Shown here: positions 1 to 64,000 of the stretch, one piece after another
Layout of the letters: each line of letters opens with the position of its first letter
Position numbering within the stretch: the stretch's first letter is position 1
Assembly: GCA_016839555.1 (NCBI GenBank)
Contig: JAEOUA010000007.1
Coordinates: forward strand, 124,001-188,000
DNA length: 64,000 nt
DNA from: Promethearchaeota archaeon
Lineage (GTDB): Archaea; Asgardarchaeota; Lokiarchaeia; Sigyniarchaeales; SOKP01
Direction of reading: 5' to 3'
The notes under the pieces: generated by a model
Databases searched by the model: none
What the model saw: only the letters and a program-made list of their open reading frames with translations
What the model was told of the DNA's origin: nothing
Program-made: the position numbers and the translations under genes

Positions 1-1
1 A

Positions 2-949
2 AAAAAGCAAATTATAAGTGAATTCGCTAAAAATAAAAAATTAACACTTGCTCAAAAAGAAAGATTACTTTTTTTAATCGCTATGACCCGAGTATCTTAT
101 GAAATTGGGGAGCACTTTTCTAAATATATTAAAAAAAACCGCGTGGATATTCAAGCTTTTTTACATAATTTAGATTCTGAAAGTAAAAATGAAGTAAAAA
201 TTATATTAAAAGATCTTGAATATATGAATACTTTTACAGTAATAGACACAATAAAAAGAATTTTTAACAGAGTGGATGAAATCATGGAGCATATAAACGA
301 TATAGAAGTCATTAAAAAAAAATATGTCTTATCAATGGATTTTTATCAAGAATCCGTTTTTAAATTTAAACATGGATTAAAATTTTTACCACATGATCGT
401 ATAAGATCTTTAGAGGATAAAGACTTTCTCGATTGTGGAGCTTTTGTTGGTGAGTCAGCTTTGATGTTTGAAAGGGATTATCACCCAAAGAAAATTTATT
501 CCTTTGAACCACTGCTAGATAATTATACTTTGCTCCTAGATACTATAAAAATAAATAATTTAAATAAAGTTATTCCTATTAATAAGGGTGTAGGGAAAAA
601 GAGTGGTACTGCGTATATCTGTGCTCAAGGCTCTGCTTCATATATATCTGATAAAAATGGGGATGTTAAAATAGAACTTATATCAATTGATGAATTTACA
701 ATTGAAAGGAATCTTTCTGTTGGATTAATAAAATTAGATGTTGAAGGCTATGAATTTGCCGCATTAGAAGGAGCAAAAAAGACAATAGAAAAATTTAAGC
801 CAGTATTATTAATTGGTATATATCATAATCCAGAGGAATTTTTTGGTACCATACGATATATTCAATCCATACTGTCAAGTTATAGGTTTAGAATTAAGCA
901 CTTGGTTGATCTTGTACCGCTAAATGAGACCTATCTCATCGCTTGGTAA
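2..949 (+). CDS. FkbM-family SAM-dependent methyltransferase, 5' end outside window
   Basis: The C-terminal half is a class I methyltransferase of the FkbM family. It shows the SAM-binding loop DCGAFVGES, the acidic strand-end IYSFEP, and the family's late motif IKLDVEGYEFAALEGA. FkbM-type enzymes usually O-methylate sugars or small molecules, but the substrate is not predictable here. The ORF track starts at the ATG at 83, yet the frame stays open to the first bases of the window (KKQIISEFAKNKKLTLAQ and so on), so the true start probably lies outside. The N-terminal ~110 residues are helical and charged and I do not recognise them. The downstream LRR gene is convergent. Confidence 0.8.
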   Translation, partial: KKQIISEFAKNKKLTLAQKERLLFLIAMTRVSYEIGEHFSKYIKKNRVDIQAFLHNLDSESKNEVKIILKDLEYMNTFTVIDTIKRIFNRVDEIMEHINDIEVIKKKYVLSMDFYQESVFKFKHGLKFLPHDRIRSLEDKDFLDCGAFVGESALMFERDYHPKKIYSFEPLLDNYTLLLDTIKINNLNKVIPINKGVGKKSGTAYICAQGSASYISDKNGDVKIELISIDEFTIERNLSVGLIKLDVEGYEFAALEGAKKTIEKFKPVLLIGIYHNPEEFFGTIRYIQSILSSYRFRIKHLVDLVPLNETYLIAW

Positions 950-986
950 AATTTATCGTATAAGCTTAATAATCACCAAAATTAAT

Positions 987-1913
987 TTATTGCTTTAATA
1001 TTACGCCTTTTTTATTCAAATTTTTCAATAAACCTTCTGTTTTTGATATTTCATCGATCATTAATGGATTTCCTTTTATCCAGAGTGCCTTTAATTTTGA
1101 TAAACTAAGTAAAGCTTCTGGAAGACTTGATAAGTGATTGTTATATAATCTTAACTCCTTAAGTGATGATAAATTTGCTATACTTTCTGGAATTTTCTTC
1201 AACTGGTTATTCCCAACCCATAATTTTTCAAGAGTTCTCAAGTTTCCAATCAATTTTGGAATTCTGGTTAGATTATTATCGTCTAAAACAAGTTTTTCAA
1301 GTGAAGAAAGGTTTCCAATCGATTCAGGAATACTGGTTAACTGATTTTCATGTAAATACAATATTTTGAGTGATGATAGGTTTCCAATGGTTTTTGGAAG
1401 AGTTTTCAGTTGATTACGCTCTAAACCAAGAGTTTTTAGTGAGGAAAGGGTTCCAATCGATTCTGGGAGATCGGTTAGTTTATTATTACTCAAACAGAAA
1501 TATTTAAGCGATTTAAGATTAGATATTGACTCTGGAAGCCTTTCTAAATAGTTATCACTTAAAAATAATGCTTGGAGTGATTCTAACTTTATTATGAATT
1601 CTGGAAAAGTCTTTAATTGATTTTCATTTAAATATAGTTTTTCAAGTGATGTAAGATTTTGGATTGATTTCGGGATAATTAATTCTCTGTGTTTATAAAT
1701 CCCAATTCCAGAAATTCGATTTTTTTTCACCGTAAATCCCATTTTAGTATACCATCTAAGTTTGTCAACTTTTCTAAATTCAGAATTTACAAGAGTTTCA
1801 AATTCTTGCAAGATATTAGCTTCGAATTGAGGTATTTTAGCGCTTCTAAAGGAAACAATTTGTTGCAATTCTGATTTCTTCTTTCTCTTTTTCAAATTTT
1901 TGAAATTATTCAT
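987..1913 (-). CDS. Leucine-rich repeat protein, nine 23-residue repeats
   Basis: A 308-residue protein without signal peptide or membrane segment, so probably cytoplasmic. Residues 1-75 are basic and unassigned. From about residue 80 there are nine consecutive 23-residue leucine-rich repeats of the form PESIGNLSSLxxLxLxxNxLxxI, the spacing seen in plant PIRL and bacterial/eukaryotic Ras-associated LRR proteins. Such solenoids bind proteins, and the partner here is unknown. The repeats are similar enough at DNA level to look recently expanded. The start ATG follows an AAAGGGAT Shine-Dalgarno-like run. It is convergent with the FkbM gene and divergent from the radical SAM gene, so it is likely monocistronic. 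Confidence 0.85.
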   Translation of the reverse strand: MNNFKNLKKRKKKSELQQIVSFRSAKIPQFEANILQEFETLVNSEFRKVDKLRWYTKMGFTVKKNRISGIGIYKHRELIIPKSIQNLTSLEKLYLNENQLKTFPEFIIKLESLQALFLSDNYLERLPESISNLKSLKYFCLSNNKLTDLPESIGTLSSLKTLGLERNQLKTLPKTIGNLSSLKILYLHENQLTSIPESIGNLSSLEKLVLDDNNLTRIPKLIGNLRTLEKLWVGNNQLKKIPESIANLSSLKELRLYNNHLSSLPEALLSLSKLKALWIKGNPLMIDEISKTEGLLKNLNKKGVILKQ

Positions 1914-2114
1914 ATCCCTTTCTCACTTGAAAGCTATATTCCATAATAAATTGAAAGCTTAATTGAATTGTCATTTCTATAATTGAACTGTTTCTTTGAA
2001 AATCAAGTATTTATAAATTTTTAAATTTTTATATTTGTTAAGTTTATTATATTAAATAAGAAAGCATTTTCAATGCCATCAATATCATTTCTAAAATAAG
2101 AAAAAAATTTACTA

Positions 2115-3380
2115 ATGCGAGAAATTAGGTATAATTTAGACTCCGCAATTGAACTTGCAGAAGAATTTACAACTCATAAAATTAATGAACATAACCTAAT
2201 TATTTTACCAAATAGACCAACTTGGATGGTTTTATCTGACAGAGAATTTACAATTTTCAATAAATTAATAAAAAGCAATACTCTTAGAAGCGTTTTAGAT
2301 ACATATTCCGAAAAAGAAGTTTATTCTGTTCTTTTAAAAATTGAGCAAGCGCATTTCTATAAAGATGATATATCAGCTGAAATAGATTTTCTTCCCCCTG
2401 AACTTGTGCTTAATTTAACTAATCAATGTAATTTAAGATGTGTTCATTGCTATTCTAATTCAGGGAAGAAGGAACAAGATGAACTGACAACTCAACAATG
2501 GCTAGATATTATAGACCAATATTCTACATTTGTATCTAATGGTTCGGTCACTTTAACTGGTGGAGAACCTACCCTTTTTCCAGATTTATTAACAATTTTA
2601 AAGAAATTAAAATCTAAAAATCATGAGACTGTTTTATTTTCAAATGGAACAACAAATGGAGGAAAATTTGGATGGGATAAATTATGTGAATATCTTGATT
2701 ATGTACAATTTAGTTTTGATGGATTTACCCCAGAAATTCATGATAGAATACGCGGTCCAGGTGCCTTCAATAAAGTTTTAGGAGCTTTGAAAATAGTTTA
2801 TAAATTAGATAAACCTCTTCGAATTGGAATAAGTCTAATGCCACAAAACATAGATTCAATTGTCTTAAATTTAAAAAAATTCTTAATAAAATATGATCCG
2901 GACAAAAAAATTGGGTTGATCCTTACACCAACTGTAACATTGGGAAGAAATAAAGGGGAGTATTCCATTACATTTAGAGAAGTATTTTCAAAGGTAAGAG
3001 ATGTATTAACTGAGATTTGGAATGTAGGATGGAAAATACCAAAGATTTTCAAAAAAAATGTTCGCAGAACACGATGTGGAATTGGAACCTCAATTTCAAT
3101 AACATCAACTGGAGGACTTAAACCTTGTGTCTTTTCTAAACCTACAGGACATATATTAGAAGATAAATTAATTGATTGGCATTATTGTATGCTAGAAAAG
3201 TATTCAAAAGTAAGTGTTGATAATTATGAGCAATGTAAAAACTGCGATTTAAAATATATTTGCTCTGGGGGATGTGTATTATTTTTTGAACATAGAAAGA
3301 GATGTTCTACAGATTTAGAAGAAAATAAGAAAATAAAAAAATATTTTTACGAGAGACTTATCCACGAAACCTTTATATAA
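2115..3380 (+). CDS. Radical SAM/SPASM protein with PqqD-like N-terminus (peptide maturase type)
   Basis: A 421-residue radical SAM enzyme. Cys105, Cys109 and Cys112 in CNLRCVHC bind the 4Fe-4S cluster that cleaves SAM, and TGGEPTLFPD is the SAM-binding GGE motif. The C-terminal SPASM region has the expected cysteine pattern: a Cys about 17 residues before another Cys, then CKNCDLKYICSGGC, and a final Cys in the tail. SPASM domains carry auxiliary clusters and are typical of peptide-modifying enzymes. Residues 1-95 resemble a PqqD-like peptide-recognition domain (DREFTIFNKL, then a short helix bundle), which is an inference from pattern only. A 48-codon ORF with a strong SD begins 82 bases downstream and is a candidate substrate. 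Anaerobic sulfatase maturase is the alternative, given the neighbouring sulfatase-family gene, but that protein lacks the target motif. Confidence 0.85.
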   Translation: MREIRYNLDSAIELAEEFTTHKINEHNLIILPNRPTWMVLSDREFTIFNKLIKSNTLRSVLDTYSEKEVYSVLLKIEQAHFYKDDISAEIDFLPPELVLNLTNQCNLRCVHCYSNSGKKEQDELTTQQWLDIIDQYSTFVSNGSVTLTGGEPTLFPDLLTILKKLKSKNHETVLFSNGTTNGGKFGWDKLCEYLDYVQFSFDGFTPEIHDRIRGPGAFNKVLGALKIVYKLDKPLRIGISLMPQNIDSIVLNLKKFLIKYDPDKKIGLILTPTVTLGRNKGEYSITFREVFSKVRDVLTEIWNVGWKIPKIFKKNVRRTRCGIGTSISITSTGGLKPCVFSKPTGHILEDKLIDWHYCMLEKYSKVSVDNYEQCKNCDLKYICSGGCVLFFEHRKRCSTDLEENKKIKKYFYERLIHETFI

Positions 3381-3452
3381 GCCAAATCTTTTTTTAAAAC
3401 ATCAAAATAATTCTTCAATCTTTAATATTATTTAAATTTTTAGTATAAAAAG

Positions 3453-3459
3453 GGGTGAT
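3453..3459 (+). promoter_or_regulatory. Strong Shine-Dalgarno site for the 48-residue ORF
   Basis: GGTGATT lies three bases before the ATG at 3463, inside AAAAAGGGGTGATTTT. It is a near-complete match to the anti-SD complement GGTGATC and is the main reason for treating the short downstream ORF as translated. Confidence 0.55.
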
Positions 3460-3462
3460 TTT

Positions 3463-3609
3463 ATGGTAAAATATAAAAAAACTGACACAGATTTTGTTAT
3501 TAAAGTTCCAGAAGATAATGAAATGAGTCAAAAAGAAGCCTTTAATGGAGTAAATATTGGTATGTGTTATATTAAAGTCCATAACCTATGTTCTGAAACC
3601 AAAGTATAG
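3463..3609 (+). CDS. Small 48-residue ORF, candidate RiPP precursor for the upstream radical SAM enzyme
   Basis: Too short for the ORF track. ATG at 3463 is preceded at the right distance by GGGGTGATTTT, one of the best Shine-Dalgarno sites in the window. The product starts MVKYKKTDTDFVIKVPEDNE and ends MCYIKVHNLCSETKV. It has a charged N-terminal half that could be a leader and a C-terminal part with two cysteines eight apart that could be a core. It lies 82 bases downstream of the radical SAM/SPASM gene on the same strand, the usual arrangement for a ribosomally made, enzyme-modified peptide. I do not recognise a family. It could instead be a small unrelated protein or a chance ORF. Confidence 0.5.
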   Translation: MVKYKKTDTDFVIKVPEDNEMSQKEAFNGVNIGMCYIKVHNLCSETKV

Positions 3610-3721
3610 AGTTTAATTCAACTACCAAAATAAATTTTAGAGAGTGTTATTGAATAATAATCTCAGAATTTTTTATTGATTAATTTTAATATTAATTAGA
3701 AATTTAAAATCTAAGCGTGAT

Positions 3722-5182
3722 TTATTTTTCAATTTTATGCATTATTTCTTTTATTTTTGCCTTTTCAGTAGTATCGGAGATTTTTTGAAGATGCTTCCTT
3801 AAAAATCTTCTAAATTTTCTTAATATTGAAGGATTATCTTCACTTAAATTAATTTTCTCATTAGGGTCACTCTTTAAGTCGAATATGTATTCTTTATTTG
3901 ATTGCTCATCAAAAATATATTTCCAATTATTTTTTCTTATTGAAATCAATTTAAATCCATCATTTTCATTTATTCTTATTTCACCATTTTTTTGATATCC
4001 TTCAGAGATGATAAAATCGTCTCTATTAATTGATTTTCCTTTAAGTAATGGTAAGAGGCTTTTACCTTGAAAAAATTTGGGAATTTCTAAATCAAAATAA
4101 TCTAATATCGTGGGAGCAATATCAATTAATTGTACTTGTTCCTCAACATATTTCACATTCTCTTTTTTACCCAACTCAATGATGATAAGAGGAATCTTTA
4201 GAATTTCATCGAAAATATTTCCAGTATGATGTAATAATTCATGCTCATAAAATGCTTCTCCATGATCTGAGGTAATTATAATCAAGCAGTTTTTTTTAAA
4301 AAGAGAATAAATTGTTTTAAAAATTTTTAATAAATATTTATCTACAAAATTTATTTCTCCATCATATAAATCAATCAAATTATTCAGGATTTCTTTATTT
4401 ATATGATATCTCCTAAAATTCATAAGAAATTTAGTATTTAATAACTCTTTTTCTCTTAAATTAATATTTTCTCTTCTAAATCTTAATAGGTTTCTTTTTG
4501 GTGGATTATAAGGATTATGTACATCCATGAAATGAGCACATAAAAACATATTTTTATTATATTTTTTTAAAAAATTAATAACTTTTCTTGAAATCAAAGG
4601 TGCATTATATTCAAGTGTTATGTATGGAATTAATATTTCAATTAATTTGTACATTCTAAATACTATCCAATTTCTTATTGTATCAAAACCTATTAAACAT
4701 TTTTTAATTTTTTCTAAAATTTTTTGATAATTTATAATTTTTTTTATATTTGAAAAAGCTGATATTTTAAGAGATTCATTTTTATTGAGTTTTTTTCGAG
4801 TTTGTGAAAATTTACTTAATTGTCCTTCAAAAAAAATATCAAAACCCCGATCATAATTGTAATGCTTTCCTAAAAAGGGGTTATCATGTATGAAATAAGT
4901 TAAAATATTATTTTTCTTTAAAATTTCTTGAAATGTCTTTTTTTGAGTAGGTAAAGGGGCATAACCTCCCCTTAAAAAAGGGAATATTGAAGAAAAAATG
5001 GCTGAAAATGAAGATGGTGAATCTATTCCGTTTGTATATGCATTTAAAAAAATTGTACCTTGGTTGATAAAAGATTCTAAATTTGGAGCCGTATTTCTAT
5101 AATATCCATAGCATTTTAAGCTGTCTCTTCTTAAAGCATCAATTGTAATAAGAATTACTCTTTTATTTGTTAATTTATTCAT
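3722..5182 (-). CDS. Sulfatase/alkaline-phosphatase superfamily hydrolase lacking the formylglycine motif
   Basis: A 486-residue protein with the sulfatase (PF00884) fold. The first metal site is at ITIDALRRDS near residue 15 and the second at ITSDHGEAFYEH near residue 310; the C-terminal KYIFDEQSNKEYIFDLKSDP strand segment is typical of arylsulfatases. The usual (C/S)xPxR formylglycine signature is absent: the aligned stretch reads NGIDSPSSF, so the nucleophile may be Ser55, as in Thr/Ser-type phosphoglycerol transferases. No signal peptide or membrane helix is seen, so it is likely cytoplasmic. The substrate is unknown (sulfate ester, phosphodiester or phosphoglycerol). It is convergent with the radical SAM/small ORF pair and divergent from carA. 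Confidence 0.75.
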   Translation of the reverse strand: MNKLTNKRVILITIDALRRDSLKCYGYYRNTAPNLESFINQGTIFLNAYTNGIDSPSSFSAIFSSIFPFLRGGYAPLPTQKKTFQEILKKNNILTYFIHDNPFLGKHYNYDRGFDIFFEGQLSKFSQTRKKLNKNESLKISAFSNIKKIINYQKILEKIKKCLIGFDTIRNWIVFRMYKLIEILIPYITLEYNAPLISRKVINFLKKYNKNMFLCAHFMDVHNPYNPPKRNLLRFRRENINLREKELLNTKFLMNFRRYHINKEILNNLIDLYDGEINFVDKYLLKIFKTIYSLFKKNCLIIITSDHGEAFYEHELLHHTGNIFDEILKIPLIIIELGKKENVKYVEEQVQLIDIAPTILDYFDLEIPKFFQGKSLLPLLKGKSINRDDFIISEGYQKNGEIRINENDGFKLISIRKNNWKYIFDEQSNKEYIFDLKSDPNEKINLSEDNPSILRKFRRFLRKHLQKISDTTEKAKIKEIMHKIEK

Positions 5183-5402
5183 TGATTTATCAATTTATTT
5201 CAAGGAATTAAATAAATACCTAATTCATCTAATAATTAAAGACTTGATATACGAAAATAATTTTAAGAAAACATTAATTTAAACTTTTTTAAGAATTTTT
5301 GTTTTTAGAAAAAGAGTTTCTACTTAAATTTTATAAAAAATTACAAAAAAATTTTAGAAATCAATAATTACTTAATTAAATAGGTAAAATACGAAAGCAA
5401 CA

Positions 5403-6536
5403 ATGGAATATAAGAATGAAAAACCCGCTATACTAATGCTAAAAGATGGCCGATATTTTAAGGGTATCGGGTTCGGTGCAACTAAAATTGTTACAGGAGA
5501 ATTAGTATTTACAACAATAACTGGCGCAGGATATAATGAAACGCTCACAGATCCCTCCTATCAAGGTCAAATTGTTATTATGACTCATCCTTTAGTGGGA
5601 AACTATGGTGTACCTTCATGGGAGAAAGATGAATATGGGTTAATAAAATATTTTGAATCTGAATCTATTAAAGTAAGTGGATTTGTTGTAAATGAATGTT
5701 GTAAGCATCCCCATCATTATAAAAGCGTAAAAAATTTGGATCAATTTCTCACAGAAGAAGATATTCCAGGAATTGAATGGATGGATACGCGTGCTATCAC
5801 GAAAATCTTACGAGAAGAAGGAGTGCAAGTCGGATTATTAGCTGTTTTTAATCCTGGAAAAAAACCTAATATTGAAGAATTAAGAGAAATGGTAAAAGAG
5901 GCAGAAGATCCAAATCTAAGAAAATTAGCTGGTGAAGTCTCTGTTAAAAAAATTAAAAAATATTCACCAGTCAACCCTCGAGGAAGAGTGGTAATTTTAG
6001 ATTTAGGTGTGAAATATAGTATTATACGAAATTTATTAAAAAGAAATATAGAAGTAATTCTCGTACCATATGACTATACTTATGAGCAAATAATGAAATA
6101 TAGTCCTAATGGAGTAATTATATCAAATGGTCCGGGAGATCCCAAATTATATTATAATGCCATAGAAGTAAGTACAAGGTTGATGGAGGATGATATACCA
6201 ACCTTCGGAATATGTTTAGGAAACCAAATAATAGGCTTAGCTGCGGGGGGAACTTCCTATAAATTAAAATACGGGCATCGGGGCGGGAACAAAACCGTTA
6301 TAAATCCAGAAACAAGACGTTGCTATATTACCTCTCAAAATCATGGATATTGCGTAAAAGATTTTGAAGCAGGGGGTTTTATAGAATTTTTAAAAAACAT
6401 AGATGATGACTCAAATGAGGGAATTATTCATGAACGAAAACCAATTTTTGCGGTTCAATTTCATCCTGAAGCCTCGCCAGGTCCTCTAGATTCTATATAT
6501 TTATTTGATAAATTTATTGAATTGATGGAGATCTGA
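5403..6536 (+). CDS. carA: Carbamoyl-phosphate synthase small subunit (active glutaminase)
   Basis: Supplies ammonia from glutamine to CarB for carbamoyl phosphate, the precursor of pyrimidines and arginine. The N-terminal domain has the family stretch GYNETLTDPSYQGQI and NYGVP. The C-terminal class I amidotransferase keeps the full triad: Cys271 in GICLGN, His354 and Glu356 in FHPEASPGP. It is normal length (377). The stop is followed four bases later by the carB start, so the two form an operon. The wording of the N-terminal motifs is close to what I remember of eukaryotic CAD. The second carA in this window has lost the Cys and His, which makes this copy the only glutamine-using one here. 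Confidence 0.95.
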   Translation: MEYKNEKPAILMLKDGRYFKGIGFGATKIVTGELVFTTITGAGYNETLTDPSYQGQIVIMTHPLVGNYGVPSWEKDEYGLIKYFESESIKVSGFVVNECCKHPHHYKSVKNLDQFLTEEDIPGIEWMDTRAITKILREEGVQVGLLAVFNPGKKPNIEELREMVKEAEDPNLRKLAGEVSVKKIKKYSPVNPRGRVVILDLGVKYSIIRNLLKRNIEVILVPYDYTYEQIMKYSPNGVIISNGPGDPKLYYNAIEVSTRLMEDDIPTFGICLGNQIIGLAAGGTSYKLKYGHRGGNKTVINPETRRCYITSQNHGYCVKDFEAGGFIEFLKNIDDDSNEGIIHERKPIFAVQFHPEASPGPLDSIYLFDKFIELMEI

Positions 6537-6540
6537 TATC

Positions 6541-9500
6541 ATGCCTTTTGATAAATCCATTAAAAAAGCCTTAGTTTTAGGGAGTGGAGGTATTCGAATT
6601 GGCCAAGCAGGTGAATTTGACTACTCGGGTTCCCAAGTTTTAAAAGCCTTAAAAGAAGAGGGAATAGAAACTATCCTTATTAACCCAAATATTGCAACAA
6701 TTCAAACAGATCCTCAATTATCTGATAGAGTATATTTATTACCTATTAATGTTAAATATGTAGAAAAAGTTATCAAAAAGGAACGTCCTGACGGAATTCT
6801 TCTCTCATTTGGAGGACAAACAGCTCTTAATGTTGGAGTAGAACTCCAAGAATTAGGAATATTGGAAAAATATAATGTCCGTGTTTTAGGAACTCCTATT
6901 GAGGCAATCGAGGCGACAGAAGATAGGGATTTATTTGTAAAAGCAATGAATAAATCTAATGCCCCCGTGTGTAAAAGTAAGGCCGTCAATTCATATAATG
7001 AAGCAATTAAAACAGTGGAGGAATTTGGTTTTCCTTTAATGATAAGGGTAGCCTATACTTTAGGAGGAAGAGGTTCTGGTATTGTTTCTGATATCAAAGA
7101 ATTTGAAAAAATGGCAAGAAGAGGATTGGCACAATCCAGAATAAATCAAATACTTATTGAGGAGAGTGTATGGGGCTGGAAAGAAATTGAATATGAAGTT
7201 GTCCGTGATGCAGCAGATAATTGTTTTATAAATTGCAATATGGAGAATTTTGATCCTGTAGGTGTGCACACCGGGGAATCAATTGTCGTAGCCCCTTCTC
7301 AGACTCTTACTAATGAAGAATATCAAATGCTCCGTTCCGCGTCAATACGAATTATTAGAAATTTAGGGATTATTGGAGAATGTAATATTCAATATGCCCT
7401 TCATCCAAAAAGTAATGAATTTAGAGTAATTGAAGTAAATGCCCGTCTTTCAAGATCTTCCGCTTTAGCTTCAAAAGCGACGGGATATCCTTTAGCTTAT
7501 ATAGCTGCGAAATTAGCAATTGGATATCAACTTCCGGAATTGAAAAATAAAATTACAGGTAAAACGACCGCGTGTTTTGAACCCGCGTTAGATTATCTTG
7601 TCTTGAAAATTCCGCGCTGGGATATGACCAAATTTCAAAGAGTTGACCGTCATATCGGCAGTCAAATGAAGTCAGTCGGCGAAGTGATGGCTATTGGACG
7701 CACCTTCGAGGAAGTATTACAGAAGGCTGTCCGAATGCTCGATATTGGTATGAAAGGAATGGTTTCGAATGATTTAGAGCCAATTGAAGACCTTAATGAA
7801 TTAAAATATAACCTAAGAAATCCCACCGATTTACGAGTTTTTCGCTTGATTGAGGCTATTAAGAGAGGATTAGATCTCGATGAGATTTATAACCTTTCAA
7901 GAGTCGATAAATGGTTCCTCTATAAATTGCAAAATATTATTAATATTGAACGCCAGATTGAATCTTTAGATCTTTTAAAGTCTTCTGACTCTCAAAAAAA
8001 ATATATACTTAAAAGAGCAAAACGTTTTGGCTTTTCGGATGGACAAATCGCTAAAATTATGGGAATAGATACCATTCAAATACGTAATTTGCGCAGACGC
8101 TTCAACATTACTCCTTGCGTAAAACGAATTGATACCTTGGCAGCGGAATGGCCTGCTATCACTAATTATTTGTATCTTACTTATGCAGGTTTGGAGCATG
8201 ATATTGACTATGAACAAGAGGCTAGAAAGAATTTGCAAAAAATCATCGTGCTTGGAAGTGGTACATATCGAATTGGGGCGAGTGTTGAATTTGATTGGGG
8301 TTCTGTAAATTGCCTATGGGGTTTAAAAAAGCAAGATGTTGATCAAGCTATTATTATTAATTATAACCCAGAGACGGTTAGTACCGATTATGATATCAGC
8401 GATAAACTTTATTTCGAAGAGCTTTCGGGTGAGAGGGTATTAGATATATGTGAGTTAGAAAATCCCTATGGTATTATTGTTTCAGTAGGAGGGCAAATCG
8501 CAAATAACCTTGCCGCCAAATTCTCTAAGTATAGTGAGTTTTTTAGGAAAGTTGGTATTAATATCTTAGGGACTCACGGCTCTCGTATTGATATGGCGGA
8601 AGATCGTAGTAAATTTAGTAATTTGTTAGACCAATTGAATATCGGACAACCCCAATGGAAAACTTTGACCAATAAAGCGGAAGCGATAGATTTTTCTAAA
8701 GATGTGGGTTATCCCGTTCTCGTGCGCCCTTCCTATGTATTGAGCGGAGCTGCTATGAGAGTCTGTTATGATCAAAAGACATTGCAAGACACTTTAGATC
8801 TCGCCGCTTCCGTATCGAGTGAGTATCCCGTGGTAATTACCAAATTCTTTACTGATGCCCGTGAAGTAGAATGCGATGGAGTGTGCGATGGAGAAGAGGT
8901 GCTTATTGGAGCAATTGTGGAGCATATAGAAAATGCTGGAATTCATTCTGGAGATGCTACAATGGCAATCCCTCCTCAAACCATCTCAAATGAGGTGATT
9001 GAGATAATCAAAAAATACACAAAACAGATCGCTTTAGCACTTAAAATAAAAGGTCCTTTCAATGTTCAATATTTAGTAAAGAATGGGGGCGTCTATGTTA
9101 TCGAATGTAATCTCCGTTCAAGCCGCAGCATGCCTTATGTATCTAAAACCCGCGGCATTAACTTAATGCGAATCGCGGCAGAAATCTTCATGGGAAAGAA
9201 AATCCCCAAGCGATTATTAGATTTATCCTATGGGGATTATATCTCAGTAAAAGCTCCCATGTTTTCCTTCATGCGATTAGATAAAGCCGACCCAATTCTT
9301 GGCGTCGAGATGAATTCAACGGGGGAATGTGCGAGTTTTGGCGATACTTTTCCGGAAGCATTAGTAAAAGCAATTGAATCAACTGGTAGAAATATTCCGA
9401 TTTACGGGGGGAACGTCCTAATTTCAGTAGGCGGAGAGGAATTAAAGAAAAAAATTATCCCCTTAGCACAGAAATTAAGAAATATGGGCTTTACCATTTT

Positions 9501-9852
9501 TGCTACGGAGGATACTGCGTTAGCAATGAAAAAAAACGGGATATTCGCCGTCAAGCTGTATAAAATCTATGAATACGGAAAGGAGCCGAACATTGTGAGT
9601 TGCCTAGAAAATGCTGCTATAGACCTCGTTATAAATATCCCACTTCCAACAACCGTGGAAGAAAAATTCAGGCAAATTATGGAGGATGAGTATGTAATCA
9701 GGCGGAAGGCAGTTGATTTTAATATTCCTGTGATTACGAACTTTGAGTTGGGAGCCGCACTAGTAGACGCTATAGAAGAATTGCGCCATAAAGAAATCTC
9801 TATTAAATCTTTAAATGAATACCATAAAACCCTAAAAGAAGTTTATTGGTAG
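6541..9852 (+). CDS. carB: Carbamoyl-phosphate synthase large subunit, copy 1
   Basis: A full-length 1103-residue CarB. The first carboxyphosphate ATP-grasp half starts LVLGSGGIRIGQAGEFDYSG and contains IEVNARLSRSSALASKATG. A linker/oligomerisation region spans about 400-570. The second carbamate-phosphorylating half begins at IIVLGSGTYRIGASVEFDWG and contains ECNLRSSRSMPYVSKTRG. A C-terminal MGS-like effector domain spans about 960-1103. The catalytic and nucleotide-binding motifs appear intact. It is translated directly after carA. Several motifs, including the NARLSRSSALASKATGYPLAY stretch, match eukaryotic CPS as I recall it more closely than E. coli. Part of the gene uses more G/C-ending codons than its second copy downstream. 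Confidence 0.96.
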   Translation: MPFDKSIKKALVLGSGGIRIGQAGEFDYSGSQVLKALKEEGIETILINPNIATIQTDPQLSDRVYLLPINVKYVEKVIKKERPDGILLSFGGQTALNVGVELQELGILEKYNVRVLGTPIEAIEATEDRDLFVKAMNKSNAPVCKSKAVNSYNEAIKTVEEFGFPLMIRVAYTLGGRGSGIVSDIKEFEKMARRGLAQSRINQILIEESVWGWKEIEYEVVRDAADNCFINCNMENFDPVGVHTGESIVVAPSQTLTNEEYQMLRSASIRIIRNLGIIGECNIQYALHPKSNEFRVIEVNARLSRSSALASKATGYPLAYIAAKLAIGYQLPELKNKITGKTTACFEPALDYLVLKIPRWDMTKFQRVDRHIGSQMKSVGEVMAIGRTFEEVLQKAVRMLDIGMKGMVSNDLEPIEDLNELKYNLRNPTDLRVFRLIEAIKRGLDLDEIYNLSRVDKWFLYKLQNIINIERQIESLDLLKSSDSQKKYILKRAKRFGFSDGQIAKIMGIDTIQIRNLRRRFNITPCVKRIDTLAAEWPAITNYLYLTYAGLEHDIDYEQEARKNLQKIIVLGSGTYRIGASVEFDWGSVNCLWGLKKQDVDQAIIINYNPETVSTDYDISDKLYFEELSGERVLDICELENPYGIIVSVGGQIANNLAAKFSKYSEFFRKVGINILGTHGSRIDMAEDRSKFSNLLDQLNIGQPQWKTLTNKAEAIDFSKDVGYPVLVRPSYVLSGAAMRVCYDQKTLQDTLDLAASVSSEYPVVITKFFTDAREVECDGVCDGEEVLIGAIVEHIENAGIHSGDATMAIPPQTISNEVIEIIKKYTKQIALALKIKGPFNVQYLVKNGGVYVIECNLRSSRSMPYVSKTRGINLMRIAAEIFMGKKIPKRLLDLSYGDYISVKAPMFSFMRLDKADPILGVEMNSTGECASFGDTFPEALVKAIESTGRNIPIYGGNVLISVGGEELKKKIIPLAQKLRNMGFTIFATEDTALAMKKNGIFAVKLYKIYEYGKEPNIVSCLENAAIDLVINIPLPTTVEEKFRQIMEDEYVIRRKAVDFNIPVITNFELGAALVDAIEELRHKEISIKSLNEYHKTLKEVYW

Positions 9853-9928
9853 ATCTAATTTATACTCAAATTATTAGAAAATTTTGGACCACTATTCTTT
9901 TAAATATTTGTATTTAGTTTTTTAATAT

Positions 9929-10087
9929 ATGGCAATATCAACTAATAATAGGTATAGAAGTTGCGTTGACTGCGACCATTATAATGAGGAGAGGCAATAT
10001 TGTGAATACTTTAAGAGAAAGCTCTCTCCACACTGTTATTGTTTAGTAGACGGAAATATGGTTTATTTCCTTAAAAACAATAACTAA
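9929..10087 (+). CDS. Small cysteine-rich protein (52 aa) between the two car operons
   Basis: A short ORF not in the track: MAISTNNRYRSCVDCDHYNE and onward. It has five cysteines and two histidines in 52 residues, arranged as CxxCxHY near residues 12-17, a lone Cys at 25, and HCYC at 35-38. That is consistent with one small zinc-binding knuckle. It starts 77 bases after carB copy 1, on the same strand, with no clear SD but an AT-rich TATA-like TTTTTTAATAT region just upstream. No family is recognised. The codon pattern and clustered Cys argue for a real gene, but chance cannot be excluded. Confidence 0.45.
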   Translation: MAISTNNRYRSCVDCDHYNEERQYCEYFKRKLSPHCYCLVDGNMVYFLKNNN

Positions 10088-10252
10088 TCGTTTTTTTTCT
10101 CTCTTATTCTCGATCTTTTTATTCTATTTAATTAAAACATTTTTTATTTTACTGATATTATTTTTGAGAAGATAATTATATTAATTAAATTAGTAAAATT
10201 AGATATACAAAATATATTAAATAGTAAACAAAGCCGTATAAATGTAAATACA

Positions 10253-11392
10253 ATGATTTATAAAACTGAAAAACCAGCTATTTTGATGTTAGATAGTGGG
10301 CTATATTTTAAGGGAATTGGTTTTGGCGCCGTTAAAAAAGTATCTGGTGAAATCATATTTAATACAATACCAGGTTCGGGTTATGTTGAATTATTAACTA
10401 ATCCCACAAATAAAGGAAAAATTATAGTATGTACATACCCCTCCATCGGTAACTACGGGGTTCCCGCAAAATTGAGAGATGAATATGGGATATTAAAACA
10501 GTTTGAATCAGACTCAATTCATATAAATGGACTCGTAATCAGCGAATATTGTGATACACCGAGTCATTATGAAAGTATCAAAACCTTAGAGGAATGGCTT
10601 ATAGAGGAGGATATTCCTGCTATACAATGGGTAGATACGAGAAGGTTAACCCAATATCTCGTTCAAAATAAAACCTCTATGGGGATTTTACAAGTTTTTG
10701 ATCAAAATAGCAAACCAAATATTCAAGCTTTACGAGAAGAAGCAAAAAAATTAAAGAATTTAAATAAAAGAAATTTAGTAGAAGTGGTTTCCACCAAAAA
10801 AGTGAAAACTTATTCTTGTGAAAATAGTAAGGCAACAGTTCTCATTATTGATTTAGGAGTGAAAAACGGTATTTTAAGGGTTCTTCTCAAAAAAAAGATG
10901 GATATCGTTATAGTTCCCCATAATTTTTACTATAATAATATAATGGAGTTAAGGCCTGATGGAATTTTGATTTCAAATGGACCAGGGAATCCGAAAATAT
11001 ATTCTGAAATCGTGAACTTAATCGAAAAACTTCTAAATACAGAAACTCCAATGATGGGAATAGGATTGGGTCATATTTTAATTGGATTAGCGGCAGGTGC
11101 AGAAGTCTATAAGATGAAAGCCCCTCATAGAGGGGGAAGAACAACTGTGAAAAACTCAACAAATCAATGTTATATAACTTACCAAAATCATGGCTATTGT
11201 TTAAAAAGTTTAAAAGAAAATGGTTTTTCAGAATACTTTCATGATAAGGATGATGGATCGAATGAAGGGCTGATTCATAAAAATAAATCAATTTTTTCAG
11301 TTTTATTTAATCCAGAAGGATCCCCTGGGCCATTAGATGTGAGGGATATCATATTTGATAAATTTATAGAATCAATCAAGGTGAAGAAATAA
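10253..11392 (+). CDS. carA: CarA paralogue with inactivated glutaminase (ammonia-type CPS small subunit)
   Basis: A 379-residue paralogue aligning end to end with the upstream CarA. The class I amidotransferase nucleophile is gone: position 271 is Gly (GIGLGH where copy 1 has GICLGN), and the catalytic His is Asn353 (FNPEGSPGP instead of FHPEASPGP). Glu355 and the oxyanion/substrate loops remain. The protein therefore cannot hydrolyse glutamine but could keep its structural role. This resembles vertebrate CPS I, where the same Cys is Ser and the enzyme uses free ammonia. The stop codon overlaps the carB2 start by one base, so the two are translationally coupled, supporting a working ammonia-dependent pair. 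Confidence 0.92.
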   Translation: MIYKTEKPAILMLDSGLYFKGIGFGAVKKVSGEIIFNTIPGSGYVELLTNPTNKGKIIVCTYPSIGNYGVPAKLRDEYGILKQFESDSIHINGLVISEYCDTPSHYESIKTLEEWLIEEDIPAIQWVDTRRLTQYLVQNKTSMGILQVFDQNSKPNIQALREEAKKLKNLNKRNLVEVVSTKKVKTYSCENSKATVLIIDLGVKNGILRVLLKKKMDIVIVPHNFYYNNIMELRPDGILISNGPGNPKIYSEIVNLIEKLLNTETPMMGIGLGHILIGLAAGAEVYKMKAPHRGGRTTVKNSTNQCYITYQNHGYCLKSLKENGFSEYFHDKDDGSNEGLIHKNKSIFSVLFNPEGSPGPLDVRDIIFDKFIESIKVKK

Positions 11393-14300
11393 TGCCCTTG
11401 GATAAATCAATCAAGAAAGTTCTCGTTTTAGGCTCTGGGGCAGTCAGAATCGGACAAGCAGGAGAATTTGACTATTCTGGTTCTCAAGTACTTAAAGCAT
11501 TAAATGAGGAGGGTATTGAAACAATTCTCGTGAATCCTAATATTGCCACAATCCAAACAGATCCTCAAATGTCTGATAAAGTTTACTTGGTTCCAATAAA
11601 TGTTAAATATGTTGAGGAAATTATTGAAAAAGAACGACCGGATGGAATCTGTCTTTCTTTTGGTGGGCAAACAGGATTAAATGTGGGAGTAGAATTAAAA
11701 GAAGCGGGAATTTTAGATAAATATAATGTGAGAGTTTTTGGAACACCAATTAAAGCTATTGAAGCTACTGAAGATCGTGATTTATTTGTAAAAGCGATGA
11801 ATGAAGCTAATTGCCCCGTATGTAAAAGCAAAGCGGTAACAAGTTATAAGGAGGCAAAACAAGTAGTTGAAAAATTTGGATTTCCTCTTATGCTGAGAGT
11901 GGCTTATGTTCTTGGAGGGAGAGGCTCTGGAATAATCCACAATATGAAGGAATTTGAACGAAAAGCAAAAGTTGGCTTGGCTCAATCAAGAATTAATCAA
12001 ATTTTAATTGAGGAATCAGTATGGGGCTGGAAAGAAATAGAATTTGAAATTCTTAGGGATGCGGATGATAATTGCTTTATTAATTGCTCTATGGAAAACG
12101 TTGATCCCTGTGGAATTCACACTGGAGATTCAATTGTAGTCGCTCCCGCTCAAACTCTAACTGATGAAGAATTACAAATGCTTCGTTCAGCATCAATTAG
12201 AGCTACTAAAGCTGTCGGAGTCTGTGGAGAGTGTAATATTCAATGGGCTTTAGATCCTTTCTCTAAAAAATATAGAGCAATTGAGATAAATGCAAGATTA
12301 TCTCGATCTTCCGCATTAGCTTCTAAAGCCACTGGCTATCCATTAGCGTATATTGCTGCGAAAATTGCAGTGGGATATACTTTACCAGAGCTTATAAATC
12401 AAATAACCTTAAAAACCACCGCAAATTTTGAACCCGCCACAGATTATATGGTCTTAAAGTATCCTCGATGGGATTTAACAAAATTTGAAAAGGTTGATAG
12501 ACATATTGGTCCTCAAATGAAAGGCGTAGGGGAATGTATGAGTATTGGAAGGTGCTTTGAAGAGGTATGTCAGAAAGCATTACGCATGTTAGATATTAAT
12601 CTGAAAGGATTTGTTGCAAATGATCTTGAACCGATTGAAGATATAAATGAATTGAAATATGAATTAAGAAATCCCACAGATTTAAGATTCTTAAGAATTA
12701 GTGAAGCAATAAAACGAGGGATTTCTATTGAAGAAATTTATGAACGGTCCAGAATTGATAAATGGTTTCTTCATAAATTAGAAAATATCATTAAAATTGA
12801 GAAGGAATTAGAAAACCTAGACTTTTTACAATCTTCTGATGAAGATAAAGAATATTTATTAACAAGGGCAAAAAGATTTGGTTTTTCTGATGGACAAATT
12901 GGTAAAATCATGGGATTGACTACTCCCGTAATACGAAGATTGCGAAAACGATTAAGAATTGTTCCCTATGTAAAACAAATTGATACATTGGCAGGTCAAA
13001 TTGAACCTGAACGTCATTATTTATACCTTACTTATTGGGGGGATAAACATGATATTGATTTTGAGAAAGAAGAGCAAGAAAATCAAAAAAAAGTGATTGT
13101 CTTAGGTTCAGGAACGTATCGAATAGGCTCCTCTGTTGAATTTGATTGGGGTTGTGTTAATTGTTTGTGGGGTTTACAAGAGCTTGGTGTTGATAAAGCG
13201 ATAATTATTAATTATAATCCTGAGACGGTAAGTACAGATTATGATATTTCTGATCGTCTTTATTTTGAGGAACTTTCAGGGGAACGGGTGCTAGATATCT
13301 GCGAATTAGAAAAACCATATGGAATTGTGCTAAACGCAGGGGGTCAAATCGCCCAAAATCTTGCCGCAAAGTTTGCAAAATATTCAGAGTTTTATCGAAA
13401 AACCAATATAAGGATATTGGGAACGCATGGCTCTCGTATCGATATGGCAGAGGATCGCGTGAAATTCAGTGCCCTCCTTGATGATCTACATATTAATCAA
13501 CCCGAATGGGCAATGCTTACCACTACAGAGGAAGCTATTGAGTTTGCCGAAAAAGTAGGATATCCAGTATTAGTGAGACCTTCTTATGTATTAAGTGGTG
13601 CTGCAATGCGAGTATCTTATGATAAAAAAACCTTAAAAGATACACTTGACTTAGCTGCGGCAGTATCTCGAGAATATCCAGTAATTATAACAAAATTTTT
13701 TACAGATTCAAGAGAGGTGGAATGCGACGGGATTTGCGATGGGGAGAATGTATTGATTGGAGCTATAGTGGAGCACATTGAAAATGCCGGTGTTCATTCT
13801 GGGGACGCCACCATGACAATCCCTCCACAGACTATTTCTAAAAAAATAATAAAACAAATAGAAGAATATACACGAGAAATTGCTTTAGCTTTGAAAATAT
13901 TAGGGCCATTTAATATTCAATATTTAGTAAAGGATGGGGAAGTTTCTGTGATTGAATGTAATTTAAGATCCAGCCGTAGCATGCCGTATGTATCTAAAAC
14001 ACGCGGAATAAATTTAATGAAATTAGCAGCAGAAGTTATAATGGGAAATAAAATACCAAAAAAATTAATAGACCTTCCCTATGGTAATTTTGTGGGAGTA
14101 AAAGCTCCCATGTTTTCATTTATGCGATTGGATAATGCAGATCCCATTTTAGGAGTGGAGATGAACTCTACTGGTGAAGTGGGGGTACTCGGAGATGATT
14201 TCGCAGATGCTTTAATGAAGGCACTTGAAGCTGCCGAAAATAATATACCTATTAAAAATGGAAATGTATTAATTTCAGTGGGAGGAGAGGAGCTTAAGAA

Positions 14301-14703
14301 GAAAATAATCCCTTTAGCAAAAAAATTGAAAAATATGGGATTTACGATCTTTGCGACGGAGGATACTGCTCTGGCTCTTAAAAAGAATGGAATTGATACT
14401 GTAAGATTATATAAAGTACATGAAGTTGGAAAAGAGCCAAATATTATGAAATGTTTACGAAAAGGAGAAATAGATTTAGTAATTAACATCCCCTTACCAA
14501 CGACGGTCAAAGAGAAATTTAGGCAAATAATGGAGGATGAATATAAAATTAGACGCCATGCGGTCGATTTTAATATTCCTGTTATCATTAATTTACAACT
14601 TGCCAAATCATTAATTAACGCCATTGAAAAAATGCGTCAAAAACAATTCTCAATTAAGGCTTTAAATGATTACCATAAATCATTAGAAGAAGTGTATTGG
14701 TAA
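11392..14703 (+). CDS. carB: Carbamoyl-phosphate synthase large subunit, copy 2
   Basis: A 1103-residue CarB collinear with copy 1 and the same length. Both ATP-grasp halves are complete ([20 protein letters not shown] at the start, [20 protein letters not shown] near residue 575, [19 protein letters not shown], and [18 protein letters not shown]), with the MGS-like C-terminus present. It starts at an ATG overlapping the stop of the glutaminase-dead CarA, so this pair most likely makes carbamoyl phosphate from free ammonia. Amino-acid identity to copy 1 looks high, but the codons differ throughout, so the duplication is not recent. Which pathway it feeds (arginine, pyrimidine or nitrogen storage) cannot be read from the neighbours. 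Confidence 0.95.
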   Translation: [1103 protein letters not shown]

Positions 14704-14843
14704 AGATAATCATAGATAAAAAGACCTATTGTATAAAAAAATAATCTTTTTCTCTCGATATTTTACACAAAATTATCTAATACCATGTATTTCTTTTAAA
14801 ATTTCTTAAAAAAAATTTAAAAAGGGAAAAAGAAAATTAATTT

Positions 14844-15611
14844 TTAAAAAAGAAATATTTTAATCATTAGAAACAAACTCAAACAAATAATAAAGATACC
14901 AGCTAATGTTTTCATGGATTTTTCTTTTTTAATTTTTTTGGTAGCTAATGCTCCTATGAAAGATGCTGGAACAGCTCCAATTATTAAAAGTAGAGGTAAT
15001 AGGGGATCAAAAAATCCATGAAACAAGATATAGAAAATTAAACTCGTAATACAGATAGGTGCTTCACAAGCTAAAGCCGTTGCTATTGAACTCTTTGTAT
15101 CTCTGCCAGAAACTACTTGTCCTGCCGTCACAAGTGGACCAAACCCACCACCCGAAATTGCTTTATTAAAAGAACTTATTAATCCTATTGCTACTATTTT
15201 ATTCCAAGAAAAACTATATTCCTTTTTTCTAAGCATTAAAGCACCAATAAATAGAACAAGAAATGCAATATAAATTTCAATAATTAGTTTGTTCAGACTA
15301 AATGCTAAAATGACCGAAATAAAAGCTGCAAAGGATCCTAAAATTGAAATAAGTCCACACACTTTCCAATTCATCTCACTATTTTTAGTAAAACTAGTAT
15401 TTTCAAATAGATGATGCGCAAAAGCTCCAGAAAGACCGGTAAAGATCTCTGATAAAAGTATTGAAGGCACAATGTAAAATAGATCTAGACCCAAAATTAA
15501 AAAAAGTGGAGTTAAAATTGTTCCATACCCTCCTCCCAGCGAAGTATCAATAAATTCTAAACCAAAAGCTAAAATTATTATTAGTATTCCTAAAATTATA
15601 TTTATCTCCAT
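14844..15611 (-). CDS. TauE/SafE-family membrane permease
   Basis: A 255-residue, very hydrophobic protein with about eight transmembrane helices in two homologous halves. Each half starts with the family's glycine-rich motif: SLGGGYGTILTP near residue 25 and ISGGGFGPLVTAGQ near residue 160. TauE/SafE proteins export or exchange small sulfur or organic anions such as sulfite, sulfoacetate or taurine products. The actual substrate is unknown. A second member lies 350 bases upstream on the same strand, so the region may form a transport locus. The ATG is preceded by a weak CTGAGAAAA site. Confidence 0.85.
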   Translation of the reverse strand: MEINIILGILIIILAFGLEFIDTSLGGGYGTILTPLFLILGLDLFYIVPSILLSEIFTGLSGAFAHHLFENTSFTKNSEMNWKVCGLISILGSFAAFISVILAFSLNKLIIEIYIAFLVLFIGALMLRKKEYSFSWNKIVAIGLISSFNKAISGGGFGPLVTAGQVVSGRDTKSSIATALACEAPICITSLIFYILFHGFFDPLLPLLLIIGAVPASFIGALATKKIKKEKSMKTLAGIFIICLSLFLMIKIFLF

Positions 15612-15962
15612 TTTTCTCAGATGATTTTTTAAGTTTTATTTTATAGTAATTAAGTATCATTAAATCTAATTAAATATAACTATGCTACATTAATATTAAA
15701 AGTTTTCTTTAAATTGAATTCTGATAAAATTTTTTTTATTAATCAATTTTCCATATTGAATTCCTATAGAACAATCAAAAGCTTATTTTTCCCTCTCATT
15801 TATATAATAGATAATTTAATCATATGTTGATTGAAATTAACAACGTATTTTTTAAAATAACATCATTGAGAAGAAATAATTCACTGGATATTTAATATGG
15901 TAAAATATTAATGAAATATGCAAATATAAAATTTTTAAAAATAACTTGTAAAATTAATTAAG
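15612..15962. other. Intergenic, no gene seen
   Basis: About 350 AT-rich bases between the two TauE/SafE genes, with stops in all frames. It presumably holds the promoter of the downstream (14844-15611) permease. I see no hairpin, repeat or RNA gene. Confidence 0.6.
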
Positions 15963-16763
15963 TTAATAAATGATATTGATAAGACTAAAAATCGAGAGAG
16001 TAATAGCATAGAGCGGGATTATTACTCTCCAAATTTTGTTAGGTATAACTCTTACTAGATATGGAGAGATTAACGCTCCAAAAAATGCTCCCGTAAAGAT
16101 CGAAGGAAGAAGGATAAGATCTATTGTTACACCAGACCAACTTATCAAGAAAAAACTGAATACGCCCATTATAGAAACAAGTCCTTCAGCAAAAGCCACA
16201 ATTGCTCTGGCACTTTTTTCATAAACCCCTGAAAAGATTTGTCCTAGGGTTATAATAGGACCATAACCCCCTCCACTTATTCCCTTATTAAAACCAGCAA
16301 TAGCAGAAAATAATAATAAAAGTCTTGGTTTAACTTTGGATTCTGACTCATTCCTATTCTCATATCCATTTTTTAACCTAACTATTCCTACTCCTCCCAT
16401 AATAAGTACAAGAACCGAAACATAAATCTCAATAATCAATTCTGGAAATTTAATCGCAAAATATGCAATTATAATAGAAATAATAATAGCTATACATCCT
16501 ATTAAAGCAAATAAAAATGCGTATTTAGTTGCATCACTAAAGGGTTTAAATGTAAAATTAATATTTTCAAATTCATGGTCAAAATAAGCAGTTATTAAAC
16601 CAGTTATTGTTTGAGAAATAAGTAATGAAGGAACTATTTGTAGTGAATTGTAACCAAATAAAAACAGTAATGGAGCTAATCCTGTTCCAAAACCCATCCC
16701 AGTTGCTGAGTCCATAGCCGCAAGAAAAAAGGAAATCAAAATTACAATAATAATTAAATCCAT
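15963..16763 (-). CDS. TauE/SafE-family membrane permease, second copy
   Basis: A 266-residue membrane protein of the same family as its neighbour. The two-fold motif is visible as ATGMGFGTGLAP near residue 22 and ISGGGYGPIITLGQ near residue 163. About eight hydrophobic helices are separated by a charged loop (KNGYENRNESESKVKPR) in the middle. Divergence from the other copy is considerable, so these are old paralogues rather than a fresh duplication. A 51-residue single-helix protein ends nine bases before this gene's start on the same strand, making a two-gene unit. The substrate is not predictable. Confidence 0.85.
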   Translation of the reverse strand: MDLIIIVILISFFLAAMDSATGMGFGTGLAPLLFLFGYNSLQIVPSLLISQTITGLITAYFDHEFENINFTFKPFSDATKYAFLFALIGCIAIIISIIIAYFAIKFPELIIEIYVSVLVLIMGGVGIVRLKNGYENRNESESKVKPRLLLLFSAIAGFNKGISGGGYGPIITLGQIFSGVYEKSARAIVAFAEGLVSIMGVFSFFLISWSGVTIDLILLPSIFTGAFFGALISPYLVRVIPNKIWRVIIPLYAITLSIFSLINIIY

Positions 16764-16772
16764 ATAAAAGGC

Positions 16773-16928
16773 CTATATAAAGAAATAGAATAATACCATT
16801 ATAAGAAAATATACTAAAATAGCCAATAAAATTTTATGCCAAGTTCGCTTTTTGATCTTCATTCTTTCCTTTAAACTTTTTTGATCCAATGTTTTTGCTT
16901 CATTTCCAATATTAAGGGAATTTGACAT
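16773..16928 (-). CDS. Small single-pass membrane protein upstream of TauE/SafE permease
   Basis: Absent from the ORF track because of its length. It reads MSNSLNIGNEAKTLDQKSLK, then a basic stretch ERMKIKKRTWHK, then one hydrophobic helix ILLAILVYFLIMVLFYFFI up to the stop (51 residues). The positive charges before the helix predict a cytoplasmic N-terminus. The stop is nine bases before the start of the permease on the same strand, so the two are almost surely co-transcribed and perhaps translationally coupled. It may be an accessory subunit of the permease. No family is recognised. Confidence 0.6.
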   Translation of the reverse strand: MSNSLNIGNEAKTLDQKSLKERMKIKKRTWHKILLAILVYFLIMVLFYFFI

Positions 16929-17125
16929 AGATTTACTCTCTTTTCTTTAATTCATTTGATTGTATTTAGTTATTATATATAATTATATTTAATTAAAAAC
17001 TATTATCATTTTAAAACTCTTCGATTCTATGAGTAAAATAATAATAGAACTGACTTATTTGAAAATTTTGTTAAATTGAATTTATAAGAGTATTAAGAAG
17101 TAAAATATTAAATATTTAAAAATTT

Positions 17126-18781
17126 TTATTGTTTAAAATTTATTTTCTTTAAGACGGGATATCTTCTTCCGATTCCGAATGCACTAGAACTTACTTTAAT
17201 CGATTGAACTAATTGTCTTCTCTTAAATTCCGCTTTTAAATAAAGATTTTCTACTTTGTCAATTGTTTCAGAACTAATTCCATATTTTTTAAGTTCTGTA
17301 AAATTGGTCCCAATTCCATAATTTATTATATTCTGAAGAATTTTGTCTAAAATAGAATAAGGTGGTAAAGAATCGCTGTCTTTTTGATTTTCTCTCAGCT
17401 CTGCTGTTGGGGCTCTTGTTATAATTCCATTCGGTATTATTTCTTCATTTCGATTAATCCATTCACATATATCATATATTTGCACTTTTAAAAGATCTCC
17501 TGGAATATTTTTTCCTCCACATGTATCGCCATATAATGTACAATATCCAACAGCTATTTCTGACTTATTTCCAGTAGAAACCAGGAGCCAATTATATTTA
17601 TTTGAATAATACATCAATATATTAGCTCGGATTCTTGCCTGCAAATTCTCATCAGCAATATCAAATGAGATTTCTCCTAGCTTATTTTTAAGTGAATCTT
17701 CAAAACTATTGAAAACTTCATCAATAGGATGGATGATATATCGAGATCCAATATTCTCACATAATTTACGTGCTAGATCTATACTTTCTTGAGAAGTATA
17801 TCTTGTTGGCATCATGATATTGGTAACCTTATCTGGTCCAAGTGCTTTAGCACAAACATAAGATGTAAACGCGGAGTCAATACCACCGCTCAAACCTAAA
17901 ACAACTCCATCGAATATATTAATTTTATGAAAATAATCGTATAAATTAAGTGAAAGTGCTTCTATTACCTCTTCTCTCCAATCTTTAGATTTTTCTATCT
18001 CTTTAATATGCTCTTTTTTATCAATATGGAGAGTAATAGATGGAAAATCCTCTTCAAATGCTTTAGCTTTGTAAAAAAGTTGACCAAATTGATTAATAAT
18101 AAAACTTTGTCCGTCATAGACAATCTCATCTAATCCCCCAACCATATTGACATATATTATTGGAATTTGGAATCTTTTTGCTTTCTCGCAAATTATTTTT
18201 TTTCTTATCTCAAATTTATCAATATGATAAGGAGATGCATTGATAACTATTAATAATTCTGCCCCATTTTGAACCAAATTATCCGCAACTTTAATATCAT
18301 AATGTTCATCCCATATATCTTCGCAAATCAAGATTCCAACTTGGACACCTTTAATCTCAATCGGTTTAAATTGTTCATCAAAAGAGAAATATCTGCGTTC
18401 ATCAAATACATCGTAATTAGGTAATAATCGCTTATTTTCAATATATTTGATTTTTTTATTTTCAATTACAAGAGCAGAATTGTAGAATCTCTGAATTTTT
18501 TCCTTTAATTCTTCAGGTTCAGTAAATGTGCCGAGAATTATTGTAGATTCTGTATCTAATTCTGTAATCTCATCAATATATTCCTTATTCTTTTCGCAAA
18601 TCATAGGGTCAAGGATATGATCCATTAATGGATAACCCACTAGAGACATCTCAGGAAATATTATCATATCAGCTTTTTTGTTGGATTTAATGATCTGAAC
18701 AATTTTTTCTGCATTGTATTTTATATCTCCTACAATTGGATTAATCTGTCCGATTAAAACCGTTAATTGTCTGTTTTCCAT
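17126..18781 (-). CDS. nadE: Glutamine-dependent NAD+ synthetase
   Basis: A two-domain enzyme of 551 residues that amidates nicotinic acid adenine dinucleotide. Residues 1-270 form the nitrilase-type glutaminase: Glu44 in FPEMSLVGYP, Lys in the ENKRLLPNYDVFDE region, and the nucleophile Cys in LICEDIWDEHY. The C-terminal synthetase has the ATP-pyrophosphatase loop LGLSGGIDSAF near residue 305, plus NLQARIRANILMYYSN and STGNKSEIAVGYCT. Length and order match glutamine-using NadE. It appears monocistronic, divergent from amt. The SD is GGAAGTG ahead of the ATG. Confidence 0.95.
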   Translation of the reverse strand: MENRQLTVLIGQINPIVGDIKYNAEKIVQIIKSNKKADMIIFPEMSLVGYPLMDHILDPMICEKNKEYIDEITELDTESTIILGTFTEPEELKEKIQRFYNSALVIENKKIKYIENKRLLPNYDVFDERRYFSFDEQFKPIEIKGVQVGILICEDIWDEHYDIKVADNLVQNGAELLIVINASPYHIDKFEIRKKIICEKAKRFQIPIIYVNMVGGLDEIVYDGQSFIINQFGQLFYKAKAFEEDFPSITLHIDKKEHIKEIEKSKDWREEVIEALSLNLYDYFHKINIFDGVVLGLSGGIDSAFTSYVCAKALGPDKVTNIMMPTRYTSQESIDLARKLCENIGSRYIIHPIDEVFNSFEDSLKNKLGEISFDIADENLQARIRANILMYYSNKYNWLLVSTGNKSEIAVGYCTLYGDTCGGKNIPGDLLKVQIYDICEWINRNEEIIPNGIITRAPTAELRENQKDSDSLPPYSILDKILQNIINYGIGTNFTELKKYGISSETIDKVENLYLKAEFKRRQLVQSIKVSSSAFGIGRRYPVLKKINFKQ

Positions 18782-19040
18782 ATTTATATTAACACTTCCA
18801 CTTAATTAAAAAAATTCATTTATAGCTTATTTATTCTATTATAAAATTTTCATACAAGTTCATATTAATTCATAATTTATGAGGCCTTATTAATATTGCT
18901 TCATAATCCTTATCCGAATTCTATTAAAGAATAATTAAATTTCTCAATGACCTTTATATAATTAATTATATTCTTTTAATCAAACAATAAATATATAAAT
19001 TTTAAAATAAAAATATAATAAAATAATATTGTGTTAATAA

Positions 19041-20276
19041 ATGGCTGAAGCTGATATTGCTTTTGTTTTGATATGCACTGGTTTGGTCTTTATAATGACA
19101 CCTGGATTAGCCTTCTTTTATGGCGGATTATTAAGGAAAAAAAATATTATTAATATGATGGCAATGTGCTTTGTTTCCATTGCGATCGTTTCTATCTTAT
19201 GGTTTTTCTTAGGTTATAGTTTAGCATTTGGTCCTGATATTGGAGGTTTTATTGGCGGATTCGATTATATAGGATTAATCGGAGTAGATTTTCAATCGGA
19301 ATTCGATTTTTCATTAATATTAGGAGATATCTACAGATATTTCTTTCTTGCTCCAACAATTCCTGACATGTTATTTATGGTATTTCAGTTAATGTTTGCT
19401 ATTATTACTGTTGCAATAATTGCAAGTCCATTTTCAGAAAGAGTAAACTTTGGTGCTTTTTGCATTTTTATCTCTATTTGGTTAATCATCGTGTATTCTC
19501 CAATTGCTCACTGGGTGTGGGGAGAAGGAGGATGGTTAAATGTTATGGGCGCACTTGATTTTGCTGGAGGTACAGTTGTTCACATAAATGTGGGATTTGC
19601 CGCATTAGCAGTAGCAATGGTAATAGGACCACGTGCAGGATATCAAAAAGAATCACATGGACCATCCAATATACCTTATGTATTATTAGGAATGGGATTA
19701 TTATGGATCGGGTGGTTTGGTTTCAACGGAGGTAGTGCTTTAGCTGCAAATGGTGATGCTGTTTTAGCAGTATTTAACACGCATATCGCTGCAAGTTCTG
19801 GGGGCATAATTTGGATGTTGATTGAATATTCAAGAACAAAAAAATTCAGTACTTTGGGTCTCGCTTCAGGAGTGCTTGCGGGCTTAGTTGCCATAACACC
19901 AGCAGCTGGATTTGTACAACCATGGGCGGCACTTCTTATAGGAACTATTTCAGGAGTATTTTGCTTTTTCGCACTTTCCCTACGTTCACGCTCGAAAATT
20001 GATGAATCATTAGATGCTATCTCTATTCATGGAACAGGAGGTATCTGGGGTGCAATTGCTACAGGAATATTCGCAAGTATAGGTTCATCTGGATTACTTT
20101 TAGGAAATTTAGTACAATTCTTTATCCAAATACTCGGTGTTGTAGTAACCATAGGATTTTCATTTGGTATAACTTATGCTTTAGCATGGGTTCTTAATAA
20201 AACAATTGGATTTAGAGTACCTATTGAATTGGAATATGTAGGTCTTGATATGTCGCAGCATGGAGAAATAGCATGA
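19041..20276 (+). CDS. amt: Ammonium transporter (Amt/Mep/Rh family)
   Basis: A 411-residue membrane channel with about eleven helices. Signature parts are PGLAFFYGGLLRKKN near the N-terminus, the twin pore histidines in GGTVVHINVGFAALA and SIHGTGGIWGAIATG, and WFGFNGGSALAAN. It moves ammonium/ammonia across the cell membrane. The first residues precede the first helix directly, as in archaeal Amt proteins with no cleaved signal. The stop codon is followed at once by the SD of the PII gene, the classic amt-glnK operon, so transport is probably blocked by PII when nitrogen is plentiful. Confidence 0.96.
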   Translation: MAEADIAFVLICTGLVFIMTPGLAFFYGGLLRKKNIINMMAMCFVSIAIVSILWFFLGYSLAFGPDIGGFIGGFDYIGLIGVDFQSEFDFSLILGDIYRYFFLAPTIPDMLFMVFQLMFAIITVAIIASPFSERVNFGAFCIFISIWLIIVYSPIAHWVWGEGGWLNVMGALDFAGGTVVHINVGFAALAVAMVIGPRAGYQKESHGPSNIPYVLLGMGLLWIGWFGFNGGSALAANGDAVLAVFNTHIAASSGGIIWMLIEYSRTKKFSTLGLASGVLAGLVAITPAAGFVQPWAALLIGTISGVFCFFALSLRSRSKIDESLDAISIHGTGGIWGAIATGIFASIGSSGLLLGNLVQFFIQILGVVVTIGFSFGITYALAWVLNKTIGFRVPIELEYVGLDMSQHGEIA

Positions 20277-20287
20277 GGTGAATGAGA

Positions 20288-20629
20288 ATGAAAAAAATTG
20301 AATGTTTTATTAGGGCAGAAAAGCTTGAAATAGTGAAAAAAGCTTTATTCGAGAAAGGAATAAAAGGTATGAGTATTTATGAAGTACGTGGTCATGGTCA
20401 TCAAAGAGGCATGTTGTTAACAGGAAGAGCAGGACAATATTGTGTTGAATGGATCGGAAAACTAAAAATGGAAATTGCTATTAGTGATAAAGTGAATCTT
20501 GATGAAATTATTGATGTTATCATTGAAAATGCTAGAACGGGCAATCCAGGCGATGGAAAAATTTTCATTATTCCTATAGAAGATGCAATCAGAATTAGAA
20601 CCAACCAAAGAGGAGAAGAAATACTTTAA
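20288..20629 (+). CDS. glnK: PII nitrogen-regulatory protein (GlnK type)
   Basis: A PII signal protein, about 113 residues with the start chosen here. The track begins at 20282, but the SD GGTGA ends directly before that ATG and sits six bases from the ATG at 20288, which also gives the standard PII beginning MKKIECFIRAEKLE. The C-terminal ATP-binding part GNPGDGKIFIIPIEDAIRIRTNQRGEEI is standard. The T-loop reads EVRGHGHQRGMLLTGRAGQY; the Tyr that is uridylylated in enterics is not at its place, as in many archaea. It follows amt directly and should gate it in response to ATP/ADP and 2-oxoglutarate. Confidence 0.93.
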   Translation: MKKIECFIRAEKLEIVKKALFEKGIKGMSIYEVRGHGHQRGMLLTGRAGQYCVEWIGKLKMEIAISDKVNLDEIIDVIIENARTGNPGDGKIFIIPIEDAIRIRTNQRGEEIL

Positions 20630-20769
20630 ATACAAAATCTTAATTTTTAACTATTTTTTTTAAAAATCTAAAAAATTACTTTTTTTAAAATGCTGATATT
20701 ATTTTTAAAAAGATAAATTTAAATTATTTTTCTTTTACTCTTTTTATAAAATTTATTATTGTGTAAGTG

Positions 20770-21151
20770 AATTCATATCAAAAAAACAATTTTCATATTT
20801 GAAAATAATCCAAAAATTCTGAAATTAATTAAGGTAGTCCTGGGTAAGAATCCCGAATACGAGATTAAAACGGAAGAGAGAGGAGATCTTGTCCTCTAAA
20901 AGATAAAACAACAATATCCAATGGTCATAATCTTGGAAATTCAATTAACAGAATAGAGTGGGATTGAACTATGTCGAGAATTACGAATGCTTAATAATTG
21001 TTAAGACATCCTTATAATTGCTTTTATGGCCTTTGCAATGAAAGGGAATATGAAAAAAATATTAGCGATGGGATTCAACGGTTATATATCTAAACCATTA
21101 AACATAAATGTATTAAAAAATTGTGTCCATTCTTATATGAAAGAGATGTGA
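20770..21151 (+). pseudogene. Decayed response-regulator receiver domain
   Basis: Read across frames, this stretch encodes a CheY-like receiver. It starts KKTIFIFENNPKILKLI, continues with MVIILEIQLT where active receivers have a phosphoacceptor Asp, and ends IIAFMAFAMKGN...GFNGYISKPLNINVLK, matching the receiver alpha4/beta5 region with its conserved Lys-Pro. The frame is broken by a TAA after GDLVL, at least one shift before SGIELCREL, and a further TAA after MLNNC. The Asp is replaced by Glu. It ends six bases before the histidine kinase on the same strand, so it is the ruined partner of that kinase. A possible ATC start follows AAGTGAATTCAT. Confidence 0.75.
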
Positions 21152-21157
21152 TAAAGT

Positions 21158-22945
21158 ATGAATATCTTTGCAATGTTTTCTTTAAGTGGTGCTATAATTA
21201 CATTTACTCTAGGTCTTTTTATTTATGCTAAAGACTCGAATAAATTATTGAATAGAATTTTTATGTTATTTTGCATTAGTGTTTCTATTCTTAGTTTTTC
21301 TGAATTTGGAATGAGACAAGCTGAAAGTTATGACACCGCAAAGTTTTGGTTTGTCCTAACTGGAATATTCCCTTTATGTGCGTTTTTATTTTTCTATTTT
21401 ACATTGATCTTCTATAAAAAGGATATTTTCAAAAATAAAAAATGGCTTTTTCCAATACTTCTCCCTCTTACTTCAATCATAATTTTTCTAAATTTTACTA
21501 TAACTATTTTTTATAGTAATCCCATAAAAACAAATTGGGGATTTGATTATTCTTTCACTCAAGATGTATTTTTATTTTATCTAACTATTTTAGACTTCTC
21601 TTTCTCAATTGGGCTAATAATTTTTTCAATACTTCTCTATGTCAAGATTTATATCAGTTCAGACGATAAAATAAAGAAAAATCAAGCAAAATTGATATCA
21701 TTTGGGGTAACTATAGCCATTTTAACATTTATTATAATTAGGTTAATAATTCCTATAATAATTCAAACAGATAATATTCCAGATTTGACAATGATGAGTT
21801 TTATTTTTACTTGTATACTTATAAGATATGCAATGTGGAGATATGAATTATTTTCTTTAGACTTAACAACTGCCTCTGAAAGAATTTTTTCTACCATTTC
21901 AGACTGCTTAATTTTAACCAATTCTCAAACCATAATTTTATCGGTCAATCAAGAAGTATTAAAATTACTTGATTATAGAGAAGATGAGATAAAGCAAAGA
22001 CCATTAGCTATTTTACTAGCTTCAGAGCGAGACCAGAAATTATATCAATACCAATACCAGTTGCTCACTGACAAGGAAAATGGAGGGTTCTTAACCGACA
22101 TCGAAGTGGATTTTAAAACTAAAACCAATAATAAAATTAAAGTATCTTTAACCGCCTCTAAAATAATTAATAAAAAAGGAGATTTGCGAGGAATAATACA
22201 TATCGGGAGGAATATTACAAAAACGAGAAAGATACAACAACAACTTGACGAAGCCATTCAAAAATCTCAGTTTAAAACGAAATTTATGGCATCAATGTCC
22301 CACGAGTTAAGAACTCCTTTAAATGCCATTATAGGGTTTGTCGATCTTCTCCTGGAGGATTATTGTGGATCTTTAAATAAATGCCAAAACGACTTTCTTT
22401 CCGATGTCAAACTATCTTCGAAAGATTTACTGGAATTAATCAACAGCCTTCTTGATCTTTCTAAAATCGAAGCGGGTGAATTAGAACTCGAAATTCATAG
22501 CATTAACATAGAAACATTACTGAATCATATTGAAACCATTCTCAAACCATTATGCAGAAAAAAAAACTTAAAATTTAACATTGAGAACTTAACTACTTCA
22601 GAATTCATTAATGCTGATTTAGTGCGGTTAAAGGAAATCTTGTTCAATTTATTAAATAACGCATTAAAATTTACTCAAAAAGGAAGTGTGACCTTGCGAA
22701 TTAAAGAATTATCCAAATGGTTTGAATTTAATGTGATCGATACAGGTATTGGTATTGATGAGAGCGAATATGGTAATATATTTGAAGAATTCAAGAAAAT
22801 CAACAATCCAGAAATTCGAGATTCGCAAGGCATGGGTTTAGGATTAGCCATAACGCAACATTTGGTTAGACTTCACGGAGGGCAAATTTCCTTTTTCAGC
22901 GAAGTTGGAAAGGGGAGCACTTTTGTTTTCACAATACCTAAATAA
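21158..22945 (+). CDS. Membrane histidine kinase: 7TM N-terminus, PAS, HisKA, HATPase
   Basis: A 595-residue sensor kinase. Residues 1-225 hold about seven hydrophobic helices, like the 7TM sensor domain at the N-terminus of many archaeal and bacterial kinases. A PAS domain follows (about 235-360). The phosphoacceptor His382 lies in MASMSHELRTPLNAIIGF. The catalytic ATPase has the N box LFNLLNNALKFT, G1 DTGIGI, and G2 GMGLGLAI. It starts six bases after the decayed receiver gene, so its cognate partner seems lost and it must signal to a regulator elsewhere, if it still works. The signal sensed is unknown. Confidence 0.93.
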   Translation: MNIFAMFSLSGAIITFTLGLFIYAKDSNKLLNRIFMLFCISVSILSFSEFGMRQAESYDTAKFWFVLTGIFPLCAFLFFYFTLIFYKKDIFKNKKWLFPILLPLTSIIIFLNFTITIFYSNPIKTNWGFDYSFTQDVFLFYLTILDFSFSIGLIIFSILLYVKIYISSDDKIKKNQAKLISFGVTIAILTFIIIRLIIPIIIQTDNIPDLTMMSFIFTCILIRYAMWRYELFSLDLTTASERIFSTISDCLILTNSQTIILSVNQEVLKLLDYREDEIKQRPLAILLASERDQKLYQYQYQLLTDKENGGFLTDIEVDFKTKTNNKIKVSLTASKIINKKGDLRGIIHIGRNITKTRKIQQQLDEAIQKSQFKTKFMASMSHELRTPLNAIIGFVDLLLEDYCGSLNKCQNDFLSDVKLSSKDLLELINSLLDLSKIEAGELELEIHSINIETLLNHIETILKPLCRKKNLKFNIENLTTSEFINADLVRLKEILFNLLNNALKFTQKGSVTLRIKELSKWFEFNVIDTGIGIDESEYGNIFEEFKKINNPEIRDSQGMGLGLAITQHLVRLHGGQISFFSEVGKGSTFVFTIPK

Positions 22946-23201
22946 AAATAACTAACAAAAATCAATATAACAACTCATTTTCCTTATATAATCAAAAATT
23001 TTCTATAATTAATAGAGATAATGAACTTGACGCAATTCGGGAAAATCATTAATAAAATAATAACTATTATTTTTTCATAGTAAAAAATTAATACGAGATA
23101 TAAAAAAATACGGATTTTTCCATAAGTTCATTAGTAAGTAATATAGATGTTTAATAAAAATTAAAAATAGTCATAATATTTAGAATAAAAAAAAGCAATT
23201 A

Positions 23202-23402
23202 TTATGAAATGTTATTTAAATAAATAGTTAATTTAGCAAAACTTTCTTTTATTTCTGCTTTAAAGCCCATCCCATTTAATACCTCGAGTAAAAATTCTTT
23301 TATAAACTTTTTTGATATATCTGAACCCAATAATAATGTATATCTTGTAGTAGATTCTTTCAGAATTTTAAAAAAATTACAAGTTTCTAATCGTTTCACC
23401 AC
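23202..23402 (-). CDS. Short hypothetical ORF, possibly the remnant of a larger gene
   Basis: A 66-residue ORF starting GTG. The text (LLLGSDISKKFIKEFLLEVL, GMGFKAEIKESFAKLTIYL) looks like real protein rather than a shadow, and no gene lies opposite. The same frame continues upstream without a Met/Val start to a TAA about 30 bases away (SETEKSIDAVV), suggesting loss of an N-terminal part. It runs head to head with the broken Lrp gene. No family is identified. It could be a fragment of a small-molecule-binding or regulatory domain. Low certainty. Confidence 0.35.
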   Translation of the reverse strand: MVKRLETCNFFKILKESTTRYTLLLGSDISKKFIKEFLLEVLNGMGFKAEIKESFAKLTIYLNNIS

Positions 23403-23448
23403 AGCGTCAATACTTTTTTCAGTTTCACTAAATTATTTTAAACATATT

Positions 23449-23910
23449 ATGGAGTTAGAAAAATTAGATCTAGAAATTCTAAAAATCTTGAGTAAGGATG
23501 GGAGAAGATCTTTAAGGAGGTTAGCAGAAGAATTAGATAAATCTCCCACCACTATTAAAAAGCATTTGGATGATTTATAAAAAGAAGGTTTTATAAAGAA
23601 TTATGGGGTATCATTAAATTATGACAAATTGGGTTATAAGGAGATTGCATTAATAGAACTTACAATTGATAAAGGAATGATGATCGAGGTGGAGGAAATA
23701 ATCTCTCAAGATCCACATATTTTTGGTGTGTTTGATATAACAGGGGAATATGATGCTGCCATATTAGCTAGATTTAAGACAAAAGAAGATTTGAGCCAAT
23801 TAATAAAAAAAATTAATACTAATGAATTTGTTTTACAAACAAATACTCAAATTATCCTTAATGTGATAAAAGATGGATTGGATTTTTGTAAATTAATACA
23901 AAATGAATAG
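23449..23910 (+). pseudogene. Lrp/AsnC-family regulator interrupted by one in-frame TAA
   Basis: The reading frame from ATG 23449 encodes a complete Lrp/AsnC protein of about 153 codons. The N-terminal winged helix is LDLEILKILSKDGRRSLRRL...SPTTIKKHLDDL; after a stop codon at 23578-23580 comes KEGFIKNYGV and the ligand-binding RAM domain (VFDITGEYDAAILARFKT). The intact paralogue at 38689 has Lys where this gene has TAA (DDL-stop-KEG versus ELKKNGI), one substitution away. The ORF track only sees the C-terminal part from 23629. It lies beside the glutamate synthase genes, so it was likely a nitrogen regulator. A natural RAM-only protein, readthrough or a sequencing error are alternatives. Confidence 0.8.
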
Positions 23911-24027
23911 GAAAAATGAGTTTTAATATTAAAAAATAGTGATTAAATAGATTTTTAATGATAGTTTAAAAAAAAATTGATGGTTATTCAAAAATTAAAC
24001 ATATTCTAAGAAAAATTCATGTGAGTT

Positions 24028-24825
24028 TTAGATGAGTTCTCCACAATAATTCCCTCCAAATGGTCTTTTTGATATGGGTTTGATTACTTTAAAGGGTTTT
24101 TGATCAATAATTTCCCTAGGTATATTAAAAATATTGCAGAATTCATCTAAGTATGGTCTTATTTGCCTTAAATCCTCTTTAGTTACACCAAATATTTTTG
24201 CTCCAATTCCCAATTTTTCTTTTAATTTTTCATTTGTCCGAAGTAAAATCCACCCTCTATGCATTCCAGTACCAAGTTCGCCCCCACAGATCGGTTGATT
24301 ACTTTCTATTACGCTTCCATCGGAGAGGGTTTTTAAACCTAACACAATAATTATCCCTCCAGCCATATATTCTCCTAGAAAATCTTTCGCAGTTCCTCCT
24401 ATGATTAAGATTGGATGTTTATGTTCGTATTCTTTGATATGGATACCTACTCGATAACCAACATCATTTTTAATAAAAATTTTTCCTCCCCTCGCAGATA
24501 ATCCAATTACATCTCCACAATCTCCGTGAATAATCAAATTTCCATCATTCATTGTATTTCCTGCTTGATCTTCACAATTTCCATTAACGATTATGGTTGG
24601 CCCATCCATAAAGATTCCTAGATCATTTCCAGGTAAACCGTTGATAATTATTTCTATATCTCCTTGTAAAGATGCTCCAATAAACCGTTGTCCACAAACA
24701 TTATTGAGGATAATTTTGTCTTTTCCCTTATCTAATGCTTTATGAATTTGTTCATTTAGATTTTTATAACCTAAAGGTTTTCCATTAGGTATTGCATCTA
24801 TTTCTATTACATTATTATTTGACAT
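24028..24825 (-). CDS. Glutamate synthase GXGXG domain protein
   Basis: A 265-residue stand-alone homologue of the C-terminal domain of the glutamate synthase large subunit. It has the right-handed beta-helix repeats of the GXGXG type: GNDLGIFMDGPTIIVNGNCEDQAGNTM, GDCGDVIGLSARGGKIFI, GGTAKDFLGEYMAGGIIIVLG. In fused GOGAT this domain is structural and lines the ammonia tunnel. It is the third gene of an archaeal split glutamate synthase set transcribed right to left (amidotransferase, FMN domain, GXGXG), starting 26 bases after the FMN gene with a GGAGAGG SD. Confidence 0.9.
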   Translation of the reverse strand: MSNNNVIEIDAIPNGKPLGYKNLNEQIHKALDKGKDKIILNNVCGQRFIGASLQGDIEIIINGLPGNDLGIFMDGPTIIVNGNCEDQAGNTMNDGNLIIHGDCGDVIGLSARGGKIFIKNDVGYRVGIHIKEYEHKHPILIIGGTAKDFLGEYMAGGIIIVLGLKTLSDGSVIESNQPICGGELGTGMHRGWILLRTNEKLKEKLGIGAKIFGVTKEDLRQIRPYLDEFCNIFNIPREIIDQKPFKVIKPISKRPFGGNYCGELI

Positions 24826-24851
24826 AATTATTTCCTCTCCTTTTTTTCTTA

Positions 24852-26375
24852 TTATTCTCCAGCGTGTTTAACGCCTAATATATCTGCTATTCTTGGATTT
24901 GGCCCGATATATCTGAGTCTGTCTCTATTAGAGCGCAATGATTCTACGGAGTCTATGCCCATTGCCCCTAGAACTTCTTTCAATTCCTCATTCCAGCTAT
25001 GAAAAAGATTAATAATCCTGTTTCGAGCCATATCTATATCCAATCGTCTAACGAGATACTCTTGTTGAGTTGCAATACCCCATGAACAAAGTCCTCGAAA
25101 GCATTGTTGACAGACGCGACATCCCATAGCTATTAACACAGGCATACCTACCATACAAACATCAGCTCCTAATGCAATGGCTTTAATTAAGTCTGCTGAA
25201 TATCTGATTGAACCCCCTGCCACAAGTGTAATTTGATCTCGCAGATTTTCCTGACGTAAACGCTCATCCACAGCAGCGATTGCTAATTCTATAGGAATGC
25301 CCGCATGATCTCTTATAATTCGAGGGGCAGCACCGGTACCCCCTCTAAAACCATCGAGCGTAATAAAATCCGCACCGCCTCTGACTATTCCCACAGCAAT
25401 AGGGGCAGAATTATGAACAGCCGCTATTTTTACTCCTATAGGGACTTTATATCGTGTTGCCTCTTTTAATGCTGCTATTAATTGGGCTAAATCTTCTATT
25501 GAATAGATATCATGATGAGGATAAGGACTTAATGCATCAGAACCTTTAGGAATCATACGAGTTTGAGAAATTAAACTGTTAACTTTCTCACCTGGAAGAT
25601 GTCCCCCATGACCAGGTTTCGCTCCTTGTCCGATTTTAATTTCTATTCCAGCTGCATTTTTAAGATAATTGATATCTACGCCAAATCTCCCCGAAGCTAT
25701 TTCAGTAATAATATTAGGACCGTATTCATAAAAATCTTGATGTAGTCCACCTTCACCTGAACCCGCTAATATGTTTAACTCTTTAACTGCTTGATAAATC
25801 GCCATAACAGCATTATAACTTATTGAGCCAAGACTCATATGGCCAACCATTATAGGCATAGCAATCTCGAAATTAGGTGAAAAATCTGTTTTGAGTGAAA
25901 TTTCATCTGGGTCATCTAAATTATAGCAAAATTCTAGCTTTTCTGGTTTCCGTCCAAAAAAAATTTTTGTTTCAATAGTCTCTCTTAATGGATCAATGGC
26001 AGGATTAGTAACTTGGCAAGCATCGAGCAACAAATCGTCAAAAATAACTGGAATTGGACGATCATTTCCAGTAGCAGAAAGTAACACCCCACCATCTCCT
26101 GCTTGCCTCCAAATTATATTTCGAATTCTTCTCGTGTAATTACCATGAGGAGGTAAATAAGAATCATTTCTTACAATTCTTATGGCTTTATCAGGGCACA
26201 TTGCTACACATCGATTACACGCAACACATTTTGAATCATCTGAAACTATTCTTTCACCATTAAAAGAAAGTGCACCATAGCTGCAGTGCGTTGTGCAACG
26301 CTTGCATTTTTTACAAGATTCTTGGTCTATTTTAACTTTGAAGTAAGATGGTATTTTGTGAGCTAATGAAGACAT
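24852..26375 (-). CDS. Glutamate synthase FMN/iron-sulfur catalytic subunit (archaeal GltS type)
   Basis: 507 residues. An N-terminal bacterial-type ferredoxin domain carries two 4Fe-4S motifs (CKKCKRCTTHC and CVACNRCVAMC). It is followed by the FMN-binding synthase barrel with GEGGLHQDFYEYGPN, KIGQGAKPGHGGHLPGEKV, GGADFITLDGFRGGTGAAP and LVAGGSIRYSADLIKAIALGAD. The cysteine cluster MGCRVCQQCFRGLC ligates the 3Fe-4S centre. It makes glutamate from 2-oxoglutarate and ammonia delivered by the amidotransferase subunit, using electrons from ferredoxin or an Hdr-like donor. The start ATG overlaps the stop of the amidotransferase gene and has a GGGAGGTAAT SD. Confidence 0.94.
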   Translation of the reverse strand: MSSLAHKIPSYFKVKIDQESCKKCKRCTTHCSYGALSFNGERIVSDDSKCVACNRCVAMCPDKAIRIVRNDSYLPPHGNYTRRIRNIIWRQAGDGGVLLSATGNDRPIPVIFDDLLLDACQVTNPAIDPLRETIETKIFFGRKPEKLEFCYNLDDPDEISLKTDFSPNFEIAMPIMVGHMSLGSISYNAVMAIYQAVKELNILAGSGEGGLHQDFYEYGPNIITEIASGRFGVDINYLKNAAGIEIKIGQGAKPGHGGHLPGEKVNSLISQTRMIPKGSDALSPYPHHDIYSIEDLAQLIAALKEATRYKVPIGVKIAAVHNSAPIAVGIVRGGADFITLDGFRGGTGAAPRIIRDHAGIPIELAIAAVDERLRQENLRDQITLVAGGSIRYSADLIKAIALGADVCMVGMPVLIAMGCRVCQQCFRGLCSWGIATQQEYLVRRLDIDMARNRIINLFHSWNEELKEVLGAMGIDSVESLRSNRDRLRYIGPNPRIADILGVKHAGE

Positions 26376-27574
26376 TATGAATTACCTCCCATAATAGTTA
26401 ATTTAATTTTTTCAAATGGTTGTTTGAGTCCATCATTAATTAATCCCTCGCCCACTCTTGCAATAATAGCTGTCCCACTTTTAGGATGCCAAATCTCTTT
26501 AAAATTAAATCCGTTGCTGGAATCTAAGATAAGGCGTCTAAAGGAGGCTTCTTCACTGCTCAGAAATATAGTATTTTCATCATCTGATAATCCTGCCACG
26601 AGAGGGCGGAGTTTTTTTCTATCAGAAAGACCAATTAGAGTAGGAATTGGATCCGTCATCCCAACTACAATAGAGAAGGGACCATTTAACATAGTAGATC
26701 GATAAGTTGCTCTTAAATTTTTTAGAATATATTGATATTTTTTATCCATTTGGTTAATCTCTTTAAATAATGGAGGTGCTAATGCAATAGTCGTGATTGA
26801 AAGAGGTATTTTATGTTTTCTTACTAATAAATCGAAAAGATAAGCAATAACCTCAGTGTCAGTTTTTAAGGTACATTTATATCCAAATGATTCTAAGTAT
26901 CGCATATTAGTACCATAAGATGTAATTTCCCCATTATGAACTACACTTGTTCCTAAAAGATTGAATGGGTGTGCGCCACCCCACCATCCAGGTGTATTTG
27001 TCGGAAATCTACTATGTGCTAGCCACATATAAGCTTTATAATCTTTAATATTATAAAAGTCTGCAATTTCATAAGACCATCCATTTCCTTTAAAGACCCC
27101 CATATTTTTACCAGATGACATAATATAAGCCCCTTCGAAGTTGGAATTAATATCCATGACCAATTGGACGACTTCTTCATCAGGCGAAACACTTTTCATC
27201 TCTTTTGGTTCATAGAATACTCGCCAAGTGATAGGTGGAAAATCAATATGTCCGGGAACTTTCGTTGGGATGGCTTCAGAATGAATAATATAACCCATTT
27301 TTTCTAGATGGTTTATAACATGTTCCTTGCATTTTTCATGGTCAAATAAAAAATGAAGAGCATAATAATCTTTATATTTTGGATAAATTCCATAGCCTGC
27401 AAAACCAGCACCTAATCCGTTTTCTCTTTCACTTAAAATACAAAGCATATCAAATACTTTTTGTCCACTTTCTCTTTCACTGTTTAAATTTAAAAAGCCA
27501 GAAATTCCACATCCGTCAAAAACTCTTTCATTTCGAAAAAGCTCTGGTAAAGAAGTATAATTTTTCCAAATCAT
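26375..27574 (-). CDS. Glutamate synthase amidotransferase subunit (class II glutaminase)
   Basis: A 399-residue homologue of the N-terminal domain of GOGAT. Class II amidotransferases use an N-terminal Cys; here it is Cys22 in FDGCGISGFLN, so the first 21 residues should be removed or the start lies further in. Other motifs fit: HSRFPTNTPGWWGGAHPFNLLGTSVVHNGEI and the TDTEVIAYLFD region. It releases ammonia from glutamine for the adjacent FMN subunit and overlaps that gene by one base. It is the first of the three GOGAT genes and follows the HdrBC-like gene by about 20 bases, so all four may form one operon. Confidence 0.92.
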   Translation of the reverse strand: MIWKNYTSLPELFRNERVFDGCGISGFLNLNSERESGQKVFDMLCILSERENGLGAGFAGYGIYPKYKDYYALHFLFDHEKCKEHVINHLEKMGYIIHSEAIPTKVPGHIDFPPITWRVFYEPKEMKSVSPDEEVVQLVMDINSNFEGAYIMSSGKNMGVFKGNGWSYEIADFYNIKDYKAYMWLAHSRFPTNTPGWWGGAHPFNLLGTSVVHNGEITSYGTNMRYLESFGYKCTLKTDTEVIAYLFDLLVRKHKIPLSITTIALAPPLFKEINQMDKKYQYILKNLRATYRSTMLNGPFSIVVGMTDPIPTLIGLSDRKKLRPLVAGLSDDENTIFLSSEEASFRRLILDSSNGFNFKEIWHPKSGTAIIARVGEGLINDGLKQPFEKIKLTIMGGNS

Positions 27575-27594
27575 TTTCTTGTTGTTTTCTCAAT

Positions 27595-28926
27595 TTATTT
27601 ATTATTTTTTACTTTATTAATTAAAACTTTCAAATCTTCAAGCTCTGGTTTAACCGTTTCTAAACCAACTCGTTGGCGAGCGACTTTCGAAAACATAGTA
27701 ACAATCCCTTCTTTTTCAAAAGTGGTTAGTTCATCTTTAAACCCATCAGCAATAAATCCTCTTTCTTTAGCTAAATTACGTAAAATGGTAAACAACTCAA
27801 CTAATCCAATCTTCATAGGACAAAGTTCATAACAAACATAACAATCAAGGCATAACCAAATCGATGGATCTTCAATTACTTTATCAATCTTTCCGTTTAG
27901 AATCTTTTTAACTATTTTTTGTGGATTGAATTCTTGCGGCAAATATTTTGCTACTGGACAGTCATTATTACACGCACCACAAGAATAGCAGGTTTTTAAA
28001 AATTCCAAGTTGAAATATTTCTCTATTTCTTTATTTTTTTGATGGATATCATCGATTTTTTCAAATATACCATTAACTTGAGTTCGATGATACTTCTTTA
28101 TCATATTTTTTATATCTAAGCCTAATGCTATACATAATAATTCCGAATAATAAAGCACGGGAATGTCAAAATCATAATCTAACTTTTTTAATTCTTTCTG
28201 GAGATGATCAAATTGAATAAAACATTGAGGACATCCTACAACAATTACATCAACATTTTCTTTTTTCATACTTTCTAGTTTAGTCAAGACCATTTCTAAC
28301 CCAGAATCAGGATTTCCGGCTCTTGCAAGACTGCCTCCGCAACAATCCATTTTATGAATATAGTCCACGCTTTTTGCTCCAAGATCTTCAATTAATTTAT
28401 CAAACATATGTGGTTCCATAGGATCATCCATTTGTATTTTATTGCTGGGTCGAAGGAAGTGGCATCCATAATGCACTGCAACCCGTAGTCCATTTAATTG
28501 ATATTTAATTTTTTCTTTTATAACATCACTACCCAATTTATGAAAAAATTCAATTAAATGATACACATCTGAAGCACCCTCAACGTGTAAATCAATATTT
28601 TTTAAATATTTATTCATCTTATTCCTGAAATGACTATCGACCTTTATTTCACTCCGGATTCCTTTTAAAGTCTCAAAACATCCATTACATGGAGTTAGTA
28701 TATCTTTTTTGTCTTTTTCAGCTATGCCAAGGTTCCTAGATGCGGTTATATTATAAATTAATTGATTTGAATTTTTAATTCCGTTTGGTTCCGGACAACA
28801 TGAAAATCTATTACTTTCTGTATATTGGATATTGAATGATTCTAAAGCTTTTTTAACGGATATCTCTATAAACGGTAAACGATATGAAATCATACATCCA
28901 GGAAATAAGATTATATTATCTCTAAT
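27595..28926 (-). CDS. HdrB-HdrC fusion (HdrD-like iron-sulfur protein), inferred ATT start
   Basis: An N-terminal HdrB part has two CCG domains, then an HdrC-type ferredoxin with two 4Fe-4S motifs (CYSCGACNNDC, CLDCYVCYELC). The noncubane-cluster motif CX31-39CCX35-36CxxC fits exactly only if the Cys of FPGC is included: C, 31 residues, CC, 35 residues, CNGC. That Cys lies just upstream of the only ATG (28893). The frame contains no ATG, GTG or TTG before the preceding stop, but an ATT at 28924-28926 lies ten bases after GAGG and gives MRDNIILFPGCMISYRLPFIE, the usual HdrB beginning. HdrD-like proteins reduce disulfides or pass electrons. Placement before the GOGAT genes suggests electron supply to glutamate synthase, an inference. 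Confidence 0.82.
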   Translation of the reverse strand: MRDNIILFPGCMISYRLPFIEISVKKALESFNIQYTESNRFSCCPEPNGIKNSNQLIYNITASRNLGIAEKDKKDILTPCNGCFETLKGIRSEIKVDSHFRNKMNKYLKNIDLHVEGASDVYHLIEFFHKLGSDVIKEKIKYQLNGLRVAVHYGCHFLRPSNKIQMDDPMEPHMFDKLIEDLGAKSVDYIHKMDCCGGSLARAGNPDSGLEMVLTKLESMKKENVDVIVVGCPQCFIQFDHLQKELKKLDYDFDIPVLYYSELLCIALGLDIKNMIKKYHRTQVNGIFEKIDDIHQKNKEIEKYFNLEFLKTCYSCGACNNDCPVAKYLPQEFNPQKIVKKILNGKIDKVIEDPSIWLCLDCYVCYELCPMKIGLVELFTILRNLAKERGFIADGFKDELTTFEKEGIVTMFSKVARQRVGLETVKPELEDLKVLINKVKNNK

Positions 28927-29472
28927 TGTTTTGAATCCTCGCTTTGGAAAATATATATATTCTTTAACTATATTATATTTAACTTAAATAACTATATTAT
29001 CTCACATAATATAAAGTTTTCTATTAGATAAAAAAAAAATTTATTTTTACAAAATTATTCTCATATAACATGCGTATATGCAAAGTTATATTGGTTATAT
29101 TATGTATTTTGTAAAAAAATAAGAATATAGAATTAGAATATTTAATTTTTTTCTAATATATTGTTTCATTAATATTTTTTAATATTTTATTCATTTATTG
29201 TTGATCACTTTATTAAAATTCTATTTTTTGCTTTAATTTATTAATAGGTTCTAAATATTTAGATCTGAAAATGTAAAATAAAAATTTTAACTCTCATTCG
29301 AATAAATATTTAATTATTTTGCTATGTTTAAAGATTTTAATAATTTTGTAAATAATTTTATGTTTTCTTCATTATATAGAGTCCCAATTAATTTTAATAT
29401 TGATAAAATTAGCTTTATTTTACAGTATTTCTAAAGATCTTTCTTGTTTTCAATAAAAAAATTGTTGCTATT
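28927..29472. other. Intergenic, AT-rich, no gene seen
   Basis: About 545 bases of very AT-rich sequence between the HdrBC-like gene and the PAS kinase, both on the minus strand. Stops occur frequently in all frames. Apart from the SD and probable promoter of the HdrBC-like gene at its left end, I see no ORF, hairpin, repeat or RNA gene. Confidence 0.6.
28937..28940 (-). promoter_or_regulatory. SD site deciding the ATT start of the HdrBC-like gene
   Basis: GAGG on the minus strand (within GCGAGGATTC), ten bases before the ATT codon at 28924-28926. It supports initiation upstream of the ATG at 28893, so that the conserved FPGC cysteine is translated. Confidence 0.45.
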
Positions 29473-31320
29473 TCAACTGCTTTCTGGAATTAATATAATG
29501 AAATTACTCCCTTTCGAAGAGTCTCCTTTAACATTGTTTTCTACCCAAATATCTCCATTATAGATTTCTAAAATTTTTTTCACTAAGGATAGTCCCAATC
29601 CCATCCTCTTACCTCTATATTTTTTTCTATAATCCCTTTTAAAAATTTTAACTTTCATATCATTCGGTATCCCTCTCCCATTGTCGATAAATTCTATTTT
29701 GTAATAATTAATACTCTTTTTATGTTCTCTTGAAATCTTAATTATAATTTCGATATTTGGATTGACATTATGTTGTATAGCATTGTTTAAGATATTTTCA
29801 AACACCTCTCTTAAGAGATTATCAGCTTGAACAAAAATTTTACCAAAAGGATTTCTAATTTTTATAGAAATTTCTTTATCGGGAAAACTATTTAAAATTA
29901 GTTTTCGTATTTTTTTCAAAACTGCTAAAACCTCTGTTGGGTGAAGATCTTTTATTTTTTTGTCTAATTTTGATAATATTTGAATATTAGATATTAAATT
30001 TACCCCTCTTTTAACTTGTTCATCAATGATTTTCAACATTTTTTTAATATTCTTTCTATTTTCTTTATCTTTTAAATATATCATAGATAAATCATTAGAA
30101 TTCATTATTACTTGGAGAATATTGTTTATGTCATGAGCGAATAAATCCTTATATAATTCAGCTTGATTAAATGCTTCCCGATATTTTTTTTCAGATTTTT
30201 TTAGTTTCTGTTCTGCCTCCTTACGTAAAGTTATCTCACGACTAATTCCAATTGTTTTTATAAAAGTATTGTTTTCATCATGTATACCTCTACCATTATA
30301 TTCCAACCATTTGTATGATCCGTCTCTACATTTAAATCTCACTTCATTTTTCAAAAATTCTTTTTGTTTTACTTTTTCAAAATCATGAAGAACTTTATTT
30401 ATATCTTCAGGATGGACATATTTAAAAGCCACAGTTCCGATTAGCTCTTCGGGAGCGTACCCTAAAACTTTTTTATAAGCTTCATTACAATATAAAAACC
30501 TTCCTTCGTGATCATTTATAGAAATTAAATCATTTATGTTTTTAGAAATTAATTGATATAATTCTTTGGAAATTTCTGATTCCTGTAACATCTCTTTATA
30601 TTCGGTAAGCTCCCGAACGAAAACGGCAATTATTGGCTGGTTCTGTAACTTAATTTTGACTAAAGTAGTTTCAGCAGGAAATGTGCTTCCATCTTTTCGC
30701 TTGTGCATTCCGATTACTTTAGTATGCTCACCGAATGCTAATTTCTCCCAATATCTTTTTTTATGCTCCATAGGAATAACTTCAAGAGCTACATCTGCGG
30801 CATTCAATTGTAAAAACTCTTCTCTTGTGTACCCTGATCTTTTTAATGTTATATCATTTACCATTATAAAATTTCCTTTCAAATCAAGGGCTGCAATAGC
30901 AATACCAGATTTTTCTAACATGATTCTAAAAACTTCTTCAGATTCCTTTAATTCTTGTTCTGCCTTTTTCTTTTCTGTTATATCTTCGGTAATAACCATA
31001 ATTAAATCAGATAATATAGGCTGATAAGTAACATAGAGGATTTTTTCAAGACCCGTGGTTTTAAAAGTATAATTCATTTCTCGGAAGATTTTTACTTTCT
31101 CATTAATACAGTGATTTAAATCTCTTAAAATTTCGGGCTGATTTTTATGGAATATTGAAGCTTTAATACCTAAAATATCTCGGACTTTTCTGTTGGTTAT
31201 ATCTTCAGCAGCTTTATTATAATCTAAAAGAATTAACTCCTTTTCAATGTTTTTCCATATATAAACTGGATATGGAAATAATTTGACTATTGTTTCTAAT
31301 TTCTCTTTTGAAATGTTCAT
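29473..31320 (-). CDS. Soluble multi-PAS histidine kinase
   Basis: A 615-residue cytoplasmic sensor kinase without membrane helices. Three PAS/PAC modules in order end with ITEDITEKKKAEQELKESE (about 1-125), FVRELTEYKEM (about 125-245) and IGISREITLRKEAEQKL (about 250-375). A kinase core follows with the phosphoacceptor in YKDLFAHDINNILQ and an ATPase domain with NILNNAIQHN, DNGRGIP and RGKRMGLGLSLV. The HDINN version of the H box is common in archaeal kinases. No response regulator gene is adjacent, so the partner is unknown. PAS sensing could involve redox, light or small molecules. Confidence 0.92.
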   Translation of the reverse strand: MNISKEKLETIVKLFPYPVYIWKNIEKELILLDYNKAAEDITNRKVRDILGIKASIFHKNQPEILRDLNHCINEKVKIFREMNYTFKTTGLEKILYVTYQPILSDLIMVITEDITEKKKAEQELKESEEVFRIMLEKSGIAIAALDLKGNFIMVNDITLKRSGYTREEFLQLNAADVALEVIPMEHKKRYWEKLAFGEHTKVIGMHKRKDGSTFPAETTLVKIKLQNQPIIAVFVRELTEYKEMLQESEISKELYQLISKNINDLISINDHEGRFLYCNEAYKKVLGYAPEELIGTVAFKYVHPEDINKVLHDFEKVKQKEFLKNEVRFKCRDGSYKWLEYNGRGIHDENNTFIKTIGISREITLRKEAEQKLKKSEKKYREAFNQAELYKDLFAHDINNILQVIMNSNDLSMIYLKDKENRKNIKKMLKIIDEQVKRGVNLISNIQILSKLDKKIKDLHPTEVLAVLKKIRKLILNSFPDKEISIKIRNPFGKIFVQADNLLREVFENILNNAIQHNVNPNIEIIIKISREHKKSINYYKIEFIDNGRGIPNDMKVKIFKRDYRKKYRGKRMGLGLSLVKKILEIYNGDIWVENNVKGDSSKGSNFIILIPESS

Positions 31321-31601
31321 AACTTTTTGAGTATCCTTTAAAGCTGATAAAAACTTTCTCTTATTTCTTTAAGGAAAATAAATGATGATACTAATATTTT
31401 TTAGTATAAAATATCACTTCTTTTATTTAAATATTCATACTATTTTTTATTTAAATGCTATATAACCTTACATTAGGAGAAGTAATTATTAATAATTAGT
31501 TTTAAATTTTGGATTATATTGAAAAAGTTAAAGAAATTGCATAATTATAATATATCAATCTTGATTTCACAAATATATAAAAAATTAGGAGTATAGCAAA
31601 A

Positions 31602-32450
31602 TTAACTTGATGGTCTTTTGCTCCGAATTTCAGTTTTAGGAATATCTTTAAATTTTTGAATTGTTTTTTCTAATTTTACCTTTTGCTCTTCTAATAAATT
31701 TTTATCTTTTGCTAATTTATCTCTTTCTCGTTTGATTATATTTTTTTCATCTTCAATTCTACGATTTTCTTTTTCTAATTGTCTCTTTTCATCTGCCACA
31801 TTTGATTTTTCTCGTGAAATATCTTTAATAATTCTGTCTTTTTTATCCTCTAAATCCTTTATATCAATTGTTAATTGATCTCTCTCATCTTTTAGATTAT
31901 TTATTTTTCTTTGCCAATCTCTTGCTTCATTTTTTAATTTAGAATTATCTCCTCTTAATTTTTTGATTTTATCTTCTTCTTTCTTTCGAGTTTTTTCAAG
32001 ATCTTTTCTTGCATTTTTAAGGTCGTCTTTTAATTGTGCTAGTTTATCTTTTTCATCTTTTAAATCTTTGAATTCATCATCTAATTGTTCTTTCTTTTTT
32101 CTTAACATATCTTTAGTATTTTGAATTTTATCTTTTTCTTTTTCTAGATTCATTTTTTGATTTTCAATGTTATTCTGCATATCTTGTATATTATCTTTTA
32201 TATCATCCTGCTTTTTTAGCATGTTTTTCATATCTAATTCTATAGATTTTCTCTTATTTTCGAGATCTTCAATATTGGTGTTGTATTTCTGAATTTTTTC
32301 GATAGTGTTCTCCCACTCTTCACGTTCTTTTTTAAGCTTATTTCTTTCCTTTTTAAGTTTTTGAAGAAGTTTTTTACTGGGAAGAGCTCTCTCCTTCTCG
32401 ATTGGAGTTTTTTCTTTTATTTGATATTTATTTGGTGTTTTTTCTTGCAT
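31602..32450 (-). CDS. Long coiled-coil protein, divergent from the ubiquitin locus
   Basis: About 282 residues, nearly all Lys/Glu/Asp/Arg-rich heptads from residue ~30 to 270 (for example KEKDKIQNTKDMLRKKKEQL), so a long parallel coiled coil. The track starts at a TTG (32477), but AGTGAAGAAAAGT precedes the ATG at 32450, giving MQEKTPNKYQIKEKTP, which I prefer. No enzymatic motif, signal or membrane segment is seen. Head-to-head placement with the ubiquitin-like gene could mean shared control. Such proteins are common structural or scaffold proteins in Asgard genomes. The role is unknown. Confidence 0.7.
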   Translation of the reverse strand: MQEKTPNKYQIKEKTPIEKERALPSKKLLQKLKKERNKLKKEREEWENTIEKIQKYNTNIEDLENKRKSIELDMKNMLKKQDDIKDNIQDMQNNIENQKMNLEKEKDKIQNTKDMLRKKKEQLDDEFKDLKDEKDKLAQLKDDLKNARKDLEKTRKKEEDKIKKLRGDNSKLKNEARDWQRKINNLKDERDQLTIDIKDLEDKKDRIIKDISREKSNVADEKRQLEKENRRIEDEKNIIKRERDKLAKDKNLLEEQKVKLEKTIQKFKDIPKTEIRSKRPSS

Positions 32451-32598
32451 ACTTTTCTTCACTATATTCTTATACAAAATAATAGAATTTATTTCTTTAG
32501 CAAATTCATGTTTAAAAAAAAACTCATTTATATAGTTTAATTTGTATGTGTGTATTAATAAAAATAGTACTCAATTAAAAATAAGAGGTTTATATAAA

Positions 32599-32967
32599 AT
32601 GAGTTTTGATGAGGAATTTGATGAGGAATTTGACGAAGATCTTGGTGGTCCCTCGGAAAAGGCTCCAAGTAAGAAATTTAAATCGAAAACCCCAGAAATA
32701 AAAGGACCTTCCGGTGGAAAAAAGATTTCCCTCTATTTTACCTCTACAGTAGGTCCAGGAGAAAAGAAACAAAAACTTATGGTTGACAATGCTAATCTTG
32801 TTGATGCAATTAAGGAGACAGTGGGAAATATTTTCGGATTAGACCCTAATGACTTTCATTTATCTTCTGGTGGAGTTACTATGGAAGAATCAAGCCCCTT
32901 GAGCGATTACAATGTAGATGATGGAGATGAAGTATTACTCATTCCTAGCTCAACAGCAGGTAAATAA
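32599..32967 (+). CDS. Ubiquitin-like modifier protein
   Basis: A 122-residue protein with the start set at MSFDEEF. AGAGG lies nine bases upstream, while the track start at 32542 adds an unlikely stretch. Residues 1-42 are acidic, Gly/Ser-rich and probably disordered. Residues ~43-117 form a beta-grasp domain: KISLYFTSTV, KQKLMVDNANLVDAIKETV, then PLSDYNVDDGDEVLLIP, which matches ubiquitin's LSDYNIQKESTLHLVL. The end is SSTAGK with no di-glycine, so conjugation would need the JAMM protease to trim the Lys and expose a single Gly, or the protein acts unconjugated. It heads the run of E1, E2, JAMM and RING-like genes. Confidence 0.88.
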   Translation: MSFDEEFDEEFDEDLGGPSEKAPSKKFKSKTPEIKGPSGGKKISLYFTSTVGPGEKKQKLMVDNANLVDAIKETVGNIFGLDPNDFHLSSGGVTMEESSPLSDYNVDDGDEVLLIPSSTAGK

Positions 32968-32989
32968 ATAATTTATTGGTATTTGGTAA

Positions 32990-33045
32990 TTATTTATTTT
33001 TCAATTATGGAATTTTTTTATTTTTTTAATTTTTTTAAATTATTA
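32990..33045 (+). terminator. T-rich run after the ubiquitin-like gene
   Basis: Several T-tracts (TTATTTTTC, TTTTTTTATTTTTTTAATTTTTTT) follow the stop, the form expected of archaeal oligo-T terminators. It may partly separate the modifier transcript from the E1 gene, so that modifier can be made in excess. Confidence 0.4.
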
Positions 33046-33077
33046 ACCAAGCAATAATTATATAAAGATTTGATTTT

Positions 33078-34304
33078 ATGATAAAAGAATCTGATTTTTT
33101 TAGTGAAATGTTAACCTCAGAAGAACGAGAGCTATATGATAGACAATTCCGTTTAGAAGGGTGGTCTCAAAAGGTCGTTAAGAATTCTCGAGTGTTAATT
33201 ATAGGTATTGGGGGTTTAGGGTGTGAGATAGCTAAAAATCTTGCAATGCTTGGAGTTGGTCATTTAGACTTAGTTGATTTAGATGTTATTGAGTATTCTA
33301 ATTTAAATAGGCAATTATTATTTGCTGGAGCTAAATTGGGTCAGCCGAAAGCCATAGTTGCCGCTGAAAAATTAAAAGAAATAAATCCCAAAATAACTAT
33401 AAAAGCATATCACTCTTCTTTAGAAAGATTAGATCCAATTATTTATAAAAAAGCGGATGTCGTTATTGGCGGACTAGATTCGATGAACGCTCGACTTAAC
33501 CTAAATGCCCATTGTATACGATTTGGAAAACCACTTGTTGATGGAGGTGTAGCTGGATATCATGGACATATGTATACTGTATTTCCATATGTGAATGCAT
33601 GCTATGAATGTAATCCATTGCCTGTAGGTGAAATTGATGACATGGCAGCATGTACGGTGGTCGGCATACCTCGTAAACGTATACATTGTGTATTTAAAGG
33701 TGATATGGCATTTAAAGAAAAATTTGAGCGAGATCCCAATCCGAAGGATATTAATGATATAAAATTTATTCAAAAAGAAGCAAATATATTAGCTGAGAAG
33801 TATGATTTTCTCCCTAAATTCACCAAATCCGATATTTTACAGATTATAGATAGGCATGATCCGGGCATTATCACAATAAATGCCTTAATATCGGCGATGG
33901 AGTCCCATGAGGCTGTAAAAATAATACATTGGATAAACGGACATAAAGCTTTGGGGAGACCAGTGACATCATATGTAGTTTTTAATGCTATGACTATGAA
34001 ATTTTACCATATTGAAAAAAAAAGAAATCCCGAATGTCCTCAATGCGGAAATAATGTAAAAAGAGTAAAAATACAAATAAGAAAGACTTCTCCATGTGAA
34101 AATATTATAAAACTTTTACTAAATAATGGATTTGAATTAGATCCCGATTACGAGCCAATTTTAACCACAATGGATTTTAATAATATCAAAGTAGTGGATT
34201 TGGATAAAACACCGATTGAAAATGATCTTAGGAATTTTGACCTTATAACGGCTGTTGGCTTTAAGAATTTCGGCGAGATTTTTATTACATTAAATTTAGC
34301 ATGA
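33078..34304 (+). CDS. Ubiquitin-activating enzyme E1-like protein (UBA3-like)
   Basis: A 408-residue E1. The adenylation domain has VLIIGIGGLGCEIAKNL near residue 40, DLDVIEYSNLNRQLLF near 70 and VVIGGLDSMNARLNLN near 130. Zinc cysteines are CYEC at 175/178 and CPQC near 322. The likely thioester Cys192 lies in AACTVVGIPRKRIHC, closely following the MCTIASMPRLPEHC region of eukaryotic UBA3. Residues ~330-408 after the zinc pair look like a ubiquitin-fold domain of the kind that recruits E2. It therefore resembles the catalytic subunit of eukaryotic heterodimeric E1s more than bacterial MoeB/ThiF. It activates the modifier encoded upstream by ATP and hands it to the E2 encoded downstream. Confidence 0.92.
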   Translation: MIKESDFFSEMLTSEERELYDRQFRLEGWSQKVVKNSRVLIIGIGGLGCEIAKNLAMLGVGHLDLVDLDVIEYSNLNRQLLFAGAKLGQPKAIVAAEKLKEINPKITIKAYHSSLERLDPIIYKKADVVIGGLDSMNARLNLNAHCIRFGKPLVDGGVAGYHGHMYTVFPYVNACYECNPLPVGEIDDMAACTVVGIPRKRIHCVFKGDMAFKEKFERDPNPKDINDIKFIQKEANILAEKYDFLPKFTKSDILQIIDRHDPGIITINALISAMESHEAVKIIHWINGHKALGRPVTSYVVFNAMTMKFYHIEKKRNPECPQCGNNVKRVKIQIRKTSPCENIIKLLLNNGFELDPDYEPILTTMDFNNIKVVDLDKTPIENDLRNFDLITAVGFKNFGEIFITLNLA

Positions 34305-34403
34305 TTATTCTCTTATAATTTTATTCAAAAAAGTATTTAATAAAAATATATTAGATAGAATTATTACTTAATTTATAAAAATGATATAAAAAGAAGTGAA
34401 ATT

Positions 34404-34931
34404 ATGAGTTTAAGAAGCACGAGGATATCTCAAGATTTTGCGGCATTAAAAAAAATGATAAAAAACGGAACTATAGTCCAATTAAAACCTTGGGATAAAA
34501 AAAACAAGAGTATAGACCATCTTAAGGTTACCATTGAAGGACCAAAAGGAACTGCATATGAGGGGGGATTATTTAGGTTGGAAGTAAAATATCCTCCGCA
34601 ATATCCTAAAGTTCCTCCTTTTCTAAGATTATATACCCCTATTTGGCATCCAAATTTCTGGCCGAAACCCCATGAATATAAAGGGCAGAGAAATATTTGT
34701 TTAGCGTTGATTGATCCCTCATTAATTGGCAAAAAAGGGGGTTGGTCTCCTTCAAAAACTATTGTTACTGTGATCAATGCTATTATTGCGATGTTAAATA
34801 CTCGCGGAAAATATTTTAATCCCACAGATGTTTATAATAAAAAAGCTGCTTTAGAATCTATGAATAAGCGGGATTATTTTGAGAAAAAGGTTAAACATCT
34901 TGTAAAAAAATATGCGAATAAAAAGTGGTGA
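34404..34931 (+). CDS. Ubiquitin-conjugating enzyme E2-like protein
   Basis: A 175-residue UBC-fold protein. The N-terminal helix MSLRSTRISQDFAALKKMI is followed by the sheet containing GPKGTAYEGGLFRLEVKYPPQYPKVPP, a classic E2 signature. His82-Pro-Asn84 is the HPN motif. The active Cys99 is in QRNICLALI, then GGWSPSKTIVTVINAIIAML. The HPN-to-Cys spacing is about seven residues longer than in most eukaryotic E2s because of FWPKPHEYKGQ. It accepts the modifier from E1 as a thioester. It starts 100 bases after the E1 gene with AAGTGAAATT as SD, and twelve bases separate it from the JAMM gene. Confidence 0.94.
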   Translation: MSLRSTRISQDFAALKKMIKNGTIVQLKPWDKKNKSIDHLKVTIEGPKGTAYEGGLFRLEVKYPPQYPKVPPFLRLYTPIWHPNFWPKPHEYKGQRNICLALIDPSLIGKKGGWSPSKTIVTVINAIIAMLNTRGKYFNPTDVYNKKAALESMNKRDYFEKKVKHLVKKYANKKW

Positions 34932-34943
34932 GGAGAAAGGTAG

Positions 34944-35750
34944 ATGGATGAGAATCTAAAAAGAGATTCAATTAAAGAAACATTAAAAAAAAAAGTAAGA
35001 GAGCAATTAAAAGAAGAGCTCAAGAAAGAACTAAAACAAGAGCTTTTGGATGAAATTTATCAAGAATTAATGCAAGAAGAGATCGAATTCAAACAAGAAA
35101 TAACCTCAACCTTTAAAAATAAAATTGATAAAGGGAAATCTATTCAAAAAGCAGAAATGATAAAAGCACCCCAAAAAGTACAACAGATTCAAATTTCTAT
35201 AAAAGCAGTATTAAAAATGACAACCCATGCCTTAAAATATGCAAATAAAAATATACCACGAGAAAACTGGGTGGAGGTCATCGGATTGTTGGCAGGTAAA
35301 GAAAAAGATAACATTCTCCATATTAAGAATGCATATCCAATTGGGCATGGCAATGCAATTCATGTACAAATGGATGAGCGGAGAAATAAAAGAACTGGGC
35401 ATATTAAAGCATATGAAGAGAGTAGAAAAAGAAATTTATTTATTTGTGGATGGTATCATTCTCATCCCTCTTATGGGTGTTTTATGTCAGACGAAGATAT
35501 ATATACCCAAACCGAATATCAGAAACATTGGGAAAAAGCTGTAGCCATAGTGGTTGATCCTTATGAAATAGACGGGACTTCCTATGGATTCCAGGTATTT
35601 CGATGTGATTTAAAAACTCAAAAATGGTATTCCTTACCCTTTGAAATGGAAGAATCCTTAAATGTAAGCTTATTGCCCAAAATTTTAGATTTTGTAAATC
35701 CTATTGTTGATGGAGAAGCATTATTCTTAGAATATGATGAGGAATCATAA
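34944..35750 (+). CDS. JAMM/MPN+ metalloprotease, Rpn11-like deubiquitinase
   Basis: 268 residues. The N-terminal ~70 are a charged helix or coiled coil (REQLKEELKKELKQELLDEI). The C-terminal MPN domain has the full zinc-protease set: Glu111 in VEVIGLLAG, His172 and His174 in YHSHPSYGCF, Ser182 and Asp185 in MSDEDI (HxHx7SxxD). The wording is close to Rpn11's WYHSHPGFGCWLS. In archaeal ubiquitin loci this enzyme trims the modifier precursor and removes it from targets. The start ATG follows GAGGAGAAAGG and lies twelve bases after the E2 stop, so the two are co-transcribed. Confidence 0.93.
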   Translation: MDENLKRDSIKETLKKKVREQLKEELKKELKQELLDEIYQELMQEEIEFKQEITSTFKNKIDKGKSIQKAEMIKAPQKVQQIQISIKAVLKMTTHALKYANKNIPRENWVEVIGLLAGKEKDNILHIKNAYPIGHGNAIHVQMDERRNKRTGHIKAYEESRKRNLFICGWYHSHPSYGCFMSDEDIYTQTEYQKHWEKAVAIVVDPYEIDGTSYGFQVFRCDLKTQKWYSLPFEMEESLNVSLLPKILDFVNPIVDGEALFLEYDEES

Positions 35751-35812
35751 GGAATAATTAAGGTCTATAATTTCACATAATAAAGGGTAATTAAGTGAGG
35801 TATCAGAGTATT

Positions 35813-35818
35813 GGTGAT
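35813..35818 (+). promoter_or_regulatory. SD site deciding the ATT start of the membrane RING-like gene
   Basis: GGTGAT, a full SD core, five bases (TTTCA) before ATT 35824-35826. No ATG, GTG or TTG occurs in this frame between the upstream TGA (35815) and the ATG at 35953, so the placement argues for ATT initiation. Confidence 0.5.
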
Positions 35819-35823
35819 TTTCA

Positions 35824-36957
35824 ATTAAAAAAAGTTATTTTATTCCTTTAATCATAAGTTTCATCATTGGATTTATTCATGGAGTATTAATAGAGCCATC
35901 TTTTAATCTCTTTATTTCCTGGATTTTAATTGGGTTTTGGGTTATCTTTTCTATGAAAAGTATAGCTAAAATTAGAAAATATCGGCAATTTAATTCCCCT
36001 CATAATACCTCATTTTTTATTTTAGGGATCAATACAATTGGATTATTTTATTACTATACTAGCTTTTATACAGAATTAATTAATTGGGAATTATTTCAAG
36101 AAATTCAGAATTTTACTTTTTTTAATGCGTGGATCCTTATTTTCTCGCTTCCTTATTTAGTGTATGGACTATATTCCCTCTTTAAATGCATAAAAAAATA
36201 TCATGTAATATACATATATAAAGTTAAATCCATCAATACTCGAAAATTTATAGTCTTTTATTCTGTTTTGATTTTCACAGCAAATATAATCTTTCTAATT
36301 ATTCTTTTATATGAAATTGAAATTCTTTTTTTTACTCCTTTAATTAATTCTCCCGGACTAATTTATATCTTCTATAATTTTTTTATTTTTGTTTTGATTA
36401 TTTATGCAATTGCTAAGAAAAGAACAACTATTTCAGATATTTCACCTGAATTAATAGCACAGCGAAGGGCTCAAGTAGAATCGGTTCAATCAGCACCCAT
36501 TAGATCAGCACGAAGGGCACCCTCTAGTAGAGCCTCATCCTCTAGTAGATCTCAAAGAACAATGTCTACCACAAGATCAAGAACTACTCCAAAAGTGTAT
36601 AGACCGAAAACACAAAAAGCGCGGTCAAAATTAAGTACTCAACAAAAGAAGCAAATTTTTGAAAAAATAAAAAGCATGAAACCAAAAACCACGATGCTTA
36701 CACTAGATGATTTTAAATGCATCTTTTGCTTTAATCTTCCAGAATATCCAAAAGACAAGGGAAGGGGAATAGTTCTTTGCCCAAAATGTAATTATCCTGC
36801 TCACGCTGATGAGTTTAAAGATTGGCTTAAAAATTCGAATTTATGCTCTCGATGCAGTGCAGAATTACCTGCTTCTTATAAAAGAAATCCAAAAACTGTT
36901 TCAGTGAAATTTTATAGTAAAGTCATCCAATATTATAAGAAAAAAGAAAAATTGTGA
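35824..36957 (+). CDS. Membrane-anchored RING-like zinc finger protein, candidate E3 ligase; inferred ATT start
   Basis: The track gives 334 residues from 35953, but the frame continues upstream with hydrophobic segments (YFIPLIISFIIGFIHGVLI, FISWILIGFWVIFSM). GGTGAT sits five bases before an ATT at 35824, giving 377 residues. Order: about six membrane helices (1-205), a Ser/Arg-rich linker (~210-290, RRAPSSRASSSSRSQR), and a C-terminal zinc finger CxxC-x16-CxxC-x4-H-x13-CxxC (FKCIFCFNL, LCPKCNYPAH, LCSRCSAEL). This is the prokaryotic RING-like pattern found in archaeal ubiquitin clusters. It follows the JAMM gene by about 75 bases on the same strand, so it is the likely E3 of the system, facing the cytoplasm from the membrane. 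E3 activity is inferred. Confidence 0.75.
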   Translation: MKKSYFIPLIISFIIGFIHGVLIEPSFNLFISWILIGFWVIFSMKSIAKIRKYRQFNSPHNTSFFILGINTIGLFYYYTSFYTELINWELFQEIQNFTFFNAWILIFSLPYLVYGLYSLFKCIKKYHVIYIYKVKSINTRKFIVFYSVLIFTANIIFLIILLYEIEILFFTPLINSPGLIYIFYNFFIFVLIIYAIAKKRTTISDISPELIAQRRAQVESVQSAPIRSARRAPSSRASSSSRSQRTMSTTRSRTTPKVYRPKTQKARSKLSTQQKKQIFEKIKSMKPKTTMLTLDDFKCIFCFNLPEYPKDKGRGIVLCPKCNYPAHADEFKDWLKNSNLCSRCSAELPASYKRNPKTVSVKFYSKVIQYYKKKEKL

Positions 36958-37142
36958 AAGTAGCGCAATCCGTTTTCCACTGAATATTTTTTAAGAATTA
37001 AGAGTGCATTATATCTCTTAAAAATAATAAAAGCTGATTTCACAAAAACAAATAAACTTTTTCTATCGAAGAGATTCTTGTAGTATTTTAATATTTTAAT
37101 TGTTAAAAAAAAAAGAAAATTATTATTATAAAGATCACAAAA

Positions 37143-38498
37143 TTACAATCTGGTAATATATCGATTGCGTTCCCAATCAGAAACAATCACGCGATATGCA
37201 TCGTATTCTTCTAGCTTTGCATAATAATAATTTTTAAACATTTGCTCCCCAAAAATTTCCTTCATCATATCGGATTCTTTAAATTCTGTTAGTGCAACCC
37301 TGAGGCTACCTGGCAGAGAAATGATTCCAGATTTTTCAAGATCTTTGGTAGAAAAGTGATATACATTTCTATCAGTAGGGGGAGGGATTTCAATATCATC
37401 TGAAAGGAGACCATTCAATCCTGTTCCCAATAAAACCGCAAATTGTAAATAAGGATTTCCAGCTGGATCGGGGCAGCGAATTTCACAGCGTGCGGCGCTT
37501 GATTTATTATGAAAATCAGGAACACGAATAAGAGGCGAACGATTTCGAAATCCCCACGCAACATATACTGGAGCCTCATATCCTGGTACTAACCTTTTAT
37601 AGGAATTTGGCCAACTTGATAGTACCGCACACATCGCTCTTGCATACTTTAATTGTCCAGCAATCCATTTTTTCATCTCGTAGGAAATAGAGGCCTCATC
37701 ATTAGGATCATAGAATATATTTTTACCATCCTTCCAAATACTTTGATGTACATGCATGCCGGATCCATTAATTTTTGCAAATGGCTTTGGCATAAAAGTG
37801 GCTGTCATATCATGCAGAGCAGCGACTGTTTTGATTATTGATTTAATTGTAATGGTATTATCCGCGGTATCAACAGCTTTATCATAACGAAAATCTACTT
37901 CATGCTGTCCATAAGCAACTTCATGATGAAGTGCTTCAATTTCTATGCCCATTTTATCACAATATTGTGCTATCTTATATCTCATCATTTCATTTATGTC
38001 ATATGGATCATAATCAAAGTATCCACGGAGATCCGATGGTTTAAATTCTTTTTCTTGAGTTGTTTTATCTAAAATGAAAAATTCCATTTCAGGAGCACAA
38101 TAATAGGTAAGACCATGTTCCGCAGCTTTATCAACCATTTTTTGGAGTATAAATCTCGGATCACCTTCATAGCGGCATCCATCTGGTTTATAAATATCAC
38201 AAATGACTCTGGCGACTTTATCTTCCTTTCTCCAGGGAAGAATCTGGAAGGTTGTTGGATCTGGGATGGCAACTTTATCACTTTCTTCTATAGCTCCATA
38301 GCCTGTAATTGAGCTCCCATCAAAATTTTCTCCATCTTCAAGAAAATCCTCAATTCGTTTTGCGTTTATCTCGAAAGATTTGATTAATCCATGAATATCT
38401 GTGAATTGTAGGTATATAAATTTGATATCATATTCTTTAACAGTTTCTATCACTTGATTGCATACTTTTTTTCGATTGGGGTCAGTTTTTTTAATCAT
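37143..38498 (-). CDS. glnA: Glutamine synthetase, type I
   Basis: 451 residues, the normal length of archaeal GSI-alpha, without the extra loop and adenylylation Tyr motif of GSI-beta. Visible motifs are ENFDGSSITGYGAIEESD near the N-terminus, PEMEFFILD, KINGSGMHVHQSIW (ATP/ammonium site), NSYKRLVPGYEAPVYVAWG and RNRSPLIRVPDFHNKSSAARCEIRCPDPAGNPYL. It makes glutamine from glutamate and ammonia, complementing the split glutamate synthase and Amt/GlnK nearby. It is divergent from an intact Lrp-type regulator, which probably controls it. Confidence 0.96.
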   Translation of the reverse strand: MIKKTDPNRKKVCNQVIETVKEYDIKFIYLQFTDIHGLIKSFEINAKRIEDFLEDGENFDGSSITGYGAIEESDKVAIPDPTTFQILPWRKEDKVARVICDIYKPDGCRYEGDPRFILQKMVDKAAEHGLTYYCAPEMEFFILDKTTQEKEFKPSDLRGYFDYDPYDINEMMRYKIAQYCDKMGIEIEALHHEVAYGQHEVDFRYDKAVDTADNTITIKSIIKTVAALHDMTATFMPKPFAKINGSGMHVHQSIWKDGKNIFYDPNDEASISYEMKKWIAGQLKYARAMCAVLSSWPNSYKRLVPGYEAPVYVAWGFRNRSPLIRVPDFHNKSSAARCEIRCPDPAGNPYLQFAVLLGTGLNGLLSDDIEIPPPTDRNVYHFSTKDLEKSGIISLPGSLRVALTEFKESDMMKEIFGEQMFKNYYYAKLEEYDAYRVIVSDWERNRYITRL

Positions 38499-38657
38499 TT
38501 AATATAACCAATATATATTTTTATTTTAATATTATATCTTATATATAATGAAAATTAAGAAGATATTTAAAGATAACGAAAAAAGATCTAACCTATAAAC
38601 AAAATTCTGATCAAAAATCTATCATAATACTTAAAAAGTGAGGTAATCTTAATAAAA

Positions 38658-38666
38658 TTTAAATAA
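38658..38666 (+). promoter_or_regulatory. TATA-like box of the Lrp gene in the glnA-lrp divergent region
   Basis: TTTAAATAA ends about 22 bases before the ATG of the Lrp gene, the distance expected for a leaderless archaeal transcript. The 190-base divergent region (38499-38688) also holds the glnA promoter and is where autoregulation by the Lrp protein would act. No operator palindrome is clear. Confidence 0.4.
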
Positions 38667-38688
38667 GTATAAATATATATTTTATTGT

Positions 38689-39156
38689 ATGGTTGATAAT
38701 TTAGATGAATTAGATATAGAAATATTGAAAATTTTAAGCAAAGACTCCACAATATCTAATAGCAACATAGCGAATCAATTAGATAAACATCCCACCACCA
38801 TAGCTAACCATGTGACCGAGTTAAAAAAGAATGGGATTATAAAGGAGTTTTCAATTACCATAGATTATGAAAAACTGGGTTTTGATATAATTGCCATAAT
38901 TGAATTAACAATCTCTAAAGGGAAAATGTTAGAAGTTGAAAGAGACATTGCGAAAATATCTAATGTTTTCGCTGTGTATGATATAACAGGGCAGTATGAT
39001 GCGTTAGTCCTAACGAGATGTAAAAATCGAAAGGCATTAAGTGTGCTTGTAAAAAAAATTAATTCTTATAATAACGTAATTAGAACTAATACTCATATTA
39101 TCCTTAATGTGATTAAAGAAGGAACTAATTTTTTTGATTTAATAAATATGGAATAA
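38689..39156 (+). CDS. Lrp/AsnC-family transcriptional regulator
   Basis: 155 residues. The N-terminal winged helix-turn-helix is LDELDIEILKILSKDSTISNSNIANQLDKHPTTIANHVTELKKNGIIKEF. It is followed by the RAM ligand-binding/oligomerisation domain (VERDIAKISNVFAVYDITGQYDALVLTRCK). Members sense amino acids such as glutamine or leucine. Divergence from glnA suggests nitrogen control. A near-identical pattern, broken by one stop, lies next to the glutamate synthase genes at 23.4 kb, so this organism seems to have had at least two paralogues, each paired with an ammonium-assimilation locus. Confidence 0.94.
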   Translation: MVDNLDELDIEILKILSKDSTISNSNIANQLDKHPTTIANHVTELKKNGIIKEFSITIDYEKLGFDIIAIIELTISKGKMLEVERDIAKISNVFAVYDITGQYDALVLTRCKNRKALSVLVKKINSYNNVIRTNTHIILNVIKEGTNFFDLINME

Positions 39157-39308
39157 AAGTGCTTTATTTATTATTTATCAAAAATCTAAATTGAAAAATG
39201 ATTATATCACCCAAAAGATATAATTACCGAAATATTTAAATCTCTATTTATCTAAGTTATATTGAAAAAGAGAAATTTAATTAAAAATTTCATACGAGAA
39301 GAAATAAG

Positions 39309-40667
39309 ATGAATGAACATAAAGATGTTAAAAAAGAAACAGGAGTAAAGGATAAATTTCTATTCGGAATGCCAAGATTGGGCTCTTCTATTGTATTAGG
39401 AATCGAAGGGTGGGCTTTACTTACACTTTATACTTCCGGTTATGCCTTAGATCCATTTCGCACGGGGTTTGCTATCGCTATGGGATATCTTACTATTGCA
39501 GTCTCTCAGTTTCTACTTGGATGGCTAAGTGATGCCAAATATACAAAGTTGGGTCGAAGAAAACCTTATATCTTAATTTTTGCTCCGCTTTTAGGGCTTT
39601 CGATTATTTTTCTTTTATTACCTCAATTGGTACTACCAGATTTAGAAAATAAAAATGCACTTTTCTTTTGGTTGTTAATATGGGATATTATTTTCAGAGC
39701 CAGTTATGCGGTTACAACTCCTTATCAAGCTTGGATGGCAGAAGTCTTTCCGGTAAACGAGAGACCAAAAGTTTCACAAATTCAAAATACTTTTAACTAT
39801 ATTGGTAATGGAATAATGGCATTATTTTCGCTTTTAATTCTAACGAGTTTTATAGATGATTTAAGAATAAATGTAAATGCCCCGGTTCCGGTGATTTTTT
39901 TCATACCCCTTGTTATTTTCGGAGTTCTGACCATTGTATTGTTCTATTTGGTAGCTATTTTCCTTCCCAATGAGCCTAAATATGAAATAAAATCTAATAT
40001 GATAGACAATCTTAAAACCATTATAAAAAATAGAAATTTTATGCTGATTATTTTGATGGTGGGTATTGCTGGATTAGGATGGACAATGGGTACTACTACA
40101 ATGTTAAAATATACTGAAGATGCCCTGGCTCTTGGAGGATTTGATTACGTGATAGTGGCTCTTTGCTTATTGATATCGATATTTGTTTTTCTTTATATTT
40201 GGAGGCGGAATATTAATAAACATGGTAAAAAAAAGATGCTCTTATTTGTATTTCTCATAGCTGCAGCATTCTTTCCAATAACATTAATAGGCTTAATTCC
40301 AATGCCCTCCTACCTTATATTTGGAATAATATTTATAGTGGGAATCGGAGCTATATTAGCTGGCTGGTTCTTATTTCCCTATATTGTCTATGCAGATCTC
40401 GCCGAAGATGATCAAAAGAAGACTGGAGAGTTAAAAGCGGGAATTTATGCGGGATTTCCCTCTATCATTCTTAATATCTTTCAAGCTGCTAGTACTTTGC
40501 TTATTGGAGCAATTCTATCAATACCCATATATTATAGTCCTACCGCTTTTGTAGATCCTTATTCCATTGGTTTAGTATTATGGGGTCCACTAGCTTCGAT
40601 AGTCTTAATTATAGCATATTTCTACACAAAAAAATACATTACTTTAGATTTTGAATGGGAAAAATAA
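39309..40667 (+). CDS. GPH-type MFS symporter (MFS_2 family)
   Basis: 452 residues with about twelve membrane helices. The loop between helices 2 and 3, GWLSDAKYTKLGRRKPYIL, is the family version of the GxxxDxxxxRxGRR motif of glycoside-pentoside-hexuronide:cation symporters. ATTPYQAWMAEVFP-like text (VTTPYQAWMAEVFPVNERPK) is also typical. It probably imports a sugar or glycoside with a cation. The GH3 glycosidase about 6 kb away is a possible functional partner but is not linked by operon. SD is GAGAAGAAATAAG before the ATG. Confidence 0.88.
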   Translation: MNEHKDVKKETGVKDKFLFGMPRLGSSIVLGIEGWALLTLYTSGYALDPFRTGFAIAMGYLTIAVSQFLLGWLSDAKYTKLGRRKPYILIFAPLLGLSIIFLLLPQLVLPDLENKNALFFWLLIWDIIFRASYAVTTPYQAWMAEVFPVNERPKVSQIQNTFNYIGNGIMALFSLLILTSFIDDLRINVNAPVPVIFFIPLVIFGVLTIVLFYLVAIFLPNEPKYEIKSNMIDNLKTIIKNRNFMLIILMVGIAGLGWTMGTTTMLKYTEDALALGGFDYVIVALCLLISIFVFLYIWRRNINKHGKKKMLLFVFLIAAAFFPITLIGLIPMPSYLIFGIIFIVGIGAILAGWFLFPYIVYADLAEDDQKKTGELKAGIYAGFPSIILNIFQAASTLLIGAILSIPIYYSPTAFVDPYSIGLVLWGPLASIVLIIAYFYTKKYITLDFEWEK

Positions 40668-40682
40668 TTTAAAATTTAATTA

Positions 40683-40706
40683 TATTTTTTTTTTTGAATT
40701 TTTTTT
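40683..40706 (+). terminator. Oligo-T terminator after the MFS gene
   Basis: Runs of T (ATATTTTTTTTTTTGAATTTTTTTT) shortly after the stop of the transporter gene, convergent with the GPN GTPase gene, fit an archaeal T-tract terminator. Confidence 0.4.
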
Positions 40707-40808
40707 ATTTATAATTTTATATCAATATAAATAATGAAGACTTGGTTCAAATTTATTTTATTATTATTTTATTAAAAAGCAAGTTATAAGGAACAAATAG
40801 AAAAGTGC

Positions 40809-41585
40809 CTAATAGAACTTGGATTGATCTGAATCGAATAAACGTTGCAAGTAGCCAAAAACTAAGTCGAGCGATTTTTCCTCTAATGTAGAACAAGGAA
40901 TCAATTCTGCAGTGGAACCCATTTGCAAAAAAACATCAGAAATAAGCATCGATAATTCTCTTATTAATCCTTGTTCTCTCTCATTGGTAGAATCTTCTAA
41001 TGCCATAAAATCTTGGCTCCAATTAACAATCATTTCAATTTGATTTTCATCTAAAAGATCTGCTTTTGATAAGATGTTTATCTGTGAAATATTTTTGAAT
41101 CTGAATTGAACTGACGCAGCTAATAATAGAGTTGATATAAAACCGTTCGGACGAAGTACAAAATTAGCATCAAATAAAAATGAGACCGCTTTCTGGATGG
41201 GTTGAATTCCTAATGAATTTGCGATTAAAGGACCCGTTTCTCGAAAAGAGAAAAGTTCTAACTGACCTGTGGTGTCAACTAATACCCAATCAGGATTATA
41301 TTGGTCAATTTCATATTTTAAATCATCTATATATTGAATCATCAAATCTGAAGCCAATATGGTGGCTCCGTTAGGTCCAAGACCATACTTTTCCATAACA
41401 TCATCTAATACAATATAATCTCTTATATCTATATCGGGTATATAAGGCATATCTTTAACTCCAGGGTCCAGATTAATAATAATTGCCGAAGCTTCGGGAT
41501 TTCTATTTAAAATATACTCTTTTAAAGCCCCTGTCAGAGTTGTTTTACCTGAGCCAGCTGTGCCTATAATATAATTAAGTAAAAT
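40809..41585 (-). CDS. GPN-loop GTPase (XAB1/Gpn family), inferred ATT start
   Basis: The track starts at an internal ATG (41450) and so misses the P-loop. Upstream the same frame encodes NYIIGTAGSGKTTLTGALKE and INLDPGVKD, the Walker A and switch I regions. There is no ATG, GTG or TTG before the preceding TGA, but an ATT at 41583-41585 lies eight bases after GAGG and yields MLLNYIIGTAGSGKTT, matching where family members start. The full protein is 258 residues. Other motifs are the insert GLGPNGA near residue 70, VDTTGQLELF (switch II), and LSKADLL (guanine binding). Gpn proteins dimerise and in eukaryotes assemble RNA polymerase II; the archaeal role is less clear. Confidence 0.88.
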   Translation of the reverse strand: MLLNYIIGTAGSGKTTLTGALKEYILNRNPEASAIIINLDPGVKDMPYIPDIDIRDYIVLDDVMEKYGLGPNGATILASDLMIQYIDDLKYEIDQYNPDWVLVDTTGQLELFSFRETGPLIANSLGIQPIQKAVSFLFDANFVLRPNGFISTLLLAASVQFRFKNISQINILSKADLLDENQIEMIVNWSQDFMALEDSTNEREQGLIRELSMLISDVFLQMGSTAELIPCSTLEEKSLDLVFGYLQRLFDSDQSKFY

Positions 41586-41593
41586 TTCTATAA

Positions 41594-41597
41594 CCTC
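41594..41597 (-). promoter_or_regulatory. SD site deciding the ATT start of the GPN GTPase
   Basis: GAGG within AAAGAGGTTATAG on the minus strand, eight bases before ATT at 41583-41585. It supports an initiation site that includes the essential P-loop. Confidence 0.5.
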
Positions 41598-41679
41598 TTT
41601 ATATTCTCATTTTAATTTAAATCTTGAATAAATAACTTAATAAATTAAAGAAATCCTTCAAACATAATATTTGTTTTAT

Positions 41680-42069
41680 TTAAGTAAATCTTTTTAATTT
41701 TGATAAATAATACACTGGTTTATTAAATTTCTTTTGAAAATATTCGATTTCTTCTTTAGATTGCTCTCCTATATAATTACCTTTATCCAGCACTAAAACC
41801 GCATCTTGAGAATGTAATTTTTTCATAGCAATTTTTTGAAGCTTATTCCATTCATTTTGAGAAAACTGCTTTTTATGTAAAAGACCATCTACAGAACAAA
41901 TTGATACTATTTTATTATAACTAATTTGGAGAATAGTTTCTATTTCATAAAAATATTCTTTCGCATTTGTAATTGATCCTACAAGAAAAATTCTCTCTTC
42001 TTTTATTTTAGAAAAATCATATCTCTCAAATTTCTTCAGAAAATTCTCATTTAGTCTTAATCTACTCAT
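41680..42069 (-). CDS. Small Rossmann-like protein, nucleoside 2-deoxyribosyltransferase-like
   Basis: 129 residues. The visible pattern is an initial strand with small residues IFLVGSITNAKEYFYEIE, a middle segment with ICSVDGLLHKKQ, and a late strand-loop DAVLVLDKGNYIGEQSKEEIEYFQKKFNKPVYYLSK. That is the layout of nucleoside 2-deoxyribosyltransferase-like and related small nucleotide-metabolism proteins (GSI near the start, VLVL..GYIGE..EIEYA near the end). The assignment is from pattern only. It lies about 95 bases upstream of the GPN GTPase on the same strand and might be co-transcribed. Confidence 0.55.
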   Translation of the reverse strand: MSRLRLNENFLKKFERYDFSKIKEERIFLVGSITNAKEYFYEIETILQISYNKIVSICSVDGLLHKKQFSQNEWNKLQKIAMKKLHSQDAVLVLDKGNYIGEQSKEEIEYFQKKFNKPVYYLSKLKRFT

Positions 42070-42235
42070 AATTTCTTATAATACCATACTCTTTTAAATA
42101 TTTCATGAATTTTATTAAAGAAGGTGAGAAAAATTTCTTATTCACCTAATAAATTATAATAGATTAAAATTAATATAAGTGAAAAATAGATGATTAAAAA
42201 AAAAAACTAATAATATAATAAGAGAAAAAAAAATT

Positions 42236-45200
42236 TTAATTAAAAAATTCAGAAATATTTTCTCCGCATTTAGGACAATATTTTTTTGGTGATTCTAAAG
42301 CCTTACCACAGAAAGGACAATGAAATATAATTTTTTCTTCCTTCAATCCGCCTCTATCAATATATTTTTCAGAGTCTTCTGGATATCTACTCGCGAAATC
42401 TTCATCTACATATTCGGGTATAATTCTCTTCCTTCTAATAGCATAAATCACTACTAATATCCCAAAAATACCAGCAATTATTAGCAAGGCTACGATAATT
42501 GGTACCCAATTTGATTGTTCCTCACTTGGAATAAGTTGATTAAATAAATCATAGTTAAACGTAATTGTTGTTGCTATAATAAAGGGAGTCGTCATAGAGG
42601 TTCCCTCTTCATCTAATACATCAATATAGAGTATTCCTATATAATTATCAGGGAAGTAACCGGTAGATGTAGAAATTCTTTTAACTCCTTGTATTGATTC
42701 AAATAACATCGAATATGGAATACTAAAAGAGCCAGTATATTTTCCTAACTTAGAATTATATGAAAGACTATGCTCTTCAAATGAGGCAGGAGGAATTAAA
42801 ATTATTGTGCTATACCCCCCTTCTGGTTCTGAGATTGCTGCTATGAAAAGATTCACTGAAACCTCTACATTTGAATTATTATCATCATCTATAGTTTGAA
42901 TTTGAAAATTAATAATGTCTCCTTGATAGGCTTGTTGAACATAAATATAACCACCTGATGATGTATCGGAGAATTTTGTATATCCAGAAAAACCTATTCG
43001 AAAAAGTGAATTATCTAAATCAATATCTGGGGGTTCATTATTGATTTCAAAAGTTGCTCGTGGAGAATTTGGATTAGAATAATTATCATTAAAGGGGATT
43101 ACATAAAAAATTCCATAACCAGATGGCTCATTAGGTAAATTTATAGCTTTATTATAAATATTAATTAACGGTAAATTAGATAATAAATGAGTTTGATTAA
43201 TTGTTTTTTCAGAATTATGGAAACGATGTGAGTATAAAGAGAGATAAGCATTAAAATCTAAATATCCCGAGCTATTCATTTGAGCCTCTATAATAATGCT
43301 ATTTCCTTTATTAACACTTTCTTTACTAGTTTTAAGATTTAATATATTTGGAATAGCACTAGATTCATAATATAGAATTTTAGTGTTCTTAGTATATGTT
43401 TTGGAACCAAGTGTTAAATTAACTGAAATTTCATAGGGTTTAGTGGAAGGTGAGGGAATTATATAAGAATAATTGAATGCTATTCCGTCAATCGAAGAAG
43501 AAAGATTGATTGATTTATTGAATGAACTATTACTTATTCTTGCAGTTAAATTATTACTATCCAGAATAGAATTACTAATAAATGAATTAGATGTGGTGTT
43601 TTTTACATAGACAGAAATATTTAAACTCCCATTATTAACTCTCTCACCATTCAACTTGATATTTATTGAAATCTCATCTTTCCCAAAGAAGTAATCCATC
43701 AAATTGTTTAATAATAGCTCATGATTTTGTTTATAATCATTTTCCTCACTTGTATAATCATAATATAACCAGTTTAAATCTCCAAAGGCAACAAATTTAC
43801 CTTTATTGGAAGAAGTACCATTATATGCCACAGCTACGGATTTATTTTCCACTTCCGCGATACTTTCAGCAGCACCAGATACATTGAAAGTATTTCCATA
43901 TAACCATAAGGAGTGATTAACATCTTTAAATATAGAATGATTTTTCGGAATAGTATTTAATGCATATAATATTGTTCCAATCCCGATCCATTCTTCTGAG
44001 ATAATATTTTCTTCATTAATCATAGTATTTATTCCAAGTTCTGAAAAAAGAGTGTTTATATTATCCGAACATACATGTTGATATTGAGTACCCAAATAAA
44101 GAATGTCTCCACTATTATTGTAATATTCTACAAGATTTTCGATTTCCATCGGGCTATATGGTAGGATTGGGTTTTGTAAGACAATCAGGTCATACTGAGA
44201 TAACAATTCCTCAGTCAAAATATAGTTATCTGAGCTCTTATTATATCCAATTTGCCAATATTCCATTGAATAATCCATTGATATATTCAAATCTGCTAAA
44301 TCTGACATTGCCTCGTAAAATCCAATCTGAGGGAAGGATAATTCCGGGTTTAACCAGTCGTTAAGACCGTGATACGAATCAAATAAGATTTTTTGTTCCG
44401 GTAATCGAATATCTAAAGAAATATTAATATAATTAGCTATTACCCCATCTATTGTTATGCCAATAGAAAAATTCTGCACCCCTACGGTCGCATTATCTTT
44501 TATTTTAATAGCTAGTGTAGTAAAATTTATTCCTGCTCTTTGAAAAATAAAATAGTCATTTTCTAAATTAATCTCAATTCCAGAAAGATCAGTTGGTACC
44601 TCTATCCTTATGGTATTGTTCTTTCCAGAAATCACCGATAGGTTATATGTTTGAGAATCTCCTGGGAAATTAAGTAGATCGTAAGGTTTAAACGGCAAAA
44701 TATCAGGAAAAATCTTCGTAATATTGTTAATATCAGAGTGGGTTGAATTAATAATGTTTAAATATTCTAAGGATGCGGATACATTTATAAGCCCCGCGCC
44801 TGATTTAGGTAAATATGTTTCCTCAGATTTCGGAAGATGATATGCTCCTTCATAAAGCGCTATTCTCGCAGTTTCTGCGCTAATATTTGGATACGCATCT
44901 TTCAATATAGCAATTGCACCAGATACCATCGGACACGACATACTTGTTCCACTTAAGGGAATATAATTAGCAGAACCTTTGAAATCAAAAAAATCTCCAA
45001 GAAATTTCACTTCTTTTTCAAGCACAGAATTTGGAGCAGATGTGGAAATAATATTAAATCCAGGAGCAACTACATCGGGGTATCCAATGTAAGTTAAGGA
45101 TGGCCCCCAACTACTAAAATATGCAAGGCTATTATTAATATCTGTCGCACCAACACTAATAACATCAGGATGAGAGGCTGGCGTAGAACCAGTAAAATAT

Positions 45201-46231
45201 GTTGGTCCCGAATTACCCGCTGAGGCTACAAAAATAGTTCCATAGTTATCACTTGCATTGGAAATAGCATCCCATATTTCTTGATTAGTATCAAATTGAT
45301 CTCCTCCAAAGCTCATGGAAATTATATCAGCTCCAGCACCACCATCATTTATAGGTTTGGATACCCATTCTATTGCAGCTATTATATCTCCATCTAAAAT
45401 GCCTCCTGATGAATTCGAGATTTGAGCGTCAATTAATGAAACGCCAGGAGCAACACCGCAATACGTTCCTCCAGAAGATAGTCCACTACTACCAATTATT
45501 CCCGCAACATGGGTGCCATGTCCAAATAAATCTCCACTGCCTCCACCATAGGTTGCCAAATCACTTCTATTAATAATATTTAAATCAGGATGAGAATATA
45601 TTCCAGTATCAAGTACAGCAACCGATACTCCTGTACCATTATATGTAAGATTATCGGCACCAATAGCTTTAATCCACCAATTGGGATATGAATCAACATT
45701 AAGATTACTAACTCCAAGTTCCTGATCTCTAATAACTGGTGTATCATATTCCATCGATTTATATATACTTATGATGCTTGGTTCTTGTGAAATTAATGCT
45801 TCTTTCTCAATCAATTCTAAAGGATCGACCTTTAAAAAAGTCCCGGAAATAATATCATAATTATAAATTATTTCATAATCATTAAGTAAGGAATCAATTA
45901 TAGTAAGTCTCTCCTTTTTAGCGAGAGTCTCAATAAAATTTATAATTATAGTAATTTTCTCTCTTTTATTAGCACTCTGAGGTTTTAATTCATTTAAATA
46001 ATTTTCAAGATCGGAATTATATATGGGAGGATTAGAACTAATTGGACTATCGAGAGTAGGCTGTTCTTTAGTAACTAGACTATTGCTAATTAATTTAGAA
46101 TCTGAATCATTTAAATCGTTAATATTTTTATTATTTGAATTTTTTAAATTGATTAAAACTACAGGCAGAAAGATCTGGCTTACCAAGAGCAATAAAAATA
46201 TTATTGATGCTCGCTTTTTAAAATGTTTCAT
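42236..46231 (-). CDS. Membrane-anchored surface subtilase (S8) with cytoplasmic zinc ribbon
   Basis: 1331 residues. The signal peptide is within the first 30 (RASIIFLLLLVSQIFLPVVL). An I9-like propeptide follows (~85-165). The S8 catalytic domain has Asp208 (AVLDTGIYSHPDL), His238 (GHGTHVAG), Asn340 (ASAGNSGP) and Ser430 (LSGTSMSCPM). A long, Asn/Ser-rich extracellular part with many N-glycosylation sequons comes next, with a ThuA/DUF4350-like segment near 640-860. One transmembrane helix (WVPIIVALLIIAGIFGILVVIY) near residue 1265 and a basic stop (RRKRI) precede a short tail ending in a zinc ribbon, FHCPFCGKAL...YCPKCGEN. The protease therefore faces out and the zinc ribbon faces in. It degrades external proteins or matures surface proteins. 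Confidence 0.9.
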   Translation of the reverse strand: MKHFKKRASIIFLLLLVSQIFLPVVLINLKNSNNKNINDLNDSDSKLISNSLVTKEQPTLDSPISSNPPIYNSDLENYLNELKPQSANKREKITIIINFIETLAKKERLTIIDSLLNDYEIIYNYDIISGTFLKVDPLELIEKEALISQEPSIISIYKSMEYDTPVIRDQELGVSNLNVDSYPNWWIKAIGADNLTYNGTGVSVAVLDTGIYSHPDLNIINRSDLATYGGGSGDLFGHGTHVAGIIGSSGLSSGGTYCGVAPGVSLIDAQISNSSGGILDGDIIAAIEWVSKPINDGGAGADIISMSFGGDQFDTNQEIWDAISNASDNYGTIFVASAGNSGPTYFTGSTPASHPDVISVGATDINNSLAYFSSWGPSLTYIGYPDVVAPGFNIISTSAPNSVLEKEVKFLGDFFDFKGSANYIPLSGTSMSCPMVSGAIAILKDAYPNISAETARIALYEGAYHLPKSEETYLPKSGAGLINVSASLEYLNIINSTHSDINNITKIFPDILPFKPYDLLNFPGDSQTYNLSVISGKNNTIRIEVPTDLSGIEINLENDYFIFQRAGINFTTLAIKIKDNATVGVQNFSIGITIDGVIANYINISLDIRLPEQKILFDSYHGLNDWLNPELSFPQIGFYEAMSDLADLNISMDYSMEYWQIGYNKSSDNYILTEELLSQYDLIVLQNPILPYSPMEIENLVEYYNNSGDILYLGTQYQHVCSDNINTLFSELGINTMINEENIISEEWIGIGTILYALNTIPKNHSIFKDVNHSLWLYGNTFNVSGAAESIAEVENKSVAVAYNGTSSNKGKFVAFGDLNWLYYDYTSEENDYKQNHELLLNNLMDYFFGKDEISINIKLNGERVNNGSLNISVYVKNTTSNSFISNSILDSNNLTARISNSSFNKSINLSSSIDGIAFNYSYIIPSPSTKPYEISVNLTLGSKTYTKNTKILYYESSAIPNILNLKTSKESVNKGNSIIIEAQMNSSGYLDFNAYLSLYSHRFHNSEKTINQTHLLSNLPLINIYNKAINLPNEPSGYGIFYVIPFNDNYSNPNSPRATFEINNEPPDIDLDNSLFRIGFSGYTKFSDTSSGGYIYVQQAYQGDIINFQIQTIDDDNNSNVEVSVNLFIAAISEPEGGYSTIILIPPASFEEHSLSYNSKLGKYTGSFSIPYSMLFESIQGVKRISTSTGYFPDNYIGILYIDVLDEEGTSMTTPFIIATTITFNYDLFNQLIPSEEQSNWVPIIVALLIIAGIFGILVVIYAIRRKRIIPEYVDEDFASRYPEDSEKYIDRGGLKEEKIIFHCPFCGKALESPKKYCPKCGENISEFFN

Positions 46232-46425
46232 ATTCTTTTATAAAAGAAGATTAAAAATTTATTTATTTAGGTATTAAATTATAAGCAACAATTTAAAGTT
46301 ATTCTAGAAAGTCAATCCATACCCGCGTCTAATCCATAATTTTTTTAAAAATTATTTACTATCTGTCTTAGCAATAAACTGTTTTTAATAAGTTCTTATC
46401 ACTTCAATCAATTTTGTTCCTTTAA

Positions 46426-46540
46426 GGGGTCGTGGATTAGCTCGGAAGATCACTCGCTTGGCATATGAGTAGCTGGGCAGGATAATGTCTTAGCTCTCAG
46501 CCAAGGCGAGAGGCCGGGGGTTCGAATCCCCCCGACTCCA
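46426..46540 (+). tRNA. tRNA-Ala(GGC) with anticodon-loop intron
   Basis: A folded cloverleaf of 74 bases after removing 41. The acceptor GGGGTCG pairs with CGACTCC and contains G3:U70, the alanine identity pair, with discriminator A73. The D-arm is GATT-AGCTCGGAA-GATC. The anticodon stem is CTCGC/GCGAG with loop TTGGCA(G) and anticodon GGC at 46460-46462. The variable loop is AGGCC and the T-arm GGGGG-TTCGAAT-CCCCC. The 3' CCA is not encoded. The intron sits after position 37, the standard archaeal site, where 5' TTGGC can pair with 3' GCCAA to form a bulge-helix-bulge-like substrate for the splicing endonuclease. Confidence 0.92.
46464..46504 (+). other. Archaeal tRNA intron in tRNA-Ala
   Basis: A 41-base insert between positions 37 and 38 of tRNA-Ala. 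Its 3' end GCCAA complements TTGGC of the anticodon loop, giving the helix needed for cutting. The exact border is uncertain by one base. Confidence 0.8.
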
Positions 46541-46645
46541 TAATTTTTAGTTCTCATCCAACGTACAGATTAGTAAACAATTATTCTCCAAAAATAGAAA
46601 ATAATAATCTAATTTACTTTAAGCACATTTATACTTAAGATTTTA

Positions 46646-48766
46646 TTATGAAATTTCTATCTTGTCTGTGAGAATATTTTCAGCGCCTGCTATAGGTTGT
46701 CCTCCTCCAATTGAAATTTCGACTATACCTGGTTCAAGAAGTAAATCACCTTGCTCATTTACATTTTTAAATTGTGAAGAATCTAAGATAAATGAGACTT
46801 GTTTTTTATGATCTTTTTCAATATGAATGCGTTTAAATGCTTTTAATTCATGAATTGGAACTCTGTAAGGTAAATCTTTTCTACCTAAATAGACTTGAAC
46901 GACTTCATCTCCTGAATAAGGCCCTTTATTTAAAACATCCATTTTTATTTCTATATTTTTATTTTCTTCAATTCTATTAGGTTTTATTTTTAGATTTTTA
47001 TAGTGAAATTTAGAATAACTTAGTCCATATCCGAAGGGAAAAAGAACATCACCTTTAAAATAACGATATGTTCTATTTTCCATTGAATAATCTCTATAAT
47101 CAGGAAGTTGGTCAATTGATTTATAAAATGTTAGCGGCAATCTTCCTGCTGGATTATAATCTCCAAATAATACATCTGCTATCGCATTACCCCCCTCACA
47201 TCCAGAATACCATGCTTCAAGAATAGCTGAGGCATTTTGACTAGTTGCTACTGCGCTTCCGCTGGTGAGAATAAGTATTAGAGGTTTTTTAATTTGCTCT
47301 AGTTCTTTTAATAATTTCTCTTGCATTTTAGGAAGTCTTAAATGCGTTCTATCTCCAGTTGTTTCACCAATAACATGTCCTTCTTCTCCTTCCAAGTTTC
47401 CCGTTAGACCAAGAACTGCAATAATAACATCAGATGAGTGGGAAAATTGTATAGCGTGGTTCCAATCTTCTGCCGGTTCTATTAGTGCACAACCTTTAGC
47501 ATAATGAATTTTAAAAGAACCATTGTTTTTATTGTGCGATCCCTCTAAAATTGTTGTAATTTCTGGTGGATTAGTATAATAATGGGGATAATACATTGCT
47601 TCCGGGTTATTAGCATTTGGACCTATTAATGCAATGGAGTCAATTGTTTTTATATCAAGTGGTAATGTATTGTGTTCATTTTTTAATAAAACAATTGTTT
47701 CTTGAGCGCATTGGCGAGCAAGTTCCCGATGCTTTTTAGAATTTATTATATCATACGGGATTTTAGTATAAGGAACTAGTTCGGGAGGATCAAACATACC
47801 TAATTTAATCCGTGCTCTCAGAGCTCGCTTTAATGCTATGTTTATAACTTTTTCAGTTAATTTTCCATCTTTAATGGCTTTTAATACTGATTTTTTTAAT
47901 CGATTCAATTTTGCAGTAGTCATTATATCCATAGGATTAAGTATGTCGCAGCCTGCTTTTAATGCCATAGCAGAAGCTTCTGAATAGTCTTCAGCTACTT
48001 TATGATATTTATGAATATCCCGAATTGCTCCTCCATCGGAAATTACATAACCTTTAAACCCAAATTTATCTCGTAAGATTTCTTGTAATAAATAATGACT
48101 TGCAGAACACGGAACTCCGTATAACCGATGATAAGCACTCATTATTCCTTTTGCATTCGCTTCTTGGATACATGCTTTAAATGCGGGTAAATAGGTTTCA
48201 TATAAATCTTTTTTACTTATATGGATATCCATTCTATGACGATCTTTTTCCGGACCACTATGCACCGCAAAATGTTTTGGCTCGGCCGATGTTTTTAAAT
48301 ATTTTGGGTGAGAACCCTGTAGTCCTTTACAAAATGCTACACCCATTCTAGAGGTTAAGTATGGATCTTCTCCAAAAGTTTCTTGGCAACGCCCCCATCT
48401 CGGGTCTCGAACGATATTAATATTAGGCGCTGAAAACGTAATACCCGTCCAGCGAATTCTCTCATTCCTTCTACAATATTCATGATGTCTGGCTCTTGCT
48501 TCATCTCCAATTACACTTGCGACAGATTCAATAAGTTTTTCATTAAAAGTTGCCGCCATCGCGATTGCTTGAGGGAAAATAGTGGAAATATCGACAAACG
48601 CTACCCCTTGAAGGGCTTCATTACGCCAATCGTATCGAGGAATATTAAGACTCTTTATTTCAGTCGATATATTGAAAATTTGACTAATTTTTTCCTCTAT
48701 AGTCATTCTAGAGATAAGATCCTCTACTCTTTCATCAATGGGAAGGAGATGATTCAAGTATTTCAT
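46646..48766 (-). CDS. Glycoside hydrolase family 3 (beta-glucosidase/beta-xylosidase type)
   Basis: 706 residues without signal peptide, so cytoplasmic. The N-terminal TIM barrel has RWGRCQETFGEDPYL, the KHFAVHSG substrate-binding segment and the catalytic nucleophile Asp244 in GYVISDGGAIRDI. The second alpha/beta sandwich (SIALIGPNANNPEAMYYPHY to GNAIADVLFGDYNPAGRLPLTFY) follows, then a fibronectin III-like C-terminus (KIKMDVLNKGPYSGDEVVQVYLG). It removes terminal beta-linked glucose or xylose from short oligosaccharides. It stands alone between tRNA-Ala and the AEC permease. Confidence 0.93.
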   Translation of the reverse strand: MKYLNHLLPIDERVEDLISRMTIEEKISQIFNISTEIKSLNIPRYDWRNEALQGVAFVDISTIFPQAIAMAATFNEKLIESVASVIGDEARARHHEYCRRNERIRWTGITFSAPNINIVRDPRWGRCQETFGEDPYLTSRMGVAFCKGLQGSHPKYLKTSAEPKHFAVHSGPEKDRHRMDIHISKKDLYETYLPAFKACIQEANAKGIMSAYHRLYGVPCSASHYLLQEILRDKFGFKGYVISDGGAIRDIHKYHKVAEDYSEASAMALKAGCDILNPMDIMTTAKLNRLKKSVLKAIKDGKLTEKVINIALKRALRARIKLGMFDPPELVPYTKIPYDIINSKKHRELARQCAQETIVLLKNEHNTLPLDIKTIDSIALIGPNANNPEAMYYPHYYTNPPEITTILEGSHNKNNGSFKIHYAKGCALIEPAEDWNHAIQFSHSSDVIIAVLGLTGNLEGEEGHVIGETTGDRTHLRLPKMQEKLLKELEQIKKPLILILTSGSAVATSQNASAILEAWYSGCEGGNAIADVLFGDYNPAGRLPLTFYKSIDQLPDYRDYSMENRTYRYFKGDVLFPFGYGLSYSKFHYKNLKIKPNRIEENKNIEIKMDVLNKGPYSGDEVVQVYLGRKDLPYRVPIHELKAFKRIHIEKDHKKQVSFILDSSQFKNVNEQGDLLLEPGIVEISIGGGQPIAGAENILTDKIEIS

Positions 48767-48908
48767 ATGGGCTTTATCCTTATTTTCTATATTGTATCAC
48801 CAATCTTAATCTTCTTGTATTTAACTAAATTAATAAAATAAAAATTATACTCTATAATAAGTTCTAGATAAAAATTTTATTATTTTCACAAAATAATTCA
48901 TAGATATA

Positions 48909-49835
48909 ATGGATGCAAATTATGTTTTTCTTCTTTCTTTAAGCATTATTATTATCGGATATATTGTTAAAAAGGTTGGAATCTTAAAGGAGGAGCATGG
49001 GAGAATAATTGCTAAGTTAATTTTAAATGTAACCCTTCCCGCTTTAATTTTGGAAGTATTTAGTAATATCGAAATCCAACCAACCTTGCTATTGCTGCCT
49101 CTGATTGCTTTAGGTCATAGTGCAATAGTCTTAGCATTTAGTTTCTTAATTTTTAAAAACGCTCCCTTGAAAAAAAAAGGGTTATTTTTAATGACTACTA
49201 TTGGTTTTAATATTGGGTTATTTGCGTATCCAATGATTCAAGCAATATGGGGAGCAAATGGAATGGAATACGTCATAATGTTTGATTTAGGAAATTCATT
49301 TGTTGTCTTTATTTTTGCCTATACTACCGGTTTTATTTATTCTCCTGACATTAAACCAGAAAAAGATAAATTAGAAATTAAAAATATCTTAAAAAGAATT
49401 ATCAAATCAGTCCCTCTCATTGTATTATTTATAGCCATTATAATTAATTTATTAGGAATTATTTTACCAGTGTTTATCACAGATTTATTAAATATTTTAT
49501 CGCGAGCCAATATGGCTCTCACCTTATTGATATTGGGAATATTTATAAATTTTAATTTCGAAAAGGAAAGCTGGAAAAATATTATAAAGGTTCTACTAAT
49601 AAGATATGGTTTTGGGTTTATTTCAGGAATTTTAATATGTTTCTTCTTACCTTTTGAAAATATTTATAATGCCGTAATTTTTGTTGCGCTAACATTACCT
49701 ATTGGAATGAGTGCAATACCTTTTTCCGTTGAATTCGGATATGATGAACGTATTGCTTCTACGCTAGTGAATCTAACAAATATTATTAGCTTTTTTCTTA
49801 TGTGGTTGGTTGTTTCTTTACTAGGAATCAGCTGA
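48909..49835 (+). CDS. AEC-family membrane permease
   Basis: 308 residues with about ten membrane helices in two similar halves. It starts in the first helix (MDANYVFLLSLSIIIIGYIVKKVGILKEE), with LNVTLPALILEVFSN in helix 2, as in auxin efflux carrier-type (AEC) transporters. TLPIGMSAIPFSVEFGYDE near the C-terminus is the family's second-half glycine/proline motif. Members move organic acids such as malate or malonate. The substrate here is unknown. It is divergent from the GH3 gene. Confidence 0.85.
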   Translation: MDANYVFLLSLSIIIIGYIVKKVGILKEEHGRIIAKLILNVTLPALILEVFSNIEIQPTLLLLPLIALGHSAIVLAFSFLIFKNAPLKKKGLFLMTTIGFNIGLFAYPMIQAIWGANGMEYVIMFDLGNSFVVFIFAYTTGFIYSPDIKPEKDKLEIKNILKRIIKSVPLIVLFIAIIINLLGIILPVFITDLLNILSRANMALTLLILGIFINFNFEKESWKNIIKVLLIRYGFGFISGILICFFLPFENIYNAVIFVALTLPIGMSAIPFSVEFGYDERIASTLVNLTNIISFFLMWLVVSLLGIS

Positions 49836-49921
49836 ATAAAAGAATTATAGTGAATCTAAAATTATATATAAGAAAGGTATGCGGTTAATCTTCTATGATA
49901 ATTAAGAAAAAAAGAATTCTA

Positions 49922-50389
49922 TTATTCAGTGAAAATATTATATGTATTAATTAGCTTTGTCTTAATTGATTTAGCCAATGGACATCTATTTTCTGTAATT
50001 TCTAAAATTCTCCTTGCCTTCTTTTCTCTCATAGAGGATGGTATCGTAAGCGTGATATCTTGCTCTATTTTTTCCATCATTTTTACTCCAGTACTGGTAC
50101 CTACATAACCCTTAGATTCTATTTCTAATTCTGTATAATTAAAATTGGAATTAGAACAAACGACTGTGAAAGTGGTAAAAAAGCATCCAGATATCGCAGC
50201 AAGAAAATAGTGTTCCGGAGTATATAGTTTTTCTCTATTTTGTCCTTCCGGCCCCTCATAGGCGACTGGGAGTTGAAAAGTTAATTCTGGTAAAGAAGAA
50301 TTTTTGGGATTATTAATTTTATGGATTCTTTTTCTTGGATTTTCAGTCAAAGGGCCACTTCTCAATAATAAGTTAAATTCATCAGCCAT
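49922..50389 (-). CDS. OsmC/YhfA-family protein
   Basis: 155 residues of the OsmC fold. The two conserved cysteines are in the helix YFLAAISGCFFTTFTVV and in ENRCPLAKSIK near the C-terminus. The stretch LYTPEHYFLAA precedes the first one. OsmC/Ohr proteins reduce organic hydroperoxides or other thiol-reactive compounds; the SGC...NRCP version resembles the YhfA/OsmC group rather than classical Ohr. It is cytoplasmic and monocistronic, next to rpiA on the same strand. Confidence 0.85.
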   Translation of the reverse strand: MADEFNLLLRSGPLTENPRKRIHKINNPKNSSLPELTFQLPVAYEGPEGQNREKLYTPEHYFLAAISGCFFTTFTVVCSNSNFNYTELEIESKGYVGTSTGVKMMEKIEQDITLTIPSSMREKKARRILEITENRCPLAKSIKTKLINTYNIFTE

Positions 50390-50524
50390 TTTAATACCTC
50401 TGGAATTGGATAAATTTTATTTATTTGTTTTTTTGATTTTCTTTAAATTTTATTTAATTTTAAGTAATTTTATCTTATATTTGTTTAAAATATTTTAGTA
50501 AATAGCAAAAAAGAGTCTAAAATA

Positions 50525-51232
50525 CTATAATTTTATCAAAACATTTCCATCCTCTTGTCCGATATACGCTTTTGTAGTCATCCCTAAGAATAATCCTGTG
50601 TCAACTATGCCTGGTATATTCAGCAATTTCTGATTAAGTTCTGATGGGTTTTTAATAATTCCAAAATCCACATCAATGATAAAATTGCCGTTATCCGTAA
50701 CAAGAGGGCCCGCTTTGGCTTTTGCCATCCTTAATAGTGGTTTTCCGTCCATTTTTTCTAATTTTTTCATAATAGGGACATAAGCTTTTGGAATGACTTC
50801 TATTGGAACCCCTTTCTTCCATTTTTCACCTAAGAAAGTCGAATCTTTTCTAAAATCAGCAATTATAATCAATTTTTTAGAATTATAGGCAATTATTTTC
50901 TCCTGGACTAAACACCCTCCGCCACCTTTAATAAGATTTAAGTTTTTATCAATTTCATCGGCACCATCAATATCTAAATCAATATTCGGATATTGATCTA
51001 AAGTTCCTAAAGTTAATCCATGATCGATAATTAGTTTATACGCTTGAAATGAGCTGGGTATACATATCAATCCTAAATCATTTTTTTTATTCATTTCTGC
51101 TACTTTCTCGATAGCATATACTATAGTGGACCCACTTCCCAATCCTAGTATCATGCCTTTTTTCACGTTCTCTTCTACAGCTTTTTCTGCAGCATTTTTC
51201 TTAGCATTTTCAATTCCTTTATTTTGAGACAT
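50525..51232 (-). CDS. rpiA: Ribose-5-phosphate isomerase A
   Basis: 235 residues. Motifs are LGLGSGSTIVYAIE near residue 30, the DLDIDGADEIDKNLNLIKGGGGCLVQEKIIA block with the catalytic Asp/Glu and Lys, and the ending DTGLFLGMTTKAYIG. It interconverts ribose-5-phosphate and ribulose-5-phosphate in the pentose phosphate pathway, feeding nucleotide synthesis. It lies 22 bases downstream of purE on the same strand with AAGTGAAAT as SD, so the pair forms a small nucleotide-supply operon. Confidence 0.95.
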   Translation of the reverse strand: MSQNKGIENAKKNAAEKAVEENVKKGMILGLGSGSTIVYAIEKVAEMNKKNDLGLICIPSSFQAYKLIIDHGLTLGTLDQYPNIDLDIDGADEIDKNLNLIKGGGGCLVQEKIIAYNSKKLIIIADFRKDSTFLGEKWKKGVPIEVIPKAYVPIMKKLEKMDGKPLLRMAKAKAGPLVTDNGNFIIDVDFGIIKNPSELNQKLLNIPGIVDTGLFLGMTTKAYIGQEDGNVLIKL

Positions 51233-51254
51233 CTTAATTTCACTTTTAGACTTT

Positions 51255-51674
51255 TTAATCTAATAATTTTAATATTCTAATTGCTAAATAGGCAGCATTT
51301 TCACCTCTATCAATTCCCACCGTTGCAACCGGAACACCAGGCGGCATCTGAGCAGTCGATAGCAACGCATCAAGCCCTCCTAATTTTGCAGAAACGGGTA
51401 CACCAATAACGGGTTTATCTGTTTTAGAAGCAATCACACCTGGTAGTGCTGCTGAAAGTCCTGCGACAGCAATAAATATAAGTGCTTCACTTTCTTTTAT
51501 ATATTCATCAAGTTTTTCTGGATCTCTATGCACAGAGATTATTTGGAATTCATGGGGAATCTTATTTTCTTTTAATACATCTAGCGTCTTAGTATAAACA
51601 TGTTCATCAGATTTGCTCCCAGCAATAATTGCTACTCTAATTTTTTGACTAATTTTTTTACTATTCTTACTCAT
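51255..51674 (-). CDS. purE: PurE-type N5-carboxyaminoimidazole ribonucleotide mutase/AIR carboxylase
   Basis: 139 residues with a short basic N-terminal extension. [14 protein letters not shown] is the phosphate-binding loop. [13 protein letters not shown] stands where E. coli has SAHRTP and keeps the His. [23 protein letters not shown], then [23 protein letters not shown] complete the family pattern. It catalyses a carboxyl shift or carboxylation in purine synthesis. The replacement of the usual GGAAHLPG by GLSAALPG makes class I versus class II unclear. It precedes rpiA. Confidence 0.9.
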
Positions 51675-51902
51675 ACTATGTGTTAATTATTTTTTAATTA
51701 TTTATTTTTTTAAATTAAAGAATGATCTTGAACATTTAATGTAAATTTTTATGTTTTTAATATAAATAATTATGATCTTCCTCAATAGTATGCCTTTTAA
51801 GATTCATAAAGATTTTCAAAAACTTTAATTAATTTTTTAAATTTCATAAATTATTAAACTAATCATATTAGTTAAATAAAAGCAAGAGTTGAAAAAATTA
51901 AA

Positions 51903-53222
51903 ATGCCAGAAACAAAAGAAGTTTGGATGATAGATTATGCGAGAACTCCATTCTCTCGTTCTAGACCGAAAACTCCGGAACGAGATGTATTTGGTGAGAT
52001 TCGCGGTGATGAGCTTTTAGCTACCTTATTGATGAAGTTTTTTGATCAGAAATTAGCTGATAAAGGCATCCTGAAATCAGATATTGACGAGGCGACTGTT
52101 GGAACTGCTATGGGAGTATATGAAAATTGGACCTACGGGGGTAGGCTCCCATTATTTTTGGCTAAGTTTCCCGCAGACACACCTGGATTATTTGTAGACC
52201 GTCAATGCGGCTCGGCCGGAAGCGGTATGCATGTTGGCATCATGGAAATAATGCTCGGTTATAGCAAATGCACCTTAGCCACAGGGGTAGAACATATGAC
52301 AAGAGTTTCAATGCAAAATGATTGGGTGAGACCAAACTTAAAAATGATTAATAAGAATAGTGAATGGTATAGACCCGAGTATGATTTATTAACTACAATC
52401 AACATGATTCAAACTGCTCAAAAGCTTTATGAACAAGAGACTCCGTATTTTACCAAAGAAGATTTAGATAAATTTGGTGTGCGCAGTCATAATTTAACGG
52501 TCAAATCTCAAGAAGAAAACTGGTTCACAAGTGGTGTATGGGGTGGGGAAATTATACCAATTGAAGCTCACGCTGAAGGAAATGTTGAAGAGAAAATGAT
52601 TGTCGATAAAGATATGGCAGCTCGTAAATCCAAATTGGAGGTTGTAAGCCAATTAACTAGATTATCGAAACCATTTTATTTAAAGCAGAATATATATGGA
52701 GAAGATATTGGGGGACGAAGTGGATATGCGGAACGAGAAGGTACAAAAGATGGTGTTATAACACCTGGAAACTCATCCCCTCTAAATGCAGGTGCTACAG
52801 CAGCGGTATTAATGGAGGCTGAAGAAGCTAAAAAGAGAGGGCTTGAACCTTTGGCTAAAATTGTGTCAATTGGTTGGGCAGCTGTGGATCCTTCTGTAAT
52901 GGGTCGTGGACCGGTTCCAGCAACAGAAATGGCACTCAAACATGCGGGTATGAAAGCAGAAGATATTGATTATTGGGAGATTAATGAGGCGTTCTGTATT
53001 GTTACTTTGAACTGTATGAGAGCTTTTAATATTCCAGAAGAAAAAGTTAATGTAATGGGCGGAAGTACCGCAATTGGTCATCCATTAGGGTCAACAATGG
53101 TTCGTTTACCCGGTACCCTCGCGAGAATTTTACGAGATAAAGGCGCAAAATATGGTTTGGCAAATGCCTGTTGTGGTGGCGGTCAAGGAGTAGCTGTACT
53201 TATTGAGAATCCTGACGCATAA
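51903..53222 (+). CDS. Thiolase (acetyl-CoA C-acetyltransferase family)
   Basis: 439 residues. The acyl-binding Cys102 lies in DRQCGSAGSGMHVGIMEI. The thiolase His motif WEINEAFCIVTLNC, the second His in GGSTAIGHPLGSTMVRL and the base Cys in NACCGGGQGVAVL are all present, so the enzyme should be active. It condenses two acetyl-CoA or cleaves acetoacetyl-CoA. No HMG-CoA synthase or DUF35 gene is next to it, unlike the archaeal mevalonate thiolase cluster, so it may serve fatty-acid-type metabolism instead. Confidence 0.93.
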   Translation: MPETKEVWMIDYARTPFSRSRPKTPERDVFGEIRGDELLATLLMKFFDQKLADKGILKSDIDEATVGTAMGVYENWTYGGRLPLFLAKFPADTPGLFVDRQCGSAGSGMHVGIMEIMLGYSKCTLATGVEHMTRVSMQNDWVRPNLKMINKNSEWYRPEYDLLTTINMIQTAQKLYEQETPYFTKEDLDKFGVRSHNLTVKSQEENWFTSGVWGGEIIPIEAHAEGNVEEKMIVDKDMAARKSKLEVVSQLTRLSKPFYLKQNIYGEDIGGRSGYAEREGTKDGVITPGNSSPLNAGATAAVLMEAEEAKKRGLEPLAKIVSIGWAAVDPSVMGRGPVPATEMALKHAGMKAEDIDYWEINEAFCIVTLNCMRAFNIPEEKVNVMGGSTAIGHPLGSTMVRLPGTLARILRDKGAKYGLANACCGGGQGVAVLIENPDA

Positions 53223-53358
53223 AATCTTTACTTTTTTATTTTTCTCTTAATTTATTTTATATTTGTATTCTTTTTTAGAATCAAGAAGTTATTTGAATTT
53301 AGTTTAAATTTTTCTATTTTTCACACAAGGTAAAAATATTATTGATCTCATTAAAAAA

Positions 53359-54102
53359 CTAGAAAATATCATTGAGATTTAAATTTTTAAGGAATTGTGG
53401 TAATGTTTTTTTATTTAGAACAAGATACTCACCATCTATCTCAAATTCATAATTTTCAGCCCAATCAACTATAAATTTCATAAGCTCATTTCTTTCAATA
53501 CTTAAAATATCCTGAATATCAGTGATATTAATCTTTTTTGAGACTCTAAACAAAGATTTAAGTTGTTCGAGGATAATATTTTCTGAGGTTTGACCTTCTA
53601 TTCTTGAGGTATCATCAAGCTTCTTTTCTACGATTTTTTTTGCGTCTTTAGCATATAAAAAATTTGCGTCAATCTCTAATGCCCTTTTATACGCTTTAAG
53701 TGCCTTTTCCAGCAATCCCTTATCTTCATAAACCAAGCCAATATTATAATAACAAAATTTATACTCTGGGTTCAATTTCAGTACCTCTTTAAATTTTATT
53801 AAGGCTTCATCGTGTTTCCCCAATGAAAATAAAGCAATTCCCAAATTATATATCGCACGATAATTTTCAGGCTCAAGATCGATAATTTCTTGATAACATT
53901 TACAAGTTTTTGGGTAATCTATCACCCAATCATCCATTAACCATCCTGCATAATCAAATAATAATTTTATTAATACTGCTTTAATCTTTTGAGAGTTTTT
54001 ATTTTTATCCAACAGATTTTTAATAAGGTTAATGCTTTTTTCATACTCTCCTTTATCTTTTAAAGCTAATGCTTCTTCAATTGTCTCATCCGCGCTTGCC
54101 AT
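53359..54102 (-). CDS. TPR protein with C-terminal winged-helix (PCI-like) domain
   Basis: 247 residues. Four TPR helices pairs are seen, the clearest being YRAIYNLGIALFSLGKHDEALIKFKEVLKLNPEY and FCYYNIGLVYEDKGLLEKALKAYKRALEIDANF. Residues ~180-245 (LEQLKSLFRVSKKINITDIQDILSIERNELMKFIVDW...FEIDGEYLVL) look like a winged helix of the kind that follows TPR/helical repeats in PCI-type proteins. That link is inferred. It is probably a protein-protein adaptor. It is divergent from the acidic hypothetical protein at 54.2 kb. Confidence 0.75.
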   Translation of the reverse strand: MASADETIEEALALKDKGEYEKSINLIKNLLDKNKNSQKIKAVLIKLLFDYAGWLMDDWVIDYPKTCKCYQEIIDLEPENYRAIYNLGIALFSLGKHDEALIKFKEVLKLNPEYKFCYYNIGLVYEDKGLLEKALKAYKRALEIDANFLYAKDAKKIVEKKLDDTSRIEGQTSENIILEQLKSLFRVSKKINITDIQDILSIERNELMKFIVDWAENYEFEIDGEYLVLNKKTLPQFLKNLNLNDIF

Positions 54103-54138
54103 ATGAATATCACTTGTTTTGCTAATTACTAATGATAG

Positions 54139-54759
54139 AAATCCTTAAGAGTAAAAGAATTTAATGATTCTCAAGAATTTGATATTGGCATTTCTCCTGA
54201 AGACCTTTACTGGTCTCAATATGCCCAAGTAATCGCCTTGGAAATGAATTCCGACCCCAATGGTAATAGTGTGCCGGGAGGCGCCTATGCCGTAGATGCC
54301 TCTAATGACTTATACAAATTAACGGTATATGTTGATGAAGTATATTACGATGATGAGCATGAGGGCTGGTTGATGGGCGATGGGGAAATGTACCTTAAAT
54401 TATGGATTGGCGAAGCCTATTTTCCAAGCTACGCAGCTGGTGGCGATTCAAATGATAATCATTTAGATAAAATTGATGATGCAAATGATGATTATGAAAG
54501 TTGTGGAAAAAAGGAGGCGTTAGATTGGAATAATTACCATTATGCCTTAGTCTCATATGATTCCTATATGAAGGTTCGTGTTCAGGCTTCTGAATACGAT
54601 TCAACACTTGGAGATGATGATTATCCCGTATTCCAGTGGTGGTTTAATCCATCTCAATGGCACGGATATATAAATAATGGATGGTATTGGTCTGGAAATC
54701 GCTATGATATGGGAGATTGTCGTTATACAATCTGGTTCCGAATAGACTCGGTCTATTAG
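54139..54759 (+). CDS. Acidic, aromatic-rich hypothetical protein, start uncertain or 5'-truncated
   Basis: The track starts at TTG 54238, but the frame is open from about 54139 and upstream residues (SQEFDIGISPEDLYWSQYAQVIALEMN) look like protein, without an ATG or GTG. The body has NDLYKLTVYVDEVYYDDEHEGWLMGDGEMYLKLWI and many Asp, Tyr and Trp. It looks like an all-beta, calcium-binding or carbohydrate-binding type domain. No signal peptide is present in what remains, so this could be the C-terminal part of a larger surface protein whose front was lost. No family is recognised. Confidence 0.5.
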   Translation, partial: KSLRVKEFNDSQEFDIGISPEDLYWSQYAQVIALEMNSDPNGNSVPGGAYAVDASNDLYKLTVYVDEVYYDDEHEGWLMGDGEMYLKLWIGEAYFPSYAAGGDSNDNHLDKIDDANDDYESCGKKEALDWNNYHYALVSYDSYMKVRVQASEYDSTLGDDDYPVFQWWFNPSQWHGYINNGWYWSGNRYDMGDCRYTIWFRIDSVY

Positions 54760-54835
54760 GTTTCGCAATAAAATAAAAAATCTTATCATTTTTTTTTTTT
54801 AATAAATTACTTTTTCTTTTAAGATTTTTTTTATG

Positions 54836-54856
54836 ATTTTATCAAAGTGGAATATG
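54836..54856 (+). repeat. 21-bp direct repeat, left copy, flanking the SIR2-TPR gene
   Basis: ATTTTATCAAAGTGGAATATG occurs here and again, in the same orientation, at 57866-57886. The two copies enclose the SIR2-TPR gene and the decayed gene beside it, about 3.03 kb apart. Confidence 0.8.
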
Positions 54857-54955
54857 TTTAAGACTTTTGAGAAGTACTATTTGAGAAACTTGAAGACAAT
54901 TTGTTTCTTAAACCAATAAAAAAGAAATTACTAAAAAAAAATTGAAGATTGAATA

Positions 54956-57322
54956 TTATTCGTTGAGTATATTTTTTAAAGCTTCTATATTTTTTTTAAA
55001 TATTTGAGCGTTTCGAGAGTTTTCTAATCCCAATTCTATGAGAGTATCTAATGCCTGTTCAAAGGATCTTAAAGATGCCTCATAGTTCCCTTGCGCATAA
55101 TATATACTTCCGATGTTGTTAAGGCGGGTGGCTTTCCCCAAAAGGTCTCCCAGCTGCTCGGCAATCTTGAGCGCCTCTTCATACCGTTCTAACGCTTCGG
55201 GATAGTTTCCTTGCGCCTGATATATACCACCGATGTTGTTAAGGCGGGTGGCTTTCCCCGAAAGGTCTCCCAGCTGATCGGCAATCTTGAGCGCCTCCTC
55301 ATAGTATATCAACGCCTCGGAATAGTTTCCTTGCACCTGATATATACTCCCGATGTTGTTAAGGCGGGTAGCTTTCTTCGATAGGTCGCCCAGCTGATCG
55401 GCAATCTTGAGCGCCTCCTCATACCAATTAATTGCTTCGGAATAGTTCCCTTGCGCATAATATATCTTTCCGATGTTGTTAAGGCGGGTGGCTTTTCCCG
55501 AAAGATCCCCCAGCTGCTCATCAATCTTGAGCGCCTCCTCATACCGTTCTAACGCCTCGGGATAGTTCCCTTGCGCATAATATACACTCCCGATGTTGTT
55601 ATGGCGGGTGGCTTTTCCCGAAAGATCCCCCAGCTGATAGTCAATCTTGAGCGCCTCCTCATACCGTTCTAACGCCTCGGGATAGTTACCCTGCGCCCTA
55701 TATATCTCTCCGATGTTGTTAAGGTCTGTAGCTTTCCCCGAAAGGTCCCCCAACTGCTCATCAATCTTGAGCGCCTCCTCATACCGTTCTAACGCCTCGG
55801 GATAGTTCCCTTGCGCATAATATACACTCCCGATATTGATAAGGTCTGTAGCTTTCCCCGAAAGGTCGCCCAACTGCTCATCAATCTTGAGCGCCTCCTC
55901 ATATCGATTTATTGCTTCAGGATAGTTCCCTTGTGAATAATATATCTTTCCGATGTTGTTAAGGACACGGGCTTTCTTAGAAAGGTCGCCAAACTGCTCG
56001 ATAATCTTCAGCGCCTCCTCATACCTATTTATTGCTTCAGGATAATTCCCCTGTGCATAATATATACTCCCGATGTTGTTAAAATGGGTAGCTTTTTCTG
56101 AAAGGTCGCTCAGCTGCTTATCAATCTTGAGCGCCTCCTCATAGTATTTCAGTGCCTCGGTATAGTTCCCTTGCGATCCATAAATTGTCCCCATTGAGCT
56201 CAGCGCAAAAGCTTTCCAGGAGAGATCTTCTTGTTCTTCTGCGAGCTTAAGAATTGTCGTTAGACACCGCATTGAATCGGGATGCTTATTAAAATTATCA
56301 TAGATTTTATAGGGGATTGAAAATTTCTGGAAACTATCCGCAGCTTTGATATTATCTTTAAGAAAAGTGGTGGATTTCAACGAAAAATTTTTCGCATTAA
56401 GTGATGGTTTCGTTTCCAATAAATCATTCACCAAGCGTAATGTATTGGTTTCCACCCGGTAGATATATCTTGTGTTTCGCATTCTGTAGATGCCACTGAG
56501 GATTTGATTCACTTTATCTGATTGATCTAAATGTAATATTGTTTTACCATCGATTTCATAAATTTGTTCTCTTCCACCGTCATCTAATTTGTAATCGATC
56601 CACACAATAGTTTCCACATCCTTAAGCACTTGTAAAGTGGGCACTATATCGAAGTCATCACTTCCCGAATAGCCCATCACGACCAATGTCCGCCCTCTTG
56701 AGATATTATTAAATAGTGGGCGCTTAAAGGGCTCTAACTGGAATACGCTTTCTCCTTCTTTTCCTAAGCCAAACGCCTGTATGGTTGCCACTAAAGAATC
56801 CTTGGTACTTTCTTGAGTGATTATATTTTTAGGAGAGCCGTGAATCTTATAGACTACCTTTTTGCCTTCTTGAAATAATGCTTCGGGATTGTTATATGTT
56901 TCGAAATCGTTTCTAGTAATTACAGGAACAATCTCATTTTTGGGAACGCCCGATTGCTCTAAGGCATGTTCGATAAGAAAGTCGAAGTTGGTGGTCATCA
57001 CAAAATGTCCTTTCTGAAGCATCTCCGCCAGAAAATAGTGTTGGAGATTCGGGGTATCGCACATACCATAGTAATCGATAATTTTAAGCTCGGGATCTAA
57101 TCGGTCTCGAATAATTTCGACTAACTGCTCGAATCTCAATTCTTTTAAGTCTAATAGCTTCTCAATTTCGCTTTCGGCACAAGTAACGTTAATAATAGCC
57201 TCTATCATGGCTCGCCCTGTCGGAAGGCACGAGGGCGTATCCACTGAGCAACCCGCTCCCACTAAAAAGCTCAGCTTTTTGCCATTAATAAGCTCTTTAA
57301 AGCTCTGATTTTTACGGGTCAT
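54956..57322 (-). CDS. SIR2-like domain fused to a TPR array, candidate defence or NADase protein
   Basis: 788 residues, cytoplasmic. Residues ~10-270 form a SIR2-like Rossmann domain: LSFLVGAGCSVDTPSCLPTG (NAD loop GAGxS), HFVMTTNFDFLIEHAL (TTNxD) and VYKIHGSPKN (catalytic His). This SIR2_2 type is found in anti-phage NADases. Residues ~375-760 are nine 40-residue TPR units plus a partial tenth (NNIGSIYYAQGNYPEALERYEEALKIDEQLGDLSGKAT), kinesin-light-chain style. The repeats are nearly identical in DNA and richer in G/C than neighbours, signs of recent expansion. Flanking direct repeats and a decayed gene upstream suggest a mobile or island origin. The trigger and true activity are unknown. 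Confidence 0.85.
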   Translation of the reverse strand: MTRKNQSFKELINGKKLSFLVGAGCSVDTPSCLPTGRAMIEAIINVTCAESEIEKLLDLKELRFEQLVEIIRDRLDPELKIIDYYGMCDTPNLQHYFLAEMLQKGHFVMTTNFDFLIEHALEQSGVPKNEIVPVITRNDFETYNNPEALFQEGKKVVYKIHGSPKNIITQESTKDSLVATIQAFGLGKEGESVFQLEPFKRPLFNNISRGRTLVVMGYSGSDDFDIVPTLQVLKDVETIVWIDYKLDDGGREQIYEIDGKTILHLDQSDKVNQILSGIYRMRNTRYIYRVETNTLRLVNDLLETKPSLNAKNFSLKSTTFLKDNIKAADSFQKFSIPYKIYDNFNKHPDSMRCLTTILKLAEEQEDLSWKAFALSSMGTIYGSQGNYTEALKYYEEALKIDKQLSDLSEKATHFNNIGSIYYAQGNYPEAINRYEEALKIIEQFGDLSKKARVLNNIGKIYYSQGNYPEAINRYEEALKIDEQLGDLSGKATDLINIGSVYYAQGNYPEALERYEEALKIDEQLGDLSGKATDLNNIGEIYRAQGNYPEALERYEEALKIDYQLGDLSGKATRHNNIGSVYYAQGNYPEALERYEEALKIDEQLGDLSGKATRLNNIGKIYYAQGNYSEAINWYEEALKIADQLGDLSKKATRLNNIGSIYQVQGNYSEALIYYEEALKIADQLGDLSGKATRLNNIGGIYQAQGNYPEALERYEEALKIAEQLGDLLGKATRLNNIGSIYYAQGNYEASLRSFEQALDTLIELGLENSRNAQIFKKNIEALKNILNE
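55080..56200 (-). repeat. Nine 120-bp tandem repeats inside the SIR2-TPR gene
   Basis: Units of exactly 120 bases, each one 40-residue TPR. They share strings such as CCGATGTTGTTAAGGCGGGT and CTTGAGCGCCTCCTCATA on the plus strand. Central units are nearly identical and outer ones are more diverged, the usual result of unequal crossing-over. Not a CRISPR, because the unit is coding and has no spacers. Confidence 0.9.
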
Positions 57323-57453
57323 TAATTTTCCTACTAATTATATTGAATTTGGAATATGAATAATTATGAAGATAAACATAAATTTATATTTAAATTTTAG
57401 ATATATCCCAAAAAAAAAGAGAATATTCCTTTTTAATTTTCCTTAAGACCAGA

Positions 57454-57826
57454 TCAAGGCTCGGGAAAGAAATTATAATCGTTGGTAGAAATATCTTCCA
57501 AAAACAGTAATATCTGTTTGGGATGTTTCTCTTCTAACAATATAAAGATTAATCGTTTAAATACATGCTCTATGGCAAACTTTTCTGCCTCTAGCTTTAT
57601 CTGATCTATAACACTAAAAATATTCTTATTTACAACCTCTCATTAATTAGGATCATCTACCATTCGTGAACTATCATAAGTTGAAATATAGATTGTAATA
57701 GCATGTCCGATCATTACTAACGACCCAATTCGGACATCGAGCGCTAATTGTGCTTAGAGAGGCACGAAAACGGAAGGTCCAATCTCCGGAGCTTTGAATT
57801 TGAGGGATATCAGATCCGAGGTATAA
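57454..57826 (-). pseudogene. Decayed unidentified gene upstream of SIR2-TPR
   Basis: One minus-strand frame reads as protein for about 120 codons but with stops: SDLISLKFKAPEIGPSVFVPL, TAA, AQLALDVRIGSLVMIGHAIT, YISTYDSSRMVDDPN, TAA TGA, then NKNIFSVIDQIKLEAEKFAIEHVFKRLIF and LLEEKHPKQILLFLEDIS up to a final TGA. It lies directly upstream of the SIR2-TPR gene on the same strand, so it may once have been its operon partner. No family is recognised. Confidence 0.55.
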
Positions 57827-57865
57827 ATAGATAAAAACTTTTTCTATCAAAGCTTTTTTTTCCCA

Positions 57866-57886
57866 ATTTTATCAAAGTGGAATATG
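57866..57886 (+). repeat. 21-bp direct repeat, right copy
   Basis: Second copy of ATTTTATCAAAGTGGAATATG (first at 54836). Both copies follow a T-rich run. Confidence 0.8.
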
Positions 57887-57965
57887 CTAAAGATTTATTA
57901 TAAAAGCAAACTATAAATAAAAGAAAGTGCTAATAATAATTTATAATAGTAGAAATTACTCAAAT

Positions 57966-57974
57966 GGAAGTGAG
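57966..57974 (+). promoter_or_regulatory. SD site for the esterase gene's inferred ATA start
   Basis: GGAAGTGAG, five bases before the ATA at 57980-57982. It decides between that start and the SD-less TTG/ATG pair at 58025-58030. Confidence 0.4.
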
Positions 57975-57979
57975 AAAAG

Positions 57980-59071
57980 ATAACAGTATCAGATGAATCA
58001 AAATTTAGTGATAATGTAAAAAAGTTGATGCAAGAGTATCAAAAGATTCAGATGAAAGCAGTAGGTGAATTTCTCAAGCGAAAAGAAAATCAGAAAATCA
58101 ATTTTTTAGACCTTTGGAATAAATTGATGGATGCCAATGCTCTTTGGGTCGACACTAAGGGAAAAGATTTAACTTACGAGGATTTATCTAATTTAACTAC
58201 TCATGAAGAGCGGATGTTTCTTGCTAAATTTATTCGAGATATATTCGATTATACTTCTGAACTCCAGGAAAAAGAAGATCCGCTGCCAGAAAGCATAAAA
58301 ATCGAGCAAATTGAGGCCAATGAAGTACCTGCTGAATGGCAGATTGTTCCAAACGCGAATGAAGAAAGAGTTTTACTATATTTTCATGGGGGAGGTATGG
58401 TTTTAGGTTCTCCAAGAAATTCTCGATATCTCACGGTGGAAATTGCGAAAGCTACGAAAATGAAAGTATTAAGTGTAGATTATCGTTTAGCTCCAGAACA
58501 TCCCCATCCTGCGGGACAAGAAGATTGTATGAAAGTGTACGAATGGCTCCTTTCGGAAGGTTACAAACCAAAAAACATCATTTTAGGAGGATTATCCGCG
58601 GGGGGTTATTATACAATTATAACGCTTTTAAGATTGAGAGATGAAGGGAAACCATTACCATTGGGAGGTGTATGTCTTTCTCCTGCCACGGATTTAAGAG
58701 AAGAGGGTCAAGATGATTTGTTTTACCAAAATGCAAGGACCGATCCAATTTTGGCAGATTCTGGGTTGTTATTATGGTGTACCATCGCATATTTAGGAGG
58801 AAAAGACCCAAATGATCCCTATATAACTCCCCTCCTGGCTGATTTAAAGGACTTACCTCCCTTATTAATTCAAGCTAGCACTTCTGAAATACTTTATAGC
58901 AACGCTAAAAAATTTTACGAGAAAGCAAAAGAAGCCGGTGTAAACGTAAAATTTGAAACATGGGATAATGTTCCTCACGGATTTCATTCTTTTGGATTAA
59001 ATATCTTACCAGAAGCACAAGACGCTATCAAACACATTAAAATGTTTGTTGATGGGTTATTTCATCAATAA
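57980..59071 (+). CDS. Alpha/beta hydrolase, hormone-sensitive-lipase/acetyl esterase family; inferred ATA start
   Basis: 348 residues from the track's TTG, about 363 if translation starts at ATA 57980, which follows GGAAGTGAG and gives MTVSDESKFSDNVKKLMQEYQ. Oxyanion motif HGGGMVLGSP near residue 125 and nucleophile elbow LGGLSAGGYY near 200 place it in the HSL family, and the base is His in DNVPHGFHSF. The usual catalytic Asp segment (GSDEIL) reads STSEIL, so the acid may be the Glu or is lost. It hydrolyses short acyl esters. It lies just outside the repeat-bounded SIR2-TPR island. Confidence 0.88.
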   Translation: MTVSDESKFSDNVKKLMQEYQKIQMKAVGEFLKRKENQKINFLDLWNKLMDANALWVDTKGKDLTYEDLSNLTTHEERMFLAKFIRDIFDYTSELQEKEDPLPESIKIEQIEANEVPAEWQIVPNANEERVLLYFHGGGMVLGSPRNSRYLTVEIAKATKMKVLSVDYRLAPEHPHPAGQEDCMKVYEWLLSEGYKPKNIILGGLSAGGYYTIITLLRLRDEGKPLPLGGVCLSPATDLREEGQDDLFYQNARTDPILADSGLLLWCTIAYLGGKDPNDPYITPLLADLKDLPPLLIQASTSEILYSNAKKFYEKAKEAGVNVKFETWDNVPHGFHSFGLNILPEAQDAIKHIKMFVDGLFHQ

Positions 59072-59388
59072 AATTATATTCATATTAAGAACTGAAAAGT
59101 GAGTCTCTAAGAAATTTTTACATATCAATCTATCTTTTACCTTTTTTTTATTCTGTCTCTTTCTTTGATATTGCTATTCCAAAACCAGATTAAATATCAT
59201 AATCAATGCAATTTAGATATAAAAAAGTAGATCCATCTCCTTGTAAGTATCTTGAGTGCAAAAATATTACTCCTAAAAACTGATCCCAAATTGAGATTTT
59301 CATTTCATAAAATAATTATTTCAAAAATATTTAAATACAAGATTAGCATATTTTTTTATACTGAAGAAAAAAAAGAAGGTGATAAAGA
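59072..59388. other. Intergenic, no gene seen
   Basis: About 317 AT-rich bases between the esterase and dodecin genes. It contains the dodecin promoter (TATTTAAATA near 59328) and SD. A 25-codon ORF at about 59205 (two Cys) is too short and lacks an SD. Nothing else seen. Confidence 0.55.
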
Positions 59389-59601
59389 ATGGTCGGGATG
59401 GTTTATAAATCAATAGAATTAGTTGGCACAAGCGATAAAAATTGGGCTGAAGCAGTAAAAAACGCTTATAAAGAGGCTAAAAAAACTCTCCGGGGTATTA
59501 GAAACATTAGTATTATTCAGTCAGATGTTAAAGTGAAAGAGGATACCGACACTCTTATATATCGAGTAAGGTGTCAAGTGAATTTTGAGCTTGAGAAATA
59601 A
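59389..59601 (+). CDS. Dodecin-family protein
   Basis: 70 residues with the dodecin layout: YKSIELVGTSDKNWAEAVKNAYKEAKKTLRGIRN, then a strand and VRCQVNFELE at the end. Dodecins form hollow dodecamers that store flavin. The flavin-stacking Trp (usually LRWFEV) is replaced: the sequence reads IRNISIIQSD, so flavin binding is doubtful and another ligand is possible. SD GGTGAT lies five bases from the ATG. It is monocistronic with a T-rich terminator region downstream. Confidence 0.88.
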   Translation: MVGMVYKSIELVGTSDKNWAEAVKNAYKEAKKTLRGIRNISIIQSDVKVKEDTDTLIYRVRCQVNFELEK

Positions 59602-59614
59602 TTTTTTACTGTAC

Positions 59615-59660
59615 TAAAATTTTAAATTTTAATTTTTTTTTTATTTTTTTTATTTATTCT
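59615..59660 (+). terminator. T-tract terminator after the dodecin gene
   Basis: TTTTAATTTTTTTTTTATTTTTTTTATTTATTC, long T-runs directly after the stop, as in archaeal intrinsic termination. Confidence 0.45.
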
Positions 59661-59819
59661 TTTATATATTTCTTTTCTATATTTTTTTCTTTTTATTTGA
59701 AGAGGTATATTTTAGTATATTTAATTAAGATTTAATAACAACGCTTTTTTAATTTCCTACATAAATTAGTGTATTAAGCAATTAGACTTAATGGAAAAAT
59801 AAGAAGTACCCACAATAAA

Positions 59820-60311
59820 ATGGAAAAAGTATATTTTAAAAAAGTCAGAAAAAATGTGGAGCTTCCTCAACCTTCAAAGCGAGGAGATGCGGGAGCGGAT
59901 GCGAGGATCATGGGATTTAAAAAAATCCAGAGAGAAGGGAAGGATAAAAAATTAATTGATATCGATTCAGATAGTTATGTTTTAAAACCCTTAGAACGAG
60001 TGGGATGCGCCTTAGGGTTTGCAACAGCAATTCCGCAAGGATATTATTTTAAGGTGGTGCCTCGAAGCGGACTTGCGCTTTGGGATGGGCTTACGATTTT
60101 AAACACGCCGGGAACTATAGATTCTGGATATCGAAATGAATGGATGGCAATTGTAGCTAATCTCTCAAATAAGGAAGTAACCTTACACAAGGGTGATAGG
60201 ATTTGTCAGATAATATTTGGCAAACTCCACGATTATCAAGGTATTGAAGTAGATGAATTACCCTCATCCGAGAGAGGTTTGGGTGGTTTTGGGTCTACTG
60301 GAAAAAAATAG
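59820..60311 (+). CDS. dut: dUTPase-family nucleotide hydrolase
   Basis: 163 residues with the five trimeric dUTPase motifs in order: KRGDAGADARI, VVPRSGLALWDG, NTPGTIDSGYRNEW, KGDRICQIIFGK, and RGLGGFGSTGKK at the C-terminus. The insert between motifs 1 and 2 (REGKDKKLIDIDSDSYVL) is longer than in E. coli. The enzyme splits dUTP into dUMP and pyrophosphate, limiting uracil in DNA. Motif 5 is complete, arguing for dUTPase rather than dCTP deaminase. It stands alone with its own start and no strong SD. Confidence 0.93.
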   Translation: MEKVYFKKVRKNVELPQPSKRGDAGADARIMGFKKIQREGKDKKLIDIDSDSYVLKPLERVGCALGFATAIPQGYYFKVVPRSGLALWDGLTILNTPGTIDSGYRNEWMAIVANLSNKEVTLHKGDRICQIIFGKLHDYQGIEVDELPSSERGLGGFGSTGKK

Positions 60312-60435
60312 ATTTTTTGTAAACTTTTCCTCTTTAAGTAAGAATCTTAACATTCAAATGTTTAGAAAGATATATCTAATTGACTTTGTCAATAACATAA
60401 TAAACTAATTATATAAAGTCATTAGGTTATAAAAA

Positions 60436-61962
60436 GTGAATAAAAAGAATAAAGAACCGATGCCTAAGGATCATTTTCTTTATAAGATTTTAAATCCCGA
60501 TTCGATAGCTGTTTTTGGAGCAAATAATAATCTTCTCACTACAATGGGTTCAATGCAATTACGGAATATCATTACTGGAGGATTTAAAGGGGAAATATAT
60601 CCAATACACCCTAAATTAACCCAAGTGCAAGGATATAAAGCATATCAAAATATTCTTGATGTTCCAGAAACTCCTGACTTAGCATTCCTGATTCTTCCAC
60701 CAAGAGTGATCCCGGAAGTCTTAAAAGAATGTGGAGAAAAAGGCATAAAACGATTAATTATTACTTCTGGAGGATTTAGAGAAATTGGGGAAGATGGAAA
60801 GCAATTATCTCAAGAAGTTAATCAAATAGCTGAAACCTATGATATGAGGTTTGTTGGACCCAACTGTTTAGGAATTTATAATGGGTGGTATGATCCAGAA
60901 GTGAAAGATTCATATTTTAATACAATGTGGATATATGAGACTCCAGAGAGAGGAAATATCTCTATTGTGTCTCAATCTGGTACTATTGCGTGTCATGTCT
61001 TCTGGCATTGCCAAGATTGGGGTGTGAAGATTGGTAAATCATTATCAATCGGTAATGAACTAAATATTGATATTTTAGACTATTTAGAATATTTCAGACA
61101 AGATCCGCAAACTCAAGTCATAGGAATTTATCTAGAAGAGATAAAACGGGGTAGGAAATTTGTAGAGTTAGCTAAAGAAATAACCCCAGAGAAACCAATA
61201 GTAGCTATCTATGCAGGTGGTACAGAAGCTGCCGAGCGTTCGATCAAGAGCCATACCGGTGCGATAGGAGGCAATCAAAAAATTTATGATGCTGTATTTA
61301 AAGAAACTGGAATTATTTCAACCACTTCAATGACTGACTTTTTATACTATCTACGTACCTTATCTTTCGCGCAAAATGATAAAATCTATCTAAATGGGGA
61401 TAAAGTGGGGATTATTACTGATTCTGGGGGAAGTGGAAGTATGATGACAAAAACAGCAGAACAATTAGGATTAAAAGTCCCTCGCTTTAGTAAAGAGTTG
61501 CAATCAGAAATTCAAAAAAAAATTCCATATACAGCAAGCGCTCTGAATCCAATCGATGTAACTTTTGATACTGATTTTATAAACTTACTCAAGAGCTTCC
61601 CCAAAATATTAATGGAATCAGGAGAGGTGGATGCGATAATTGTATATGGAGTTTTTGATTTTGACGATGTGCTAAAAACTATGGAAGAATCAGGAATGAA
61701 AATTAATGATGAAATGAAGCAAATAAGTGATATGATTCAGCGAGCCGTTTTTAAACCGATCAAACGTTTAATGAAAAAATATTCTTTACCAGTCTTTTAT
61801 GTAGGTCCGATGCCATACAGATTTGAATGGTATCGGAAATTCATTTCCCATGATATTCCTATATTTTCACTCTGGGATGCTCCCTCAAAATGTTTGAAAA
61901 TACTTTATGATTATTCTCAACACCGCAACAAATTTAAAACATTCAAAAATAATTCTGTATGA
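60436..61962 (+). CDS. Acyl-CoA synthetase (NDP-forming) alpha-subunit-like protein
   Basis: 508 residues, GTG start after AGGTTAT. The N-terminal CoA-binding Rossmann domain is LNPDSIAVFGANNNLLTTMGSMQLRNII; the succinyl-CoA-ligase-like domains contain SQSGTIACHVF and the phospho-His motif RSIKSHTGAIGG. This is the ACD alpha layout (CoA binding, ligase domains 1 and 2). The ATP-grasp beta part is missing and no beta gene is adjacent, so it must pair with a subunit elsewhere or act differently. ADP-forming acetyl-CoA synthetases conserve energy as ATP from acyl-CoA in fermenting archaea. Confidence 0.88.
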   Translation: MNKKNKEPMPKDHFLYKILNPDSIAVFGANNNLLTTMGSMQLRNIITGGFKGEIYPIHPKLTQVQGYKAYQNILDVPETPDLAFLILPPRVIPEVLKECGEKGIKRLIITSGGFREIGEDGKQLSQEVNQIAETYDMRFVGPNCLGIYNGWYDPEVKDSYFNTMWIYETPERGNISIVSQSGTIACHVFWHCQDWGVKIGKSLSIGNELNIDILDYLEYFRQDPQTQVIGIYLEEIKRGRKFVELAKEITPEKPIVAIYAGGTEAAERSIKSHTGAIGGNQKIYDAVFKETGIISTTSMTDFLYYLRTLSFAQNDKIYLNGDKVGIITDSGGSGSMMTKTAEQLGLKVPRFSKELQSEIQKKIPYTASALNPIDVTFDTDFINLLKSFPKILMESGEVDAIIVYGVFDFDDVLKTMEESGMKINDEMKQISDMIQRAVFKPIKRLMKKYSLPVFYVGPMPYRFEWYRKFISHDIPIFSLWDAPSKCLKILYDYSQHRNKFKTFKNNSV

Positions 61963-62161
61963 AATTCTTACCTTTTTAAATCCTCAAAAGTTGAAATCGC
62001 TGTTTTTCTTTTTATTTATTTTAGACTAAACAATTATAACTATTCGTGCAGCAATTTCATGATTTAGTAGAAGTAATATCTTTTTGAATGATATATAAAT
62101 TTATTATTAGATTTATTTTATTTATTGAGAGAAAGAGAATTATAAATTTTTTTATATATAT

Positions 62162-63175
62162 ATGATAAATAATTTATTCTTGAGATTTTATAATCCTCCA
62201 GCAGCTCTTTTGGCTTCAGGCTCAAAAGAAGGAGTAGAATTAGGTGGCTCTAAGCTCATCCTTAGTATAGATGGGGATCATAATTTCTACAACGAGGGCT
62301 TGATTTATACAGAAATGAGTTGGGCAGAATTTTATAAAGATATCATCGGGCTGGAGGATCAAATAGATACATTCACCACTCAAGAGTTTGAATCAATAAG
62401 AGAAGATCCTAAAGCACTAGTTGAAACAATCGTGTCAAGCATTAAAAAAATTATGACTCAAGAAAAATTATTTTATGGACTCGGAGATTTTGAAGTAGAT
62501 GCCTTCATGAATCAAAACACAGTAATTCCTGGACTAAAATTAGAGAGTACATTGATAAATAAATTGATGGAAGCCCATAAAGAATTTAGGGATACTACAA
62601 AGTTTCCTAAATTAATGAAAGAAGAAGCAAATACAAAATTTATAAATATTACAATTCAAGGCACAAATAAAGAAAGGCTAAGGATTAAAGGGAAAAATCT
62701 CGAGGATATCGCTGATAAATTAAGATTTGCTAAAGGATTTGCTACAGGATTGATAGTATCTTCCAATAAATCTGCAAACTTTTTTATTATGAATGATAGA
62801 ATAGTATTTAAAGAAAATCAGGAACCGGAATTCTATATTGATAAAGATTGTATTATAATTATTGAATCTGGTATTGAGAGGAAGAGGCTTTTTCCAATTA
62901 GTTGGTTTAGATTTGATATTGGAATTCGATCTTTAAAAACTCTTGATTTGTGGGATGAAATTAAGGATGATCCTAATCTAATACAAGTTTTAAACGAATA
63001 TAATTCTTATATTGAAAAACTAATTATAAAAAAATATATAACTCTTAGCACTTCAGAGGATATTGACACAGATTTCGAGAAGGAATTTTTTAAATTAAAT
63101 CCAGCTCAGCGAAGAAAAGCATTAAAAGACATGCTAGATGCCATAAGGGAATTAACTAAAAAACTAGAGGAGTAG
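62162..63175 (+). CDS. Hypothetical protein, 337 residues
   Basis: No recognised family. Soluble and mixed alpha/beta, with text such as AALLASGSKEGVELGGSKLILSIDGDHNFYNEG at the start and a C-terminal helical, charged part (LNPAQRRKALKDMLDAIRELTKKLEE). Hydrophobic content is low and no signal peptide is seen. The ATG has only weak upstream GAGAGAAAGAG. It is convergent with gatC, the two stops two bases apart. Confidence 0.7.
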   Translation: MINNLFLRFYNPPAALLASGSKEGVELGGSKLILSIDGDHNFYNEGLIYTEMSWAEFYKDIIGLEDQIDTFTTQEFESIREDPKALVETIVSSIKKIMTQEKLFYGLGDFEVDAFMNQNTVIPGLKLESTLINKLMEAHKEFRDTTKFPKLMKEEANTKFINITIQGTNKERLRIKGKNLEDIADKLRFAKGFATGLIVSSNKSANFFIMNDRIVFKENQEPEFYIDKDCIIIIESGIERKRLFPISWFRFDIGIRSLKTLDLWDEIKDDPNLIQVLNEYNSYIEKLIIKKYITLSTSEDIDTDFEKEFFKLNPAQRRKALKDMLDAIRELTKKLEE

Positions 63176-63177
63176 AA

Positions 63178-63483
63178 TTACTCTTTTAAAATCCGGGGTG
63201 CTTTAATATAACCGTCTTTTGTATGTTGGGCGTTTTTTAATGCCTCTTCTTGACTTAAGCCTTCCCACGGTTTATCTTCCCTAAACACATTCTTTAGTTC
63301 TTCAATAGGATGCCGTGTAGGTTCCACATTTTCTGTATCTAGATTGTTTAATTTTTTAAAATAAGAGAGAATACTATTTAGCTGTTTAGAAAATGTCTCT
63401 TTTTCTTCTGGTGTTAATTCTAATAATGCTAAATCCGCAATTTGCTCTATGATATCCTTTGAGATTTCTTTATCATTCGTCAT
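63178..63483 (-). CDS. gatC: Asp/Glu-tRNA amidotransferase subunit C
   Basis: 101 residues. It has the family pattern of an N-terminal helix pair LADLALLELTPEEKETFSKQLNSILSYFKKLNNLDTENVEPTRHP and the late NAQHTKDGYIKAPRIL. GatC is the small scaffold that wraps around GatA/GatB in the complex converting Asp-tRNA(Asn) or Glu-tRNA(Gln) to the amide. gatA and gatB are not in this window; they could follow beyond its edge or elsewhere. Confidence 0.93.
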   Translation of the reverse strand: MTNDKEISKDIIEQIADLALLELTPEEKETFSKQLNSILSYFKKLNNLDTENVEPTRHPIEELKNVFREDKPWEGLSQEEALKNAQHTKDGYIKAPRILKE

Positions 63484-63606
63484 TATTTAAAGAAATAAAC
63501 CGTTTTACTTTATTTTTTATAATACTAAAGATATTATTATTTTTTTCTTTTTGTTATATAATCAATTTAACAATTCTCAAATAAAATCATAATTTTTTAA
63601 AAAACG

Positions 63607-63960
63607 ATGAGTAGTAAAAATAGGTTATGGCGCGAGATTCCCGGATATGTTTTCGTTGCGTTAGCTCGTAGAGGCATGGAAAAGATCCCATTAGATCAAT
63701 GTTTTTTGCCTGGTTGCGACAATAATGATATTAATGAATTAGAACCTTTCGATATCGAAGAACATGATGATGACGAGAAAAATATTAAAATCATTAAAAT
63801 TAAATGCCATAAGTGCCAAGGTATCTTTCAATTCAAACTCGAAACTTTAAAAAAAGTAGCTAAAAAAGTTGGTGATAGCGAAGAAAAACCATTATCTATG
63901 GGAATTGCTTATGCCTTAGATGAAAAAGGTAAAAATCTCGGACATATTGGCTATTTTTAA
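63607..63960 (+). CDS. Hypothetical zinc-binding protein, 117 residues
   Basis: A short soluble protein with two cysteine pairs, CFLPGC near residue 33 and CHKC near residue 73, that likely bind one zinc around an acidic loop (DIEEHDDDEKN). The last residues are SMGIAYALDEKGKNLGHIGYF. I do not recognise a family. It is divergent from gatC with a 120-base AT-rich gap and no strong SD, so the mRNA may be leaderless. Confidence 0.7.
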   Translation: MSSKNRLWREIPGYVFVALARRGMEKIPLDQCFLPGCDNNDINELEPFDIEEHDDDEKNIKIIKIKCHKCQGIFQFKLETLKKVAKKVGDSEEKPLSMGIAYALDEKGKNLGHIGYF

Positions 63961-64000
63961 TGGTATAGAATGTATTAAAACATAAATTTTTTTCTTGATT

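Follow-up and report, generated by a model that had tools for sequence, protein, structure and literature searches.

A second CarA lacking the glutaminase Cys and His in Lokiarchaeia suggests an ammonia-dependent carbamoyl-phosphate synthetase

The window, i.e. the whole stretch of 64,000 nucleotides that was analysed, is part of the Lokiarchaeia MAG G000 (3.74 Mb, 92% complete). It contains two tandem carAB pairs, carA1-carB1 followed by carA2-carB2, which encode the small and large subunits of carbamoyl-phosphate synthetase (CPS). The following features were considered:

5403..6536, + strand: carA1, canonical glutaminase subunit with Cys271, His354 and the Gln kept (TIGR01368, 418 bits, cut-off 307)
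6541..9852, + strand: carB1, canonical synthetase subunit, 1103 aa (TIGR01369, 1472 bits)
10253..11392, + strand: carA2, small subunit predicted to be glutaminase-dead (Gly271, Asn353; Gln273 equivalent lost), identified by TIGR01368 and by its fold in Foldseek
11063..11065, + strand: Gly271 codon of carA2, replacing the nucleophilic Cys (E. coli Cys269); Gly in 11/11 orthologues
11309..11311, + strand: Asn353 codon of carA2, replacing the catalytic His (E. coli His353); Asn in 11/11 orthologues
11392..14703, + strand: carB2, synthetase subunit, 1103 aa, both ATP-grasp active sites intact
19041..20276, + strand: Amt ammonium transporter (PF00909, E=1.3e-123), in the neighbourhood, not in the same operon as carAB2
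20282..20629, + strand: PII nitrogen regulator of the GlnB/GlnK type beside Amt (PF00543, E=3.8e-24), in the neighbourhood only

The stop codon of carA2 and the start codon of carB2 overlap in the sequence TAATG (11390-11394), which confirms the translational coupling proposed in a preliminary description of this DNA. Promoter and terminator scans gave scores at the level of shuffled sequences. A Cys-rich ORF of 52 codons (MAISTNNRYRSCVDCDHYNEERQYCEYFKRKLSPHCYC...) without a Pfam match lies between carB1 and carA2 (9929-10087).

CarA1 carries the motifs FGICLGNQ (Cys271) and QFHPEASPGP (His354), whereas CarA2 reads MGIGLGHI (Gly271) and LFNPEGSPGP (Asn353); the preliminary description had given these substitutions with the right numbering and coordinates. 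According to the alignment, Gly271 and Asn353 of CarA2 are equivalent to E. coli Cys269 and His353. Glu355, the third member of the triad, is Glu in ten of the 11 CarA2 sequences and Asp in one. At the Gln273 position, none of the 11 sequences has Gln (M, I, V, F or N instead), and Ser47 is changed to Thr or Val in all ten sequences covering the site; the preliminary description had overlooked these two changes. Both the GPG oxyanion loop and the HRGG motif are retained, the latter as HRGS in a single sequence. CarA2 scores above the curated cut-off of TIGR01368 (353 vs. 307 bits), and the domains PF00988 (CPSase_sm_chain) and PF00117 (GATase) were found. Of the residues that define glutamine hydrolysis, the nucleophilic Cys, the catalytic His and Gln273 are missing in 11/11 sequences, and a GATase domain with a broken glutaminase triad is present, as defined for CPS I. 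Judged by its residues, CarA2 does not belong to the glutamine-hydrolysing family to which it is assigned by HMM annotation, and its automatic label as a glutamine-hydrolysing subunit is misleading. Since Cys269 and His353 of E. coli are each essential for glutamine hydrolysis (PMC6245113), glutamine use is taken to be excluded, and CarA2 is predicted with high confidence to be unable to use it.

CarA2 was searched in 83 genomes of the class and 227 genomes of the phylum, gene neighbourhoods were retrieved and genome content was probed family by family. The CarA2 family comprises the window copy and ten relatives with 54-62% identity to it, encoded in ten other Lokiarchaeia genomes (11 independent MAGs in total, belonging to seven genera). 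The alignment across Asgard genomes, which the preliminary description had proposed as a check, gave the opposite of random substitution: Gly269 and Asn353 (E. coli numbering) are identical in all 11 orthologues. The other Asgard CarA have Cys in 70 of 70 distinct sequences and His in 68 of 68 sequences covering the site, with G081 counted in its corrected frame. The same two residues in every CarA2 argue against random decay and against sequencing error. When 84,980 species genomes were scanned for CarA2 peptides (DKDD motif, FSV[ALT]FNPE), a procedure blind to independent Cys losses carrying other peptides, relatives were found only in ten Lokiarchaeota MAGs; all named carriers are Candidatus Lokiarchaeota/Lokiarchaeia MAGs. 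No CarA2 relatives were found on viral contigs, and no earlier report of a prokaryotic Cys-less CarA was found in the open-access literature.

The 11 CarB2 sequences form a clade of their own (support 100/100), and so do the ten full-length CarA2 sequences (100/100). The glutaminase-dead CPS appears to have a single origin and to be maintained. In all 11 genomes, carA2 adjoins carB2. The tandem order carAB1-carAB2, which fits a tandem duplication, was found in G000, G075, G017, G021 and G030 (in the latter, only the end of carB1 is present at the contig edge), and the two pairs are on different contigs in G020, G022 and G024. Full-length carAB1 and carAB2 occur together in seven genomes, and carAB1 sequence, complete or partial, is present in 9/11. 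The type-2 pair is found in seven of the nine genera of the window genome's family and many members are without it, a patchiness which implies that the pair was often lost, or moved.

Mean identities were calculated for the same seven genomes and are 80.8% for CarB2 vs. 80.1% for CarB1, and 59% for CarA2 vs. 75% for CarA1; the value for CarA2 is lower in the N-terminal and GATase parts alike. For gene pairs with computable dS, dN/dS is 0.10-0.18 for CarA2 vs. ~0.04 for CarB2, values which are rough since several dS are saturated or nearly so. The residues N244, R295, D331, K332, S349 and N353 are fixed specifically in CarA2. Because of the low dN/dS and these fixed residues of its own, CarA2 is not considered to be decaying; it appears to be a maintained protein under relaxed but real constraint.

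CarB2 is recognized by TIGR01369 and contains two ATP-grasp domains as well as the oligomerisation and MGS domains. Its active site was compared at positions which we take to be those of the E. coli structure. All residues checked in the carboxyphosphate site (R129, R169, E215, E299, N301 and others) and in the carbamoyl-phosphate site (R675, R715, E761, E841, N843 and others) are identical between CarB2 and the CarB1 of the window. The ATP-site residues match E. coli except for 210, 754 and 756, where the change is common to both Lokiarchaeal CarB copies. As these residues are intact, the synthetase should work, and CarB2 is predicted to be functional. K954, T974, T977, K993 and N1015 of the UMP/IMP site are kept in both copies, and E892 and Y1040 of the E. 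coli ornithine site are kept in neither; since both sites are alike, they provide no allosteric distinction between CarB1 and CarB2. In total, 25 CarB positions are fixed differently between the two copies, several of them within E. coli 218-286. The AlphaFold2 model of CarA2 (pLDDT 82, pTM 0.85) was submitted to Foldseek, and the best matches were E. coli CarA structures including 1A9X and 1C30 (TM-score 0.87); human CPS1 was also matched.

In G037 (99% complete, 90 contigs) and in G032 (97% complete), a single CarA and a single CarB were found, each of type 2. CarAB1 is likely absent from these two genomes, although this is not certain as both are MAGs. The preliminary description had assumed a glutamine-type and an ammonia-type CPS side by side, which does not hold for G032 and G037, as these have the putative ammonia-type copy only. 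Both carry aspartate carbamoyltransferase (ATC), and both carry ornithine carbamoyltransferase (OTC) close to carbamate kinase; no argininosuccinate synthase over the cut-off was found in either. In these species, CarAB2 most likely feeds pyrimidine synthesis, and the OTC/carbamate kinase pair looks catabolic. In G000, canonical OTC and ATC are both present and a match to argininosuccinate synthase was found, thus arginine and pyrimidines could both draw on CarAB2. A second carbamoyltransferase type, scoring below the OTC cut-off, was observed in G020, G022, G019, G024, G030 and G032 (L078:89-1132). The L078 sequence scores best against N-acetylornithine carbamoyltransferase, which suggests an acetylated arginine route in some Lokiarchaeia. 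Five further Lokiarchaeia genomes (G027, G029, G033, G034 and G035; 92-99% complete) contain carbamoyltransferases and no detected CarA or CarB.

The Amt and PII genes of the window are located 4.3 kb downstream of carB2. Amt was found in 10/65 genomes of the window genome's family, namely in 4/11 genomes with CarAB2 vs. 6/54 others (Fisher's exact test, one-sided p=0.057). In four genomes it is within ~13 kb of a carAB pair, i.e. ~5 kb from carB2 in G000 and G075 and near the canonical carAB in G028 and G038. No Amt was detected in G032 and G037, which have CarAB2 only. These positions are a hint that genes for ammonium uptake and carbamoyl-phosphate synthesis are neighbours.

Other genes near the carAB pairs were recorded as well. 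Just upstream of carAB1-carAB2 in G017 (L035:2406-7281), genes for CTP synthase (N-terminal sequence), glutamine synthetase (Pfam) and GMP synthase (sequence) were recognized, which would represent a nitrogen and nucleotide cluster. In G024 (L044:9303-12418), carA1 and carB1 are ~3 kb apart, and a gene pair, one of several features between them, resembles by eye a split aconitase-X type protein. In five genomes, carB2 is directly followed by a gene for a small protein of ~82-108 aa (L037:3463-3750, L035:16406-16732, L038:9099-9362, L042:3932-4195 and L033:5201-5449), which is conserved across Lokiarchaeia. The L035 copy has no Pfam match and the L037 copy no NCBIfam match; by eye, the protein resembles a stand-alone ligand-binding domain of the Lrp/AsnC type (RAM) and is possibly a CPS regulator. 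It was rejected as a type-2-specific component, since it also follows carB1 in other genomes.

We consider it quite probable that CarA2 and CarB2 form a working carbamoyl-phosphate synthetase which draws its nitrogen from free ammonia and which arose by duplication and a single loss of glutaminase. The carAB pair would have been duplicated once in tandem within Lokiarchaeia, and CarA2 would have lost its glutaminase in one event (Cys to Gly and His to Asn, with Gln273 and Ser47 changed), being retained as a structural or regulatory partner that binds CarB2. CarB2 would form carboxyphosphate from bicarbonate and ATP, ammonia would reach it from solution, and a second ATP would phosphorylate the resulting carbamate. 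The product would supply the synthesis of pyrimidines and, where the pathway exists, of arginine. We infer the ammonia donor, the binding of CarA2 to CarB2 and the use of the product for pyrimidines or arginine. The ammonia-dependent CPS predicted by the preliminary description is supported by the conserved Gly and Asn, by purifying selection and by the intact CarB2, with ammonia use as the simplest remaining function.

Variants of E. coli CPS with a blocked glutamine tunnel are active on external ammonia, and human CPS1 is glutamine-blind as its Cys is Ser (PMC4655335). Taken together, these data on the E. coli and human enzymes imply that glutamine would be no donor for CarAB2, and that ammonia could in principle be one. 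However, for E. coli CPS to use ammonia, very high and probably unphysiological concentrations are required (PMC6245113), so loss of the glutaminase alone does not guarantee a useful ammonia affinity. The comparison of CarB1 and CarB2 identified no change in CarB2 that would raise this affinity. In genomes that also encode CarA1, CarB2 could bind this subunit instead and use glutamine. A further-reaching reading is put forward tentatively, and we rate it at somewhat below even chances: CarAB2 may be a CPS that is dedicated to ammonia and competent under physiological conditions, a prokaryotic counterpart to CPS I which evolved independently in Lokiarchaea. It would be the sole CPS feeding pyrimidines from ammonia in some species, and its former glutaminase site, fixed as Gly/Asn, would have been repurposed for ammonia entry or regulation.

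It is unlikely, though worth weighing, that CarA2 is a regulatory pseudo-subunit which competes for or tunes CarB1 and CarB2, with CarB2 normally pairing with CarA1 and working on glutamine. The complete fold of CarA2 and its N-terminal CPSase domain, both kept under selection, would fit such a role, as would the carAB1 sequences in most of the genomes; but in G032 and G037, where neither CarA1 nor CarB1 was detected, CarA2 is the only partner of CarB2, and the two genes are adjacent in every genome that has them. We give even less credence to CarAB2 supplying a dedicated consumer, for example HypF (cyanide ligand of NiFe hydrogenase) or a branch towards arginine/citrulline, the donor being ammonia because glutamine is scarce. 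In G024, carAB2 directly adjoins hypF, and hypE follows ~2 kb beyond carB2. This adjacency is limited to a single genome, and nearly all members of the family have hypF, with or without CarAB2 (some match in 64/65 genomes, over the cut-off in 52/65), hence HypF was demoted as a dedicated consumer; moreover, G032 and G037 keep CarAB2 yet have no detected argininosuccinate synthase. That CarA2 is a decaying paralogue heading for loss, with CarB2 retained for another reason, would be in line with its faster divergence compared to CarA1, but is very improbable and largely refuted by the full-length ORFs, the uniform Gly/Asn across seven genera, the dN/dS values and the clade-specific fixed residues. 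That CarA2 still frees ammonia from glutamine or a different amide through a modified mechanism, for which the retained Glu355, oxyanion loop and HRGG motif might speak, is scarcely credible, since no replacement nucleophile is present (the three Cys found in at least nine CarA2, at E. coli positions 86, 305 and 315, also occur in canonical CarA) and the glutamine-contacting Gln273 has been lost.

The textbook case in which a glutamine amidotransferase gave up its glutaminase and switched to free ammonia is CPS I. Vertebrate CPS1 (PDB 5DOT, 6UEL), which is the best PDB sequence match of CarA2, likewise kept the GATase domain, lost the catalytic Cys and has a changed Gln273 equivalent (human GISTGNL); it uses ammonia, and its synthetase domains are intact, as in CarB2. 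In human CPS1, however, Cys is changed to Ser and His is kept, whereas Lokiarchaeal CarA2 has Gly and Asn. Furthermore, CPS1 is a mitochondrial, N-acetylglutamate-requiring enzyme of one chain, whereas carA2 and carB2 are separate genes and the fusion of glutaminase and synthetase which defines CPS I is absent. As CarA2 nests inside the Lokiarchaeal CarA, we infer that it originated, and lost its glutaminase, separately from CPS1. The comparison with the urea-cycle type enzyme in the preliminary description stands for the predicted nitrogen donor, but not for the separate subunits or for the substitutions, which differ from those of human CPS I. The best explanation is that CarAB2 resembles CPS I in the nitrogen donor it uses, without being a member of CPS I.

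E. coli CarAB shares the two-subunit architecture and the fold with CarAB2. The His to Asn change found naturally in CarA2 is the one present in E. coli 1A9X (H353N), and 1C30 (C269S) is changed at the same Cys. In contrast, the wild-type CarA of E. coli has glutaminase activity, and very high concentrations are required for the reaction with ammonia (PMC6245113). CPS III of Alcolapia fish has likewise changed independently from glutamine to ammonia (PMC7657897), but in this enzyme the triad is kept and one Gln-binding residue is changed. The carbamate-kinase-like CPS of Pyrococcus/Thermococcus also makes archaeal carbamoyl phosphate from ammonia (PMC6022934); it has an unrelated amino-acid-kinase fold, whereas CarB2 is of the ATP-grasp type.

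From its sequence, CarAB2 appears to be a known enzyme in a new form, which arose once and is Lokiarchaeal. As a two-subunit Asgard counterpart with both catalytic residues replaced, it would be an independent replicate of the CPS I switch. With seven genomes encoding both copies and two encoding CarAB2 only, the adaptation of an amidotransferase to ammonia becomes directly testable, and the predicted enzyme is also relevant to how anaerobic Asgard archaea use nitrogen.

Follow-up and report, generated by a model that had tools for sequence, protein, structure and literature searches.

Introduction

The archaeal ubiquitin operon is usually presented as a soluble cascade of E1, E2 and a small RING protein. 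The E1/E2/srfp cascade of Caldiarchaeum was shown to work in vitro (Hennell James et al., PMC5654768), and in the RING of its srfp the register of C3/H4 is shifted by two residues and there is an additional cysteine, C3B (PMC5654768). The survey of Asgard ubiquitin and ESCRT genes by Hatano et al. took IPR018611 as its E3 marker (PMC9192718). The family reported here would therefore have gone uncounted there, and the passages found do not describe such a protein. An Asgard membrane E3 is also undescribed in PMC10936438, PMC7015854 and PMC13328587. We found no prior description of the protein; most subscription papers and preprints were outside the search, so an earlier account is not excluded.

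The window analyzed here is a stretch of 64,000 nucleotides from a Promethearchaeota archaeon. A preliminary description, made from the letters alone, had placed at 35824-36957, directly after a JAMM gene, a protein with about six membrane helices, a Ser/Arg-rich linker and a C-terminal finger with seven obvious zinc ligands, and had suggested a membrane E3 parallel to the ER-associated E3s of eukaryotes. It asked for comparison of an AlphaFold model with RING domains, prediction of membrane helices and a search for the same fusion beside other Asgard E2 genes. The idea was to be given up if the finger modeled as a zinc ribbon unrelated to RING and homologues were found away from ubiquitin genes.

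Results

The membrane RING gene is the last gene of a ubiquitin operon

The gene was found at the end of a Ub-E1-E2-JAMM operon, all of it on the + strand. The features of the locus are as follows.

32599..32967, + strand: ubiquitin-like modifier, C-terminus -STAGK (PF00240 above cut-off)
33078..34304, + strand: E1-like ThiF-family activating enzyme (PF00899, E=3.7e-60)
34404..34931, + strand: E2 conjugating enzyme that has HPN, the catalytic Cys and, as E3-binding loop 7, WSPS (PF00179, E=1.3e-24)
34944..35750, + strand: JAMM/Rpn11-like deubiquitinase (PF01398, E=9.3e-17)
35813..35818, + strand: putative Shine-Dalgarno GGTGAT, 5 nt ahead of ATT, read from the sequence
35824..36957, + strand: membrane RING-like protein, 377 aa, probable ATT start (open frame, full-length Asgard homologues)
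35836..36414, + strand: six predicted membrane helices (AlphaFold helices, hydropathy and positive-inside charges over 30 homologues)
36415..36624, + strand: Ser/Arg/Thr-rich, mostly disordered basic linker, residues 198-267 (pLDDT and net charge)
36709..36870, + strand: predicted divergent RING finger, residues 296-349, ligands C299, C302, C319, C322, H327, C341 and C344

The JAMM gene ends at 35750, leaving a gap of 73 bp, and the next gene past the membrane RING gene codes for glutamine synthetase on the opposite strand. The E3-facing loop of the E2 was WSPS in 56 of 61 loci and WSPS/T in 58 of them. The ubiquitin-like ORF was listed from TTG 32542 and has an internal ATG at 32599. The operon ubiquitin terminates in -STAG (-STAGK in the window), not in -GG; many Asgard operon ubiquitins (loci L033-L102) stop exactly at that glycine, and others bear a short tail, which could be removed by the JAMM protease. 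A long coiled-coil protein is encoded at 31602-32477 on the - strand, divergent from the operon.

The frame of the membrane RING gene has no stop between 35818 and the terminal stop at 36955-36957, and gives 377 aa when translated from 35824. Upstream of the Met codon at 35953 it contains no ATG, GTG or TTG. A start at 35824 is plausible, because the alignment of homologues begins at residue 1 and ATT is also the start-aligned codon in relatives from two genera (L005 and L006); from these comparisons, ATT at 35824 is the probable start codon. GGTGA was found upstream of the start in most homologues. Two other possibilities were rejected: ATG 35953 would cost TM1 and part of TM2, both of which are aligned in homologues, and an upstream frameshift (one extra T near 35818, leading to a GTG/TTG start) is unneeded, since ATT is common to the relatives.

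The protein has a multi-helix membrane domain and a basic linker

The protein was composed of about six membrane helices, a Ser/Arg/Thr-rich linker and the C-terminal finger. By a simple hydropathy threshold, the window protein has five hydrophobic segments and many homologues have six. The full-length AlphaFold model (30 homologues, mean pLDDT 77.8) contained six long helices within residues 3-197 and a folded C-terminal domain, and the predicted membrane helices correspond to residues 5-23, 29-47, 62-79, 102-122, 140-162 and 179-197. The pLDDT of the linker was below 50 for most of residues 201-267, and its residues 223-267 carry a net charge of about +13. Over 30 homologues, the loop net charges from the N terminus onward were +2.5, -0.4, +1.4, -1.8, +4.0 and -1.8, followed after the last helix by +3.5 in the juxtamembrane part and +13 in the linker. 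From these alternating charges, both ends of the protein, including the linker and the finger, are predicted to be cytoplasmic. The membrane domain gave no significant fold or profile match in PDB (Foldseek and PDB profiles) and no useful match in Pfam, and an NCBIfam search of the protein gave no match.

The gene, its position directly after the JAMM gene, the helices and the linker proposed in the preliminary description were thus all borne out: the frame is open with full-length homologues and invariant ligands, and hydropathy, AlphaFold helices and loop charges agree with a multi-helix domain.

The finger resembles RING domains

The pattern proposed for the finger, CxxC-x16-CxxC-x4-H-x13-CxxC, was found exactly, from C299 to C344. 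Its seven ligands were invariant in both a 30-sequence and a 44-sequence alignment, which argues against a chance pattern. At the eighth position, Glu330 was present in 68 of 69 sequences, as was the adjacent Asp329; one sequence (L060) has Ala330 but keeps Asp329, and another (L033) has Asn329 but keeps Glu330. Since eight-ligand Asgard RINGs carry Cys or His at the position aligned with E330, the simplest candidate for the eighth zinc ligand is Glu330, or else Asp329, with zinc binding itself inferred. I300 and W334 were invariant in the 30 operon homologues and in the 44-sequence alignment; the residue after the first RING cysteine and the helix tryptophan are RING positions for E2 contact and the core. 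A basic linchpin after the last ligand was not present in the 30-homologue alignment, where the residue is mostly Ser, Asp or Asn, and Ser stands between C7 and C8 instead of the usual Pro.

The AlphaFold domain model of residues 268-377 (44 diverse sequences, pLDDT 85) had the RING strand-strand-helix order. When it was compared with PDB by Foldseek, the best 50 matches were all RING/U-box or RING-like, including TRIM37, RNF4, CHIP, RING1B, RNF8, HRD1, RBX1, GATOR2 and IFT-A, at a best E of only 5.7e-3 and a probability of 1.00. In sequence-profile comparison, the best PDB match was the C-terminal RING-like finger of IFT144 (E=0.0018), which to our knowledge is not known as an E3; RING-H2 E3s followed at E 0.05-0.6, with the RINGs of RNF38, RNF24 and RNF165 matched. 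None of the curated Pfam RING cut-offs was reached by the window protein; zf-RING_16 gave 13.8 bits against a cut-off of 27.4. Other Pfam resemblances were weak (Zn_ribbon_15 and DZR) or very weak (zf_UBZ, over 13 residues).

The tie of the finger to accepted RINGs holds at the level of profiles and is transitive, via the Asgard eight-ligand RINGs. The membrane finger aligned with these at 98.2% probability in hhalign, and their profile, run on the whole genome, picked up the window protein at E=1.5e-11. The same profile matched RNF24, AMFR/gp78 (7e-9) and Arkadia at 1e-8 to 1e-9, and HRD1 at 1e-6. In hhalign, plain zinc ribbons scored 22.8 or less and single RINGs 30-52; the top-scoring decoys of the set proved to be family members or RING proteins, and true ribbons reached up to 22.8. 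A zinc-ribbon reading of the finger was rejected on the structure search together with these decoy scores, so this ground for giving up the earlier idea did not arise. Judged by profile and model, the finger is a divergent RING belonging to the RING superfamily.

The membrane RING accompanies the operon E2 across Asgard archaea

The family search found full-length relatives of the membrane RING protein in most genomes. Among 30 retrieved loci, the order E2-JAMM-membrane RING recurred on one strand, with two exceptions (L013 and L029) in which the E2 is beyond the contig end. A scan of GTDB-species contigs gave 70 loci, all Asgard by record title, from MAGs whose names carry Loki-, Hel-, Sif-, Sigyn-, Borr-, Prometheo-, Hod- or Heimdall- labels. 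In these loci the membrane-type genes adjoin Ub/E1/E2/JAMM genes, save those at contig ends; in one (L081) the membrane RING gene lies 5.5 kb beyond the JAMM gene on the same contig, with a Ub gene adjoining. The helices, the S/T/R-rich linker and the finger were retained in Borr-, Hod- and Heimdallarchaeia, though the membrane part hardly aligns.

Co-occurrence was counted in 228 genomes of the phylum, with thresholds of E <= 1e-18 for the finger and E <= 1e-38 for the operon-type E2. The finger was present in 98 genomes, the E2 in 102 and both in 96. Of the 96, 90 had the two genes on the same contig and in the same orientation, the finger always downstream (median 1.66 kb). In a genome with the finger and no E2 (G023), the finger is 0.8 kb from the contig end, and in one with the E2 and no finger (G008), the E2 adjoins a cut-off membrane domain of the membrane RING family. 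In a genus of the same family (g2), the membrane RING is absent and the sole E2 is a second, distant one. The Fisher P for co-occurrence was 4e-54 with the kinship of genomes ignored; it overstates the significance because the genomes are not independent, yet the linkage recurs in many families. The search for the same fusion beside other Asgard E2 genes thus succeeded, and homologues away from ubiquitin genes were not found, contig-end loci aside. This second E2, which shares about 40% identity with that of the operon, is widespread and is present in operon-less genomes too, such as those of g2.

Other RING proteins of Asgard archaea

The Asgard eight-ligand RINGs share the pattern CxxC..CxxC-x4-H-x2-[C/H]-x3-W..CxxC. 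They comprise proteins of about 180 aa, vWA-RING proteins and coiled-coil RING proteins, and have the same finger as the membrane family, with Cys or His where the latter has Glu. Unlike it, they have no membrane domain and are not tied to the E2 operon, except for the coiled-coil RING in some Lokiarchaeota. There, a coiled-coil protein of ~690 aa with a C-terminal eight-ligand RING is encoded upstream of Ub (L034, L035, L036, L038, L043, L044 and L048). Since only 7 of the 46 operon loci with sufficient upstream DNA contained it, the RING-type protein that constantly accompanies the E2 is the membrane RING.

The genome of the window encodes further RINGs. A 713-aa RING-bearing frame (G000:C1:393428), unlinked to the operon, is probably a relative of the coiled-coil RING protein, and two other frames combine a vWA-like N-terminal part with C-terminal RING-like fingers (G000:C8:79699, L002; G000:C12:366538, L003). 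In four loci (L095, L098, L099 and L100), a second Ub gene is followed by a soluble finger paralogue of 206-233 aa, which lacks membrane helices and whose N-terminal part is basic and S/T/R-rich; as read from these sequences, one Loki genus has a second pair of Ub and RING genes. The finger gene also occurs in tandem (L091, G149:C100:21498-22228), and no membrane part was detected in the second copy.

Discussion

We consider it probable, though well short of certain, that the window protein is a RING-type E3 that is embedded in the membrane and belongs to the Asgard ubiquitin operon. The gene, its helices, the RING-superfamily finger, the operon linkage and the E2 co-occurrence are computed. 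About six helices would anchor the protein in the cell membrane with both ends cytoplasmic, and the RING finger would be carried on the long flexible basic linker. The finger, inferred to bind zinc with Glu or Asp as the eighth ligand, would recruit the operon E2~Ub via the usual RING surface (I300, the helix residue W334 and loop 341-344) and promote Ub transfer to membrane proteins or membrane-proximal substrates; E2 binding, ligase activity and the substrates are likewise inferred. The adjacent JAMM protease would mature the modifier and/or reverse the conjugation. This reading is favored by the operon with Ub, E1, E2 and JAMM, the E2 co-occurrence, the RING-like model and profile ties, the invariant I300 and W334, the WSP(S) loop of the E2, the positive-inside topology and the soluble paralogue beside a second Ub gene. 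It is weakened by the presence of only seven classical ligands, the missing linchpin, Ser for Pro, the unmet Pfam cut-offs, the modest Foldseek E of 5.7e-3, IFT144 as the best PDB profile match, and the other RINGs of the genome, including the 713-aa relative of the coiled-coil RING; there is no biochemistry.

The main rival is a non-catalytic membrane anchor or adaptor, whose RING-like finger docks the E2, the JAMM protease or another RING without activating E2~Ub. RING-like fingers of GATOR2 or IFT-A subunits serve as structural modules, and the IFT144 and GATOR2 matches, the weak zf-RING_16 match, the non-canonical eighth ligand and the missing linchpin would all suit such a role, as would the second, eight-ligand RING protein encoded in some operons. 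That coiled-coil RING, however, is present in only 7 of 46 loci and the membrane RING is the constant E2 partner; moreover, the E2-facing I300 and W334 are invariant, and several known E3 RINGs lack the linchpin, which is not universal. As I300 and W334 are conserved while the linchpin Arg and the C7-C8 Pro are not, we judge an active E3 to be probable and the anchor unlikely, without dismissing the latter.

Operon linkage and membrane location would equally suit a membrane receptor, whose Ub-binding finger reads the mark and passes modified membrane proteins to ESCRT or Cdc48, and the faint zf_UBZ similarity over 13 residues could be cited in its support. The RING fold and the profile relatives of the finger are, however, E2-binding ligase domains, and we find this quite improbable. 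Least credible, to the point that we would be surprised by it, is an unrelated membrane protein with an ordinary zinc ribbon that is linked to the operon for other reasons: the weak Zn_ribbon_15 and DZR matches speak for it, but plain ribbons score far under RINGs in hhalign, the best 50 matches of the domain model are without exception RING/U-box or RING-like, and the gene co-occurs with the operon E2 across the phylum.

Should the RING protein that constantly accompanies the E2 in Asgard archaea indeed be a membrane protein, ubiquitin would have been at work on a membrane before there were endomembranes, which would bear on how ER-type membrane E3s and the ubiquitin-ESCRT link arose. We regard it as possible, though we would lean slightly against relying on it, that an integral-membrane RING E3 was already standard in the ubiquitin operon when Loki-, Hod- and Heimdallarchaeia last shared an ancestor; membrane Ub tagging, as membrane-protein quality control or sorting to ESCRT, would then predate eukaryotic endomembranes. 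The proposal is directly testable, since the operon, the E2 and the finger are small and expressible.

Three known systems can be compared with the protein. The srfp of Caldiarchaeum subterraneum is likewise the RING protein of an archaeal Ub operon, with a spacing that resembles the CxxC-x4-H of the window finger; this comparison rests on the description in PMC5654768, not on the srfp sequence. Whereas srfp is small and active in vitro, the window protein has 377 aa, about six membrane helices, a long linker and Glu/Asp as the putative eighth ligand, and thus does not match the small soluble RING type. The RING-like fingers of GATOR2 and IFT-A (zf-RING_16 and Zf_2nd_IFT121) share the CxxC..CxxC-x4-H-x2-[C/H]-x3-W spacing, but the subunits that bear them are scaffolds of the WD40/coatomer-like type and not Ub-operon membrane proteins. 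HRD1, gp78/AMFR and Doa10/MARCH6 have no detectable similarity to the membrane domain of the window protein, and homology of the whole proteins is not shown; at most it works like them. The parallel with ER-associated E3s drawn earlier holds for the architecture, a multi-helix membrane domain with a cytosolic RING on a linker, for which the six helices and the positive-inside charges of the window protein meet the HRD1/MARCH-type criterion, and this shared architecture is probably convergent.
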